Below, piece by piece: positions 1-64,000 of a DNA stretch of 64,000 nucleotides (positions within the stretch are counted from its first letter, which is position 1; each line of letters opens with the position of its first letter). The stretch spans positions 10,974,001 through 11,038,000 of the forward strand of contig CM060188.1 in assembly GCA_030549335.1 (NCBI GenBank). Direction: 5' to 3'. Position numbers and translations under genes: made by a program. The notes beneath the pieces are model-generated. The model saw only the letters and a program-made list of their open reading frames with translations. It was not told where the DNA came from and made no database searches. Source of the stretch: Pontederia crassipes. Its lineage: Eukaryota; Streptophyta; Magnoliopsida; Commelinales; Pontederiaceae.

Positions 1-419
1 ATTTATGTCAATTATTAATTCCAAACAAAATCAATTATAATTAGTATAATAAATTCTGAAATTAAACACTCCACAAACTGGTATAGCCTAATTCAAAAAT
101 TTAATTAACTAACATAAAAGCATTAAGCACAATTAATAATTGATCAGAAAAGATTAAAGCAAATAAGATAGGGTCCAAACATTTCCCTTCAATTAATAAT
201 CTCCTAAAATAATAATTCTATCAACCTCCAACCGTCGCACCTCTCTCCTCTTGGTCATAGCCTGCAGAGCTCACGACTCGCCATGGAAGAAACCTGAACT
301 TCAGAGCACATTTTGGAACGACGAATTCTTCACGTATTTATAGGTGCGGACGACCTTCAGTTTGATCCCGATCGTATATCGTACGGTTTGAATTAAATTT
401 AGTGGATAAAAGTTGATAC
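1..419. other. AT-rich stretch, no gene recognised
   Basis: No coding region was recognised. On the minus strand there is a TATA-like stretch near 335-345 (TATAAATACG when reverse-complemented) just beside the repeat block that follows, so this may be part of an old LTR. That is inference only; no terminal repeat pair is visible. Confidence 0.3.
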
Positions 420-905
420 GTTCTCGGGCAAAATGATAATTTCGCCCAAGGATAAACTCTTTTCATCTTTACACCTTCTTGGAATCTCGCCCAAAACGAT
501 AGGCTTCTTATCTTTACCCCCTCCAAATCTCGACCAAAACAAAGAGGAGTCCTTATCATTACGCCCAAAGAGATAAATATCATTTTATCTTTACCCCCTT
601 CATATCTTGACCAAAATGATAAACAATTCATATCTTTACACCTTTCCATTACGCCCAAAACGATAACATCTTCTAGTTTTGGCCAAAACGATGAGTTTTC
701 TTTCCGTTACCCCCTCCAAATCTCGACCAAAACAAAGAGGAGTCCTTATCATTACGCCCAAAATGATAAGTCATTTCTTATCTTTACCCCCTCCAAATCT
801 CGGCCAAAATGAAAAGTCTTCTATCATTACTCCCTTTGAATCTCGCCCAAAATGATGAAATCTGATCTCGTTACGCCCAAAATTCAAGTTGCATTCGTTT
901 TTACC
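420..905. repeat. Degenerate tandem repeat block with an exact 56-bp duplicate
   Basis: Variants of 'tctttacccc' followed by 'tctcgaccaaaa' or 'acgcccaaaa' recur many times. One 56-bp stretch is present twice without a difference, at 514-569 and 707-762 (offset 193 bp). The block looks like a decayed minisatellite. Blocks of this kind also occur inside plant LTRs, but no second LTR is seen. An open frame on the minus strand here (338-658) is a by-product of the repeats and is not called as a gene. Confidence 0.7.
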
Positions 906-1169
906 CCCAACGAAGTAAGATGTAATTTATCCAACCATGAGATCATCTCGGCCGAAATATAATTCTTTACGACCGATTCATTTTACCTGCAAAATAATTA
1001 TAAAAATTACGTAAATTCCTCTTTAGTTAAAATATTCAAAATATTAATAATTAAAATTGATAAATCCGGAATTACGACTAAAAGTGACTAAAAATGATGC
1101 ATGCCATGAACAAATTACAGAAAAATTAATTAAAATAATAATTTAAAATATGTTGTATTTTGCATGCAT

Positions 1170-1335
1170 CAGCCTTGAATTTGTCCCACATGCATAAGTC
1201 ACGGAAGAGATGCTGGGTATATATGAGAACATGTCCTTCACCAGGTGTGACACGTTTTGGTAAAATCGTGCGGGCCGAGGTCCAGAGCAGACAATATCAC
1301 ACGCTGGTGGAGAATGTTATATGTGCACGTGGCAA
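1170..1335. mobile_element. LTR-type retroelement fossil fragment
   Basis: The stretch has a 'gtcccacat' start, then 'atatatgagaac', a 'gttttggtaaaatcgtg' block and 'gcagacaatatcac'. I recall this order from a widespread group of short plant LTRs (TRIM/LARD-like). Only a fragment is present, it carries no coding capacity and it is old. Edges are approximate. Confidence 0.4.
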
Positions 1336-1719
1336 GCACCCTCACCCGAAAGCACGCTCGTGCTCTGATTTATGACAACTGCGCCCCTCGTCACACTATG
1401 CGCCGCCGACGGTCTCTCTCTGTGCTCCGAGTGCAAAGTGGGCGCCCACTCTAGCAACGGGCATCTATGGATCTCTTATGTCGAGGGCTTCTCTTGTCCT
1501 TCCTTGGGTTAGACTGCACATGACTATTATTTTTTCTCAACTCTGATGACATTCAAAAAAAGAAAAAGAAAAAGAAAATCCAAGTTTCTGCAAGTCCTTA
1601 GCCTCCTCGTGTGGTCATCTTCTCTGTGCAGCCGAACTCCGAGAGCGGCGCACGGAAGAGCGCCCACACTGCGCAGGGCGACCTCCCTCTTTGCCTACTT
1701 TTTTTTTAAAAAATTTTTT

Positions 1720-1910
1720 ATTTGACATTGAATGAGTAATTTTGACTTTTCAGAAATAGAAAAAATGAAGTTAACAAAAAGATTGACAAAAATCGACGGA
1801 ATGATTAAATTAAAAAAATTATGCTAGTTTAGGGATAAAAAAGTTTATAGTTTAGAATTAAATGTGAAAAATCCTGATAGTTCAGGAGTGATTTGTGAAA
1901 ATAATCATTA
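1720..1910. mobile_element. Possible half of a Mutator-type MITE
   Basis: The words 'gttaacaaaaa..', 'tagtttagggat', 'gatagttcagg' and the end 'gtgaaaataatca' resemble the right halves of the two Mutator-like MITEs at 35.5 and 37.7 kb. No left half or target duplication was found, so this is probably a truncated copy. Confidence 0.3.
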
Positions 1911-2560
1911 TTTTTAATCAATAATTTATATGAAAGAAATTATTATTTTTATTTATTTTCAAGATTAATTAATATAATATTAACTTATCTAATAATTATC
2001 GAATCAAAATAATAATTATTTTATCATCTTAATTTTTTTAGCCTAAAAAACTCTTAACTCCGTTATTTATTCATTAAAGTTGTATTTGAATCCCAATTCA
2101 ATTCAAATTCATAACCATACCTTAATCATAATTTCTACTCCAATTAAAAATTATCTATTCTTTTTGCCCTCCCCTCCAATCATAATCGTTCTTAAATTTT
2201 TAATCTCTAATTTTGGATTAACTTAGTAAATCACTTTATTATCTTTTCTGGAATCTCAGGACCTGACATCACGTCCTTTTTAATGAACAGACATCTAATA
2301 ATGGATCCTCTTACTATTTTTTTCATTACATATAAATCATAATTTTTTTAATCCGACCAATAGAAACGGAGAAGACGTACAACCTCTCCGATTTAAAGGA
2401 GTGACATAGTATTGCATATTTAATTAAATAATTATAATTATTTAATTTCTTTGAGTGTAGTGAATTAATAAAAGATTCTATCTCCAATTTAAATTAGTTG
2501 AATATTCTAAAAATATGACATTTCGTCATACTCCACACCTTGACGGGAAGACTAGTAGAA
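1911..2560. other. AT-rich intergenic, upstream of the ATP synthase subunit gene
   Basis: AT-rich sequence with no open frame worth calling and no clear element ends. Confidence 0.5.
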
Positions 2561-2570
2561 GCCAAACGTT

Positions 2571-2576
2571 GGCCCA
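2571..2576 (-). promoter_or_regulatory. Site II-type promoter motif (TGGGCC)
   Basis: TGGGCC reads on the minus strand about 145 bp before the ATG of the ATP synthase 6 kDa subunit gene. Site II motifs (TGGGCC/T) are known to be frequent in promoters of plant genes for mitochondrial and ribosomal proteins and fit this gene. The motif is short, so its use is inferred from position. Confidence 0.45.
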
Positions 2577-2687
2577 ATAAGAAGCTGGGTCGGTAGACAT
2601 ATTAAGCCCGGTTTTACAAACAAGAGAGACTACCAGAAGCCCTCGATCGTATCGTCCTCTTTCGAGAAGAGGGGCGAAAGAGAGAGA

Positions 2688-2705
2688 CAGCAGCAGCAGC
2701 AGCAG
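2688..2705 (+). repeat. (CAG)6 in the 5' leader
   Basis: Six perfect CAG units lie 15-32 bp before the start codon, probably in the 5' untranslated region. This is a candidate variable microsatellite. Confidence 0.75.
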
Positions 2706-2719
2706 CACGAAGAAGAGGG

Positions 2720-5655
2720 ATGAGGAAGTTTGATCCGTGGCCCGTGTTCTTCCGGCGAGAGTTCAACCGGAACTGGCCGTTCCTCGTTGGCTTCGCCGTC
2801 ACCGGAGCCCTCATCGTCAAAATGACCTCCGGCCTCACTGGTACCTGCCCTACTTGTTCCTCTTGTCGATCTCTTTTGCTCTTCTGATGTGTTCTGATCT
2901 CAACTCCGATTCCTTTTTTGTGTGTCGCAGAGGAGGACGCTAAGAACTCCAAGTTCGTGCAGGAGCATAACAGGTGAGCGATCGGCATCAGATCTCTTAC
3001 CGAGGTCGATTTTTTTTCTCAGTTTTCGTTCTCAGTGACATGCTCCCATTTATCATCATCTATATGTATGTGTTTGATATGTCTAATTGTTGATGTTAGA
3101 TCAGATTAAATTAGTTTTACATCACTTTTGCCCCTAAAAGGTAAAAACAGACTACGCATCTTTTTTATTGGGGGAGATTTCTCTCGTTTTTATGGTTGAA
3201 CGTCTGAGAATTTTTTTTATGAAAAGTATGCAAAGTTTTCTCAGTGTTCAATGCTACCTTTATGCTCGCCCATTCTTGTTGATATCGGTTAAATGCTTGT
3301 GATCCATGGACCGTTGATTATAAAGGAACATCCGTGTTTGTGACAATGATTGCTACCCATTTTACTTGAGTAATTTCTCCCTGTTGGTTTCTATGTACTA
3401 TCATAGAACTTGTGTTGATTGCCTTTTACCTAGTATTTCATTGAGGATAAGTTTTTTCTTAATGACTTTGTTTTTCCTATGTACGAAAAATTACGTTGAG
3501 AATATAAATTAATAATTATTTGACCTGAAACAAGAGAAAAAATATTTAGGAAAAAGTTCCCTTAAAAAAGAGAATAACTAAAGATCATGGTCATCTTTTT
3601 CTTAAGCAAACGAATCTGATTGGGAAATCGTTATTATGTAGATTTTTTTTTTGGCCAAACAAACATATCCAAAGTGTTTGTTTGGAGAAAAATGATAAAT
3701 GGTGGGGAAGGGAGAAGAAAATGTTTCCATCGTCGTAAGTGTTTTTTTTTTCTTTTCGCATTTTTTTTTGAAGTTAAGGAGGATATCTTACCCTTTGCGT
3801 GATAGGATTTGTTAGACATGATAAGCTTGTCCACTTGTTAATCAATCCTCTTGCCCCCACTTACATTTTCGGTACAGAAATGCTCCTGTCTAAAGACCAC
3901 CATGTTTCGCTGTCTCCAAATAATCCAAAGTAAGCAAATAGATGCAACCCTGCCCGTAGCTGTCACAAATGTATGGATTCCGTTACTCGAAACACATCTG
4001 AAAGAGAGTAACACGTCTGAAAGAGCGCCAGAAGACCATTTCGGATTGCATATCTAGCACCAAGTTTTTCATCTCTAGCCATATGTTTCTGACCCTTGTA
4101 CACTAAAAAAAAAAATGATTTGAGCCCTCAGAGCCTCTTCACATAAGGGGGACGGCAGGTGATAAATGCCGACCTCCACCTTGCTCTATATGTCCTTGTG
4201 TAATCGTTGTCTTCGGTGTAGCCAAGCATTAATCCTCATTGGAATCTTAAGCTTTGAAATAAGTTGGCAATCAACATTTAACCCCTCGACTGCCCTCTAA
4301 AAATCCCTTGACTGTCCTCTAAAAGCTTGTAAACATATCTTACACTATAATGACCAGAATTCCATCTCCAAACAGCTCAATAAGTGCTTGTAAACATGTC
4401 TTACACTATAATGACCAGAATTCCATCTCCAAACAGCTCAATAAGTGCTTGTAAACATGTCTTACACTATAATGGCCAGAATTCCATCCCCAAACAGCTC
4501 AGTAAGTGTTTGTAATCATGTCTTACACTATAATGACCAGCATTCCATCTCCAAACATTTAACTCCTTACCAATCCCTTCAGGCGGTGTTCGGTTGCGAA
4601 TAAGTGCTTATTCCGGTGATAGTTTTTAGTGAAACCATCTTGAAACCACCATGATTTTTCACCAAACTGCAATATTTCTATCCATGATGAAATAGAGGGA
4701 TTCTCAAGGATTTCATTTTTTTACCATTTCTTTTATTTTTTTAATTTAATGATATATAATATAATATTTATAGCCGGTCCCAAGCCCGGATAAAGGAGGA
4801 GGGTTGTGTTAGGCCCCGACAGCCAACATAAAATAATGTCGAATCTTATGAACATGGATCAACGAATGGCGTCGTATGATCCATGTAGCCGACCCCACCT
4901 AGTGGGATAAGGCTTTGTTGTTGTTGTTGTTGATATATAATATAATAATAATAAATGTCAAGTATTTATAATAAATATTTAATTGTAAAATATAATATAT
5001 TTGATAGATTATTTCTTTGAATAAGAATATAACAATAATATTGTATTATATTTTTTCTGAATAAAATTTATTATTTTTTAAAAGTTATTTTCGGGCCCTT
5101 ATTAGCCCAGAACGATATCAAATTTCTTAATAACCGTATCGGGTCATTTATGCATTTGGAAAGATGTGCAGAATTTTGACATATTGGTAATTCTCTTTGA
5201 CGAAAACTCAAAATTTTGTTCTTTTTTTTCTTCTGAGGCTTGGCTGAGATTCACTTTACATTATGAGCCCATTTGTGAATGGAGAAAAATACAACAATAA
5301 CAACAAAATTTTATCCTATTAGGTGGGGTCGGCTACATGAATCATACGACGCCATTCATATTCGTTGATTCATGTTCATAAGATTCGACATGATGTCTGA
5401 ATGGAGAAAAATACGATGTAAATTTTATTTGAACGAGATGCGCTACATCAGTACACGCACTATCCCACTTGAACTACATTTCCGTACTTGTTCCGTATCT
5501 TTGTGAAAGTGGTCGTTCAGAAAATTCTTATTTTGTGGCTTTTCTAAATTTGGGACTATCTGCATGACTTTTCCTCAGTCGTTTTTTGTATCCTTCAAAA
5601 TTTAACATGCGTTATCTAGAAAGTGATTACTTTTTCTTTTTTTTTTTGCAGGTAA
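2720..5655 (+). CDS. Mitochondrial ATP synthase 6 kDa subunit (plant-specific), 55 aa, 3 exons
   Basis: Coding exons are 2720-2840, 2931-2973 and 5652-5655; all introns are GT-AG. The exons sum to 168 nt, giving 55 residues plus stop. The protein starts MRKFDPWPVFFRREF, has one likely membrane segment at about residues 19-36 (WPFLVGFAVTGALIVK) and ends EEDAKNSKFVQEHNR. I recognise this as the small plant subunit annotated in Arabidopsis as ATP synthase 6 kDa subunit (At3g46430 type); length and sequence agree throughout. It is a membrane-bound accessory part of the mitochondrial F1Fo complex. The start is the first ATG after the leader and matches the family. The last coding exon supplies only the final G of the Arg codon plus TAA, so nearly all of that exon is 3' untranslated. 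The second intron is about 2.7 kb and holds a tandem repeat and two retroposon insertions. Confidence 0.93.
4325..4557. repeat. 61-bp tandem repeat, about 3.8 copies
   Basis: Copies start at 4325, 4386, 4447 and 4508, an exact 61-bp step. Copies 1-2 are almost identical; copies 3-4 carry a few substitutions. The block lies in intron 2 of the ATP synthase subunit gene. Confidence 0.92.
4767..4931 (+). mobile_element. Short RTE-tailed non-LTR retroposon (SINE-like)
   Basis: The insert ends in a (TTG)n tail and is flanked by a 16-bp target duplication, gatatataatataata, at 4751-4766 and 4932-4947. Its 3' part (gtatgatccatgtagccgac ... gggataaggc) matches the 3' end of the RTE-type LINE fragment at 60.3 kb. 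Its 5' part (agccggtcccaagcccggat) is shared with the copy at 10.7 kb. It has no coding capacity and so was presumably mobilised by the LINE. It sits in intron 2 of the ATP synthase subunit gene. Confidence 0.85.
5293..5397 (-). mobile_element. 5'-truncated copy of the RTE-tailed retroposon
   Basis: A reverse-oriented copy begins with the complement of the TTG tail (acaataacaacaa) and runs through 'ggtggggtcggctacatgaa'. It is flanked by a 17-bp direct repeat, tgaatggagaaaaatac, at 5276-5292 and 5398-5414. At 105 bp it lacks the 5' part seen in fuller copies, as expected from incomplete reverse transcription. Confidence 0.85.
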
Positions 5656-6091
5656 AATACTTCGTGGCTGCTCCATGGGCGTTGATGCTTTTCATTTCCC
5701 TTTTTAAGCGAATTTCATGAAATTTGACTTTGATTAGCTTTATGAATTAAATCTCAATGTTGAGACTTGAGATGATGACTTTTTTTAGTACATAATAAAT
5801 GATGTTGAATGCTCAGAATAATTTGTCATCCACTTACTTATTTGAAATTATTAAAGTGATTGTTTGGTTTAAGAACAAAATTTGGACTTCGGAAGGATTG
5901 GAAAAATAAAATGTAGTAACTGCTTTATTTTAAAAATAAGATATTTTATATTTTATTCTACGGAGTTGAATGAATAAAAGCTTATAATATAATATTTTGA
6001 AAGGGAATAAAAAGTATGTGAGCTATTTTATTGACCCTTGGTACATCTATGACATGATTGGTCTCATCTCCCAGTAATGAAAACTTGAGTT

Positions 6092-6918
6092 ACATCGAAT
6101 GTTCTTCAATTTTTAAATTTGCACAGTGATGTCCTTCATTTTGTGACAAGGATATTTTATATTTTTTAATTTATTTCATCCGATGTCCTTTTTATAATGT
6201 GATTTTTCAGTCGCGTTAGTTGACGTAGTGCAGATATGGCGTTAGACAAGTAATTTATCTTCTCTTCGTGTTGACGTGATAATATTAAAAAATAAAAAAT
6301 TCATCTCAAGTCGAGGTCGCAAAGGGGGGCGAGCCCCCACCCTCCCTCTCTCTCCTTGTCAGTGGGCGGGAGGGGGGTCGCCCCCTCCTTTGCGACCTCA
6401 CTGGCGACAGCCGAGGTGTGTGTGTGGTGGGGGTGGGGGGGTGGGGCCTCCCCTCCCTCAGCGACCTCGTCGGCGACAATTGGCATTTTTTTATTTTTTT
6501 ATTAATATTTTTATTTTTTAAATATTATCACGATAGCGTGAAGAAAAGAGAAAATGTCCCTATTGACGTGAGGTGGCATTTTTTATTTTTTAATTAATAT
6601 TTTTATTTTTTTAATATTGTCACGGCAACGTGGAGAGAAGAGAAGATGTCTTTCGCTGGCGTGAGGTGGCATTTTTTATATATTTTTAATTAATATTTTT
6701 ATTTTTTTATATTATCATGTCAGCGTGGAGAGAAGGGAAGATGACCTGCCAGTGTTATATTTGCGTCATGTCAGCTCTGCGACCGTCTACCCCAAGTAAA
6801 AAGGACATCGGGTGAAATGAGTTAAAAGATAAAGGACATTACTGTTATAAAGTGAAGTTGGAAATCATCGTTGAACAAACTTGAAAGTTGAAGAATATTT
6901 GATGTAATTTTTCCTCAT
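6092..6918. mobile_element. Foldback-like DNA element with long inverted ends and GC-rich core
   Basis: The left end (ttacatcgaatgttcttcaa) and the reverse complement of the right end (ttacatcaaatattcttcaa) match and stay similar for over 100 bp, through a 'catcc/ggatgtccttt' block. Between them are a G/C-rich stretch (6310-6475) and three copies of an 'attaatatttttatttttt ... cacg..agcgtgaagagaagatg' unit (about 6490, 6580, 6675). No transposase is present. A partial relative lies at 48.5-48.8 kb. Edges are approximate because no clean target duplication was seen. A Mutator-like MITE is possible. Confidence 0.6.
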
Positions 6919-7418
6919 AATCGTCATTAATATAAATATGAAAGCTAAATTTACACAATGTTACTCTCATTTCAAAGACAAAATATTACAAAAAACTTTT
7001 AATTATTGACACATATTGCTTGCAAAAATAAAAAAAGTAATTATTTCTTCCGTTTTACAAATACATAACTAACAATTTTTTTCCCATCTAGATCTGTCTA
7101 GTAATACTAGCATAATTAACAATTATTTGATATATGATAAATTCTTTCATTCGAACTTGATTGTGCTCCATATGCTTGAGTTGAGGTTAGTGGATTTCCA
7201 GTATAACTATATTTTAAAATATTATAAAATATATTGAAATTAATAATGAATGTTCAAATTCATGTAATGCAAACTAGCAAAATATTTACTCATTTTTTTT
7301 GGAAAGTGCTAAATCATTATTAACATCATGTTATTAACATTCTCATAGAATGTTATAATTAATTACAAAAATCATTGGAGATGTAATATAATAATTTCTC
7401 CTTTATTTCCATGTGTTA

Positions 7419-7761
7419 AGCGTCATTTGGTCGTAGAATAAGTGATTGAATAAATATTTATTTCGGAGAATATCATTAAACGGAGGTCAGAATCAAAATA
7501 AGGCACGACAAATGAATGCACGACATTCAAAGTGTGTTTGCATCTAAAGCGTGTTTAATCTTTTCGGGGGTTCTTTTTTATGAGTTATGATATTCAAATA
7601 AAATAGTGGAATAAAATTTATTCATCTAACACCTTTTGTTTAACACACAAAAATGATAACAACGGTCATTTTGTTGAGAAATATTGCGCGTCATCAACTT
7701 GAATAATTCGTATGCAGAGAATAAAGCTGAATATTCCATCTATCCGCAACCAAACATCACC
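7419..7761. mobile_element. PIF/Harbinger-type MITE (343 bp)
   Basis: The ends are AGCGTCATTTGGTCG on the left and, reverse-complemented on the right, GGTGATGTTTGGTTGCGG. They are flanked by TTA on both sides (7416-7418 and 7762-7764). A 3-bp TTA duplication and a TTTGGT core in the terminal repeats are typical of Tourist-like MITEs. There is no coding capacity. Confidence 0.65.
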
Positions 7762-7919
7762 TTAAACATTAAGAAGAATACTTATTTGTTAGTAATCTCT
7801 TTTTTATATTATATATTTTATACCACCATTTTTCATTTTTAGTCACCACTATATATAGTATATTGGAGTGGCATTAGTGATAATGAGCTCAAATAAGAAA
7901 TAACTTACTGCAAACTTAA

Positions 7920-8286
7920 CCAGGTCAAGTCCCGTTGCCCATATGGTCAACAAATTCGACCCAACACAATTTAATTCGGATTGCCTGATCACTTTTTTTT
8001 ATTTTTTTATTTTCCCCTTACTTATGAAAAATATTATTTAGCACAATATCGAAATATTATTTCCATATAGAATGATTTATTTTATTTTTTAAAATTCTAA
8101 AATAAGTATAGAATTAAAACTAAGTAAATAAATAAATAAAAATAAAAAAATTTAAGTCTTTGGATCGGGTTGACATGAGTTGAGAATCCGTACCCGATCC
8201 AAATCCCTATTGAGTTGGGGTCGGATGTAATCCGACTATCAATCCGACTCGAACTAAGTTAGATCGGTCCGGTGAACACCTCTAAT
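7920..8286. mobile_element. Possible remnant of a hAT-type MITE
   Basis: The right end 'ggtgaacacctct' and preceding 'gatcggtccg', 'aatccgactcgaact' resemble the element at 43.6-44.05 kb. The left terminal repeat is not recognisable, so this is either truncated or too old to delimit. Confidence 0.3.
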
Positions 8287-8289
8287 TCC

Positions 8290-9150
8290 ATATTTGACAG
8301 ACCTCTCGATATAAATATTCAATTTTTTTAATAGCCAGCCCTACGTACATGGAAAATGGTGTTGGATTTAACATGTGCCGTACGGTTTACAAGTTAAAAA
8401 TTGGTCTACATCAAACTCGATTAATTCAATAACGTCGTTTCCTAAATATTTCAATTTTCCAAAATAGATGAGTTAGATGCCATTAATCCCGGACACACCA
8501 GCGGTCCCAAGCGAAGTGGGTGCCAAAAAGAATTAAACATATGGATCTTAAAAAAAAAAACTTTATCTGATCTCCCAATTAAGTGCATGTGTTTTGAGTT
8601 TGGTACCAAAATCTTAAATCATATGAATCTCTTATCTCATTTTTTATTAAGTTTTCATATCTTTTTATTTTTAATGCCAAAGGAGCAAATACAAATTGAA
8701 ATAAGATAGACTAAAGATTTTTAGGAGAGTAAGCAAGCTATCGGAAGCGAAACCTTAGAAGGAAATTCGTATACCTAGATGCAAATTGCTAACATACTTT
8801 TCAAAGACAAAAAAAAAGAGATAAAATTGAACACACGAGTTACTATAATAATGAACAACATAAACATATAAATTTTAACTGCCCATTATTCTTTTAAGTG
8901 GTTCATTACCATTTTATTCAATATAAAGTCATCTTATCGACAACATGAACCACGAATAACGATCAAGCACGCTAAACATTGAAGGCTTTACGGGTAAATG
9001 TGAACCATCGTCAATAGACCAGTATGACTTCTCTTTTACTTACCTATTTACCAGACATCTTCCACAAAAATACGCAAAAAGACTATGGATCTTGAAACAA
9101 ATGCTATTAGACAAGAAAGCATGCCAGCGACTCAGCGAAGTGACAAGGTT
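8290..9150. other. AT-rich intergenic region with the 3' flank of the UXS gene
   Basis: No gene is recognised. The part nearest 9155 is the likely 3' untranslated region and polyadenylation region of the UXS gene transcribed leftwards. Confidence 0.5.
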
Positions 9151-9154
9151 GGCA

Positions 9155-12100
9155 TTAATTGTTCTTCCTTGGTGCACCCAATCGATGGCGGAAATCATCT
9201 TCCATCAACAGCAAGCCCTCACGTAACTTGATCTTCGGATCCCATCCAAGCACTTCCTTAGCCTTTGTGATATCTGGCTTCCTCTGCCGTGGATCATCGG
9301 GCGTGTTCTCAACAGTCTTCAACTCCACAGCCGGATTAGTTAACTGAACAAGTGATGAAAGAAAATAGTTAAGCATTCTATGGAAGCTGAGATCATTATT
9401 GCCTGTTTACATTGTATCGAGCTAATATTCTGACTGTACTAACCTCTTTCACAGTTTCCGCAAGTTCCATTATAGTAAATTCACCTGCATCATGCATGTT
9501 TATGTAAGAAACAGAAAACGAGTACTGCCTTTTCACATATCATAATAGGACTGCCTTTCACAATCGGTTTCATGAGGAGGAAAAAGAGACAATGTATTCA
9601 CGACACTCTATCTTGGAATATTACTTAAGGCAAGTAGAAAAGCAAATATCAATGCAATATATGAATGATGCAAAACGAATCACCTGGATTTCCCAAATTA
9701 ATTGGTCCAGTTTGTTCTCCTTCCATCAGCCGAATAAGACCATCGACCTTCAGCATTCACAAGACGTTTAAAACAAATCGAAAAATAAATAAAAAACTAT
9801 ATATTGGAACTGTAGGGTAAAAAGAACGCATAAATACCAAATCAGAAACATAACAAAAGCTTCGTGTTTGTGTTCCTGGCAATTGCACTGTCAATGATTC
9901 ACCACTGTATGCAGCATAATGAAGTAGTCAACAAAGAGAATTACTGTGTGACAAGAAAAGGACAGGAAAGAAAGCAATATAACTTTGGTCAAAGCCAAGA
10001 AAACTACCAGGATAACATTATGAATATAAGTCAATTACCGAATTGCTTGAGCAATAAAGTTGCTGACAACACGACCATCATCAATGTTCATCCGTGGTCC
10101 GTATGTATTGAAAATCCTAGCGATTCGGATCTCTGCATATGGAATGAGTAAAAAATGCTCACATGGAAATAATAAAACATATGTGGAGGGTAGTGAAATT
10201 GCCTCATTAATCTCACCTAAACCATGCTGCCTGTGGTAATCAAACATCAAAGTCTCTGCAACACGCTTACCTTCATCATAACAACTTCTGACACCTAAAT
10301 GAAGAAACAATGAAACGGTGGTTCAAAAGCTTCACGCTTCACTGCTGACATTTAAATACTGCAGGTGCGCTATGGAATATCTTTAATAGCCAGAATACAA
10401 GGACGTTGAGTTGAACAAAAATCAATGCCAGCATAAAGATGCATGTTATGAATCTCTAGATTTTTTCAATTTTATATTATTCATTCACTTTCTTATCTGG
10501 TAATGCAGTTCCACCCATCTAAGCTTGTCATAACGTTAGAAGATTCAAAATAACTTCCCCTGCTTACATCCAAATACCTACTGACCAATTATCATACCCA
10601 AAATTATTCACGAGTGGGTGAAGCCATCCTTTTTTTTTTCTTTTTCTTTGATCAATCTTTTGCAAACTCCGCCTATGTTTTATAGCCGGTCCCAAGCCCG
10701 GATAAAGGAGGAGGGTTGTGTTAGGCCCCGACAGCCAGCGTAAAATCCTGTCGAATCTCATGAACATGGATCAACGAATGAGCGGAATGGCGTCGTATGA
10801 TCCATGTAGCCGACCCCACCTAGTGGGATAAGGCTTTGTTGTTGTTGTTGTTGTTGTTGATCAATCTTTTGCAAAAAAAAATGCACTAGGAAATTTGCAT
10901 AGGATAACAGACAAATTTTTTATTAGAAAATTGACTATTTGAGTTATCCAGTACATTTTCTATGCTTTGTCCTACCTAAAATTTTTGAGGTAGGGTCAGA
11001 GAAAATAGGCTTAATGAGATCACACTAGTACCATCTCTAACATACACAAAGGATGTTTTGGGATCTATCAGAAGACATCACATACAACATAGTTTCTAAC
11101 TGAAGGAGGCAGAATAATGAATGTAAAGATCACAATAACAAGACAAGTGAGAAAAAAATAGCCCCATCAACTGCTAAGTAAATTATCTACCAATTGGATT
11201 AACATTGCCCCAGTACTCTTCTTTTTGAGGATGCTCAAGAGGATCACCATAAACTTCTGAGGTTGAGGTCAGTAAGATCCTACGAGAGAAGGGGGAAGGA
11301 GTTAGTGTGATGCGTTCTCTAGAAAAGAAGATGATTAAAGATATCATGCATTTACTACCTTGCTCCAACCCTCTTAGCAAGTCCCAGCATGTTCAATGTT
11401 CCGATAACATTTGTTTTTATTGTCTGACACAACAGATATCATGCCATCACTTTCAGGACCATCGAGGATAAATTATGAATAAAAGAGTTACACGATGGTA
11501 TGCAAGAACATGGGATCTGATTTTGTAGAATAATTATGGTTGGATACTGCGTAGTTAAATTTACATGAATAATAACACACCTTGACAGGGTTATACTTGT
11601 AGAATATTGGAGAAGCCGGGCAAGCCAGATGATATATCTGATCAACCTCTACCAATAATGTCTCGGTAACATCTAATAATAAAAGAAACAAGTTACAATA
11701 TGGAAATACTGAAAGTTCTTTGCAGCACGTGTCTTTTTGTAGGCAACTTGGGAACATCTATGAAAAATAAATGCAGCACATTTAAGCGCTGAAAACAGAT
11801 CATAAAACTAGTTTTGGAGGAAAGAAAACATGTTACTGAACAAGATACAATCCAAAGAATTTGCAAAACAAGAATGATTACAGCTGAATAGTCTCCACGG
11901 ATGCTGTTCCTTTATAAGTCTAGAATCAAAGAAAAACTTTTAACAATGGCAAAGTTGTCAAGCAGTAAAAGTTAGGTGCCTCTGTACAGATCAAGACTCC
12001 TCGTTAAATTTTGGTTATTGGACTTGATAATCTAGATAAGATACAATGAAACTTTACATTTCATATTCACAGTCCATCCAAGTACCAATCTAGAGAAAAA

Positions 12101-12995
12101 TATAAACAAATTAGCAACTTCAAAGAAGACGCACTTAAAGCAACAAAAGCTAGATTAAGCTGCGTACCGTGTCTGATAAGCTCAAACCTTGGATGACCAA
12201 TCCATTTCGTGAGGTTGTCCTTGGAGCCAGTGAAATAGTTATCCACAACAATAACCTACAACATATCAGAGCAAGCATTTGAGATGATTTACACAACAGA
12301 AAGTCTATGAAATTTTGTTTATTTATATGGAATTCTCAGTGGTTCTTTATTATAAGAAAAACATCCTGGGAACCGATAAAACTGGTAAAGGGAAGGGTAC
12401 AACTAAAATTGTGAAGAAAATGATACATTTCATAACATGAAAGTGTATAATCTAGTGTAACTAACATTTCATAACATGAAAGTGTCGCTGAAAGATCCAA
12501 AAAATGATCTTTCAATCCACCAGAATGAAACTCTAATGATTTTAACATTCTGGAGGAGTTGCACACTGAAGATCAATGCTGTGATGAGGTCAGTCACAGA
12601 AAATATCATAGGCGCCATTTAGAAGGCGTATAAACAACAAATGATACACACCTCATTCTTCTCATTCTCCATCAGCCTGTCAACAAGATGAGACCCAATG
12701 AACCCAGCTCCTCCAGTAACAAGAATCCGCAGATTTGCCTGCATTGAACCAAAAGCTTCAGCAGCTAACTAACAGCTCGCATCAATGAGCATGACGATGC
12801 AGATCAACAGAGCACGACTTTTGGCCCCAAATCCATTCTTTTAGCTTACGACATCGGCTCAGCTAATGCAACGAGCAGAAGCAAGAGGATGAATACCTGA
12901 AAGAACTTGGAAAACCTGAGAGGAGAGGGGGGCGGGGGCGGGGGCGGCCTCGTGATCGTATGCTGATCTCCGTTTGCAGCCGTTTCCTTCGCCAT
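9155..12995 (-). CDS. UXS: UDP-glucuronate decarboxylase (UDP-xylose synthase), cytosolic type, 350 aa, 12 coding exons
   Basis: Coding exons in transcription order: 12995-12897, 12738-12652, 12255-12168, 11672-11581, 11423-11359, 11279-11191, 10294-10217, 10132-10039, 9904-9838, 9747-9684, 9484-9444, 9343-9155. All junctions are GT-AG and sum to 1053 nt. The enzyme converts UDP-glucuronate to UDP-xylose with bound NAD, feeding xylan and other wall polymers. The Rossmann motif GGAGFIG is at residues 42-48, the TSTSEVYG active-site segment at 148-155 and the YxxxK pair at Tyr179/Lys183. Conserved FNTYGPRM and [10 protein letters not shown] blocks follow. The short proline-rich N-terminus ([10 protein letters not shown], then a Pro run) without a membrane anchor places it with the cytosolic UXS3/5/6 type; length is normal. 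A likely 5' UTR intron runs 13192-13026 (GAG|GTGAGA ... GTGCAG). A retroposon sits in the intron between exons 6 and 7. No damage was seen. Confidence 0.97.
10667..10858 (+). mobile_element. Short RTE-tailed retroposon in a UXS intron
   Basis: A copy of the family seen at 4.77 kb, with the 'agccggtcccaagcccggat' head, the shared 3' block and a (TTG)n tail. It is flanked by the 17-bp direct repeat gatcaatcttttgcaaa at 10650-10666 and 10859-10875. It lies antisense to the UXS gene in the intron between coding exons 6 and 7. This is the longest copy of the short form in the window. Confidence 0.88.
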
Positions 12996-13025
12996 CTGGT
13001 TCGGATCTTCTCTCGAACGACAGCT

Positions 13026-13400
13026 CTGCACAAACATTTCGTGATCCAAAAAATCAAATTTAGAACTCCCATGACAGCAAAAACATATTAACAAAAATAT
13101 CGCATAAAAATCATGAAAAAAAAGATAAAAATTCATGAATACAACTCTCTACTCGATTCAACCGAATATGAGCTTCTATTCGTTCTTCTCACCTCAACAA
13201 GATAAGCAACGAGGTAGAGAATTCTTAGGATCAAGGCTTCTTGTACATATAAGATCGAAGAAGAGTGACGGAGTGGAGTGCAGCAAATCGCCAGCCGAAG
13301 CAATCGAGTGGGTTAAGAAGTGGAGGCTTACATTGCAAGCAAAGCGGACGGCGAGCGCCTAACGGTTCCCAGATCTCGAACAACCGCAATTCTCGCATCT
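13026..13400 (-). other. Probable 5' UTR intron, 5' UTR exon and core promoter of UXS
   Basis: On the minus strand a good donor (GAG|GTGAGA, intron starting at 13192) pairs with an acceptor ending at 13026, leaving 30 nt of leader joined to the ATG exon. The upstream leader exon therefore starts somewhere right of 13193; its 5' end cannot be fixed. Short open frames on both strands here have no recognisable product. Confidence 0.5.
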
Positions 13401-13589
13401 GCCGTCCACACCAGAAATCTTTTGAAAGCACACACAAAAATAGCGCTACGTAATTTTAGGTTTTTTTCCTTTTTTTCTAAATATAATTTGAATCCGTACC
13501 TGAGCCCGAGGGAAGCAATGAATACGTAGAATAAATAGCAGTACGTTCGAGACTTCGAGTCGTATGAATTTTCCGACATATTCATTAAA

Positions 13590-14540
13590 ATATTTACAAG
13601 ACATTTAAAACTAAAACTATTATAAAAAGATTAATTAATTCAGATACGTCTGACGTTAGAACTGAAATATAGAAATTCAGCGTCTCCATTGTATCACATT
13701 AAATCAAACACAAACTGTGATATCAAACACAAACTGTGATAGAACAATGTATGATATAAGTTAGAGGAAAATGCATATACAGAAGTAAAAATGGGTGTAG
13801 AAGACTAGGTTTACTTATTAGATTAATAAAATAATTGTATACTAATTTAATAAAGTATGTGTTAAATAATAAATACGATTAAGATCAGCATCATGATCAA
13901 ACTGTTTTAATAATTATGACTAATTTAATGATTATAATTTATTTAGCTTTATATTTATTATCAAATTGTTGTAATCAATATATATTATTTCATCCAAATA
14001 ATATATAATTAACTTAATTATAAATTATAAATATTAAATTAATTAATATAAAAGTACACGTTCTACATAGTCATTAACCTCATATTAACTGTCAAGATGA
14101 AATATGAATGAGAAATTACGATTTTTATGGAGTTTTCGTTTATTAGTGGGTCCAAAATCCAAATTAATATGGATGGATTGATTTTCTTTAAAAAAAAATG
14201 AGTTTAAATTCGTGGCATCGAGTAATCCTTCGACGTTTCCATAGTTTTCTCTCTCTCTTAAGAATATTAAATGATAAATTCATTTTTCTTTTTCTAATCA
14301 GTACTTTTTTATTAGTTGGTTCGTTAGTCGGTGACGTAGAGGTGTAAAGAATCCTTCAGGGTGGGAACGTGGCTAAACCTCCTTAACAAGAACATTCTCT
14401 TGAATATTATGCATTTTCGTTACATGTAAAAAAATCAAATTGACACTATCGTTACATGTGATAAGTTACATTTGCCATACAAGACAAAAGTTTCTCTGTA
14501 CGCCCACATAATTTTTTCGACCACCCATGTGACCTAAGCC
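13590..14540. other. AT-rich intergenic region
   Basis: No gene is seen. A 19-bp direct duplication (atcaaacacaaactgtgat) stands in tandem at about 13702-13740. The rest is low-complexity AT-rich DNA. Confidence 0.5.
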
Positions 14541-15220
14541 AATGTTCAAGAAAAGACAAAATGGATAAATCCCAACTGAGCTAAAGAAATCGAACTGACA
14601 TATGCAAAACTTTGATACGTATGCAAGACTTTTTTCCGGTCCCAAATTGTACGAGCAAAAACATATTTCAGATCATTCGGTGATGCACAACATTTACATA
14701 CAGTAACTCGGAGCTTCCACATTCTCGCTACACTTGATTTTATAATCACAACCATAGGCGAGAATACACTATTGAGCCTAAGCGGCTAATCTTCATCTTG
14801 ACCGTCACAAAGGCAGTCATAGTCATCAAGCTTGTGAGCTAAACATTTCAGGTTCAGCAAAGAAGCTCGAAAGATTACACTAATCATCTTAACTTACACA
14901 GATAGATGACATAAAAAACTTAAAATCATGTCATGAAAAACTGACATTTTAAGTGAAATAAATAAATTCCTTCCTCCACGAAAAAAGAGAGCTAAATGCC
15001 CAGATCTCCTCTAAATGCCTTGCAGCCGTTCTAGTTGAAGATAACAGTTACCTCCTTCACCAGTCTCGACCGTCTCTTCAGTGATACAATAAAATTGGAC
15101 GTGCATATATATGAGGAACGCTCATAATAGGTTAAATATATAGCTGAAGTTCTTTGGTCATATTGCTTTTATATTTTATGCTTATGCGAAGTAGAAAAAA
15201 TCACGTTCTCAAAGAAGGCC
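14541..15220. other. Intergenic and 3' UTR of the CUE-domain gene
   Basis: The stretch next to 15221 is the likely 3' untranslated region of the leftward CUE gene. No other coding unit is recognised. Confidence 0.45.
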
Positions 15221-17112
15221 CTAAAATATGTCAGGGTGAAATTGGCCAGGAATTGAATTAGCCTCTTGCGCCCTCTGAAGATGAATCTTCAATGCATAAT
15301 TGTTCATCTGCACCAAAGAACTTAGTTAGAAAGCACATCCAAGTCATATCCTACTACTAAAAGAAGACCATTCAAGTTGGACATGAAAGCAACAACTCAG
15401 GATAAATAGACTGATCTGGAACTTTTGTTGCATGCAGCTTGTTCTCTCCAGTGTTTATATGATTATTTACACCGAATTGTGCTGTTATTGTTTTGCAGCA
15501 CATAATTAGGTTAAATCAAATTATCAGTGTAACTGATAGCAGACTGATAGCAGGTTTAGTTACCTCCAAAGTTTGAACTTGCTCTTGATATTGGCTAATA
15601 ACATGTTTCAACTGTTGGACTTCCCTCAACTTTTCCTCATGTTCCATGTTGCGCTCATGCTGAATGGCAACCGCCTTTTTCAGTATCTGGTTGTCCTTTA
15701 GCAAACACTGCAGCTGCTCTTTAAGAGTACTGATTTCATGCTGTTCCATGACGAAGTACAAAGAGATGGGTTATCAAAAGAATGGGAAAAAAAAAACAGT
15801 TTACTTGCTTCTACAAAACCAACAAACAGAATCCTAAGTACCTCTACTGATGCTGTTGCCTGAGCAGTAACATTTCTTTCAAAAGCTTCCAAAATCTTCA
15901 TAGCACGGCCACGGACATCATTCCAATCTGAGGCGTTCATCATTTCCTGCACAAAGATGTCAACCCAAGAAGCTCGGTTCTCTGGCAAGCCAGCGCTTGA
16001 CCCTGCAGTGTCACTCTGAACACCTTGGACATTCTGATCAGATGTTTCAGAGCTTACAACACCTGAATAGTAAATGATAATAAACATAAGATTGAGACAA
16101 TGATCACACTAATGTTAATGACTATATAGAATTAAACCCAATATACATGTTAAACCTAATATGTCTGCCAATGTTACAAACCTTCAGCAGCATTCCCGTT
16201 GGACTGAAGTATTGACTTGAAATGTGTTGCTTCATTTATTGCAGAATCATCACCAAGGCACAATGCATGCAGACTCTTAATTGCATCATCAATCTTATTA
16301 TCATGTGTCTTCAAGATAGTTTCAATAACCTGAGAAAAAGTGTAAAGAAACACAGTCAACAAATAAATAATTGTAATACTAAGATGCAATTTATTTAAGG
16401 CAATCGAAAGGAGGTCATTAAGGTAATCTCTGACAAGATTACAAAACCCATATGCTCACGTTCAGATTATTTATCATTGGATAAACACACGATATGGTCC
16501 ATATGTAGAAGACAAAGTACGTAATTAACCACAAATGCAATCGATCTTCAAGGTTCTCGCTTGCACAAAATCTGATTCTTTTTCATACACAAATAATTGT
16601 AGGATCATTAAATCTATTATGAATTTCCTTTTGCCAAACACCTAAATGTTTGAACTACCATTCCCATATCATTGATAACAGGCGAAAAAATAAATAAAGC
16701 AAGTATCATATAAATGTAGGAAGTGAAACTTCACAGCACAGCTTTCAATTCACAAAATTTCCCTTCTCCGTTCAGAATTCATCACACAAATGAAGGGAGT
16801 CAAGATCATTTTACCATATACCTAGGTCAACAGACAAAAAGAGGGTCTAAAATAAACAGAAGTCGCATCACAATCAAGCTACGAATCGAGCGGGCAATGC
16901 ACTACCTCCCGATCCATGGAGGGGAACATGCGGAGGAGGAAGACGAGCTTGTCGTCGGATCCAAGGGGGAAGTGGTGGCCAAGGTCAGGAGGGGAGCCGC
17001 GGACGGGGGATCCGTAGCGGGCGCAGCGCGATCGCTTGCCCGCCGGAGCCTGCGACGGAGATCCGAAGATTTCCTCGAACCCTAGCCGCTTCCCGCAGAT
17101 CCCCGCAGACAT
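15221..17112 (-). CDS. CUE-domain protein (plant ubiquitin-binding CUE family), 279 aa, 5 exons
   Basis: Exons in transcription order: 17112-16906, 16329-16182, 16062-15842, 15740-15564, 15307-15221; all GT-AG, 840 nt in total. The N-terminus MSAGICGKRLGFEEIFGSP matches the plant 'ubiquitin system component Cue' family (At5g32440 type). A CUE domain at about residues 54-92 carries the ubiquitin-contacting MFP motif at 62-64 and is split by intron 1 (MDRE|VIETIL). A central segment (ASWVDIFVQEMMNASDW) follows, then a coiled coil encoded by exon 4 (about residues 193-250, EISTLKEQLQCLLKDNQ onward). The C-terminus is short (PGQFHPDIF). An in-frame ATG at 17238 would add 42 residues, but the family starts at MSA, so 17112 was chosen. 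The predicted role is ubiquitin binding; the precise process in plants is not known to me. The gene looks intact. Confidence 0.9.
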
Positions 17113-17239
17113 GGCAGCGGAGAGATCCACCGAGCGAATCGAAACAAAACCCACCCAAAAGCGCTCCAAATCAGTCCCCAAAACTTCACACACGCGCTCT
17201 CTCTCTCTCCCTCCTCTTTGTTCGTCGATCGTCGCCAAA

Positions 17240-17800
17240 ACCCTCGCGGCTTCGATCCGAAACGCCGCTAACTCTCGCTTCTCCTTCCTGTCTTTTCTAC
17301 CCTTTCATTTCATTTCATCATCTGGTCCAAAGAAAAAAAAAATCATAGTATATTGCAGTATGGCGTCGTCGGTTCGGATGGAATCACCATACAATCCTTT
17401 ACTTTTTTATTTCAAAAAATTTATCATAATTTAATATAAAGATATATAAAAATGTTTTATCGAGACGATTTTTGAAATGAGATAATAAACATCTATAAAT
17501 GAAAATGACCACTGACCAGAGTCACATTAAACTTAATCAAAATTCTAATTTTGATAATTTTCACTTCAATATTTTCTCGAGCTACATAAGTTTCTTGGTT
17601 TTGGGAGTCCATCCGTCGACTATAATATATGCATACGTTTTTTTTTGTTCAGAATGATACACATGAATTTTATTATGTACACAAAATATACTAAGAAATA
17701 AGATGATCTATCTATTATTTAGTCATTATTTATTAAAAAATATATTTATATGATAGATGGTTCGACCTATATTAGCATGCAATATACTTATGCATTACAT
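17240..17800. other. Upstream region of the CUE gene and AT-rich intergenic DNA
   Basis: Includes the likely leader and promoter of the leftward CUE gene near 17120-17330, rich in pyrimidine runs on the plus strand. Nothing else was recognised. Confidence 0.45.
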
Positions 17801-17938
<138 letters not shown>

Positions 17939-18326
17939 TTTGGTATTGTGTGATAAAGGCAAGATAAGCATAGTACTTATTCCCACCTCCCATATATATA
18001 ATATATAAAATGATTATGTATATAGTTCTGAAATGGTAACATAAGGCAAATAAGTGAGATGTAATTTTTAAGATGCACAAACCACGTTTTTTTCTTCTTA
18101 TAATTCATCTTTTTTTAGTTTTAAAATGAGCGCAAGAGAAGAGGTAGGAAGCCCATAAAAAAAGGAATTGAACTTGGCGCACCGGACCAACAAGGAGCAA
18201 ATCACTATCGTCCATAGCCGATTCAATGTTAGAATTGTTCATCTCATAGTTAAATCCATCGTTCATGACAGCAAGGTAATCCAATGTCACAAATAGTGAC
18301 CTTGTCACCGATTGTTGTGTTCATAA

Positions 18327-19119
18327 TGTGTCATTTGGTTCGCGAATATGACAACGGGAATGGTGGGATTTAATCAGCCGATTAGACTTTATTCAACTAC
18401 ATGCTTACCAATATCGTGTTGTTCTATTCGCCAGGGGTGTTTGGTTCGTCATGGAATAAGAGGTTGGCAAATGACCTTGTCTACCACTCACCGTATAAAC
18501 TTACTGCAGACGCTTCTTCTTCTTCCAACATCAGCATTCCTATTCGACGAAAACCTATTGTCGAGTTGTTGCTTTTCTGGTCGATGTATTGTCATATGTG
18601 GCTACAGTGTTTAAGGTGAGATGTTGAGAACTTGTTTGGTTTGGTTTTATATCTCGTCCTTGCTTTTTCTACCGTTTGTTCTCGTGTTCTTGGTTGCTCA
18701 ATCATCCGTTTGGATTTGTAGACATGTAACGAAGAAGCCGCAAAAATGCAATACCATACCTCGTCGATCGTCACTGGGAGTCCTCCTGCACCCTTGTAGC
18801 ATTTCGCCAAGGCCATTCGTCGAATTTTAGGGCAAGAGAACTGCTCGAAAAAAATGGAGAGATGGTTGCCTTTTGCCTAGAATAGTTAAAGTATGAACAA
18901 TAAAATGTCGCTTATACCCTTAGTGCGGAAGACAAATATCGTGTATTCGATCGTTTTCTTCGAATACGCCAACTCAAAAAATAGTGCTCCGATAGAATTA
19001 AACAAATATCGGATGAAGTGAGATCTGTATTGGTGCGTAATCTTATTTCATGTGCCGTTTAGTAAAAAACGGCCGAACAAACACCTATTTCGCCACATAT
19101 TCGTGAACCAAATGTTGCC
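18327..19119. mobile_element. PIF/Harbinger-type non-autonomous element with two layers of inverted repeats (793 bp)
   Basis: The left end carries CATTTGGTTCGCGAATATG; the right end reverse-complements to CATTTGGTTCACGAATATG, 18 of 19 matching. TAA flanks both sides (18324-18326 and 19120-19122), as expected for this superfamily. Inside, a second inverted pair (GGGGTGTTTGGTTCG near 18434; complement of CGAACAAACACCT near 19074) continues into 'catggaataag' versus 'catgaaataag'. No transposase domain could be recognised in the interior. Confidence 0.7.
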
Positions 19120-19551
19120 TAAGTAATTACTTTGTCGTAGCGTCAGTGGAACACAATAATGATGAATTAAATAGTTAATATGATAAATTAATTTTAGTGA
19201 GTACTTAATAACTATATAAATTATAAATATAATTTTATTAATTATAAATATTATTATAATTTTAAAATTTTTATTAAAAATTATATTATTAACCTATAAT
19301 AAACTATATTCAATGACAAATATAATATTAAAAAAATTGTCCGAAATGACAATGAATAAGTAATATTAAGTAAATATTTTTTATAATAAGTGTATTATAT
19401 TTAACAAATATAATATTTTGTGTGAGAAAGGTAAGAGCAAGGTTGTTAAAACCGAACCGGACATCGACCCGACGAGTCCTCCGGGTCAGGTCGAACCGAT
19501 TGAACCGATTAAACCGAAGGGTCGAACCGGATATGATAAAATAATATTAAA

Positions 19552-19724
19552 CAATAAAATAATAGCAATTCAAATTTCAAAACATCACATATATATTTAG
19601 AATTTCATATTATAATATCTCACACATATTTCAAAATTCAAACTTGCAATAGATAAACTTATTTATAGTTTAACAAGATCCATAAGTAAGCAATAAAATA
19701 ATAGCATTTCAAATTTCAAAACAT

Positions 19725-19770
<46 letters not shown>

Positions 19771-19866
19771 GACTTTTAGATTATAATATCACACACATAT
19801 TTCAAACTTCAAAGTTCAAACTTGCAATAGATAAACTTGTTTATAGCTTAACAAGATCCATAAGTT
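19552..19866. repeat. Tandem duplication of about 139 bp with an AT expansion
   Basis: The segment starting 'caataaaataatagca' at 19552 is repeated from 19691. The second copy carries an (AT)n run at about 19727-19767 where the first has only 'atatatat'. Both lie inside the 3' end of the hAT element. Confidence 0.85.
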
Positions 19867-19992
19867 GTGTCTTGCAAATGATAACAAGGTTTTAATGCCT
19901 TCCAAAATAAAGTTACAAATAAACACACCAATGTTTATAAGTTTAAACGTTCACAACTTCATGCTTCCAAAATCACAATTTCATTCTCTCCT

Positions 19993-22454
19993 TTAATATT
20001 CTTCATCATCACGAGGAAAAGAATCCAAATTAAAATCCAATGCTTCAACATTATCTTCTTGCACATCACCTAACCAAAACATATAAAAAAGTTACAATAA
20101 AATTCAAAATAATTAATCATTCAAATACTTTAAAATGAAAATTAAATTTTACCTTCATGATTGATATTCTTTGAAACTTCCAAATATGTATAAATCATTT
20201 TCTCTATTTCATCATAATCAAGTAATGGAGTGTCATCTTCCTCTGCAATCCATGATTCAATCTTCTCCATGCTCTCATAGTCAATAGGATCTAAAAGTGC
20301 TTTCTCTTTGTTAAGAGCCCTATAAATATAACAGAATAAATAAGCATGTTTTTAAAAAAGAATAGATACACATACATTTTTGTAACAAACCTATTTTTCA
20401 AACCTAAATTATAATGAATATATACAAGATCATTTAATCTTTTGTGCTCTAATTTGTTTCTTCTTTTTGAATGTATTCTTTCAAATGCACTCCAATTTCT
20501 TTCACAACCAGAAGAAGATGTCATTTGACTTAACAATCGAATTGCCAATTGTGACACTAATGGAGTACTAAATCCAAAGTTATGCCACCATTGATCTATC
20601 ATGCAAACAATATAAAGAAAGTTAAAAAATATCATAACTCTAAGAAAATTATTAACAAAAATTAAGAAACTTAGAAACTTACTGGGTCTCAATTTCTTAG
20701 CCGTCTCAATAGCTAAGTGATTACTAAAACTTTGTAGTCGATCATGATACAACCAACTTTGTTTTCAAAATTCAGTCTTGTGATTTGTAACAAGAACATC
20801 CAACACTTCAAGCCATCCTTGTTGAACCTCAGGTTTTATACAAAAGGTGTCTTTATCATAATAGAATGCGGGATTCAAAAAATATGCAGCATAATGAATA
20901 TTTTTTCGAAGTTGATTATTCTATCTTTGCTTGATGATTCTTGTATAAGGCTTGTACAAAGATTTTCTATTCATCAGTATTCTTTTAATGATTTTCTTTG
21001 CTCTATAAATGCCATCATACACATATCCAAGAGAAGGTCTATCATCACCATCAACAATTCTTAATAAACGAACCAAATGTGATACAATTTGCACAATAAT
21101 ACCACAATCATTCCAAAATTTACTATCCAAAACAACATTCATAACAATCTTAGCTTTCTTATCACGATAATATCTTGAGCTTGTAAAATCCACACTTGTC
21201 ACCAAAACTTGCAAATCAAGTTTATGATCACTGATACACATTAATGCAATAAATGTTATTGCAAAATGAGTTGGTTCGGGACGTAAAATTTCAGCCCACT
21301 GTGATCTTTTTCTTAACCACGCAAGCAAAAAAGGATGATTATAAACAAATTGTGTTACCTTAGATGCTTTTTCTGTTAAGCTCTTCACAAACTTCATTTT
21401 GTCAATATCTGCTAAGATCAAATTCAGACAATGAGCAGCACAAGGAGATCAAAAAATGGAAGAAAACTTTTCATTCAACAACCTACCAACAGCTTTATAA
21501 TTTGCAGCATTATCAGTAACTAAGTGCACAACATTAGAAGCTCCAGCAAATTCAACCAAGTCCACAAATAAATTGCAAAGAGTTGTAGCATCCTTAACAA
21601 CATCAGAAGCATCAACTGATCTGACAAAGTAAATTCCTTTTGGAGAGTAAATAAGAAAATTTATTAGCTGTCTATTTTTTTGATCTTGACAACCATCGCC
21701 CATAATAGTGCAATCAGTTTCTTTCAAAGCACTTCTAAATGTTTCAACCAACATTCAAACTTCCTTCTTAATGTCATACAATAATTTGGTTCTAATGGAA
21801 TGATAAGAAGGTCCTATATATCCTGGACCAATAGTTGCAATAACATCTATCATAAGTTGATAATAAATGTAATTGGCGCAATTAAATGAAATACAACAAT
21901 CATAAAAGAATCTAGCGAGCCAAATCAGCTCGATGTATAGCTTCTTTACTTGTCAATGCACTTTTAATAGAAGGTTGTGCACCTGGAGTGGTTCTTGGAG
22001 CAAAGAAACTATTTATTATCTCTTTGCCCTTCCCCTTAGCTTGACTTAGAATAATTGGAGTTTCTTGACTTTGCAAAATATGTGCATTCATATCTGATTG
22101 CTCACTAGAATTATCTGCTCCTCTTTGATCAAGTGCTCTTTTTTTGGATGCAGACGTAGATTTTAGAAGTTCTCCAAGTTGATATTGCACGTCATAGCTA
22201 ACTTTTGTACAAGCCAATACATCACCTTTTTGTCCTGCAAGATGCATTTTCATCCTATGTATTCCCCCACCTTTGAAAATCTTTGCACAATATAAGCATT
22301 TCAAAACTTTCTTTCCTTCTGTGTCATAACAAATTTGACAATGCTCCCACGTAGGATCAGACTTTAATCTAACTGACTGAGTGCTTGCAACTACCGATTG
22401 AGTGCTTGCCGCAATTGATTGTGATTCACCAGCACTACTTCCACCCGATGCCAT
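19993..22454 (-). pseudogene. hAT transposase (BED finger, DUF659, dimerisation domain), decayed
   Basis: The reading starts at 22454 with MASGGSSAGESQS. A BED-type zinc finger follows (CQICYDTEGKKVLKCLYC ... H..H, about residues 40-75). The frame then meets a stop near 21912 with a frame change beyond it. The DUF659 part (TIMGDGCQDQKNRQLINFL, VTDNAANYKAVGRLL) lies at 21754-21449, with a TGA at about 21449 where the family has Trp. Next comes the RNase H-like part (CAAHCLNLILADIDKMKFVK, 21440-20921). The C-terminal dimerisation segment (SSSGCERNWSAFERIHSKRR, LNDLVYIHYN) is at about 20600-20400, and a last short exon ends FPRDDEEY at 19993. Several introns are likely in the C-terminal half. 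At least two disabling changes mean no functional enzyme is expected from this copy. Confidence 0.85.
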
Positions 22455-22624
22455 TTTCTTACAAAAGAACTATAAAAGACTAATCAATGCCTCTAATAAA
22501 AGTTACTTCAATAATAATGAAATCTACAAACATTTGAATCATGAATTGAAGAAAAAAAGAGACAACATTATGATCACAGTAATGTCTCAGTAAAAAAAAT
22601 GACTATATGACAATTATTGTGTGA

Positions 22625-23165
22625 GCTAGGATCATCGAATAGATCACCAGACTACAGAGGACGTGAGGTCGTGCGGCTCGTGCCTGCCCCTGCAAGGTCA
22701 CCGACAAGCTACGACCATGGCGTAGCTCCAACATATGGTGTCAGATGGACCACTCTATCATGGCGGCCGAGTTGCCCTTGCAAAGGCAACGACGAATTGC
22801 GACCATGGCGTCGCTCCGACGCATGCCGTCAGATGGCGCGGTTGTCATGGCGGCCGTGCTGCCCCTGCAAAGTCATCGATGAGCTGCAGCCATGGCGTAG
22901 CTCCGACGCACGGCGTCAGATGGCGCAACGGTTGGACGACGGTCGTCATGGCCGCCATACTGCCCCTACGTCAGAACTGCGCCGTGGTCGGAGCTCGTCG
23001 GTGACCTTGCAGGGGCAGTACGACGGCCATGATGACCGTCGTCCAATCGTTGCGCCACCCGACATCGTGCGTCGGAGCTACGCCATGGCCGCAGCTCGTC
23101 GATGACCTTGCAGGGGCAGCACGGCCGCCATGACGGCCGTCGTCTGGTGATCCAAGCGAAGCTCT
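22625..23165. repeat. GC-rich direct and inverted repeats in the hAT 5' region
   Basis: Units containing 'ccatggcgtagctccgac' and 'tgcccctgcaa' recur at roughly 22710, 22800 and 22890, then in inverted orientation at about 22990-23135. The GC content is far above that of the rest of the element. It lies between the terminal repeat at 23609 and the transposase start at 22454, so it could be an acquired sequence or an amplified promoter region. The open frames on both strands here have no recognisable domain. Confidence 0.7.
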
Positions 23166-23619
23166 GTTCGCCATGGCCGACCGTGAAGATAATGATTTGG
23201 GAAGCAATTTGAAAACCGAAAAACATACAAATACAACTTACTTGAGTTGATGGTCATTGACACGCGAGATGCACCGCCGGCGAGCAGCCACCGGCCGTCA
23301 ATGAGATCAATGGAAGTTGGAAGTCGACGTCGACAAACAGAACCAGGCGGCTTCGAAATCTCGGCGAGGGCGAAATCAAAATGAAAAATTAGGTCCGGCT
23401 TCACATTTTAGGTTTTTTTTCAATTTTGAACCGGCCGATCGACGTAAAATCGCCGGTTCGACGGTTTTATCCGGTTTTGACCGGTCTTGATTGGTTCAAA
23501 GCGGTCTAAACCTGAATCCGGTTTTGGGGTCGAACCAAACCCGCCTTTAGTGTTGGGCGACGATTGGACCGGTCGGACCGACCGGTCCGGTCTGGTCAAA
23601 ACAACCTTGGGTAAGAGAG

Positions 23620-24640
23620 AGAGAAATTCTAAAAGAAAAAAACAATAGGTTTGAAAAAAATAAAACGTAAAAAAAGATTGCAAATAAAAAAATTTGAACA
23701 TTGGCATGGTTCCACTAGGAACTACGTGACTACTGATTCCCGCAGTTCCAACCTCGGGTTCTAGTGTTGGTTCCGCTAGATGTCGCATTATATGACAAAA
23801 TCAATTGGAACTAAGGCCAAGTTCCAAGAAGTTCTCCCCGCCAAACGCTATCCGGAGTCATCTACAAGATAATTCAGAAAAATATTTTTTTGAGTCCTAA
23901 ATATTATAGATAGTTTTAACTTCTTTGTAATTTTAATTATCACCTTAGTGATAGTACAAATATAATACAAGAAGCCTCTATTCAAATTATCAATTTGGTG
24001 AAATGCATATTGACAAAAGATATTCATTCTATCAAATTTATTTTTTAAAATCATTGGGATGAATATATTCAATTTGTTCTATATTTCTTTGAACATTGTA
24101 AGAAAAACATGTGATCTTAACTGTCTTTCTTTTATCCATATCAACTTTTATATCTTTTGTTCTGATTATAAATAATAATATGTAATAAATCTTAAATTAT
24201 TTTATAGGTATTCCAATATTTTATTCAATTATTTTAATCATAATTTATATTATTAATACTTATCAATACTATAATGTGATTTTGTCAATTTATTTTAATG
24301 AATTATATTATTAGTTAATTAAAACAACAACGCGCTTAAAAATTTATCACACAAACTTTTCTAAAAAATCTAAATTTCTTGAATTAGTCGAGATTATAAG
24401 ATTTTTCTAATGTAAATACTAACCTTAAAAAATGTTTTAGATCAATAAAACATCAAGACTTTTTTTGAAATGAAAGATGCATGTCTAGTGGCATAAATTA
24501 TAGAGCAAATCCATGCTTATTGCTCATTTGAATTATTGAACATATATACTAACCTAAGGTAACTTTCAAAGTGGGAGTATTGATGCACACATTTCAATGA
24601 AAAAAATGTTACAACTCTCCAAAAAGACCATTTCTCTTTA
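23620..24640. other. AT-rich intergenic region
   Basis: No gene or delimitable element was recognised. Confidence 0.5.
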
Positions 24641-26337
24641 TAGTTACTAGTATATATCCCGCACGTTGTGCTGGCCATAAAAAATAGTGATATATTTAAT
24701 TAAAATTTTATATAAATAATCATTAAAAATTTTAAAAATACTAATATTTATATATATTATTTTTATATGGGGTTAATTCTTAATCCATTGTCTGTTCTGT
24801 TAGAAATAACAAAGAATAAGGTCTTCTCATTTTTAGTCTACCCAACACATTATATTCTCTCAAATGATCATAGAATAAGTTAACTTGGTTGAATATCATT
24901 AATATAAGTTAAGGAATTTGATATAAGAATTATATGACTAACTTTTTATTTATGAAATAAATAATTATTTTTTTTCTGAAAAAAATAATGCTTCAGCAAA
25001 ATGCAAAATAAAATTTTAATTTGATTTTTGTATATAGATTTATTTTTATTAATTAACAATTATGGTAATCTAAGATTAAATAAAACATAGATTTCCATTG
25101 ATATATAACTGACATATAATAATAAATCAGATAGATTTTATATTATTAATCAAATGTAATATAGTATTAATTTTTCTTCATTTTTTGGGTAAGTTCTTTT
25201 AATCTATTAGTTACCTCTTGGGTGTATATTTATTTTGACACTTACAACAACTGTTTAGTTGTTTTAATTATTGAAATCATTTATCATATTTTGGTACCAG
25301 AAGATGAAATAAGTCATATACTTCAATTGTTACAACTTCCTCTTATATGAAAATAAATCTAATCGATAGTTTTTTATTTTATTAACTGAATGTTAGTATT
25401 ACCTTTTTTTCAATTTTGGGTACATTGTTTTATGTGTATATTTTTTTCTATCAGTTACCTAACAGGTGTATATTTATTTTATTCAGTTACTTCAATTCTG
25501 TATTTGATTAGTTCATTATTTAAATAATTTGAAAACACCTCGTTGATGCCAAGCGAGTCATCAATCAAACCATTTGTTTGATATTTTTTAAATTATTATA
25601 ATTTTATCTTTCAGTGCCTAATGAGTATATTGAAATCAAATAACTACCCATAATCTACCCGTTATCTAATGAGTGTTCAAAATATTCCCAATCATTATTA
25701 TGTTATTATTAATTATACTTGTATAACCGTATAAACATAAAGACGTATAGTTATGTAACTCTATAGATAATAAAACTACATCGTTATTATATAATTATCA
25801 TATTTTATAATCATAATTGATACTTTATTGAAGTCATAATTAATATTTTTGTCAACACTCATTGATGCCAATAGTAGCATACATATAGATAGATATACAT
25901 AAATATGCAGATAAATAATTTTCATCAATAATTCATATCTTATTTTTTTATTAGATATAACATTTTATTATTATGAAAAAAGTATTCTTATTTAAATATA
26001 ATGTGAATATTTATTCTCTTTGTATGAAATTATTCTTTTAATATAGTAATATGTTACATATATTATATTTACCAATTATCATGTAAACTTATATTTCATT
26101 TCAATATTTTTGTAATGAATTATTAATGAAATGTATTATTAGTTAACTATAGTTATTCTTTTTATTGGTTTATATCATTTCATTATGTTTATTACACCTA
26201 TAATTTTTTTTAATTTTATATTAATACTTTTTCTACATCTAAGTTATTTTTTTCGATCTAGTCCCATCGATATTCAGAACTACAAATGCATGTAACCCAG
26301 ACTTCAAGGACCGAAAAATATATTTATAAATTCATAT

Positions 26338-26393
26338 ATATATAAATATATATATATATGATTATGTATATATATATATATATATATATAATA
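26338..26393. repeat. AT dinucleotide-rich tract
   Basis: Interrupted (AT)n runs inside Helitron A. Confidence 0.8.
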
Positions 26394-27416
26394 GTACTAT
26401 ATACTATATTGACCTAACATCATGAATATTACTTTTTTTGATAATTAAAGGTGCAAAAGAATAAAACTTTGTACATTTACAGAAAAATTAAATATAATAT
26501 AAAAGCTTTTTTAGGCTCTAATATCAATGGATGTAAATGTATATTTAGAAATATCGCACAGCAAACTATACAAAATTTATCATCTGCATTCCAAATTTTG
26601 GACGATAGTCATAAGCCAAAAATCCGATATAGCTTTAGCATAAAAAATACCTCACACTTGTAGCATGACTTTGACATTATATTAAGTTCCACCGATGCAC
26701 AACACACTTCAGAAAAATATGCCACTTTATAAAATGCCTACTTGTTAAAATAGCAAATCTAGTTTGTGTGCACATATAAACAAATGTGCCACCATCTCTT
26801 TATGTAGTTGTCTATAAGGGTAGTTATATGAACTACTTTCATATGCACGTAACTGGTATTAACATAACTAATGACTGCAGTTGTATATTCAAATAACATG
26901 TTTAAGTTTAACATAATTATTTTTTGAAGACGTGTGCTGGATTTATGCATTTTCCAAATAGTATTTTCTCCACGCTTTTGACAATCCATAAAAAATGAAT
27001 TATTAATTTAGCTTTAATCAATTGTTACTTGAGGATACGTAACAATTAACATATTTACCAAGTATCATTTTCTTCATGCTTACTATTTCTTCAATATAAT
27101 ATATAGACATAAAGTGAGATTACTTTGGTTTTCATATAGCCTAAATATAAATACATATACATATGGCTGTTAAATTATATTCGAATTAGATTTATATAAT
27201 AGCTTCCATAATAATAAAAAATATTAAAATATTTTATTAATTATCAAATACCATTATGTCTATTGAACGGTTAAGGATAGTTATTATCCACTACTATAAT
27301 AACATTATATAATTAACAAAGATAATTATAACAAAATTTTCTTACTTGGACACTTGTCAACATAATGTTATGCCAAATGTCACTTTCTCATGCAAAGTAC
27401 TCTCTCTTTAATATAA

Positions 27417-30400
27417 CTAGTGTAGAGCTCGCACGATGTGCGGGTGATGCAAAAAATGTGTCATGATTAATTATAATTTTATATTTCATTTAAATTAATA
27501 ATAACATTTATAAGAATAGAAACTAATTATTTTTTCTTATTAACTTTAACTTTAGTTATATCATTTGTGAATATTTCGTTCAAAAATAACATATAGAGTA
27601 AAATCTTCGATGTTACAACAAATGTCCAAATACAAAATGAGAAGAAATTACTTTATATCTAAAATAATAAGAAATACATTATGAAATAATAATCTTTATA
27701 ACCTCAATACCATTTTTTGGTCAAACCCCCTCTTAGAATACTTATATTTAACTTTTAGGAGTCCATCATCATCATCATCATCATCATTATTATTATTATT
27801 ATTATTATTGACCATTTTAACATTATAGTTATTTTATATATTGTTCCACAAAATGTCATTCAGTGATATGAGTTAAACTCCGTTAAATTATTAAAATATT
27901 TTATACTGACTATATTTAATATATAAATATATTATATATAATATTGATTATATATATTTTAGAATAAAAAATAGATATAATCAAGCATGTGAACATGTCT
28001 ATTTATCGAAACCTTTTGTCTAGAAGATAATGGTATCCTCTTTGTACTATGTTTCTTATTGTGATACACCACCTCTCATCACCACCACATGCACTATGGA
28101 CACTCCATCAAAGTTAATTTAATCTCTTACATTCAAGACCAACTCATATACGGTATATATGATATAAAATTATCATTTCACTTACTATTAAAAAAATGTG
28201 GAAATTAAATGAAAAGGTCAATAGACTAATTACTTATCAAAATATCATGATATATACACTATAAAAGAGGAATTAATGTTTATATATAAAAAATTAATTG
28301 GTAGGATTCAAGAGTCCATTAAAACAATCCCCATAGTGTTTTAGATAAAAATCACAAATAATATTTATTTGCATCTTTGAAGAAATAAAATAAACAAATA
28401 GAATTAGTTATTTAAATATTTTCCTGATCATGACAATATATTATTCCAATCTTAATTAAGACAAAATTAAGCATATATCTATCATATAAAAATTAAATAA
28501 TAAATAAATAAAACCACTAAAGATTGAATACTCTACCTTCAATTGTCCAAAGATTGGAGCTAAAGAATTTACTTAATGTCTGATTTGTACAAAGGTCTAC
28601 TACTATGAATGCAATTATGAAAAAAGTGAAGAGAGCAGCGGTAATAATTTTCAATTACTATGCAGTTATGGAAGGGTGAAGGAAATAGAGAAAATTAATT
28701 TTCCAAGAAAATTTATTTTCATTATGGGGCAACGTGACACGAATGTTTTTTGTTGATGAGGGTCATACTGTGATAAGCATAGTTAATCAATTTAACATAT
28801 CTGAGCCTAATTGCAAGAAATATGTTATATTATATTATTATCAAATTACCATAGAACCATATGGATAAGAAAGTTATATATTGAAGGCAGTTATATTTTT
28901 ATCATATCTTTTATTCAGTCATCTAATATATATGGTCATTTATCTAATAGATATGATTTATATCCAAATCAAATAAGTACACTCATTGTTTAAGTATTTA
29001 AACTAATTGGTCAATAAAAATATATTTCAATGGAATTCCTCTTTTATTTGTTTTTATATTAGTTAATCTATCTTGAAAGGTAAAAAGGGGTAGAGTAAAC
29101 CTAATTTTTTCGTCGAAATTAATGTCCTCTTCCTCCGCGTGTAGAAAAGGAATAAATAAATCAATTAAATTTCGAGAAGCTTCATAAAGTGCTTCCTTAG
29201 GATATTAATTATTAGGATATGAACATGTGTCATTTATTCAATGTGCCAAATGTCACTCTCTTCTTCAATACTAACCTCCTTTTAATAATATATATAATAA
29301 ATATATAGATAGATAGTCAGAAATTTTTTATCAAAATTTCATATTCATACCGATCTTGTTTTAATTTGAATTGTATCTTGATGACCAATGAAAGTTTAGT
29401 TGAAGAGTATAGGAAGCCATAACTAAATTGTAATAGTAAAATCACCATTATAACTGAAGTAATTTAATATTGCATATTAGTTAATCTATTCATCCACCAT
29501 TTATATAACTCAATAATATGACCGTAAAAATAAAAATAATTAATTAGAGGAATAATATTAGAATATGCATAAGCAATATCTTAAAAAAAGGAAAAAAATA
29601 AGCAAGAAAACCTAAAGGCACACAAAAATTCATACATATTATTGTCGTTATTTTTATTTACATACATATTTTCTCAATTATTTAATTAATTATCTATATT
29701 TTGGTTGTTTAGTATACATTTCGTAGTTAGATAAATGTAATATTTATTAGAGAGTAGGTGAGAAAAGTAGGCGCAACTAACATATATTAATCTACTATTG
29801 TTAATATGATAAAGGAAAAAGTGGATGGCTTAGAATTTAAAATAATTATCCATCTAAATAATTTATTTGAAAATCAATTTTGTTAACACCACAGACCGAT
29901 CCCTTATTCTATCAACTAAAACCATACTTATAGAATAATGGTAATTTATTCATGGTGAAATCCATAAATTTGATTAAAAATAATTTTCCAAGTAAATAAT
30001 GATAAAATAAAATTTGTTAATAGGATCCCTTATTCTATCAGTTAAACAAAAGAAAAAAAAATCCACTAAAATAAAAATAAGCAAGTGTCACACACAATAA
30101 AGTAATAATAATAATTTGAAACAACAATGTTAAATTCAAATTGTTTAAGGCAACCCATCATGCTTAATTTGAAAACAAAATGTTTAGCAACAATAATAAT
30201 ACATTACTTTACAAAGAAAATAGAAAAAAGAAAATAATATGAAGATTATTTACCATCCGATTTGTGGGATCAAACCTGTTGAAAAAAATAAGTCATTTAA
30301 TATAATTATGCAATTAAGTCATATGATAAACATGAAACTTCTAAAATAGGATTATATATCAATTAGATAAAAAAAGGAATTACTTAGGTAAATCATAACA

Positions 30401-31366
30401 TTTTTCATTATAAACATATGATGACTAATTAATTGCTAAAGATAAAAACTAAGAAATAATTAGATAGTAAACTACAAAGGAAATGCATTAGGAAGAAAGA
30501 TTCTCATCAGAAGAAAAAAAGAATAGGGAGGAACATATATTCAATAGATTTCCTTGGTATTTATAAGGAAGGCATTTCATGTAAGAACCAACCATGAAAG
30601 AAACGGTTCCTAAATAACCATCTAATGTATAATTAGTAACTAATCATCTACTAAAATGATTATGATAGATGAGCGTATTCAAATTTTAATTGACTATTTT
30701 GTTTTTAATTTAATTTATCTATAAACAAATACTATACTGGATGGTTATGAATAGTTTTAACCACCACTCTAATAAAATATAATTTATATAATTAATGAAT
30801 CTTTGAACTACTTATTATAATGGTTTAATATTACTTTGTGATATGTTTATTCAAATAAGTAATAGAAATAATTATAACATTCGATGATTACCAACAATCC
30901 ATGTAATATTGAATTATCCATGCTAATTATTTGTAATATTTACTTATTTTATAAACATATGATTCATCTAATTTTTCACTATTATTGAAATAATCATATT
31001 TTAAATAAATTAATATAATAATTGATTATAATTAACAATTTCATAAAATAGATGTCAAATTATTTTTAAATTTTGTTATAAATTAACTTTGTATGATATT
31101 TTTATTTATTTATTATTTTTTAAATCATTTTGTCTCTAATAATATTATGTTATTATAAATTGTAGTTACTATATATGTATATATAGTTATTTAATATGTC
31201 CTTTATAAAAGTTACTTATTTGTACGGTTATCACACATTCTAATTATCATACATATTATTTAATATTATAATACTTGATATATTTGGTTGAGGACACATG
31301 GCATCATATCTTGATGCCAAATGTGAAATTCTCATGCAAAGTACTCTCTCTTTAATATAATATAGA
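27417..31366 (-). mobile_element. Helitron B, nested in the 5' end of Helitron A (3950 bp)
   Basis: On the minus strand the 5' end is TCTATATTATATTAAAG from 31366. The 3' end is the hairpin CGCAC-ATC-GTGCG (27430-27442) followed by CTCTACACTAG ending at 27417. The 5' ends of A and B share the words 'ttaaagagagagtactttgc' and 'catttggcat', so they are one family. The sequence just before B (TCTATA) and just after B (TTATATTAAAG) rejoin to give a second copy of the family's 5' terminus. This places B's insertion between A and T, six bases into A. No Rep/helicase coding region is seen. Confidence 0.75.
27763..27810. repeat. (ATC)n(ATT)n compound microsatellite
   Basis: About eight ATC units run into about seven ATT units, inside Helitron B near its 3' end. 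Confidence 0.9.
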
Positions 31367-31372
31367 TATAGA

Positions 31373-31971
31373 TTCTACATGTGGTTAAATACATTATGCA
31401 TATTTTCTTCTAAGTTCATTGTCTTTAGAAAATCAGCATATGATTACATATTATGAAAGTGGAAATATGAATGAGATGAACAATTGGAGACCCCATCAAA
31501 GGTACACAACGTCTTTTACTCGATTTGTCAATATTATAAGGGCAATAGCAGATTGATGGCTATCCCAAAAGCTTGTTGGCATTGCCTCTCATGTCATGAC
31601 TTCAATGTTCAAAATAGTCACCAAAATTAACCTTTCTCAATGTGGTGTAATGATCAATAGATAACTCATCCATGACTATAACAAACGTTGTACAATATAT
31701 TGATGGTCTATAATTTTTTTTCCTATTACTATCTCAATGTTCAATTGATTGGTAGTCTATAAATTTTTTGTCTCAATGTTCGAGGACATTGTTCTCAACA
31801 AGCCTAAATCTACTCAAATTGCATCTCTAATTATATTAGGTGAAATATTAACATTGCAAGTACAAGAAAACAAATTAGCAAATCATCTCCATAATGTTAC
31901 AAGTCTAACCTATGCTTAAGTGTCATACTTGCTACAAGTTTATGACCACCTTTGTTTAAGTGACATTATCT

Positions 31972-32009
<38 letters not shown>

Positions 32010-34240
32010 TAATAGGGGGTATAAAAGGGCATGATATGATCATGCACCCTACAATAATAGGATCTACAATTGTTTAATTTAGATGATTTTGATTAAATGG
32101 TTTAAATTTTATAAAAAAGAATATTTGTTTACTAGTTGGTTCAATATGTTTAGACTTAGGTTCAACTCCGTGGAAAGTAAGAATTCATGTATTTTTTTTT
32201 TGCGCCTTGCATTTCTTCCTCAAAGTGAGAATGCTAGAAATGAAGATTGTGCGGCTGTCTCAAGCCCTTATGCTCTCTTGATCTCCTTGCTATCTCCTCT
32301 TTAGTTGCATCTAACTAGTCTACTCATCTTGTGCAACAAAAAAAAACCTCTCATTTTCATCGCCTTCCCTTCACATCAATCATCGCTAGGAAACAAAGAT
32401 GTTGAGCAAGATCCTTTCTCTCACTGATTAGTTGCATTTTATGTTTAGATTATGAAAAAATGTGAGCTCAATTATCATGTTCATTTTCAAATCTGATTTT
32501 AATTATTCACATAAGTCAACTAGTGCCAAACGAGTTCCAATGTAACACCTATAAAAAGGAGAAAGAAGAGAACTAAACAATCCTTAATTTAGTGGGACAC
32601 ATGTAAACATGTAAGTAGAATACCTCCCTATAATTCCACATTCAAAATATTTTGATAGTTTCTCATTTGAAAACTTTGAAGTCTAAGAAAGTCAACCCTT
32701 TGTCTTTAATATGAGATTCCAAGTCCCAACCTCATTTTCTATAGCAAAGAGATGAAGGGGTTGCAATACATCGGAGAGGAAAGAAAGATGGAAGTTTAAA
32801 AGAAAGAATATGGAAGTAGGAGAAACGTAAACGAAGTATGTAAAGTAGTTTCATGAAAATGATAGGTCTAGGTTTATGTTTCAATTTTGTGTATTGGTGA
32901 TTAATGGTGCAAAAATGTTTTTTCGACGTCTTTGAATGAAAAACTTTACTATGATCATGAAACCTTAAGTTCAAGCATAATAGATTGTATTGAAATACAA
33001 TGTGATGGTACTATAAGAGTGTCAATCATGCTCTTATACCTGTGAAAATTTTTATGTAGTAATGTAGTGAAAAAACTTATTAAAAATATAAGATTTTACT
33101 CTTGCTGATGTGTCAAACATTCAAAAGATGAAATCGGAAGTCTGTACAACATTGTGTGAAATGGAATGTTCAATCAAAACATGATTCGTCGCCCATAATG
33201 ATATTAAGATTGACTCTATATTTCACTCGGAGAATTGGATGAACATCCAATCGGAATCGAACATTCAAAAGTTAAATGGTGAGAATGATTAAACATTAAT
33301 CAGCATAGGATATCCTGTAAAAAAAAGAATTGGACAATCGCTTGGGCAATATCAAATGAACATTCTAGTAGGAACAAACAATCAAGAAGAACCTCCTAAA
33401 GGTTATATTTTTTATGAATATTTTGACTATGATTGCCTAGCTAGTTTCTCACATTAGTGTATGTTCATCCACAAAGATAATAATGACTTATTTATTTATT
33501 TACTGAATTTACTGATTGATTGAATTAACATATTGAACATCAAGTAGGCATCAATTGTATCGATGGAGTAGATGACCCAACGTTTTATTGTCATATTGAG
33601 ACTATTTTAAGAATGTATCACAAAAGGCAAGTCATTCCATTGGTTTGTCTAATCATATAGGCTACCAAGGTTACCATTAAAAAGTATAGTTGTCATTTGA
33701 TAATAAGAGGATGACTAGATGATTATGATTAAATGGTAACGACTAAGAAAGTTATAAGAACAATTTCCAATTACTAAAAGATAACAAATATGATAATGAG
33801 TATAAACATGTCAACGATGTGTAAAAGCATGAAACTATTGTACCCGAATCATTTAAAGGAAAAATGTTATATTACTGATGTTCTTGACAATATGGTAAAA
33901 ACAAAAAAAGTATATAATTGTTGAACTTAAATGGTCATTTGAGATAAGTCTTATTGCTAGAGTAATAACTTATGTATTAATATATTAAGATGATATCGTT
34001 ATTGTATATTATCAATAATGCCTATATTTTTATTGTGTGATGTTTCTTTTTTTATCCATGTCCACATTTCTTATAGAAGTTATTATATCAGCAATAGTGT
34101 CCTTCCCCATGACGAACTAAAATTATTGATTCCTTCCAATTTTGATATAGTCAACATGTTTTATTTTATTTTTTTGAAAAGTATATGTGTGAGACACAAT
34201 CTATTAATTTATTTACTAATTTGATCTATTTCAGATATTT
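31373..34240. other. AT-rich gene-free region
   Basis: Contains an (AT)n run at about 31976-32005 and scattered short frames with no recognisable product. No element ends could be paired. Confidence 0.45.
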
Positions 34241-34242
34241 CT

Positions 34243-34462
34243 TCTCACAACTTATTAATGGGTATAACCCTTTTGGTATGAATAGTTTATTTGTATGGGC
34301 ATTGATGTTCTTATTTGGACATCTTGCTTGGGCTACTAGATTTATGTTCTTAATTTTCTGACATGGATATTGGCAAGAATTGAAACTTTAGCATGGGCTT
34401 ATGAAAGCACACATTTGGCTAATTTGATTCGATGGAGAGATAAAGCAGTGGCCCTTTATGTT
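34243..34462 (+). pseudogene. psaB (fragment): Nuclear copy of plastid psaB 3' region (NUPT fragment)
   Basis: Reading on the plus strand gives [14 protein letters not shown], then MFLFGHL.WAT, FMFLI, GYWQE and NLIRWRDK, in the order found near the C-terminus of photosystem I subunit PsaB. In the plastid gene these lie within one continuous stretch. Here the frame is broken by stops and small deletions (for example near 34360 and 34382) and similarity ends soon after the RWRDK block. It is an inactive piece of plastid DNA in the nuclear genome, moderately old judging from its substitutions. Confidence 0.85.
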
Positions 34463-35504
34463 ATGTTATTGATCATTGTAGTCTTCAAGCTTTACATATT
34501 GTAGTCGGATGACTTCATTTGCATGATCCAACATGCAATTCAAACTAAATGGTGGCATTGGTCATGATCGAGACGATTGCGCATGATATGGGACGTCCGA
34601 ACTATTCAAGTCTTTTGTTAGTGCTCACCTAGTAGATCTAAAAATTTTAGGTGGTATTTGATTAATGAATAATTATTCTATTACCTTAATTTTTTTTAAG
34701 TTTGAGTCAAAGAATAAATCTTATTCTAATTTTTTGATAGAATAATTTAGCTGTATATGAAATTTTACTCATGGAGTTATTTTTTTAATGATAACTTTGT
34801 CCTTTTAAAAAAATAACTATTAGAATAAAACGTAATAACCTCTATTCTAATATTTATTCTTTTAATTTATAATGTTTCAACTGTGAAAACTATGTCATTT
34901 AATCATTAATTTTAGTCAAACTTGTGGCTGTGTCATCGTCCCCACCACAAAATCATTGCCGTCCCGGTCGTGAATTCACGCTCATTGTCGTCCTCGCCGT
35001 CCCTGCCCCGATCGCCGACAAAGAAGATGGCATGATCCGCCAAACGACCTCGTCCCCGCCGACCCCTCTCTTCGATTTCTTTCACCGCGAACCGACAATT
35101 CTTTTGCCCTTAACCACTCCTAAGCCGCACGTGTACCCCTGAACTGTGTTCATCATCCGCACCCGTCTGATCTCCATCCGATGTGCGCGAATGGAGGGGG
35201 AGGGGGAGGACCCCCATTAAATCCTTTAAATAATTATTTGTATTAAATATTATTAATTATTGTTTATTGTTAATATCATTTGATAAAATAATTTTTACAT
35301 TATCTTAACTAATAAAAAATATAAAAAAAATTAAATATAAGATTTAAGATTTACTATATTATAAAAAAATATTTATTTCTCTATTTTTTACATTTATGTA
35401 AATACCTACTAAAATTTATGTGTCAAATAAACTTTTTAATTCTCCATCGTTACACTTTTCATCCAAATATCAAATTTAACTAATCGAATAGTTATCAAAA
35501 CAAA
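34463..35504. other. Gene-free region with a GC-rich island
   Basis: The first part contains a possible MITE end (TTA then GGTGGTATTTGATTAATG near 34650) without a matching partner. A GC-rich patch at 34925-35215 interrupts AT-rich DNA; its open frame (34924-35142) has no recognisable domain. Confidence 0.4.
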
Positions 35505-35513
35505 TAAAAACTT

Positions 35514-35988
35514 GGGTTATTTCCATAAACCTCTCATAAATTATCACTATTTTTCACATCTAACCTAAACTACGAACTTAATGTTTTGGATCATTAAACC
35601 ATCGCAACATTTCCACTTTATTCCTCTCATCACTTATGCTACGTCTTCTGTTAGTTTTACTTTTTCCATTTATGAAAAAACTAAATTGCCCCTCCCTCAA
35701 AAAAAACATGAAATAACAAATATGAAAAAATAAAAAAAATGTTGTTGGATGGATTAAAGTGGTAAACAAAAAAATTGTCATTTAGAAAGAAGACTAAATT
35801 ACCTTCCCTGATTTGTCATTTATCTTGGTTTATGAAAATAACCAAAGTAACGAAAAACGTAACAAAAGTATACGGAAGGACTAAAGTATAAAAATCATAA
35901 TAGTTTAGAGATATAAAAAAATAAGTTCGTAGTTTGAGGTTAGATGCAAAAAATCGTGATAATTTAGGGAGCTTTATGAAAATAATCC
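35514..35988. mobile_element. Mutator-type MITE (475 bp)
   Basis: The inverted ends GGGTTATTTCCATAAA (left) and GGATTATTTTCATAAA (right, reverse-complemented) continue into long terminal inverted repeats ('aaactacgaactt', 'gaggttagatgcaaaa'). An exact 9-bp target duplication TAAAAACTT lies at 35505-35513 and 35989-35997. Nine-base duplications and long inverted repeats fit Mutator-like MITEs. It is the same family as the copy at 37.7 kb. Confidence 0.85.
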
Positions 35989-36881
35989 TAAAAACTTAGT
36001 TCTCTCATTTAAACACAACAATTTTCCTTCTTTCCATTGGAGGAAACGTTTACTCTTTGTGCTATGGAGCTCACGAAAACAAGGACGCTAGGTTGCTATG
36101 TTCTTAAGCTTTTGGGTAAATTCATCAAAGGGCCATGAGGAGAGAAACTAGAAAAAATTATAGGAAGTGTTTGGTAGAGGAGCATTACAAGGATATTTCC
36201 CTTCTTCTCAACTTTTCATCCGAAGAACCATAAAACATATTGACGGACCACATCAAAAATAAGAAAAAGTAGAGAAACACATGTTGTCCTCCATCCAAGA
36301 ACATGCATTATGAATTTGTTCTCTTTTTGAAAGATGTCAAAGAGTCTAATAGTGTGATAAAATGGGTTTGGATTAGTAAGAAAGCTCATGGATTATTGGA
36401 TGAGGGATTTATTGTGGATTGAGAAGTATCTATAATTAAACATAATAATATTGTTTTACAACCAAGGCAGTGATCAAAGTCACCTGTTCATAGATCAATA
36501 TTACTGTTTGGTGTGGTCCCTAAAGATATCATTGTTTGAGGTTCCTAGTTTTTTTTTTAAGTTTTAATAGATGGAAATATAAGGTCTTGTTTTTGGACAA
36601 ATGATGACAGTAAATAACTCCAAATGCTGATGTTTTTTATGTTATAGATTTACTTAACACTATTAATTCTCATCATCATGTTATGTTCTTTAAATAAAAC
36701 AAATCTATTGGTTATTTCACATGATGTGAATTAATAAAGTGTTAAGCGGTAGATGCATTGGTCAGAGCACCGGAAAATGTGAAGACGGCCATTTCTTAGA
36801 AGTTATGATGCCTAAAAGATACAAATGGCAACACCACTACGAGCAATGGGTAACCATGGAATTTCTAACGTAACTACAGCA

Positions 36882-37411
36882 CTAAGCTTTCTTCGGGGAC
36901 TTGGAAGCGGCCTTGGACGGCGACATGGGGTCCTTCGCCACTGTCTTCTTCGGCAGCAGCACTGGGTTGATGTTGGAGAGCACGCCACCGTGCCCGATCA
37001 TGATGCCGCCGAGCAACCTGCCGAGCTCCTCGTCGTTCCGGATCACCAGCAGCACGTGCCTTGGGATGATGTGGTTCTTCTTGTTGTCTCGTGCTGCATT
37101 TCCGACCAACTCCAATACCTAAATGAGACCTCCCGAAAGTAAGCATAAACGTCGCGTGGAGAAGATAGAACCGTTACGTGAAGGACTCGTTAACTCGGCA
37201 GCCAGGTACTCGAGAACAGCGGCCAAGTAGATGGGCGCGCCAGATCCAACACGGAGGGCGTAATAGCCGACTTTGAGGAATCTGCCGATGCAGTCGACGG
37301 GAACTGGAGACCAGCCTTGATGGAGCGCGAGACGGGCTTCTTCTACGGACTGCCAATCTTCCTGCCTGTGGCACCGTTCTTCACCTTTCCGCCGGCGGTA
37401 GAGGATTCCAT
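36882..37411 (-). pseudogene. Histone H2A.W-type pseudogene
   Basis: This copy aligns with the intact H2A gene at 46.6-47.1 kb in both exons and the intron position. The start reads [16 protein letters not shown]. The first exon (37411-37194) then has a TAG where the intact gene encodes Lys (SP*KKP, about codon 23), a 1-bp deletion at the Pro-Val of QFPV, and a changed donor (GAG|TT instead of GAG|GT). Exon 2 (37118-36882) stays open and ends in SPKKA. It is therefore a formerly spliced gene copy and not a retrocopy. A Mutator-type MITE sits in its former promoter. It is unlikely to produce histone. Confidence 0.93.
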
Positions 37412-37664
37412 TTCTCTGGTTCTTAGGGGATTACGTTGGACGAGGCCGGTTGTTTTGATCGATTAGTGATGCGTGGGAACGAGGAAATTGCAAATTTAAA
37501 TAGGCTTTTGGTTTGCCGCTTTCATGTTTTTTGAGAGGTTCGGATCGAAACCTTTGGCACCGTTGGATTGCACTTCCATCGACGGTTCCCACTATGACCC
37601 GTGGGAGTGAGAATGGACGAATCAGCATCTTCGCATTTGCTTGCCGGGATATTGAAACTTTTTA

Positions 37665-38091
37665 GAGTTATTTCCTCTTATTACCTCTAAACTATCACCA
37701 TTTTTCGCATCTAACCTCAAATTATAAATTTTATTTTTTGGGTCCCTAAACTATAGTGAATTTTCCAATTTGGTCCTTCTGTCCAATTTCATCAACTTTT
37801 TTGTTAACTTTGATTTTTTGGATTTGTGAAAAGTCGAAAATGCCCCTATGTAAAAAAAATCCCCCTATACTCTACTCTCTCTCTCCTTGAGAGAGATCTT
37901 TTTTGCATAGGGGCATTTTTTACATTTCATAAATTCGAAAATTCAAAATTAATCGAAAAGTTAACGAAATTGGACGGAAGGATCAAATTAAAAAAATCAC
38001 GATAGTTTAGGGACCCATAAAATGAAGTTCGTAGTTTTGAGTTAGATGTGAAAAACCGTGATAGTTTAGGGATGGTTAGAGGAAATAATCC
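37665..38091. mobile_element. Mutator-type MITE in the promoter of the H2A pseudogene (427 bp)
   Basis: Ends GAGTTATTTCCTCT and, reverse-complemented on the right, GGATTATTTCCTCT; the long inverted repeats carry 'aaactatcac', 'catctaacctcaaa' and 'gtccctaaact'. A 9-bp target duplication AACTTTTTA lies at 37656-37664 and 38092-38100. The flanks (gatattga... and atggagggtcac) match the uninterrupted promoter of the intact H2A near 47361-47390, so the insertion came after the H2A duplication. Confidence 0.9.
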
Positions 38092-38202
38092 AACTTTTTA
38101 ATGGAGGGTCACAGCGCACAATGCGCCAAAACAAGAATTAATTATCTGGAGGTCGCGAGTGCTTCTGCTTCGCATGGTTAAAGATGAGGATAAGAAAATT
38201 TA

Positions 38203-38245
38203 CCCCCTCCCCCCCCCCCCCCAAAAAAAATAATAATAATAATAC
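38203..38245. repeat. Homopolymer C run, A run and short TAA repeat
   Basis: A C-rich run with one T break, then A8, then four or five TAA units. Confidence 0.9.
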
Positions 38246-38249
38246 GAGG

Positions 38250-38935
38250 ATAAGAATTAATTATACTACCAAAACAATTATCGAAAACCACATTTTTTAA
38301 GTGTTCCAAGTATTAATTTATTTGTTTTATCATTCTTATTATCACGCATGCCCGCCAAAAATTACATAGGTCATTTTAAAAGCATATATAATATCTCTAT
38401 GAGATTGAAGTTAATAGTTTCAGATTCAAATAAAATTAAAAAATAATTAACCATCAAAACCTAGCAAGTTATGCAATGTTTGGTTCAAAATTAATTATTC
38501 ATAAGACGATTGACATTACATCCACTGCTCACATCCCCGAAGCACCCACCTAGCCAGCCCATCCCAGTTCAATAATGATGAGACTAGCAAGTCCGCATGC
38601 AACATAGGTGAAGGTGACTCTAGGACATGGCGGCAGCACCATCGTCACTGAAGAGGGCATCCAACGTGTCATTGTCATTGTCAAGGAGAAGGGAGGCGAC
38701 ATGGGAGTCATGATCGAGTGAGCGGTAGCGAAGACAACGTCGTCGGTTTCTATTTCAACTGGTCTTGATGCCCTAGTGCTCCCGCCCATAAAACATTATT
38801 TATTTGATGGGTCGTTTATTTTAGATCAAGTTGAAAGGAACCTAGAGTTTGCACCCTTGTTATTTCTTTAATTAGTAGTACTTATGCTAAAGGGATTATT
38901 AGTACTACAACCTATAATCAGAATCCAAGTACTAT
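38250..38935. other. Gene-free spacer
   Basis: A GC-richer patch at 38550-38790 has an open minus-strand frame without a recognisable domain. Nothing else is seen. Confidence 0.4.
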
Positions 38936-38939
38936 GTGA

Positions 38940-40490
38940 GCTGATCTTAGAGAAAGGTATGAAAAGTTATTCAGTTCAAAACGAAAATTTATTCGTACAT
39001 TCAAAATGATCAGTCCATAGCAAACTATTATACCAAACTCAAGAATTTGCGAGAGGAGCTTAAGTAAATTACACTTGCTTCACCCTCAATTGCTTGCCTT
39101 GAAGGAATATTTTAATTTTTTTAAGCAACAAAAACTATATAAGTTTATGTCACTCGTGTTAGAACTCAGGTGCTGAATCATATTTCATCAATTAATCAGA
39201 CTTATTCTCGTCATATTTACCACTCAGGTATTAGGGTGAAAGTGTAAAGAGTGCAATTCATATTATTAATAGTGTTCATTCTAAGGTACTAAGTGATATT
39301 TCTTCTTATGAATACAAAATTTTAACAATGTGCCTAATTTAAGTCATCTCAAAGTCTTCAATTGCCTATTTTATGTCACTAATAAAGGTTTCCCTGGGGG
39401 ATCCATTTCAGTTCATTGCCAAGGGGGTTAATAAGGGGGGAAGTTGTCACGATGGAGTTCAACCGATAATGAGAAGAACCTTCTTCGAGTAGAGTCCCTA
39501 TCTTAGGCTTAGGAAGTGCATCTGAGAATGATTCGAGCCGTATAGGACTTGACCAAACATCTCACGACACGAGCTGACGAATATTCCTTTCTCAAAGATT
39601 TGTCAAAACTTTCTTTACGCTTTGCTTCATAGAAAGAAAGGATTGATTATATAAGAATCCGCATTTTGTAGGATCCCGATTCATTCCGTAATTTTTTGCT
39701 ACACTGTGTCTAACCTTTTATTTTGCCTAAAGAAAAAGGAGGATATTAGTTTTTAGAGTTTTTTTTCATTACACCTTTTTGGTCAAGTGACTGATCAAGC
39801 ATCTACTAATATAGTACTTACCGAAGAAAATGCTTATGTTCGTATAACTGAACCACATAATTCATATTATAGTATCAACTTAGAAGGTGCCTATGGTACC
39901 TATTGAAAGCCCGATAATAGCTATGAAACAATAGGAAGTTAGACATAGAAAATCACCCAAATGGATTAAAGATTACATTGTTGGTAATCTTGCTCGTGCT
40001 GGGATTTCTCATCCAAGTAATAATTCAATATTATATCATTCTTGTTTCTGATCAGTATAGAGTTTTTTGCTTGAAACATCTTTGTACAAGAGCCCAATAC
40101 TTACTGAGAGGCAATTCAAGATGTTAAGTGGGTAGAGGCAGTGGATGCATAACTTAAAGCTTTTGAATCTAGTGCAACATGAGAAATTGTAAACCTTTCA
40201 TGTGGAAAAAGAACTCTTTGACGTAAGTGGAATTACAATATTAAGTTTATTAGAGATGATAAAGTTGAAAGGTATAAAGTAAGGTTTGTTGCAAAAGGGT
40301 TTACTAAAAGAGAAGGTATAAATATAACTATATAAGGATACCATCTCTTCTATTGCAAAACAAGTCAACATTAGAGTTGTAATGATTGTGGCAACCGAAA
40401 TAATTGATTTTTTTTGTCTTGATGTGAATAATGCATTTCTAAATGGGGACATCTTTAAGGAAGTATGTGTGAAGATGCCTAAGGACCTTG
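38940..40490 (+). mobile_element. Ty1/copia retrotransposon fossil, broken
   Basis: Fragments keep the order of a copia element: a gag-like part near 39005-39070, an integrase-side part near 39310-39400 and a reverse transcriptase part at 40220-40480 (VERYKVRFVAKGFT, DVNNAFLNGDIF). No LTR was identified. The element is internally interrupted by an organelle-like insert and is heavily decayed with many breaks, so it is old. A sister relic lies at 48.9 kb. Confidence 0.8.
39452..39581 (-). pseudogene. Organelle small-subunit rRNA fragment (probably mitochondrial, NUMT)
   Basis: Reverse-complemented, the stretch 'cgtcagctcgtgtcgtgaga' then 'tgtttggtcaagtcc' is the conserved small-subunit rRNA segment around E. 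coli position 1050-1070. The wording 'ttggtcaagtcc' and the extra upstream region fit plant mitochondrial 18S rRNA better than plastid 16S. It lies inside the copia relic and has no counterpart in the sister relic. The neighbouring 39582-39700 may belong to the same insert. Confidence 0.6.
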
Positions 40491-43400
40491 TTGGATACGG
40501 GTGCAGTCTAATACAATATGCAAATTACTATTTTATTTAATATGGGCTTAAGTAAACATCTAGACAATTCAATATCAAATTAATTGGAAAGCACCTGAGT
40601 AATTTCCAACTTGTTAACGTCTTATGAACTGTGGCTATATTATGTGAGGTTGTGTATTTAGTCCGTGATTTAAGTATGTGAACACGGTGTTTCAGTTCTC
40701 AAATGAATGTAGTGTCACCTGGCATCTTAGGATCCGATGTCTATTTTTCTCCTTAATTGTTGAGGCATTTAGACAAAATATCTTAGAATTCCTTTTAAAA
40801 AAATAATCTTGCTCTTTGTCTAATCAACTTAGCCATTATTTTTTCTTAAGGGATGTATTAGCCAACATGACGAAATTCATCTAGTTTTGTTTTTGTTATT
40901 ACCTAAAGCAATGCAATTGTAGTGTTACAGTGCTCATGTTAAGTTGGATTCTCTAGTGCGTCTTATATTGTTTCATTGTTTAGTCTGACGTTTTATAGAT
41001 CTTATAAAGTCAAATCATCAATCTGCTTTTTATATTTTTTTGAGAAGAATATGTTATTTATGTTGTCCTTGTGTCTTCTTCTGCATGCTAATTGCTCTCT
41101 TTAATTTAGCTAATTGAATTATGTAAGAATGGGGAAATGCTTATTTGTTTGTAAGTTGTAACCTCTTATTACTAATGATCTTTCGAAAGTGCTATTGCAT
41201 GTTGTTAATTGAACTAATATATTGTCCAACCCAAATCCACCCACCCTTTCTTCTCCTTATGACTGTTGTCTCACCTACCGTTGATATTTTCTAATGTTAT
41301 GTTAGGGACATTAGATTTCCCTAAGAACATATGAATGTTTTATTTAATGTTTTGTGCAGCAGATCTGCTTGATCACGTTTATGCACTTATTTGTTGCTAT
41401 CTTTTTCTTTTCATGTGCAATGCAATGTAGTTGTTGACTAACTATTATGTTTGTCTTTTGAGTTTTTTTAAGCTATGTTTTAAAGTTTTATGATTGTGTT
41501 ATGTCACATGTATGGTCTTTGTTAATCAACAAGTGAATTTCATGGCACAATGAAAAGTAATCTAATATCAGATGATATATATTAATGACAAATTTCACAA
41601 TATATTTTAGATTTGTTTCCACTTGAAAAAATCGAGTAGATTCTTTTACGATAGAGGATCGTTGTATTTTTTACGTATTCTTTCATCTGAAACTATCTCT
41701 TATTGCTTTTGAAATTACTAGCAGATGTCTTGGCTTTTCTACTTTTGATGTATTTTGTAATTAATTTACATTTCACAATGTTAGTGTTATTTCAATTGAT
41801 GTTGTTGATGTCTTGATGAATGTTTTAATATTCTTGTCCAAATTTGTCTCTTTTGTGTATGTGATAGGACCTTTGACTTATTTGGTATTATTGTGTTACT
41901 TTTTTCAATACAATTATTTGCTTACTTGAGATACTTATCTTTTTCTCCTACATAGTCTTTTCTAATGGCTACATTTTTTTTTACATGCTCCTATTATTAG
42001 AGCATCTAAAGTATAAATTTTCTAGATAGAAAAATGTCCAAATTTTTACATACCCGCATGATTAAAATATTTAGAAGATGTTAAAGCCTATATTTAGAAA
42101 ATGTTAATGCCTCCTATGCTTTTTCTCACTCCATCTTTTGTGTAATAGCATGCCAATCAGTACTTCTTGAGATGTGCTAATGATATAATAATTGTTTCTT
42201 CGCATCACTTCTAGATGTTCTTCAAATTGAGGACGCTTAGATGACTAAATGTTATAATTGAAATGAGTATATCTATTTGTCAGTTGTAATGTGTATTGTG
42301 ATGGCTACTTTGTAATTTTATTGTGTTCTCATTTCCTGTAGTTGAGTACTCATATTATTCGAATTATGCTTGAAACATTGGTTTGCCCTATTATGCTAAA
42401 TTCATATTTACCATATGAAGTTTGATAAACACAACAAGGGTGTTGTTCTTGCCATAATTACAAATTAAATCTTTCAATGTAGCACAAGATATTAAATCAT
42501 ATAATGGGTTATGAATTTCAATCAAAAGAAATATATCACAATTTGGCTGTAATGCAGAACTATGCTTCTTTGGCACTTCTTTTTCATATAGTGTTGAGTT
42601 TCAATGTTGATACATAATTTAGATTTAAAACTTCTAAAGAACATTCTATATTATTGTTTGAATTAGTTATGTAAAATATAAAATCAAGATAACAACGCAA
42701 ATTAAAATGTAACCTTGTGGTAACAAACGATGTTTGTGGCAATAAATGGATAAAATTAAGCTTGCACAAATATTTTAGCATCACCCTCTTTCCTAAACTC
42801 AAATTCCATCCAAATAATTCATTTTTAAAAAAAGAATCCACTTTATAGGTTGAGAAATATTTCATAGATTTCAACAAATCGACAACATAAAACATAGATA
42901 CGGTGTGGTCTCATTGCCACACAATTAAAAGTGTCCGATTGGATATTGCAGCAAAATTGTCATGAACAAAAGACTTTACTTAACTCTCTTTCTCTCTTCT
43001 AACTGCAATATAATCATTTCGAAAAAAAACATATGTTTCAACAAAAGAAATACTATCGTGATTTAGTTATCTCGAATCATAATTTGACTCATGTTGATTA
43101 TGCTTTTCCCACACTTTTTTTATAAACTTCTGTGTTCTAATGTTTACAACTTGCATATAAAATTACCTACACTGAAACCTTTTACATTATGGATTACTGG
43201 ATTGAATAAGTTACGGAGTTCCCACTACGTTATGGATTGGATTAGTTACATAGCTCGAGTAAGCCTACAAAAACATGAAACCAAGAACATGCATATCAGA
43301 AAAATATGACACTGTGGCGATAAAAGAGCAAACAAAGTTGGCACAATTTTTTCAGCACTACTCACCTTCAATAATTCAAATTCCCTCCAAATAATTCAAA

Positions 43401-43630
43401 TTTGAGGAAGAAAAGGAAAGCAACATGGACGAGAACAAAACATCATCCACCTCAAATAAAGAAATATTTTAGAATTCATCAATTCCAGTGTCAAACACTT
43501 GCAACTTGGACAGAGATTATCCAAAGTCAACCCAATAAATTTTAAAGGGAGGAAAGCGGTCGAGGCTATTTTTGGCGCCACGCTTATTCTCAATGCCATC
43601 AAGACTTCAATTAGTAAGTCTTTTGAGAAG
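40491..43630. other. AT-rich gene-free region
   Basis: About 3 kb of AT-rich sequence, T-rich on the plus strand up to about 42400. Short frames have no recognisable products, and no element ends could be paired. Confidence 0.45.
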
Positions 43631-44048
43631 GGTGTTCACGAGTCAAATAACTCGGTGAACGTTAATCAGATCAGATCGAGTAAAAAAAATTTTAGAGTCA
43701 AATCCAATTCAACCCGACTCAATTTGGGTAGAACTTGATCACACAAAAATTTTTATTTTTTATTAATTTATATTTTATATAATATGAAAAATAATATTTA
43801 ATATTTATTTTAAAGCATAAAATAAGTTTTTTTAACTATTTAGTATTATTTTTGCACTTAAAATTTTTTATTTAATTTTTTTATAAATTTAAATTAAATA
43901 TTAGCTTAAGTCTAAATAAAAAAATCAAATCAATCGGGTTAAGTGGAATCAACTCAGGTTGAAAAAAAAAATCTAATTTATACCCATTAGATCGAGTTTG
44001 AGTCGAGATGAATTTGAATTCACATATTGATCAGACTCCGTGAACACC
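43631..44048. mobile_element. hAT-type MITE with GGTGTTCACG ends
   Basis: The left end GGTGTTCACGAGTC and the right end, reverse-complemented, GGTGTTCACGGAGTC form terminal inverted repeats of the AGGGGTGTTCAC type common in plant genomes. The core is AT-rich with no coding capacity. The right end is duplicated in the adjoining 37-bp tandem repeat, and the target duplication could not be resolved. Confidence 0.5.
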
Positions 44049-44103
44049 ATTATACTAATTTTGAATATCTGACTCCGTGAACACCATTATACTAATTTTG
44101 AAG
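44034..44103. repeat. 37-bp tandem duplication across the MITE right end
   Basis: The unit starting 'gactccgtgaacaccattat' at 44034 is repeated from 44071, so the right end of the MITE and its flank occur twice. Confidence 0.9.
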
Positions 44104-44600
44104 TGAACTCGATTCATTTGCGATGGTCCGAAAAATAAGAGGAAATTGGAGTTTTAAATAAGATTTGATTTTGTCGCTTTGAATGATGGAATGTAGAACA
44201 TATTTTAACAAGGAGTAGCTACTTAATTTCAATCATTTAATGTCTCAACAAAAAATTAAGGAAATTAATTTAATTCAATAATTTATGAGAGGAAAATTTC
44301 GCTAAAAATATATTTCAACAACATATTCTATAAAAAAAGATGAGAAAATAATTTTCTGAAATATAGCATTTTCGTTAAAGCAAAATACTCGCGATATTTA
44401 TTTTTTTTTCATCTTAACAAGTCACCTACTTATTAATAATGAATTAATTATTGACGAATCTAGAAAGAGGCGTCCTCGCATTATATTCGTGGTTTCAAAA
44501 CCGAAAAAGGCCCAGAGCCCATTTTTTTTTATTTTCACACCGCCTTAAAGAATTATAACATCTGAGCCGTTTATTTCTATACGATCCAATGATTAATATC
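44104..44600. other. AT-rich spacer upstream of H2B
   Basis: No gene or element is recognised. Confidence 0.4.
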
Positions 44601-44612
44601 TCGCCATGTCAA

Positions 44613-44672
44613 CGATCCGAAAATTAGGCCCCTCATCCAATAGCTGACGACGCTCCAATGCCCTCATATAAG
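44613..44672 (+). promoter_or_regulatory. H2B core promoter: GATCCG motif, CCAAT and TATA box
   Basis: GATCCG (44614-44619) is the core of the plant histone octamer read in reverse. CCAAT occurs at about 44637-44641 and again near 44655, and ATATAAG at 44668-44672 is a TATA-like box about 100 bp before the chosen ATG. The TATA box lies after an upstream in-frame ATG at 44658, which therefore cannot be the main start. Confidence 0.55.
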
Positions 44673-44771
44673 AATTCTGTTTCTGATCCCGTTTCGGTGC
44701 AAAACTTGATCTCTTCGTTCCCCGACTCACCAGCATCTCTTCTCAAATTCCTAGTCCCATCATCGTCGCCG

Positions 44772-45245
44772 ATGGCACCCAAGGCCGAGAAGAAGCCCGC
44801 GGAGAAGAAGCCGGCCGCCGAGAAGGCTCCGGCGGAGGACAAGGAAAATAAGACTGCCACCGCCGGGAAAGGTCCCGCGGAGAAAAAGCCCAAAGCAGGG
44901 AAGCGGCTGCCCGCGTCGAAGGGCGACGCCGGCGCCGGTGAGAAGAAGAAGAAGAAGGCGAAGAAAGGATCGGAGACGTACAAGATCTACATCTTCAAGG
45001 TGCTGAAGCAGGTGCATCCGGACATCGGCATATCGAGCAAGGCCATGTCCATCATGAACTCCTTCATCAACGACATCTTCGAGAAGCTGGCGCAGGAGGC
45101 GTCCCGGCTTGCCCGCTACAACAAGAAGCCCACCATCACCTCCCGGGAAATCCAGACCTCCGTGCGCCTCGTCCTCCCCGGAGAGCTCGCAAAGCACGCC
45201 GTCTCCGAGGGCACCAAGGCCGTAACCAAATTCACCAGTTCATAG
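44772..45245 (+). CDS. H2B: Histone H2B, 157 aa, intronless
   Basis: H2B pairs with H2A in the nucleosome core. The Lys/Ala/Pro-rich plant N-terminal tail ([14 protein letters not shown] ... [11 protein letters not shown]) spans about residues 1-63. The histone fold follows with the family blocks [59 protein letters not shown] and [18 protein letters not shown]; Lys near the C-terminus in AVTKF is the expected ubiquitination site. The frame is open upstream to 44658, but family alignment and the TATA box support the ATG at 44772. Codons are strongly G/C-ending, unlike the AT-rich surroundings, as is common for highly expressed plant histones. The gene faces the H2A gene tail to tail. Confidence 0.97.
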
Positions 45246-46571
45246 ATCGATTCATCGATCGGTGTTATCGTTTTCTGTGGTCGGTCGAGATAGAATTTTC
45301 TGGGACGGTTACGGGTTCCTGTTTCATTTTCATTTCGATGTAACACGATTTTAGTGACTACCTGGCAAGTTTTTCTGACTCTTCTGTGGCATCACACAGA
45401 TTTGTAATATAAGGTCTTATTTTGAATTAATCTTATGTTTCTAATGTTACGCCAACATGCTGTTGATGTGTTGTTTATAGTTACCAGCGATTTAGTTTGC
45501 TTTGCTTAATGAGATTTTTTATGTGTCAACGAGTGAGCATGCTCAAACATGTAAATATTTCTCACTTCAATGGTGTAAAATTGATTATAATCTTACTTTA
45601 CTGTGATTTGTGTTAAATATGTTTTTAATGTGTTGATATCGACGGTCTTCGCTACGATGGTGACTAATCCCAGCTATTGATCTTTGTGCTAATGTCAGTG
45701 ATATATCGCATGCTGGAAATCCCTGGCAAGCGACGTCAGCATTAATGATGCAGAAATCGTGTTTAGTATCAAAGGTTGTGAGTGGGATGAGAAGAAAATG
45801 TTCGCCTGATTGTTACCTATTGATCTTTCTGCTGGTGTTAATGATACCAGGGTGTTAATTTGACTTTGGCCTGAAGAAAATGTTGCTCTACTCATGCAGC
45901 TAGATCTTTATACAAATCTTAGTTCCCACTCCGCTTATTGCTCATGATGGCAAAGAAACTGTTGTGCCACTGGATTTGTGCCATCGTTCCTCAATTATAA
46001 AATGTGTGTCAAGGTTTGTGCTGGTTGAATGTTAAACCTCAAATTTCAAGGTTTGTTAACTGTTTACCTGAATGCTCTGGATTGTTTCAATTTGGAGCAA
46101 TGTTGCGAATGTTTACTTCCTATTCAATCAGTAGCGACTTACTGTTTATCAGCCGTAGCCAAGTATGGTCAAATTTGCAACTAACCCTCCTATGTAATGT
46201 TCTTCATGTCGTTGTTTATTATCTTTTCTCGAGTTGTTTGTTAATGGGCTTTCTAGATACAAAAGCAAGCCACCTTTCTACACACATTGCACTTTTTTTA
46301 TCTACAAGATCTGTTTTTCGCTAATGGCTCGTTGTGCATAATATGAGGTTCCCTATGATGCAACAATAGTTTAGCTCCCCTTGTATCATAATCCCTACTT
46401 CCCATTGCTGATGGCGTTGCATTCGTTAAGTAGCCGAGTGAAAGGTAGATGCATTCGTCCAAACAAGCAAAGCACGTTTCATTTCTCAAGGGACTGCCGG
46501 TTACATACAGAAGTATGGAAACAACCCCGCAATTAACGGGACACCGTGGACATTATAGTATAACTACGGCA
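45246..46571. other. Spacer between convergent H2B and H2A genes
   Basis: Holds the 3' untranslated regions of H2B (left side) and H2A (right side). No additional gene is supported; open frames here have no recognisable domain. Confidence 0.5.
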
Positions 46572-47105
46572 CTACGCTTTCTTCGGAGATTTCGTGGCGG
46601 TCTTGGACGGCGACTTGGGCTCCTTCGCAGCCGTCTTCTTCGGCAACAGCACTGGGTTGATGTTGGGGAGCACACCGCCGTGCGCGATCGTCACGCCGCC
46701 GAGCAACCTGCCGAGCTCCTCGTCGTTCCTGATCGCCAGCAGCACGTGCCTTGGGATGATGCGGTTCTTCTTGTTGTCCCGTGCCGCGTTCCCAGCCAAC
46801 TCCAACACCTGCGAGAGATCTCACAAAAGTAAGCAAAAATTCGTCCGAGCGAAGAAGATAACGCCGCCGCGCGATGGATGCGTTACCTCTGCGGCCAGGT
46901 ACTCGAGGACGGCGGCGAGATAGACGGGGGCGTCTGATCCGACGCGGAGGGCATAACGGCCGGCCTTGAGGAACCTGCCGATTCGGCCGACGGGGAACTG
47001 GAGACCAGCCTTGACGGAACGCGAGACGGGTTTCTTCTTCGGACCGCCGAGCTTCCTGCCGGACGCGCCCTTCTTCACCTTTCCGCCGGCTGCAGAGGAT
47101 TCCAT
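46572..47105 (-). CDS. H2A.W: Histone H2A, H2A.W-type (SPKK tail), 151 aa, 2 exons
   Basis: Exons in transcription order: 47105-46887 and 46808-46572, joined by a GT-AG intron after Glu73 (LAAE|VLEL). The sequence runs [16 protein letters not shown], then [20 protein letters not shown], the acidic-patch region and [20 protein letters not shown]. The extended C-terminal tail contains SPSK and SPKK motifs and ends SPKKA. The SPKK tail and length mark the plant H2A.W class, which binds minor-groove DNA and marks heterochromatin. The gene is intact. Its decayed paralogue lies 9.7 kb to the left in the same orientation with the same intron position. Confidence 0.95.
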
Positions 47106-47188
47106 CTCTCTGGTAGTATGGGGAAACTTGGAAGGTAATGGGAGACGATGGCTTGCGATGCGTGGGTGGGACTTCAGAGGATGATGGG

Positions 47189-47330
47189 AATTTAAATAGG
47201 TTTGGATTTGCCGCTCTGGTCCTTTTCGAGAGGATCGGGAATGAAACATCTTTTACCGTTGGATTGCGCTTCGATCGACGGTTCGCTGCACAATCCCACT
47301 GCGATCCGTGGGAGTGAGAATGCACCAATC
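47189..47330 (-). promoter_or_regulatory. H2A promoter elements
   Basis: On the minus strand TATTTAAAT lies about 90 bp before the ATG (about 47191-47199) and serves as a TATA-like box. A GATCCG octamer-core motif (plus-strand 47303-47308) and an inverted CCAAT (accaatcag, near 47324) lie upstream. The H2A pseudogene keeps a related layout at 37490-37620 but with the GATCCG motif changed. Confidence 0.5.
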
Positions 47331-47399
47331 AGAAGGCAGCATCTTCGCGTTCCGTTGCTGTGATACGGGAACTTTTAAATGGAAGGTCACATGCTTTTA

Positions 47400-48475
47400 A
47401 TTTTGTCAAGTGCTGCAAAGTCTTGTAATTTACTGAACGAATCAACGAATTCATTTTTTTTTTCTAAAAAGCTATTCGATTTTGTATCCGTTTAGACAAT
47501 TTAAAAAACAAAAAAAAATCATCCTGAGACGAGTTATATTTGTTGAATGGTTTTTCTGATACATACTCCTCTATGATAATATTTTAAAAGCTCAAATAAT
47601 TAAAATAAATATATTTAAAATAAAAAATATTCCAAAATATATAAGATGACCTATAAATAATATGAATGTTGGAAAATAAATCTTATGTATTAATTAATTA
47701 AATTTTCACATGTCCATGGTTCTCAATTTATAACTTTACTTAGAGAAATACTATTATATTCATTCCAAAATTCTTTGAAAGTAGACATTAAGAAGTTCTA
47801 ATGATAAATTTATAAAAAAATTATCTATGTATCATTCGTTCTTAAAAGAAATCAACATTTACACTTAATTAGTCTCATTTTAATAGTCTTTTCTTCGCAC
47901 ATGCTAAAATCAAGTGAAACTAGATTCATTTGTAATATATAATAATATAAATTTCATGCAATGACATAATCTTTACAAAATATATATATATATATATATG
48001 TAAAGCTAATTTATTAGGAGGCTTGACATTGCAGTTTAATTTTATTTATCTTTTTTTTCTAAGTGTTTTGAATTTTTTACATATTTTAACAGTCACTCGT
48101 ATACATTCATCACCAATTATTATTAACATCCACTCATTCATCAATTTCATGTAACTCCCAAATTTTTACTCCTCTAGATAAACAATCAACAATCTTTTTT
48201 CCTTAATTGATCTTTTTATTCATTTCTTTTAGAATATGAAGTGGTGTATAAGGGATATAAGATTTATTTTCAATCATTTTTTCCTTCTCAAACAACAGTC
48301 GTTTTTACAAATGAAAGTTAAATGAGCACATGAATTGCACATACAGCAGCATTGTCGAACTCTACAGCAACGACCAGGTGAATTTCATCCTGCCCTTTTT
48401 CTCCTTCCATCCTCCACATCTATCAAGTACTTCACTCCTTCGTATCTCCATAACTTTAGAGTTTCCTCCTTCGCC
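47400..48475. other. AT-rich spacer
   Basis: Includes a short (AT)n run at about 47981-47999. No gene or element ends were recognised. Confidence 0.45.
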
Positions 48476-48477
48476 AG

Positions 48478-48795
48478 CGAGAAGAAGGGGGTGGCCTCGC
48501 CTCCCCTCTGCGACCTCACTCGTCGACGAGGTCGTTGAGGGGGCGAGGCCCCCTCCCATGCGTCAATGAGGAGATCCCACTCTCCGGTGACATCCTCAAT
48601 GGTATTTTTTAATTTTTTTAATATTACAACGTAGAGGAGAGAAGATGTTCTGTCACATTCGCACAATGTCAACTCCACGACCGAGTGAAACGAGTTAAAA
48701 GATGAAGGTCATTGATGTTACAACGTGAAGTTGGAAGACATCACTGAACAAACCTTAAAGTTGGAGAACATTTGATGTAATTTTGCAATTTTTTG
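48478..48795. mobile_element. Partial relative of the long-inverted-repeat element at 6.1 kb
   Basis: Shares the GC-rich core (gcgacctcactcgtcgacg), the 'cgtagaggagagaagatg' block and the right end (gaacaaaccttaaagttgga ... tttgatgtaatttt). The left inverted repeat is missing or diverged. Confidence 0.55.
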
Positions 48796-48924
48796 TCAAA
48801 TATGTGAACTTACTTTTTTCATTTAAACTTTATTGCAATATAATTATTTATTTATTTATTTTAGTGTTTTACAAAAATATATAGTATATTAAGATATTAT
48901 TAACGTAAGATTTAGAAACTTTGT

Positions 48925-49685
48925 GTCTTACCTTTTACTTTGCCTAGAGAAAAAAGAGGATATTAATTTTTAGAAACTTTGTTCATTACACCCTTTTGGT
49001 CAAGTGACTAGTAAAGCATTTACTAATATAGTACCTACCGAATAAAATGCTCAAGTTCATATAACAAAACCACATAATTCATATTAGAGTATCAACTTAG
49101 AAGGTGCATATGGTACCTATTGAAAGCCCGATAATAGCTATGAAACAAAAGAAAGTCAGAAGTAGAAAATCGCCCAACTGGATGAAAGATTACATTGTTG
49201 GCAATCTTGCTCATGCTGGAATTTCTCATCCAAGTAGCCATTCAATATTATATCATTTTTGTTCTAATCAACATAGAGTTTTTTTGTTGAAACATCTTTT
49301 ATACAAGAGCCCAATACTTACTGAGAGGCAATTCAAGATGTTAAGTGGGTAGAGACAGTTGATGCATAACTTAAAGGTTTTGAATCTAATGGAACTTGAG
49401 AAATTTTAGACTTTTCATCTGGTAAAAGACCTGTTGGACGTAAGTGGATTTACAAGATTAAGTTTATTACAGATGATAAAGTTGAAAGGTATATAGTAAA
49501 ATTTGTTGCAAAGGGTTTTACTAAAAAACAAGGTATACGAGTGACTGTTGCAAAACAAGTCATCATTAGAGTTGTAATGATTGTGGCAACCCGAAATAAT
49601 TGATTCCTTTTTCGTTTTGATGTGAATAATGCATTTCTAAATGGGGATATCTTTGAGGAAGTATGTGTGAAGATCCCTAAGGGTC
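48925..49685 (+). mobile_element. Ty1/copia fossil, sister of the relic at 38.9-40.5 kb, broken
   Basis: Collinear with 39706-40490 at roughly nine in ten bases by eye and shares its reverse transcriptase part (near 49470-49680). Heavily decayed with many breaks. Similarity stops abruptly at 49685, where other repeat sequence begins. A likely continuation of a copia 3' end is found at 52667. Confidence 0.8.
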
Positions 49686-51053
49686 TGTTTGGCAAACAAC
49701 TAATGGAAGGCTGTTATTCACTCTTGTCTATATTGTAACGGCCCTTATTTTTATTACTCACTCTTGTCTATATGTATTTGCAGGTTTGTTACTCATAGTT
49801 CACGACACCATCTTCACATCACTGCTTCTGTGAGGGTCGTTAATCGAATATCACAGGCCGTGCACTTTTTTGGTGGTCGTAAGCGCGTGACCATGACCTG
49901 TGACCGTCTGCAAGTCTTCCTCATCACCACTGCAAGGGCCGTGATTTGCATATCACGATCCGTTACATCACGCAGAAGGCCCGTGATATCTTCAATACGA
50001 CCCATTAACATTATCTTATGGGTCGTAACTTGACCTTCACGACTCGTAATAGCATGAAAAAATAATAGAGACAAGAAGAAGAAAAAGAAAATGAAGAAAG
50101 AAAGAGAACAAAATTGTCTCCTTGAAATTGGAAAAAAGTAGAAGTCAGAGACGTCCAAATTTATATCGGCCAAAGACACTAGGGTTCTTTTTACAACTTC
50201 AACATCCATCAACTCTGAGGACAGTGTTGAGTTCAAGCTTGGGGGAGTTTGCAATTTCATGCATCATGTATATCTTTTTATATTGCATTGCAAGCATACA
50301 TTCCCTTAATATTTCAGTTGCATATTTCCTTGCATTTTATATTAAAAAATCATAAAGAATATTTTTCATAATTGAAAATTACATCTTAATTTCTCATGTC
50401 TTAGTATTTACTTACTTTTCAAGCATTATTCAAGAACATCCTATTAATTAACAAAATTTGAAGTATTATTATTTTATCATTTATCGCTTTTGTGTTGAGT
50501 AATTGGTTTGAAGAAAGTTGCTTAGTGAAATTATGGATGTTTAACGACAAGTCCTATTCATGCTCTTATTTTTTTTACTATGTATATTATCTTGATAATA
50601 ATTATATCCATATTGAACACTCAAGTGTAGTTGAGCTTACTAACAAATAAGTACATGTAAAATTAACATCATATACAAAAGATGGCTAGTGGAGCCCCAA
50701 AAAGTATGACGATGTACAAAAAGATGTTATCCAGAACTTTGGTGAGTTCGGGTAATTAGATCCGTAAGCTCATGTTATATTTGTATATTCAACATTGATA
50801 TTTTTATTTTCAAGAATTATTTTCTTATTATTTAGAGCTGAATTTGGAGGAGTTTAAAAATATCTTTCATTAAAAAATTTCATAAAATTGGGTTATTATG
50901 AAAAGTGGTGAGACATTTAGGCGATGGATGTATAAAATTTAGTGCTAAAAAAACTAGTTGAGTGACAGGATGGAAGCAATGATTAATCATTTTGGTTGGA
51001 TTTTTGCTTTGAACATTGCTTGAGGACAAACAATATTTAAGCTTTGGGGAGTT
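49686..51053. mobile_element. LTR-retroelement internal fossil, probably Ty3/gypsy-like
   Basis: Non-coding remnant with two polypurine-type sites: near 50232-50246 (aagcttgggggagtt) and just before the LTR at 51039-51053 after 'cttgaggacaaacaat', a word order often seen in plant gypsy elements ahead of the 3' LTR. No protein domains are readable. It is old. Confidence 0.45.
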
Positions 51054-52666
51054 TGATGCATGCAAAGTACAATATAAAATTAGCAACGCATTTAATCACA
51101 TTTGGATTCATTTTCATATAGCATGCATCATTTTCTGACCTTATTTGCTTTGATTTTATAAAAATGAAAATCTATTCAAATTATACATTTATTGCAGAAA
51201 AAAAATAAGAGAAATGAGTCAAAAATCCACATAAATAAACGACATTCAAATCGGAGTTAAAACGGCCAGGGCTGAATTGAATATAATGGATCGTTATATG
51301 ACTGTAACAGTCGTAATAGTAGGGGCGTGAACAACTCATTATGGCCCATTAAAAGGCCCAATTTTGAGTCATGATTTGATTTGGATATTGTAAGGGCCGT
51401 TAAATCCAAGTTATGGGCTGTTACGAAGGTTGTTTTCGAGATTTCTTCGACTTTTCTTGGGGATTTCAATTCCAGATCGAACCCAAACTTTATCCTAAAC
51501 CTCAGGGATGATTAGGAAATATATTTACTCATATTTGATAGTGTTTTAGATGATTTTAAAAACCTATCAAAGTCTATCCCGAATTTAATCTTTTTAATAT
51601 GAAAAGACTTTAAATCAAATCGAAACTCTACCGAAATTCTTGGGACCCCTGGAGGCTATAAATAGAAGTCTTAGAAGACAGAATAATGGTGCTTGGGTGC
51701 TTGGTGGTGCTTGGAGATGTTGAGACCTGAGAGCCGTGCTACATTGCAGAAGAAGAATTTCAGAATTTTTGTTGTTTGTTCGGGAGAATCTGCAGAGTAA
51801 CTCAGCGCGTGTACTTTGCAGTGATCCAGAGATCATCGAAAATGAAGAATTATATCTTCTACCTATTGTTTGAATGCTCTTTATCCATACTTTTTATACT
51901 TAGTTAATTTTGTAATAGAGATATTTATTGTTTACGAGAAAACTGCATGAACTCATTTGTTAGATTTGAATTAATATAGTTATTTCATATTCTTTTGATT
52001 ATGATTGTTATGCTTAATGCTTTTTACTTAGATTATTATATTCTGAGATAATACTACAAACCAAATTTTGGGTGGTTAGTTTTAGGATTTAATAATTTTT
52101 AGCGAATCGATTTTTAACTTAAAGTTGAAGCGATCATAATACAAATACGGTAACTCATCGTTTGTGTTATATTTTGTGCAGTCTATCAGTTTTTACCCAG
52201 CGAGGATAACTGTTAGTTTAGGAGTTACAACTTAATGCATCTTAATATTTTTTTAACTGAAGATTAACTTAGCATTTTGTGGTCCTAAGTTTTGCAAGAC
52301 TTAAGATAGTTTGATTTACTCAGCGTAGAGATCAATAATTTAAGTAATCTTAATCCGTCTTAAGAACTTGACTTGTTTATCATTATTATAATTCAATCAT
52401 CATCGTCATTAATGTTAGTTAATCATCATCGTTAATCATCCATAATCCTTAGGCTCAACACCAATATAACATTTTCTGTTATTTAATTTTTTACATCTTT
52501 ATTTTCTATTTTCATATCACAGCACCATTTTTTTCTCATAGTAGATTATTATGATAGATTAGATTTAACTATTTTCTCGTGGGTTCGACACTCTACTCTC
52601 TACTTTATTACTTGATATGACTAGTGTGTTTGCTAACAATTTATTGTTACAAAATTCTACACATCA
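51054..52666 (+). mobile_element. Probable LTR of the same fossil (TG...CA)
   Basis: Begins TGATGCATGC directly after a polypurine-type site and ends near 'ctacacatca'. It contains a 'cgtgggttcgacact' block typical of plant LTR 3' ends. No second LTR is visible in the window, so age cannot be estimated from LTR divergence. Confidence 0.45.
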
Positions 52667-52930
52667 TATAACAAAGAGCAAGTTGTGGATATTTTTAACT
52701 AAGGCACTGTCTAATTAGTAACACTCTTATATGAGTTCCAAGTTGGGGTTGTTCAATGTCTTTCAACCTCCACCTTGAGGGTGTGTGTTGGATTTCGATT
52801 TCTAGAGTTGTTGTTGGGTTGTTGCATATTTGAAGAATATACAACAGAGAGTGTCTTTTAATTTCTCATTTTTTACAGTTTAATTAATTTTAACGGGTCA
52901 CCTCGTATTTTAGTGAACTGATATTTCGTT
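52667..52930 (+). mobile_element. Ty1/copia 3' end fossil
   Basis: Reads as the end of a copia polyprotein (KEQVVDI.LTKAL-like) followed by 'ccaccttgagggtgtgtgttgg', the family's usual polypurine site and LTR start. It stands directly after the gypsy-like LTR and could be the separated end of the relic at 48.9 kb. Broken and old. Confidence 0.55.
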
Positions 52931-53302
52931 ACAAATATAATGTTATATTCAAACTATGAATAATGTGTTGTACAAAGAAAATCGGTTAGATCACATTCAT
53001 TTTTTTATTCAAATAAAATTCAAAGGGAAACTCCTCTTTGCATGCATTTTTTCCCAAACTAATATTTCTATTTTTCTTCAACCTCTGCTGTAGATCTAAA
53101 GAAGTTTGAGTGATCTGGAGATTCACAATGACCTGTTTAACATGGATTGTGCTACATAATTTGGTTCCCCTAGCGAACGATTGAATGTTAGATTTAGACT
53201 TTTTTACCAAAGGATTCAAGTGAATAACCACACAACCTTAAATGATAGGGCTATATTATGTAAGAAGGAATTAAGCCTATTCAATATATTTGCACAATGG
53301 CT
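52931..53302. other. AT-rich spacer
   Basis: No feature recognised; it may include copia LTR remains. Confidence 0.35.
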
Positions 53303-53305
53303 TTA

Positions 53306-53819
53306 GGGGTGGTTTGGTGCATTATCAATTTATTTAATAAAAAATTTTGAACACCATTTAAATAGATTACTACTAAAGTTATTGATAAATATTGGCAATA
53401 TAAACAATAACTAAAATAGTTAGAGAACAAATTATCAAAATACCCTTAAAATTTCACATTCTCACATGTAGTATCGTAATAAACAAAGCAAAAATAGAAA
53501 AGTGAATATAGATAAAATAAGATGAGGCAAAACTAAGAAGATATAATATATTTCAAATAATAAAGAAGATATAGTAAATGATAATTATTTACTAATAATA
53601 TATTTAAAAATTTTAAAATAAAAATGTATATTTTTGTCAAATGCATATCAAGCAAGTCTAAAGAAGTCACTTCCCTCGATTACTAGTGAGGTGGTAATTA
53701 AGATTATTAGATCAAATTAAAATTATCGATAAACAATTACAACAGAGATAATGTGGTAGACCTTAAGAATTTTAAATAAAATAATCGATAATATTATATT
53801 ACCTTATACCAAATGACCC
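53306..53819. mobile_element. PIF/Harbinger-type MITE (514 bp)
   Basis: The left end GGGGTGGTTTGGTGCATTAT and the right end, reverse-complemented, GGGTCATTTGGTATAAGG, are flanked by TTA at 53303-53305 and 53820-53822. The core is AT-rich with no coding capacity. Confidence 0.65.
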
Positions 53820-53822
53820 TTA

Positions 53823-56800
53823 ATTGTTTTTGTGCAATATGAATTTCAATGAGAGCCATGGTAGCAAGAAATGTTTAGAATAGGACAATCATTTCACATA
53901 TAGGCTTGTAGGCTAGGATAATTGCCAAGTGTGTGATGGTACTCAACAAGGCAAACAAAGTTATATAGTGACAGTGGAAATGAAATAAAATCATTAGCTT
54001 ACCATAATCCCACATCAATCGTGTAATTTGCATGAATATTAATGCAAAGAGAGGTTGACCTTCACGTTAGTTATATGTAAATGGAATTATTCAATAACAT
54101 CCAACAATTATATTAATATAGCATAATCTTATTTAATGTACAATTTCAATGTTATTAGTGCTCGAGAAATATTGATCATGTACAACTTTTTAATGTTCTA
54201 CAAGTGATCATGTCTGTCACACCCAACTCCGTGACTAAGTTCTAATCTCAATTATTATATCTCTTAATTATGTTTAGCAATTCTAAAAAATAAAATCGAC
54301 AAAACCTTCCTCCGTTATTTATCTTGTGCTATTTGCTAATACATACAAAAGATGCACATATACATATGCATCAAAGTTTAAATAAAAGTTATAAGACATC
54401 ACATTCACACACCATTTCACATTTAACACCCCACATGACGACCTTACAAAAAGTTATTTTCAAACTTAATTACAACATCTATGATTATCTATTACATGCA
54501 TGCTTCCAAAACAAAAGTGAAGGGGGGAATAAAAGTGTTCCGGTGGCTCGACCTCTTCTATATGTAGCAAAACAAGCTCAAGTTGACTCAACTCGAGAAC
54601 TTACGAGTATTTGAAATTTTTAAAATGAGTATTATGAGCAAATCATTTGCTAGTTTATCATCTTTGGTACAGATCACTTGGCCGGTGAAGATGCTATTTT
54701 CGGGATGCTATGGCCGTATTGTTAGTTGTCAACAGCTCGTCATTGGACCTAAGGATGACCAACGACAGTATTTCTTCGAGCTCGACGGAGAGGGAAAGGG
54801 TCTGCTTGTTAGTTATGAGAGGAGGAGAGGAGAGGGGAGAGAGAGATAGAGATAGAGAGCAGCACCGGAATCCGAATAGAGGGTAATACAAGGAGGAGAA
54901 AGTAACGGAACATGGAGAAAAAAGAGAATGAATTCTTCTTTTAACTCTTCGAATTGGCCGGTCTTCATCTTTCCACAGTCCCAACTTTGAGTCGGTGCTC
55001 TTTTAGTTGATGAAATCTCAGTTTAGTCGAAACAATTTCAAATGAACAATTAAGATCTTGCCAAGATCACATGGTGCACGCACAAATCTTAATATGCAAC
55101 ACACTGGGCACTAGTACACATCTAAAACTTGTGTTGTCGGAACTGCTCAGGTTTTACAAAAAATGATGAACGTGAAGGTCCAAAGTGCAATGCCACTGGG
55201 AGCACGTCTCCCGGAGCATCATAGATTACTTTGAGATTCACCTATGAACATAAATAGGCAACGACGGTTAGAACACAATGTAACACAATGGAAGATTAAT
55301 AATTTAAATAATTAAATCAAAAGATTACAAAACTTAACTTTTAATTAATTGTGGACATGTACAAGCACCATTCGTCATGAGCATCGTTAGGGGTCATTTC
55401 GTTTATTAATACCTTCAATTATGTCCGTGGATACGTGCAGGGAAAATTCATCCCATGAGTTTACGCCCAATATGTAAGTCATGACAATTCGGATAACACA
55501 TGTCATCCATAAATGCAAACATTATCTATGTACAATAATAACGATAAATAAATACTATATATCAATTTCAATAACAATCCAATATGTTGCTAAATGAGTT
55601 ATTACTCTAGCATTACATTAAACAATAAAATGGCATCAATAACCATGATTCAATAACTATGCAATCTAATTCAATATTTAGGTATGATTTTATCCTAAAT
55701 TTATTTCAATGATTCAATCTTTAGGATCATCAATATTAAACATGAACCATACAATCAATATGGAATCTTCGTGCCCAATATGACCAAAGGTCCAATAATA
55801 CTCATGCTTAATTAAGATTATTATCTTATTTGTTATCACCTGATGAGTGAAAGTTTACACCAAGACTTCCATAATTTGGTTCCCATATAACCATTCTTAT
55901 TTCTCATCAAATGACAATATCAATTTCAATTCAATCAATTAACAATTAATATGTGAGCCTTTAACAATAGGTCGGAGGACTGAATCTTGTCGTAGTCTAA
56001 ATAATGGTGTGGTTAGCAAGACCATAGGGAATCTATTTGTTCCCCAAACAATAGGTGCTCCGAAGGGCCAATTGATCAATGTAGAAGCATCTACCTCCCA
56101 ATAGGACAGACTCATCAATTACTTTCCTTCGAGGTTCATTCAATCAATCAATACATTCACCAATTTCTATTTATGACTGAGCATGCATTCCGATATCGAC
56201 TAAGTTATCAATCAATCTCAATAAAAATAATAAATGATCTGTCCCTGGACAAGAGCGGTCGACCGATTGGGAATATCGGTTGACTGGTCAAGTCTTGGAG
56301 ACAAACTGATCATATTCAACACATGACCGATCGATCGACCAACCGACATGGTCGCGTCATTTGTACCGGTCGACCGGTTGATCAATCGTCACACTCTCGT
56401 CATTTGTTCCAGTCGACCGATAATTAACGATCGATCGGTCAATGCATACATCAAAGTCTTTTCGCTAATACATCGATTGTTCGGCCATAGGGAGCGGTCG
56501 ATCGGTCTATAACGACAGTATGACTCTAAATGTTTTTCACTACGTTTTCAATTTTCAATACATCAATCAATGTGCCACATATTACAAAATCATGATAGAC
56601 TTTCAATCAGGACCATAACATGGTTCAATAATTAATTCATAGCATGCAAATATTCTAGGCTTCAATGAAACATACCATCATTCTTAAAATAATAACAAAA
56701 TATGCATTTATGCATCATGAATATTTAAAGAAAACAGACTAATGATCCCTCATTTGAGAACAGTTCTAATATATAACATTAATTGTCAATCATATGAATA

Positions 56801-56827
56801 ACATTTTCCAAAGTATTAGATCATAAC
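53823..56827. other. Gene-free region, possible LTR-type debris
   Basis: From about 54211 'tgtcacacccaactccgtgac' resembles the start of some plant gypsy LTRs, and the following 4 kb has no readable domains. A purine-rich patch lies at 54800-54860. No paired terminal repeats were found, so the assignment is weak. Confidence 0.3.
56245..56515. repeat. Cluster of CGACCGGT / CGATCGGT words
   Basis: Words such as ggtcgaccgattgg, accgatcgatcgacc, accggtcgaccggttg and gatcgatcggtc recur irregularly, producing many short palindromes in AT-rich DNA. Confidence 0.7.
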
Positions 56828-57558
56828 CATTGTTTTGAAAATCGGACCGGACCGGCCAGTTCAACCGGTTCAACCGCAAACCGGCCGGTGATCCAGTCCG
56901 GTCAAAGTACAAAACTGGTTTCGATGTTGAACTAGGGAAAACCGGTTGAATCGACAGTTGGACCGGGTCAGTTGAATCGGTTCAACCTGGTTCAATTCAA
57001 ATTTTAAAAAAAAATTAAAATAATGACAAAAATAGGAAAGTTAAAAAGGGAAAAAAGAAAGAAATAAAAGAAATGTAAGGAAGGAAGGAATATGACAAGT
57101 ATAATATTAAATAGGAATGGAAATAAAAAAGTAAGTATTTGAAATTGCTTAGCATTAAAATAGAAAATTATTAAAAGACAAACAAAGGAAATAAAAAGGA
57201 AAGTGTTAAAGAAAAATGAAATAAGAATAATTTAAGATAAACTTTATTAATATAGTATTTATATCATTAAATAATAGATATTAAATTAATAATAATCTAT
57301 TTATATTTAAATGTTAATTATGATTATTTATCATTGTTAAAACTTTTAACAAATTAAAATTATGTTATATTAACTTTTAATATTATTAATAGGTTATTAG
57401 TACAATATTAATATACTACATCATATAACTTATATTATATCTCTATAATTATTATAAATAATATTATTTTAATAAAATCTAATTTAATTCGGTCGAACCC
57501 GATCGGACCGGTCCAACCATGACCCGGTAAGGAATCCGGTCCGATTATGAAAACATTG
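56828..57558. mobile_element. Non-autonomous hAT element (731 bp)
   Basis: The left end CATTGTTTTGAAAATCGGAC and the right end, reverse-complemented, CAATGTTTTCATAATCGGAC, are followed by ACCGG-rich sub-terminal repeats. An exact 8-bp target duplication ATCATAAC lies at 56820-56827 and 57559-57566. The end structure resembles the 4.2-kb hAT at 19.4 kb. The core is purine- and AT-rich without coding capacity. Confidence 0.9.
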
Positions 57559-57566
57559 ATCATAAC

Positions 57567-58825
57567 TTTGGACAGATTTCTACATGCCGATGGTTCTAAA
57601 ATTATATCCTCAGTTATAGAAATGATATTCAATTCATTCCAATTTTATTTGAAAGTGGACATTAACATGTCTTAGAGATAAATTTTTCAGAATTTAACTC
57701 CATAGTAATGCTCTCAAAAAATCCAACATTTGCATCAATCTTCCTATGTTTAAACAGTTTGATAGTCGTGTGAAGAAATAACCATATCTTTCTTCACACA
57801 GATCTAAAATATGTAAATCCAGGTTCATATAAAAGATATCTTAAGCATATATCTTCATATAAAATTTCATGGAATTACATGGTCTTTACAATTTTGTGTG
57901 CAATTAACAAGTCAGCTCAAATACTTTTCGGAACAGTTTGACAGCAGTTCAATCTTTGAACCATAACTCAAATAATAGATCTCAGATTGAGATTATTTCA
58001 GTTCCTATGAAAAATAAACTTCTATAGATACATGTACATATATAATTTTTTATTTTTGGACTAAGATAACCTGTCCTATGTGCTTATACAAGTGGACGCA
58101 TCAATCTGAAATCTTAAATCAGCATGATAATGAGTTAATTATTGAGTCATAACTTTGTCTACGCAACTTAGATTAACATGATTCTTGTTTCTACAGAAAT
58201 TAGACTTCAACATCTTTCTATAAACATATTACTTGTCATTTTTGAACATGCATAACATGTTTAAAAATGTATGAACAAAGACTATAGAATCTGGACAGAT
58301 TCTTTGTTTCACTTTCATCATTAGAAACTTATGATTATCATCATAAGTTCATGACTCCTTACATGTAAAACAATAACATAATCATCAAACCATCATTTGA
58401 TCAAATAAGGATCAAATGAGAGAAATTGATATCCCTTACATACTTTTTTCTTAGCTGTGAACCATCTTTTTTAGGACCGTCCTTTTCTTCTTTCTTCCCT
58501 ATAACTCCTTCTCTTCCAGCTAGGTTCAACAACCCTTCTTCTTGTTTCAAAACTCATGATCCTGCTGCTGATGTGCTGCAAGAAAAATAGAGATCTTCAC
58601 CTCAATCCTGAATTGGAACCCTTACTACTCATGAGGTAGGGCAAAAATGAGGAAAATGAAAAAAAGAAGATGGAATTTTGCTGTGGAGAGTTTATATATG
58701 AAGTGGACCGAGAGGTGAGTAGATTTGGAGGTTCAATAGTATGTTGCCATGTGTCTCGTCACTCTATTTTGATTTTGATTTTTTTTCCTTTTCTTTTTGT
58801 TGTTTTTGCTGGGTGTTGTACAAAG
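57567..58825. other. Gene-free region
   Basis: No gene recognised. It may continue the debris that the hAT element interrupted. Confidence 0.35.
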
Positions 58826-58897
58826 GGTCGCATAGCGAAGTGGATATCGCGTTAGACCCGGATCTAAAGGTCGTGGGTTCAAATCCTACTTCGATCG
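58826..58897 (+). pseudogene. tRNA-Arg-like sequence (probable pseudogene)
   Basis: It folds as a 72-nt cloverleaf: acceptor GGTCGCA/TTCGATC with one mismatch and one G-T pair, a perfect 4-bp D stem (GCGA/TCGC), a perfect 5-bp anticodon stem (TTAGA/TCTAA), a T stem GTGGG/CCTAC and a TTCAAAT loop. The A box (tagcgaagtgg) and B box (ggttcaaatcc) are kept, and the sequence follows plant tRNA-Arg. The anticodon loop is CCCGGA, six bases instead of seven, so one base seems lost from a CCG- or TCG-type loop. It could also be the head of a tRNA-derived SINE, but no tail or target duplication was found. Confidence 0.6.
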
Positions 58898-59658
58898 CCG
58901 GACGCTCAACTCATCTTCCAGCACCTTTTGGTGGTCGTCGCATTTCTCTATCGGACCACTAAATCGGCAGTGTTCACATGCATGAAGATGAGCCTTTGTC
59001 CTCTTGCTACCTGGTTCACATGAAACTGCACGGGACCAGAAAAGACTCATGGCATGCATTTTTACTTTGTTTTGTCTCCCTTTTGTGTTCCCAGACCTTC
59101 AGAAAGCAGACTCTTTCTGTTTAACTGTTAATGTTGCAGAGATTCGGCGGACGGTAGAAAACAGAGCCATGCTCGTCGGACATGGCCATGCTCACGGTGG
59201 GCTAAATGATGGGCATCACCCCTGGAAGCTACATGTCTAATTTGTTTTCAAAGTGGGTGAACCAGCGGCACTACTGTAAATATTGTATTCAGAAAGAGAT
59301 TGCTACGCGTTTCCATTTGCTTCCATAATGTGTCATTAAACACACTCTTGATCTCGATTGCTTAAGAAATACTAGCCACCATTTCTAAAAAAAATTCTTA
59401 CAAAAATGGCGAAGACACTGGAAATGAAATTGCAAAGGTTAAAAACAAATGAAGGGGAAAATATCCATGTGTTCTGATACTCTTGCCACATGGCTAACAA
59501 GAGATAAAGGTTGTATTGATGCGAGACACACATTAAATGTTCCTGTTCTGATAGGAATGCAAACATTCAGAAGGTTTTTGTAGGGCACAAGAAAGAATCT
59601 ACAAGACTACTACACCAAAACCAGACGATCCCAAAGGGAGGTATGTACGCAAAAGCTT
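58898..59658. other. Unassigned stretch beside the 3' end of UBC7
   Basis: The right part (about 59350-59658) is the probable 3' untranslated region of the leftward UBC7 gene. At 59140-59240 a plus-strand frame follows a good 3' splice-like site (gttaatgttgcag) and reads RRTVENRAMLVGHGHAHGG to a stop. I do not recognise it, so it is noted and not called a gene. Confidence 0.35.
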
Positions 59659-62322
59659 TCAAAGCATTTCCTGCGACCGTCTCACAACGCGACCTATTTT
59701 TTTCTTGAATTCAGACCTGTTCTCTCTCCATTCTTTCTGCAGCATTCAGTTGGAGGAAATCAGACAAAAAATGAACGCAAAGTATTTCATATATTTAAAA
59801 AATGAAGGGCCCCACAAAAGATGCAAGGAAACAAGCAATTGGTCAATTAGTGCTGTTCAAATTGTTCACTAGCTTCAGTGTCGAATCCTGCATGTCCAGG
59901 CTGAAGCAGAGAATACCTATTCTCCGCTTCCATTAGAGAGGACATTAGATTTGCATAGCAGCAATCAGCAAGGCCTGATTTGCATGCTGATGGAGAAAGT
60001 TATGAATACCACTAGCAGTAATGCAAAAGTTAATGTGAATATGAACCAGTCAAAGGAATCAGCACTACTTTTATATTAGACTACTACTAGTTGCATTTGC
60101 TATATGTATGGCAATATTGATTTATTTCAATATAAAGTAATTCTTAAAGAAGTTTTAAAGAAAACTTAGAAATGAGTTCACATTAGTTTTTCAGGAGAAA
60201 ATATAGGTTATAATTCAAAATTAATGCCACAGGAAAGCAGAAATTTTGGATATCATACAACAACAACAACAAAGCCTTATCCCACTAGGTGGGGTCGACT
60301 ACATGGATCATACGACGTCATTCTGCTCTATTAGTAATCAAACCTTTCGGTATATTATTCACCAATAGATCTTGCTCTATTAGTTCGCCAAGTGTCCGCC
60401 TTGGCCTCCCTCTCCCTTTTTTAATCGGACTCCAGATTATTTGATCTACTCTTCTTATTGACGCATCTAATGGTCTTCTCTGAACATGACCAAACCATCT
60501 CAAACGATTCTCTACTATTTTCTCACTAATAGGAGCCACTCCGACTCGTTCACGTATATGGTCATTCCTAATCTTATCTAATCTTGTATGACCACACATC
60601 CATCTCAACATCCTCATTTCGGCTACCCCCACTTTACGTTCATGTTGTCCCTTCATAGTCCAACATTCACTACCATATAACACTGTCGGTCTTATAACAG
60701 TACGATAAAATTTTCTTTTAACTTTATTGGATACTTTTCTATCACAAAGAACTCCAATGACTTTCCTCCACTTACACCAACCAGCTTGAATTCTATGATT
60801 AACATCGTCATCAATCTCCCCATCTTGTCTTACAATTGATCCTAAATATTTAAATTTTGGATATCATAGTTCCATCTAAATATACAGGGGGTTATCTCTA
60901 TCAGTGCAGTTTCAAGCACACAATAACTAATAATAAAAAGTTAGATCATGGCAGAACCCTGAACAGGAAAGTCCAACCATATTGTATAGACTAACCAAAC
61001 ATATTGAATAGTATATAGACTTGTATGCTCTGCTCTCTTTCAGATACCATGGTCGTTGATACTTTAGTTAAATAGTTTTTTTTAGAAGAACTTTAGTTAA
61101 ATAGTTAAATCTTAGCATGCCAAACCAATCTGCATTTGGTAGCTTTTATCTCATTGGAATTTATATTATTAGAATACTAGGTTACCCTGTCGTCAGCTGT
61201 CCTAAATTTAGTTTGGAAAATCCAATGGTATTAATAACAGTGACGTATATATTAGATCACATCAGTAGAAAACCAGGTTTCTTCATTAGTATCACTGAGA
61301 TTATTAAGAAAACATCAGACAAGAACATAGATAAACTAAGAAAAATACAGAAGCTCAGAATACAAAGAAGGCTAATAGTTCTTACGGCTGCCTCAACGTT
61401 TGCAGGAGATTCATCATTGGGGCTGGAAAGCATGGAAATGATACTCAATACAATGCTCTCAACCTGCAGAAATAGTTCCAACAAAAACACTAGTGCTCAA
61501 AACAAAAAGACTAGAAACAAAAATAGAACTAAGAAACAGAACATCTTATGTCCACTAAATCTGTCCAGTGATGCATATTGATGAAATTATTGACAAATTT
61601 CCAATAACCCAGTATGTGTTTTCCCATTTCTGTTAATTGTCTATACACAGCTTGTGGTCGTATGATCCATGTAGCCGACCCCATCTAGTGGGATAAGGCT
61701 TTGTTGTTGTTGTTGTTGTCTATACACAGCTTGTATGGACAGAAAAGAATATTAAAACCATCTGTCTTTGTGAAAACAATTTCTACCCCCAACTTCTGAC
61801 AATTAAAAAAGGTTGTGACATTTCCGTGGTCAACAATTTAAGAGAGACATTATTCATCAGTTCGAAATCTGATTATCGCAAATTTGAACTAAGCAAAGAG
61901 TAAAATTACTAGGATGTTCTTTCTCCAAAAGAAAAAAAATACTAGGATGTCGACTATAGTCATTACATTGTTCAGTGTGAATACTTCTGAGTGAGTGTGC
62001 AGTTTGAATATATACTGATTATTCAATGACCTTCCTAAAAAATGAAAGATAAAGTTCATTTTATATGTGGAATCAGTACTTTTTTTGAGGGAAAGAATCA
62101 GTAAATTATTGACTGGTTAACTGACTATAATTTTACTTATAAACGGAGCGGCTCCCATCTAAGTCAATGTAACATATCATTGAATCCATATGCAAACCAA
62201 GATCAATTTCTCATGTGTGTTCATATTTTCAATCATATCATGAGTACAAATAAAATTTGAATTTGGTTTTGAATCTTAGAAACAAAGTAGTCAGTATTTG
62301 CATACTCTTAGATGAATGGTTT

Positions 62323-62357
<35 letters not shown>

Positions 62358-63131
62358 TAAGAACTCTTTTTTTTAGAAGGAAGAATTTTATGAACATTCT
62401 ACTCAAATTTTATTAAATTTTTGCATCAGCAAGTTAAATAAACTATCCAAATTGAAGCCAAATAATCTTGTTTTCCTCAGTGTAAGTGCACTCTTTGGAT
62501 GACCATTCCAAAAAATCAACATGGATCATTATAAGTTTTTTCCCCATTAAAAGTTATGCCTATTGATAGTTCCAATAAACACCCCATTGAGCACCAACTC
62601 CATGTTTTTTTTCTAAGGTCAAAGGAACCAGGTATCCAAGGCCTTCTTTTGGAGTAGAATGTAAACTTTGTGGCACTACTTCTATTCTTAGAATAAAAAG
62701 AGAAGATAGAACACCTAAGCGTGCAAATATAAATTCTAAAGATTTCCAGAAAGAAAGTATGCATTTATTTTTAAGCAGTGCAAATAAGCATGTTATTGCC
62801 TTACTAAACTAAATTTCACATAAAAAGAGAAGCAAGGTGAAATTCACCGTGTGCACAGGCGTCCAACGTTCACTGGCAAGCTCATAGCCATTTGGATCAT
62901 CCCCTGGTGGGTGAAGAATGGATATGCAAACGCGACCATCAGGATAGACTACAAATCAACAAAACGGACTTTGAGAATGTGTGTTACAAAAATAAATTGC
63001 AGAGTAGCAAGATGGTGAGAATAACCTACTAACCATTTGGATGCCACATCTCTGATGTGAATCTGACTGCAGGTGGATTAAGAGGATAGTCTTTTGGAAA
63101 GACCATCATAGCATTGAAAAAACCCCCTTCA
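59659..63131 (-). CDS. UBC7: Ubiquitin-conjugating enzyme E2, UBC7/13/14 type, 3' part (5' exons beyond the window)
   Basis: Exons in transcription order: 63131-63034, 62948-62848, 61463-61386, 59736-59659, all bounded by GT-AG. They encode the E2 fold from the Tyr-Glu-Gly after strand 1 to the stop. [20 protein letters not shown] is followed by MWHPN. The catalytic Cys lies in [12 protein letters not shown] and is followed by the acidic insertion [15 protein letters not shown] typical of the UBC7/UBE2G group. [19 protein letters not shown] and NVEAA come next, then [13 protein letters not shown] and SQEML at the end. The enzyme takes ubiquitin from E1 and passes it on with E3 ligases; this class serves ER-associated degradation. 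About the first third of the family's length is missing and lies to the right of 64000. Introns hold a LINE fragment and a small retroposon. No damage is seen in the visible exons. Confidence 0.95.
60258..60851 (-). mobile_element. RTE-type LINE, 5'-truncated (594 bp), with open C-terminal frame
   Basis: An exact 17-bp target duplication aaattttggatatcata lies at 60241-60257 and 60852-60868. On the minus strand the frame is open for 177 codons from the left-truncated start to a stop at 60318. It reads [49 protein letters not shown] and [17 protein letters not shown], the C-terminal part of plant RTE-clade endonuclease/reverse transcriptases. The 3' end is a (TTG)n tail. The intact frame and perfect duplication suggest a fairly recent insertion. 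It sits in the last intron of UBC7 in the same orientation as the gene. Confidence 0.93.
61656..61718 (+). mobile_element. 63-bp 3' fragment of the RTE-tailed retroposon
   Basis: Contains only the shared 3' block (gtatgatccatgtagccgac ... gggataaggc) and a (TTG)n tail, flanked by the 16-bp direct repeat tctatacacagcttgt at 61640-61655 and 61719-61734. It lies in an intron of UBC7, antisense to it. Confidence 0.9.
62328..62354. repeat. (AT)n microsatellite
   Basis: A perfect AT run inside an intron of UBC7. Confidence 0.9.
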
Positions 63132-64000
63132 CTGCAACACAGTTTAGAAGCAACCATTTATGAAGAGTCTAAGTTATAGAGCAAGTTAAAACTATAAAGA
63201 ACAATTGATTGCCGCATCTAGACTAATCTCATACATGATGTAGTAACTGAGAACACATTTTTTAAGAGACAAAACAAAATTGGAGAAATCCAATAGTGAT
63301 GGAGATCATCTTATCTGAAATGGAATACAGATAGAGGCTCCGTGACATTTGGAGGTCATAAGATCATTTGCATGCACAAAGAATAAACAATTATTATTGC
63401 ATAGATGAGTACTTGTATCGTGGAATCAGCAATAATTTCTCAATGAGCTACCACTCTACTCTTGGTAACAGAAAAATAATTGCTCAATGTGGATCAAATC
63501 AAAATCCAAGAATTTTGGGTATCAAACTTTAGGGGCTGTTTGGTTCTTGAAATTCTAGACATTATCCCTCAACAAAACCCCCTAACCAACGAATGGACGA
63601 AAGAGCCCACACATTATACTTATGTAAACAGCACGAACAAATGTTAGAGATTTCAATATTTGATCACAACTCTATTATAACTCAACGAACAAATTATACA
63701 GTGATGGCATCTAATGAGAACAACTGAACAAATAATCCGAGCTGACAATCTAGTCATAAAAAAAGTAGCAGAAAGAAAACAAAGTCTTGTTTCACTTCAT
63801 CAAAGAAAAAAACTCACGGCAGATTAACCCAAGAACCAAACTCCAAAGAATTTAAACAAATGAATGACATAGCAATAAGGTAAAAGATTCAAACTTTATA
63901 CTCTCAAAGAACAAGAGAACATCATAACCCAAGTTATCGGATAAAATAGGGAGTCCGTTATAAAGGACGATATTCCTGGAGAAACTAAACAAAACTAACT
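63132..64000 (-). other. Intron of UBC7 running off the window
   Basis: The acceptor before the exon at 63131 is GTTGCAG. No upstream exon encoding the E2 N-terminus is found before 64000. A Harbinger-type left end (TTA then GGGGCTGTTTGGTTCTTG near 63530) is visible without a clear partner. Confidence 0.6.

Follow-up and report, generated by a model that had tools for sequence, protein, structure and literature searches.

A Helitron nested six bases inside the 5′ end of another Helitron in Pontederia crassipes, a probable case of a genome-wide insertion hotspot in Helitron heads

How Helitrons choose their targets is poorly known. Nested and multi-headed Helitrons themselves have already been described, and the closest systems share some features with the locus reported here. 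In maize, Helitrons are found inserted in or near other Helitrons, and composites with multiple 5′ or 3′ ends have moved as units, but the accessible part of that report gives neither a fixed position inside the 5′ end nor a count of a hotspot (PMC3288121). In another published system, new insertions were associated with resident Helitrons and lay near them, but the section of the source at hand states no position inside the element. For the FoHeli elements of Fusarium and Metarhizium, the sections consulted propose self-insertion as the source of multiple 5′ termini; one FoHeli4 sits 2 bp upstream of a partial 5′ end, and a case in Metarhizium was read either as two insertions into a 5′ end or as a rolling-circle tandem (PMC5148889). 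Unlike the elements described below, these are, in the same sections, single cases of non-canonical Helitrons with the target T↓A (the arrow marks the point of entry or the joint). Transposition from the outer head has been proposed for multi-headed composites of both maize and Fusarium, as far as the available text of the two reports goes (PMC3288121, PMC5148889). Barley Helitrons have an asymmetric target, A↓T with AAA starting 8 bp downstream, which the available portion of the report does not connect with Helitron heads (PMC5738225). Helraiser in human cells also enters at A↓T, and its preference for AT-rich sequence is strongest on the side of the transposon 3′ end; unlike here, the excerpt available describes no preference for resident Helitrons and no clustering around donor sites (PMC4778049). 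Judged from titles and the beginnings of abstracts, the open-access literature yielded no quantified hotspot inside a Helitron head.

Within the window (the whole stretch of 64,000 nucleotides of P. crassipes DNA that was analysed), the minus strand from 31372 to 24647 is made up of two non-autonomous Helitrons, B inside A. In the direction of the minus strand, the flank CATGTAGAA is followed by TCTATA (31372-31367), which represents the first six bases of Helitron A, severed by B, and is referred to here as the left half-footprint. Helitron B (31366-27417; 3950 bp) follows directly, beginning with TCTATATTATATTAAAG and closing with the tail CGCACATCGTGCG-AGCTCTACA-CTAG; directly 3′ of it stands TTATATTAAAGAGAGAGTACTTTGCATGAGAA, where the remaining part of A (27416-24647) resumes at head nucleotide 7 (TTATATTAAAG) and runs to its own tail, GCACAACGTGC-GGGATATATA-CTAG, and the flank TAACTATAAAG. 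When 31372-31367 is joined to the sequence from 27416 downward, TCTATATTATATTAAAG is obtained, which is the start of B itself. The sequence-only reading had placed B six bases inside the 5′ end of A, had stated that the pieces flanking B rejoin to B's own 5′ terminus, and had described entry between A and T as well as outer borders of A with A before TC and T after CTAG. Each of these statements proved exact to the base: B lies between nucleotides 6 and 7 of A (TCTATA↓TTATAT, with B at the arrow), and the borders of A read GTAGAA and TAACTA. B is thus nested in A at this step. Of the 7263 A↓T sites that the window has on its minus strand, 12 are preceded by TCTATA, so that a chance fit at the site of B would occur about once in 600, a figure that leaves aside the start of the head remnant at the very base that follows CTAG.

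B and the outer copy of A each entered between A and T and produced no target duplication, as is canonical for Helitrons, and the full-length copies of A described below are alike in this respect. Both elements have a 5′ TC and a 3′ end of the CTRR form (TCTATATT...CTAG), and both carry a hairpin about 10-15 nt before the 3′ end. The tail of B (27442-27417) consists of the hairpin CGCAC-ATC-GTGCG, a 9-nt spacer and CTAG. That of A (24673-24647) has an imperfect hairpin around GCACAACGTGC, which a strict hairpin scan of the window missed, followed by a spacer and CTAG, and is homologous to the tail of B over about 68 nt. Two Helitrons are often assigned to one family when their last 30 nt are 80% identical, which requires a match at 24 or more of the 30 positions. 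The tails of A and B agree at 22, below that threshold, and the description of the two as sister Helitrons is therefore loose; the heads of B and of the rejoined A are nonetheless identical over the first 38 nt, and about 86% identical over the 69 nt past the first six. TATATTAAA is a stretch within a Helitron head. There is no open reading frame of at least 80 aa inside 24647-31372, and hence no RepHel, which is expected of autonomous members only; this absence does not exclude A and B from the Helitrons because both are non-autonomous.

The A at 31373 precedes the 5′ TC of element A and forms the left side of its deduced empty site, GTAGAA↓TAACTATAAAG. The right side (TAACTATAAAGAGAA, 24646-24632) has an A at +10, as in other target flanks, and its resemblance to a Helitron head is not significant. 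A third level of nesting had been considered here, with the 3′ flank of A (TAACTATAAAGAGA, from 24646 downward) carrying TAAAGAGA in head phase, and was rejected. Its local scores against the four heads A, B, C and D were matched by 543, 351, 354 and 1207 of 2000 shuffles, an anchored test was equalled by 210 (A) and 77 (B) of the 12148 A↓T sites in the window, and the left flank is GTAGAA, not TCTATA; the flank is now read as an ordinary target.

The complex was searched for in its own assembly (1.13 Gb, 43 contigs) with a query in which q1 corresponds to 31372, q7 to the start of B and q3957 to 27416; of 1993 candidate places 40 were scored, and these yielded a list of 104 matches. A-like copies free of B occur on contigs C17, C4, C11, C5, C13 and C12. 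Three of the B-free copies are full-length with both ends clean (L011, 3009 bp; L012, 2990 bp; L013, 2521 bp), and each starts A↓TCTATAT and ends CTAG↓T, the intact form that the sequence-only reading had proposed searching for. The copy on C17 (L009) has a diverged start, in the one on C4 (L010) the head comes directly after another tail, and the one on C12 (L014) has pieces missing and a head broken at offset 4, that is, after its fourth nucleotide. B-like copies stand in other surroundings: two are near-complete (L015, L017), one comprises about the first half (L016), and three are shorter (L026-L028). Since A occurs without B, and B-like copies occur elsewhere, A is a separate and older element and B a later arrival at this locus. 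At none of the 40 scored of 1993 candidate places were the bodies of A and B seen to be continuous with each other, an arrangement that would contradict nesting. The matches that cross the A/B border in L010, L015, L018, L023 and L024 extend over at most about 93 bases and represent a tail before a head, not the body of the other element.

The B-like copies also show how the left side of such a structure is to be read. Of the six other B-like 5′ ends, L015, L016 and L028 have TCTATA before the head, and L017, L026 and L027 do not. Because the first three carry the doubled TCTATA and the search for right junctions gave no match for any of them, the doubling was discarded as sole proof of nesting; it is the right-hand junction that decides. 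In L015, what comes after the B-like tail is a different sequence.

At two other loci, L010 (with another tail) and L023 (with a B-like tail ending in CTAA), a tail is likewise joined to a head at nucleotide 7, and these prompted a count of such joints throughout the genome. The genome contains 22 copies of the pattern CTARTTATATTAAAGAGAG, in which a tail ending in CTAR runs directly into head nucleotide 7 (19 with CTAG and 3 with CTAA), and none of its reversed control. All 22 were read by eye (19 fetched, together with L010, L023 and the window), and in every one a hairpin-like tail, in some cases imperfect, precedes the junction and a Helitron head follows it; in L078, just 18 bases of head are present past the junction before another head begins. 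Grouped at 80% identity, the tails form 12 clusters, and the heads form 16 at 85%, and both sides are alike in a single pair of junctions (L070 and L082), so the majority of the 22 represent separate events. A tail joined to head nucleotide 5 (CTARTATTATATTAAAGAGAG) occurs 15 times, and a probe for a tail joined to nucleotide 10 gave none in the genome. In a second head type (TCTATACTATATTAAAAGC), a tail is joined at nucleotide 5 in 21 places, the reversed control giving 1. All of these are counts of exact matches, the right anchor being longer in the probe for nucleotide 10 and shorter in that for offset 0. Intact heads matching exactly number 213 for the first type and 247 for the second, so that 37 of 250 (about 1 in 7) and 21 of 268 (about 1 in 13), respectively, are interrupted, rough figures because the pattern lengths differ. 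With 22 exact junctions at 6↓7 and 15 at 4↓5, the proposal that Helitrons of this family can use their own 5′ terminus as a landing site is supported well beyond the window, and these two steps of the head form a hotspot shared across tail types. Joints at nucleotide 1 (CTARTCTATATTATATTAAAGAG; 14, of which 12 have CTAA and 2 CTAG) were left out, since CTAA followed by T already provides an A↓T step and they may be landings behind a tail or chance matches.

If these junctions arose by insertion, an entry at offset 6 would leave TCTATA before the incoming head, and an entry at offset 4 would leave TCTA. Left half-footprints of the two kinds, TCTATATCTATAYTATATTAAA (84 in the genome) and TCTATCTATAYTATATTAAA (126, of which the 100 listed, to C13, were used), were paired with right junctions on the same strand when the left half-footprint lay upstream within 15 kb. 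Nine pairs with matching offsets were obtained and none with mismatched ones. Offset 6 was paired with offset 6 at 3 of 22 junctions (the window, 3.9 kb; C7, 9.7 kb; C15, 13.4 kb), or 2 of 21 without the window, and offset 4 with offset 4 at 6 of the 26 junctions on C1-C13 (four of the first head type and two of the second, with five distinct left ends). A left offset of 6 met a right offset of 4 in no case for either head type, nor did 4 meet 6; the chance expectations for the pairs are 0.012 and 0.023, the second taking the listed contigs as 75% of the genome. With the left half-footprint downstream of the right junction, there were 1 (6 with 6), 2 (6 with 4), 0 (6 with 4, second type), 1 (4 with 6), 0 (4 with 4) and 0 (4 with 4, second type), and on opposite strands the corresponding numbers were 0, 0, 1, 0, 0 and 1. 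Such offset-specific pairing argues for insertion, and is not predicted by clustering or by fusion of tails to heads.

Individual pairs differ in detail. At C7, the left end reads AATTA↓TCTATA↓TCTATATTATATTAAAG, the host has a further head about 115 bases upstream, and the insert contains a head of the second type. The left end at C15 is more complex, with extra TCTATA-like units. On C12, a head preceded by TCTA and CTAG↓TATTATATTAAAG are 3.0 kb apart, and in a second pair on C12 and in the pair on C5 the right ends, when read, were true tails. The pair on C1 has an additional tail 0.7 kb ahead of the right junction, and the insert may therefore be compound. No exact left half-footprint is present within 15 kb of 19 of the 22 offset-6 junctions, the insert preceding L010 has none in 9.9 kb, and most of the 84 left half-footprints are without an exact right partner; unpaired junctions would be expected where the inserted heads are of other types or have decayed.

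A target motif was derived from 18 flanks. Of 23 tails found in fetched loci, seven with head-like flanks (as we had listed them; one is a doubtful case) and one whose flank does not begin with T were set aside, and three flanks read separately were added. These flanks favour A↓T(T/A) with T at +6 to +8, and have A at +10 in 17 of 18 and at +11 in 12 of 18. Nine of them came from searches whose query ran into a head; among the nine unaffected, A is at +10 in eight. AAA at +8 to +10, as in the barley motif, is present in two of the 18, no more than chance (P 0.2). On the available part of the barley report (PMC5738225), that motif, with AAA from 8 bp downstream, is likewise offered by TCTATA↓TTATATTAAAG; it is close to the motif found here, which stresses A at +10, but not the same. 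By the 18-flank matrix, offsets 4 and 6 of the main head rank among the best 0.9% and 1.1% of the A↓T sites in the window, and offset 4 of the second head type at 2.5%, whereas offsets 9 and 11 of the main head rank at 71% and 76%. These ranks fit the junction counts of 15 (4↓5), 22 (6↓7) and 0 (9↓10), and the choice of step within the head is quite likely made by the target motif.

The best explanation, to which we assign a probability of about 0.9, is that the nesting in the window is one case of a genome-wide hotspot, in which Helitrons with many types of tail insert into heads at the A↓T steps 4↓5 and 6↓7; B would have transposed into an already resident A, entering between nucleotides 6 and 7. 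One could also envision that the junctions are internal joints of tandem arrays produced as rolling-circle concatemers, whose units lack their first bases. Tandem Helitron arrays with head-to-tail joints have been reported, in the accessible parts of two papers (PMC5876387, PMC5148889), and L064 is made up of two identical 1375-bp units joined as CTAG↓TATTATATT. A ladder of TCTA units, as repeated nesting would build, was looked for ahead of that tandem pair and only one TCTA is present, so the duplication in L064 is not a second nesting. Precise circles, however, join CTAG to TC, in the portion of the Helraiser report available (PMC4778049), not to nucleotide 5 or 7, and this genome has two copies of CTAG↓TCTATATT, compared with 19 in which CTAG is joined to nucleotide 7 and 15 in which it is joined to nucleotide 5 (the anchors differ by two bases). 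The 22 junctions moreover combine many kinds of tails and heads, and in the matched pairs the missing six or four bases are found at the far end of the upstream element. We regard concatemers as a very improbable source of the junctions. Hardly more credit is due to the view that the doubled TCTATA is native to the lineage of B, whose 5′ end would be TCTATATCTATATT, and that A lost its six bases earlier or in some other way. TCTATA does precede four of seven B-like 5′ ends, the window included, compared with 10 of 100 listed heads (the window again included). This view requires that A lost exactly the six bases that B has in excess, and at exactly the base after CTAG, and the full pattern is seen again at C7, where the inserted element has a different type of tail. 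In a small tree of the seven B-like 5′ ends, which has little weight either way, the copies with the doubled TCTATA do not cluster; L028 groups with L027 (support 93/93), and no fork reaches the starred level.

A more substantial contender, though one that we consider the less probable account, is that heads are hit just because they happen to match a general motif, with no recognition of Helitrons. The motif is matched at offsets 4 and 6, which are used, and not at 9 and 11, of which 9 gave no junction when probed, and a motif of similar kind is seen in barley Helitrons, in the part of that study available (PMC5738225). The frequency of hits on heads speaks against it. The pattern CATCGCGCGGGNNNNNNNNCTAGT, which represents one tail type chosen regardless of the flank beyond T, occurs 203 times in the genome, and of the 100 listed, four are joined to an exact head at offset 4 or 6, and one at offset 0. 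For 100 tails, 0.0003 would be expected at offsets 4 and 6 if A↓T sites were chosen evenly, and 0.004-0.006 under the motif matrix. The preference of the motif for these offsets in the main head type, 16- to 41-fold, is thus too small to produce four in 100, and the shortfall is several hundred-fold, by a model that is small (18 flanks) and ignores regional clustering. This gap suggests that, besides the motif, something else draws insertions to resident heads; RepHel might bind to them, they might be in an open state, or elements might be clustered locally. Clustering of Helitrons, chromatin and survival of copies may account for part of the excess. RepHel binding to heads in trans would be the simplest cause, we infer. 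Heads might then serve as beacons, the transposase or transposon circle recognising a head in trans and entering it four or six bases from its start, at places that the local target motif permits, a proposal that we hold tentatively and to which we give slightly less than an even chance. Because A and B encode nothing long, the insertion of B itself would have been made by a RepHel transposase supplied in trans.

If the fixed-phase hotspot is true, it ties target choice to the very sequence that starts transposition, and suggests another origin for some of the tail-to-head arrays now read as rolling-circle products. It might also limit the spread of the family, since each insertion splits the 5′ end of a sister. 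Recognition of heads as beacons, if it takes place, would feed both multi-headed composite Helitrons and head-to-tail arrays clipped at their 5′ ends. The hotspot can be tested in any plant genome through counts of a few short patterns.

Insertion into heads would, in addition, be a ready source of multi-headed elements, and both A and B have two heads. A degenerate inner head of the AAAAGG type lies inside B on the minus strand (29309-29222), and another lies inside A (27107-27021); in neither case did any of 2000 shuffles reach the score, that of the inner head of B being taken against the head of A or B. These inner heads, which begin at 29309 and 27107, were absent from the earlier description. 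Because copies share them, the two-headed elements have probably moved as composites from the outer head. The inner head of A falls within the part of A common to L009-L013, and that of B is present in L015 and L017 as well.

Helitron tails (3′ ends) and heads (5′ ends) are chained, all in one direction, at C10:49955000-49980000 (loci L015, L066, L067 and L078) of the same assembly, and within this chain an 18-base head remnant leads straight into another head. The arrangement looks like the product of repeated nesting. At L088 (C15:35044790-35045090), TCTATA/TCTATATT units stand in a row before the head, an arrangement that could be explained either by stacked insertion footprints or by slippage.

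L064 carries a pair of units at positions 7454-9901 of the locus (C6:6329453-6331900), joined where CTAG runs directly into TATTATATT. The first unit is 1375 bp long, the second is 98.6% identical over the 873 bp read, and a single TCTA, the left half-footprint of insertion at head offset 4, stands in front of the outer element. We think that the pair probably arose by a tandem duplication that was added to a nested insertion.

Another site, at about 2790-2880 of L061 (C6:13794800), lies in a copy resembling B, the Helitron nested in A. A Helitron with the second type of head seems to have entered the inner head of this copy, again near a step from A to T.

The window contains further repeats. 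Helitron A includes a direct repeat of approximately 250 bp (25040-25530; 67% alike). Outside A, 24127-24268 and 53380-53520 form a repeat pair with inverted similarity (approximately 147 bp, 71%). A hAT transposon is present as pieces on the minus strand (20291-22454), with ORFs encoding a BED zinc finger (21912-22454) and a hAT dimerisation domain (20291-20752). On the plus strand, a 195-aa ORF with a core histone domain (44658-45245) presumably encodes H2B.
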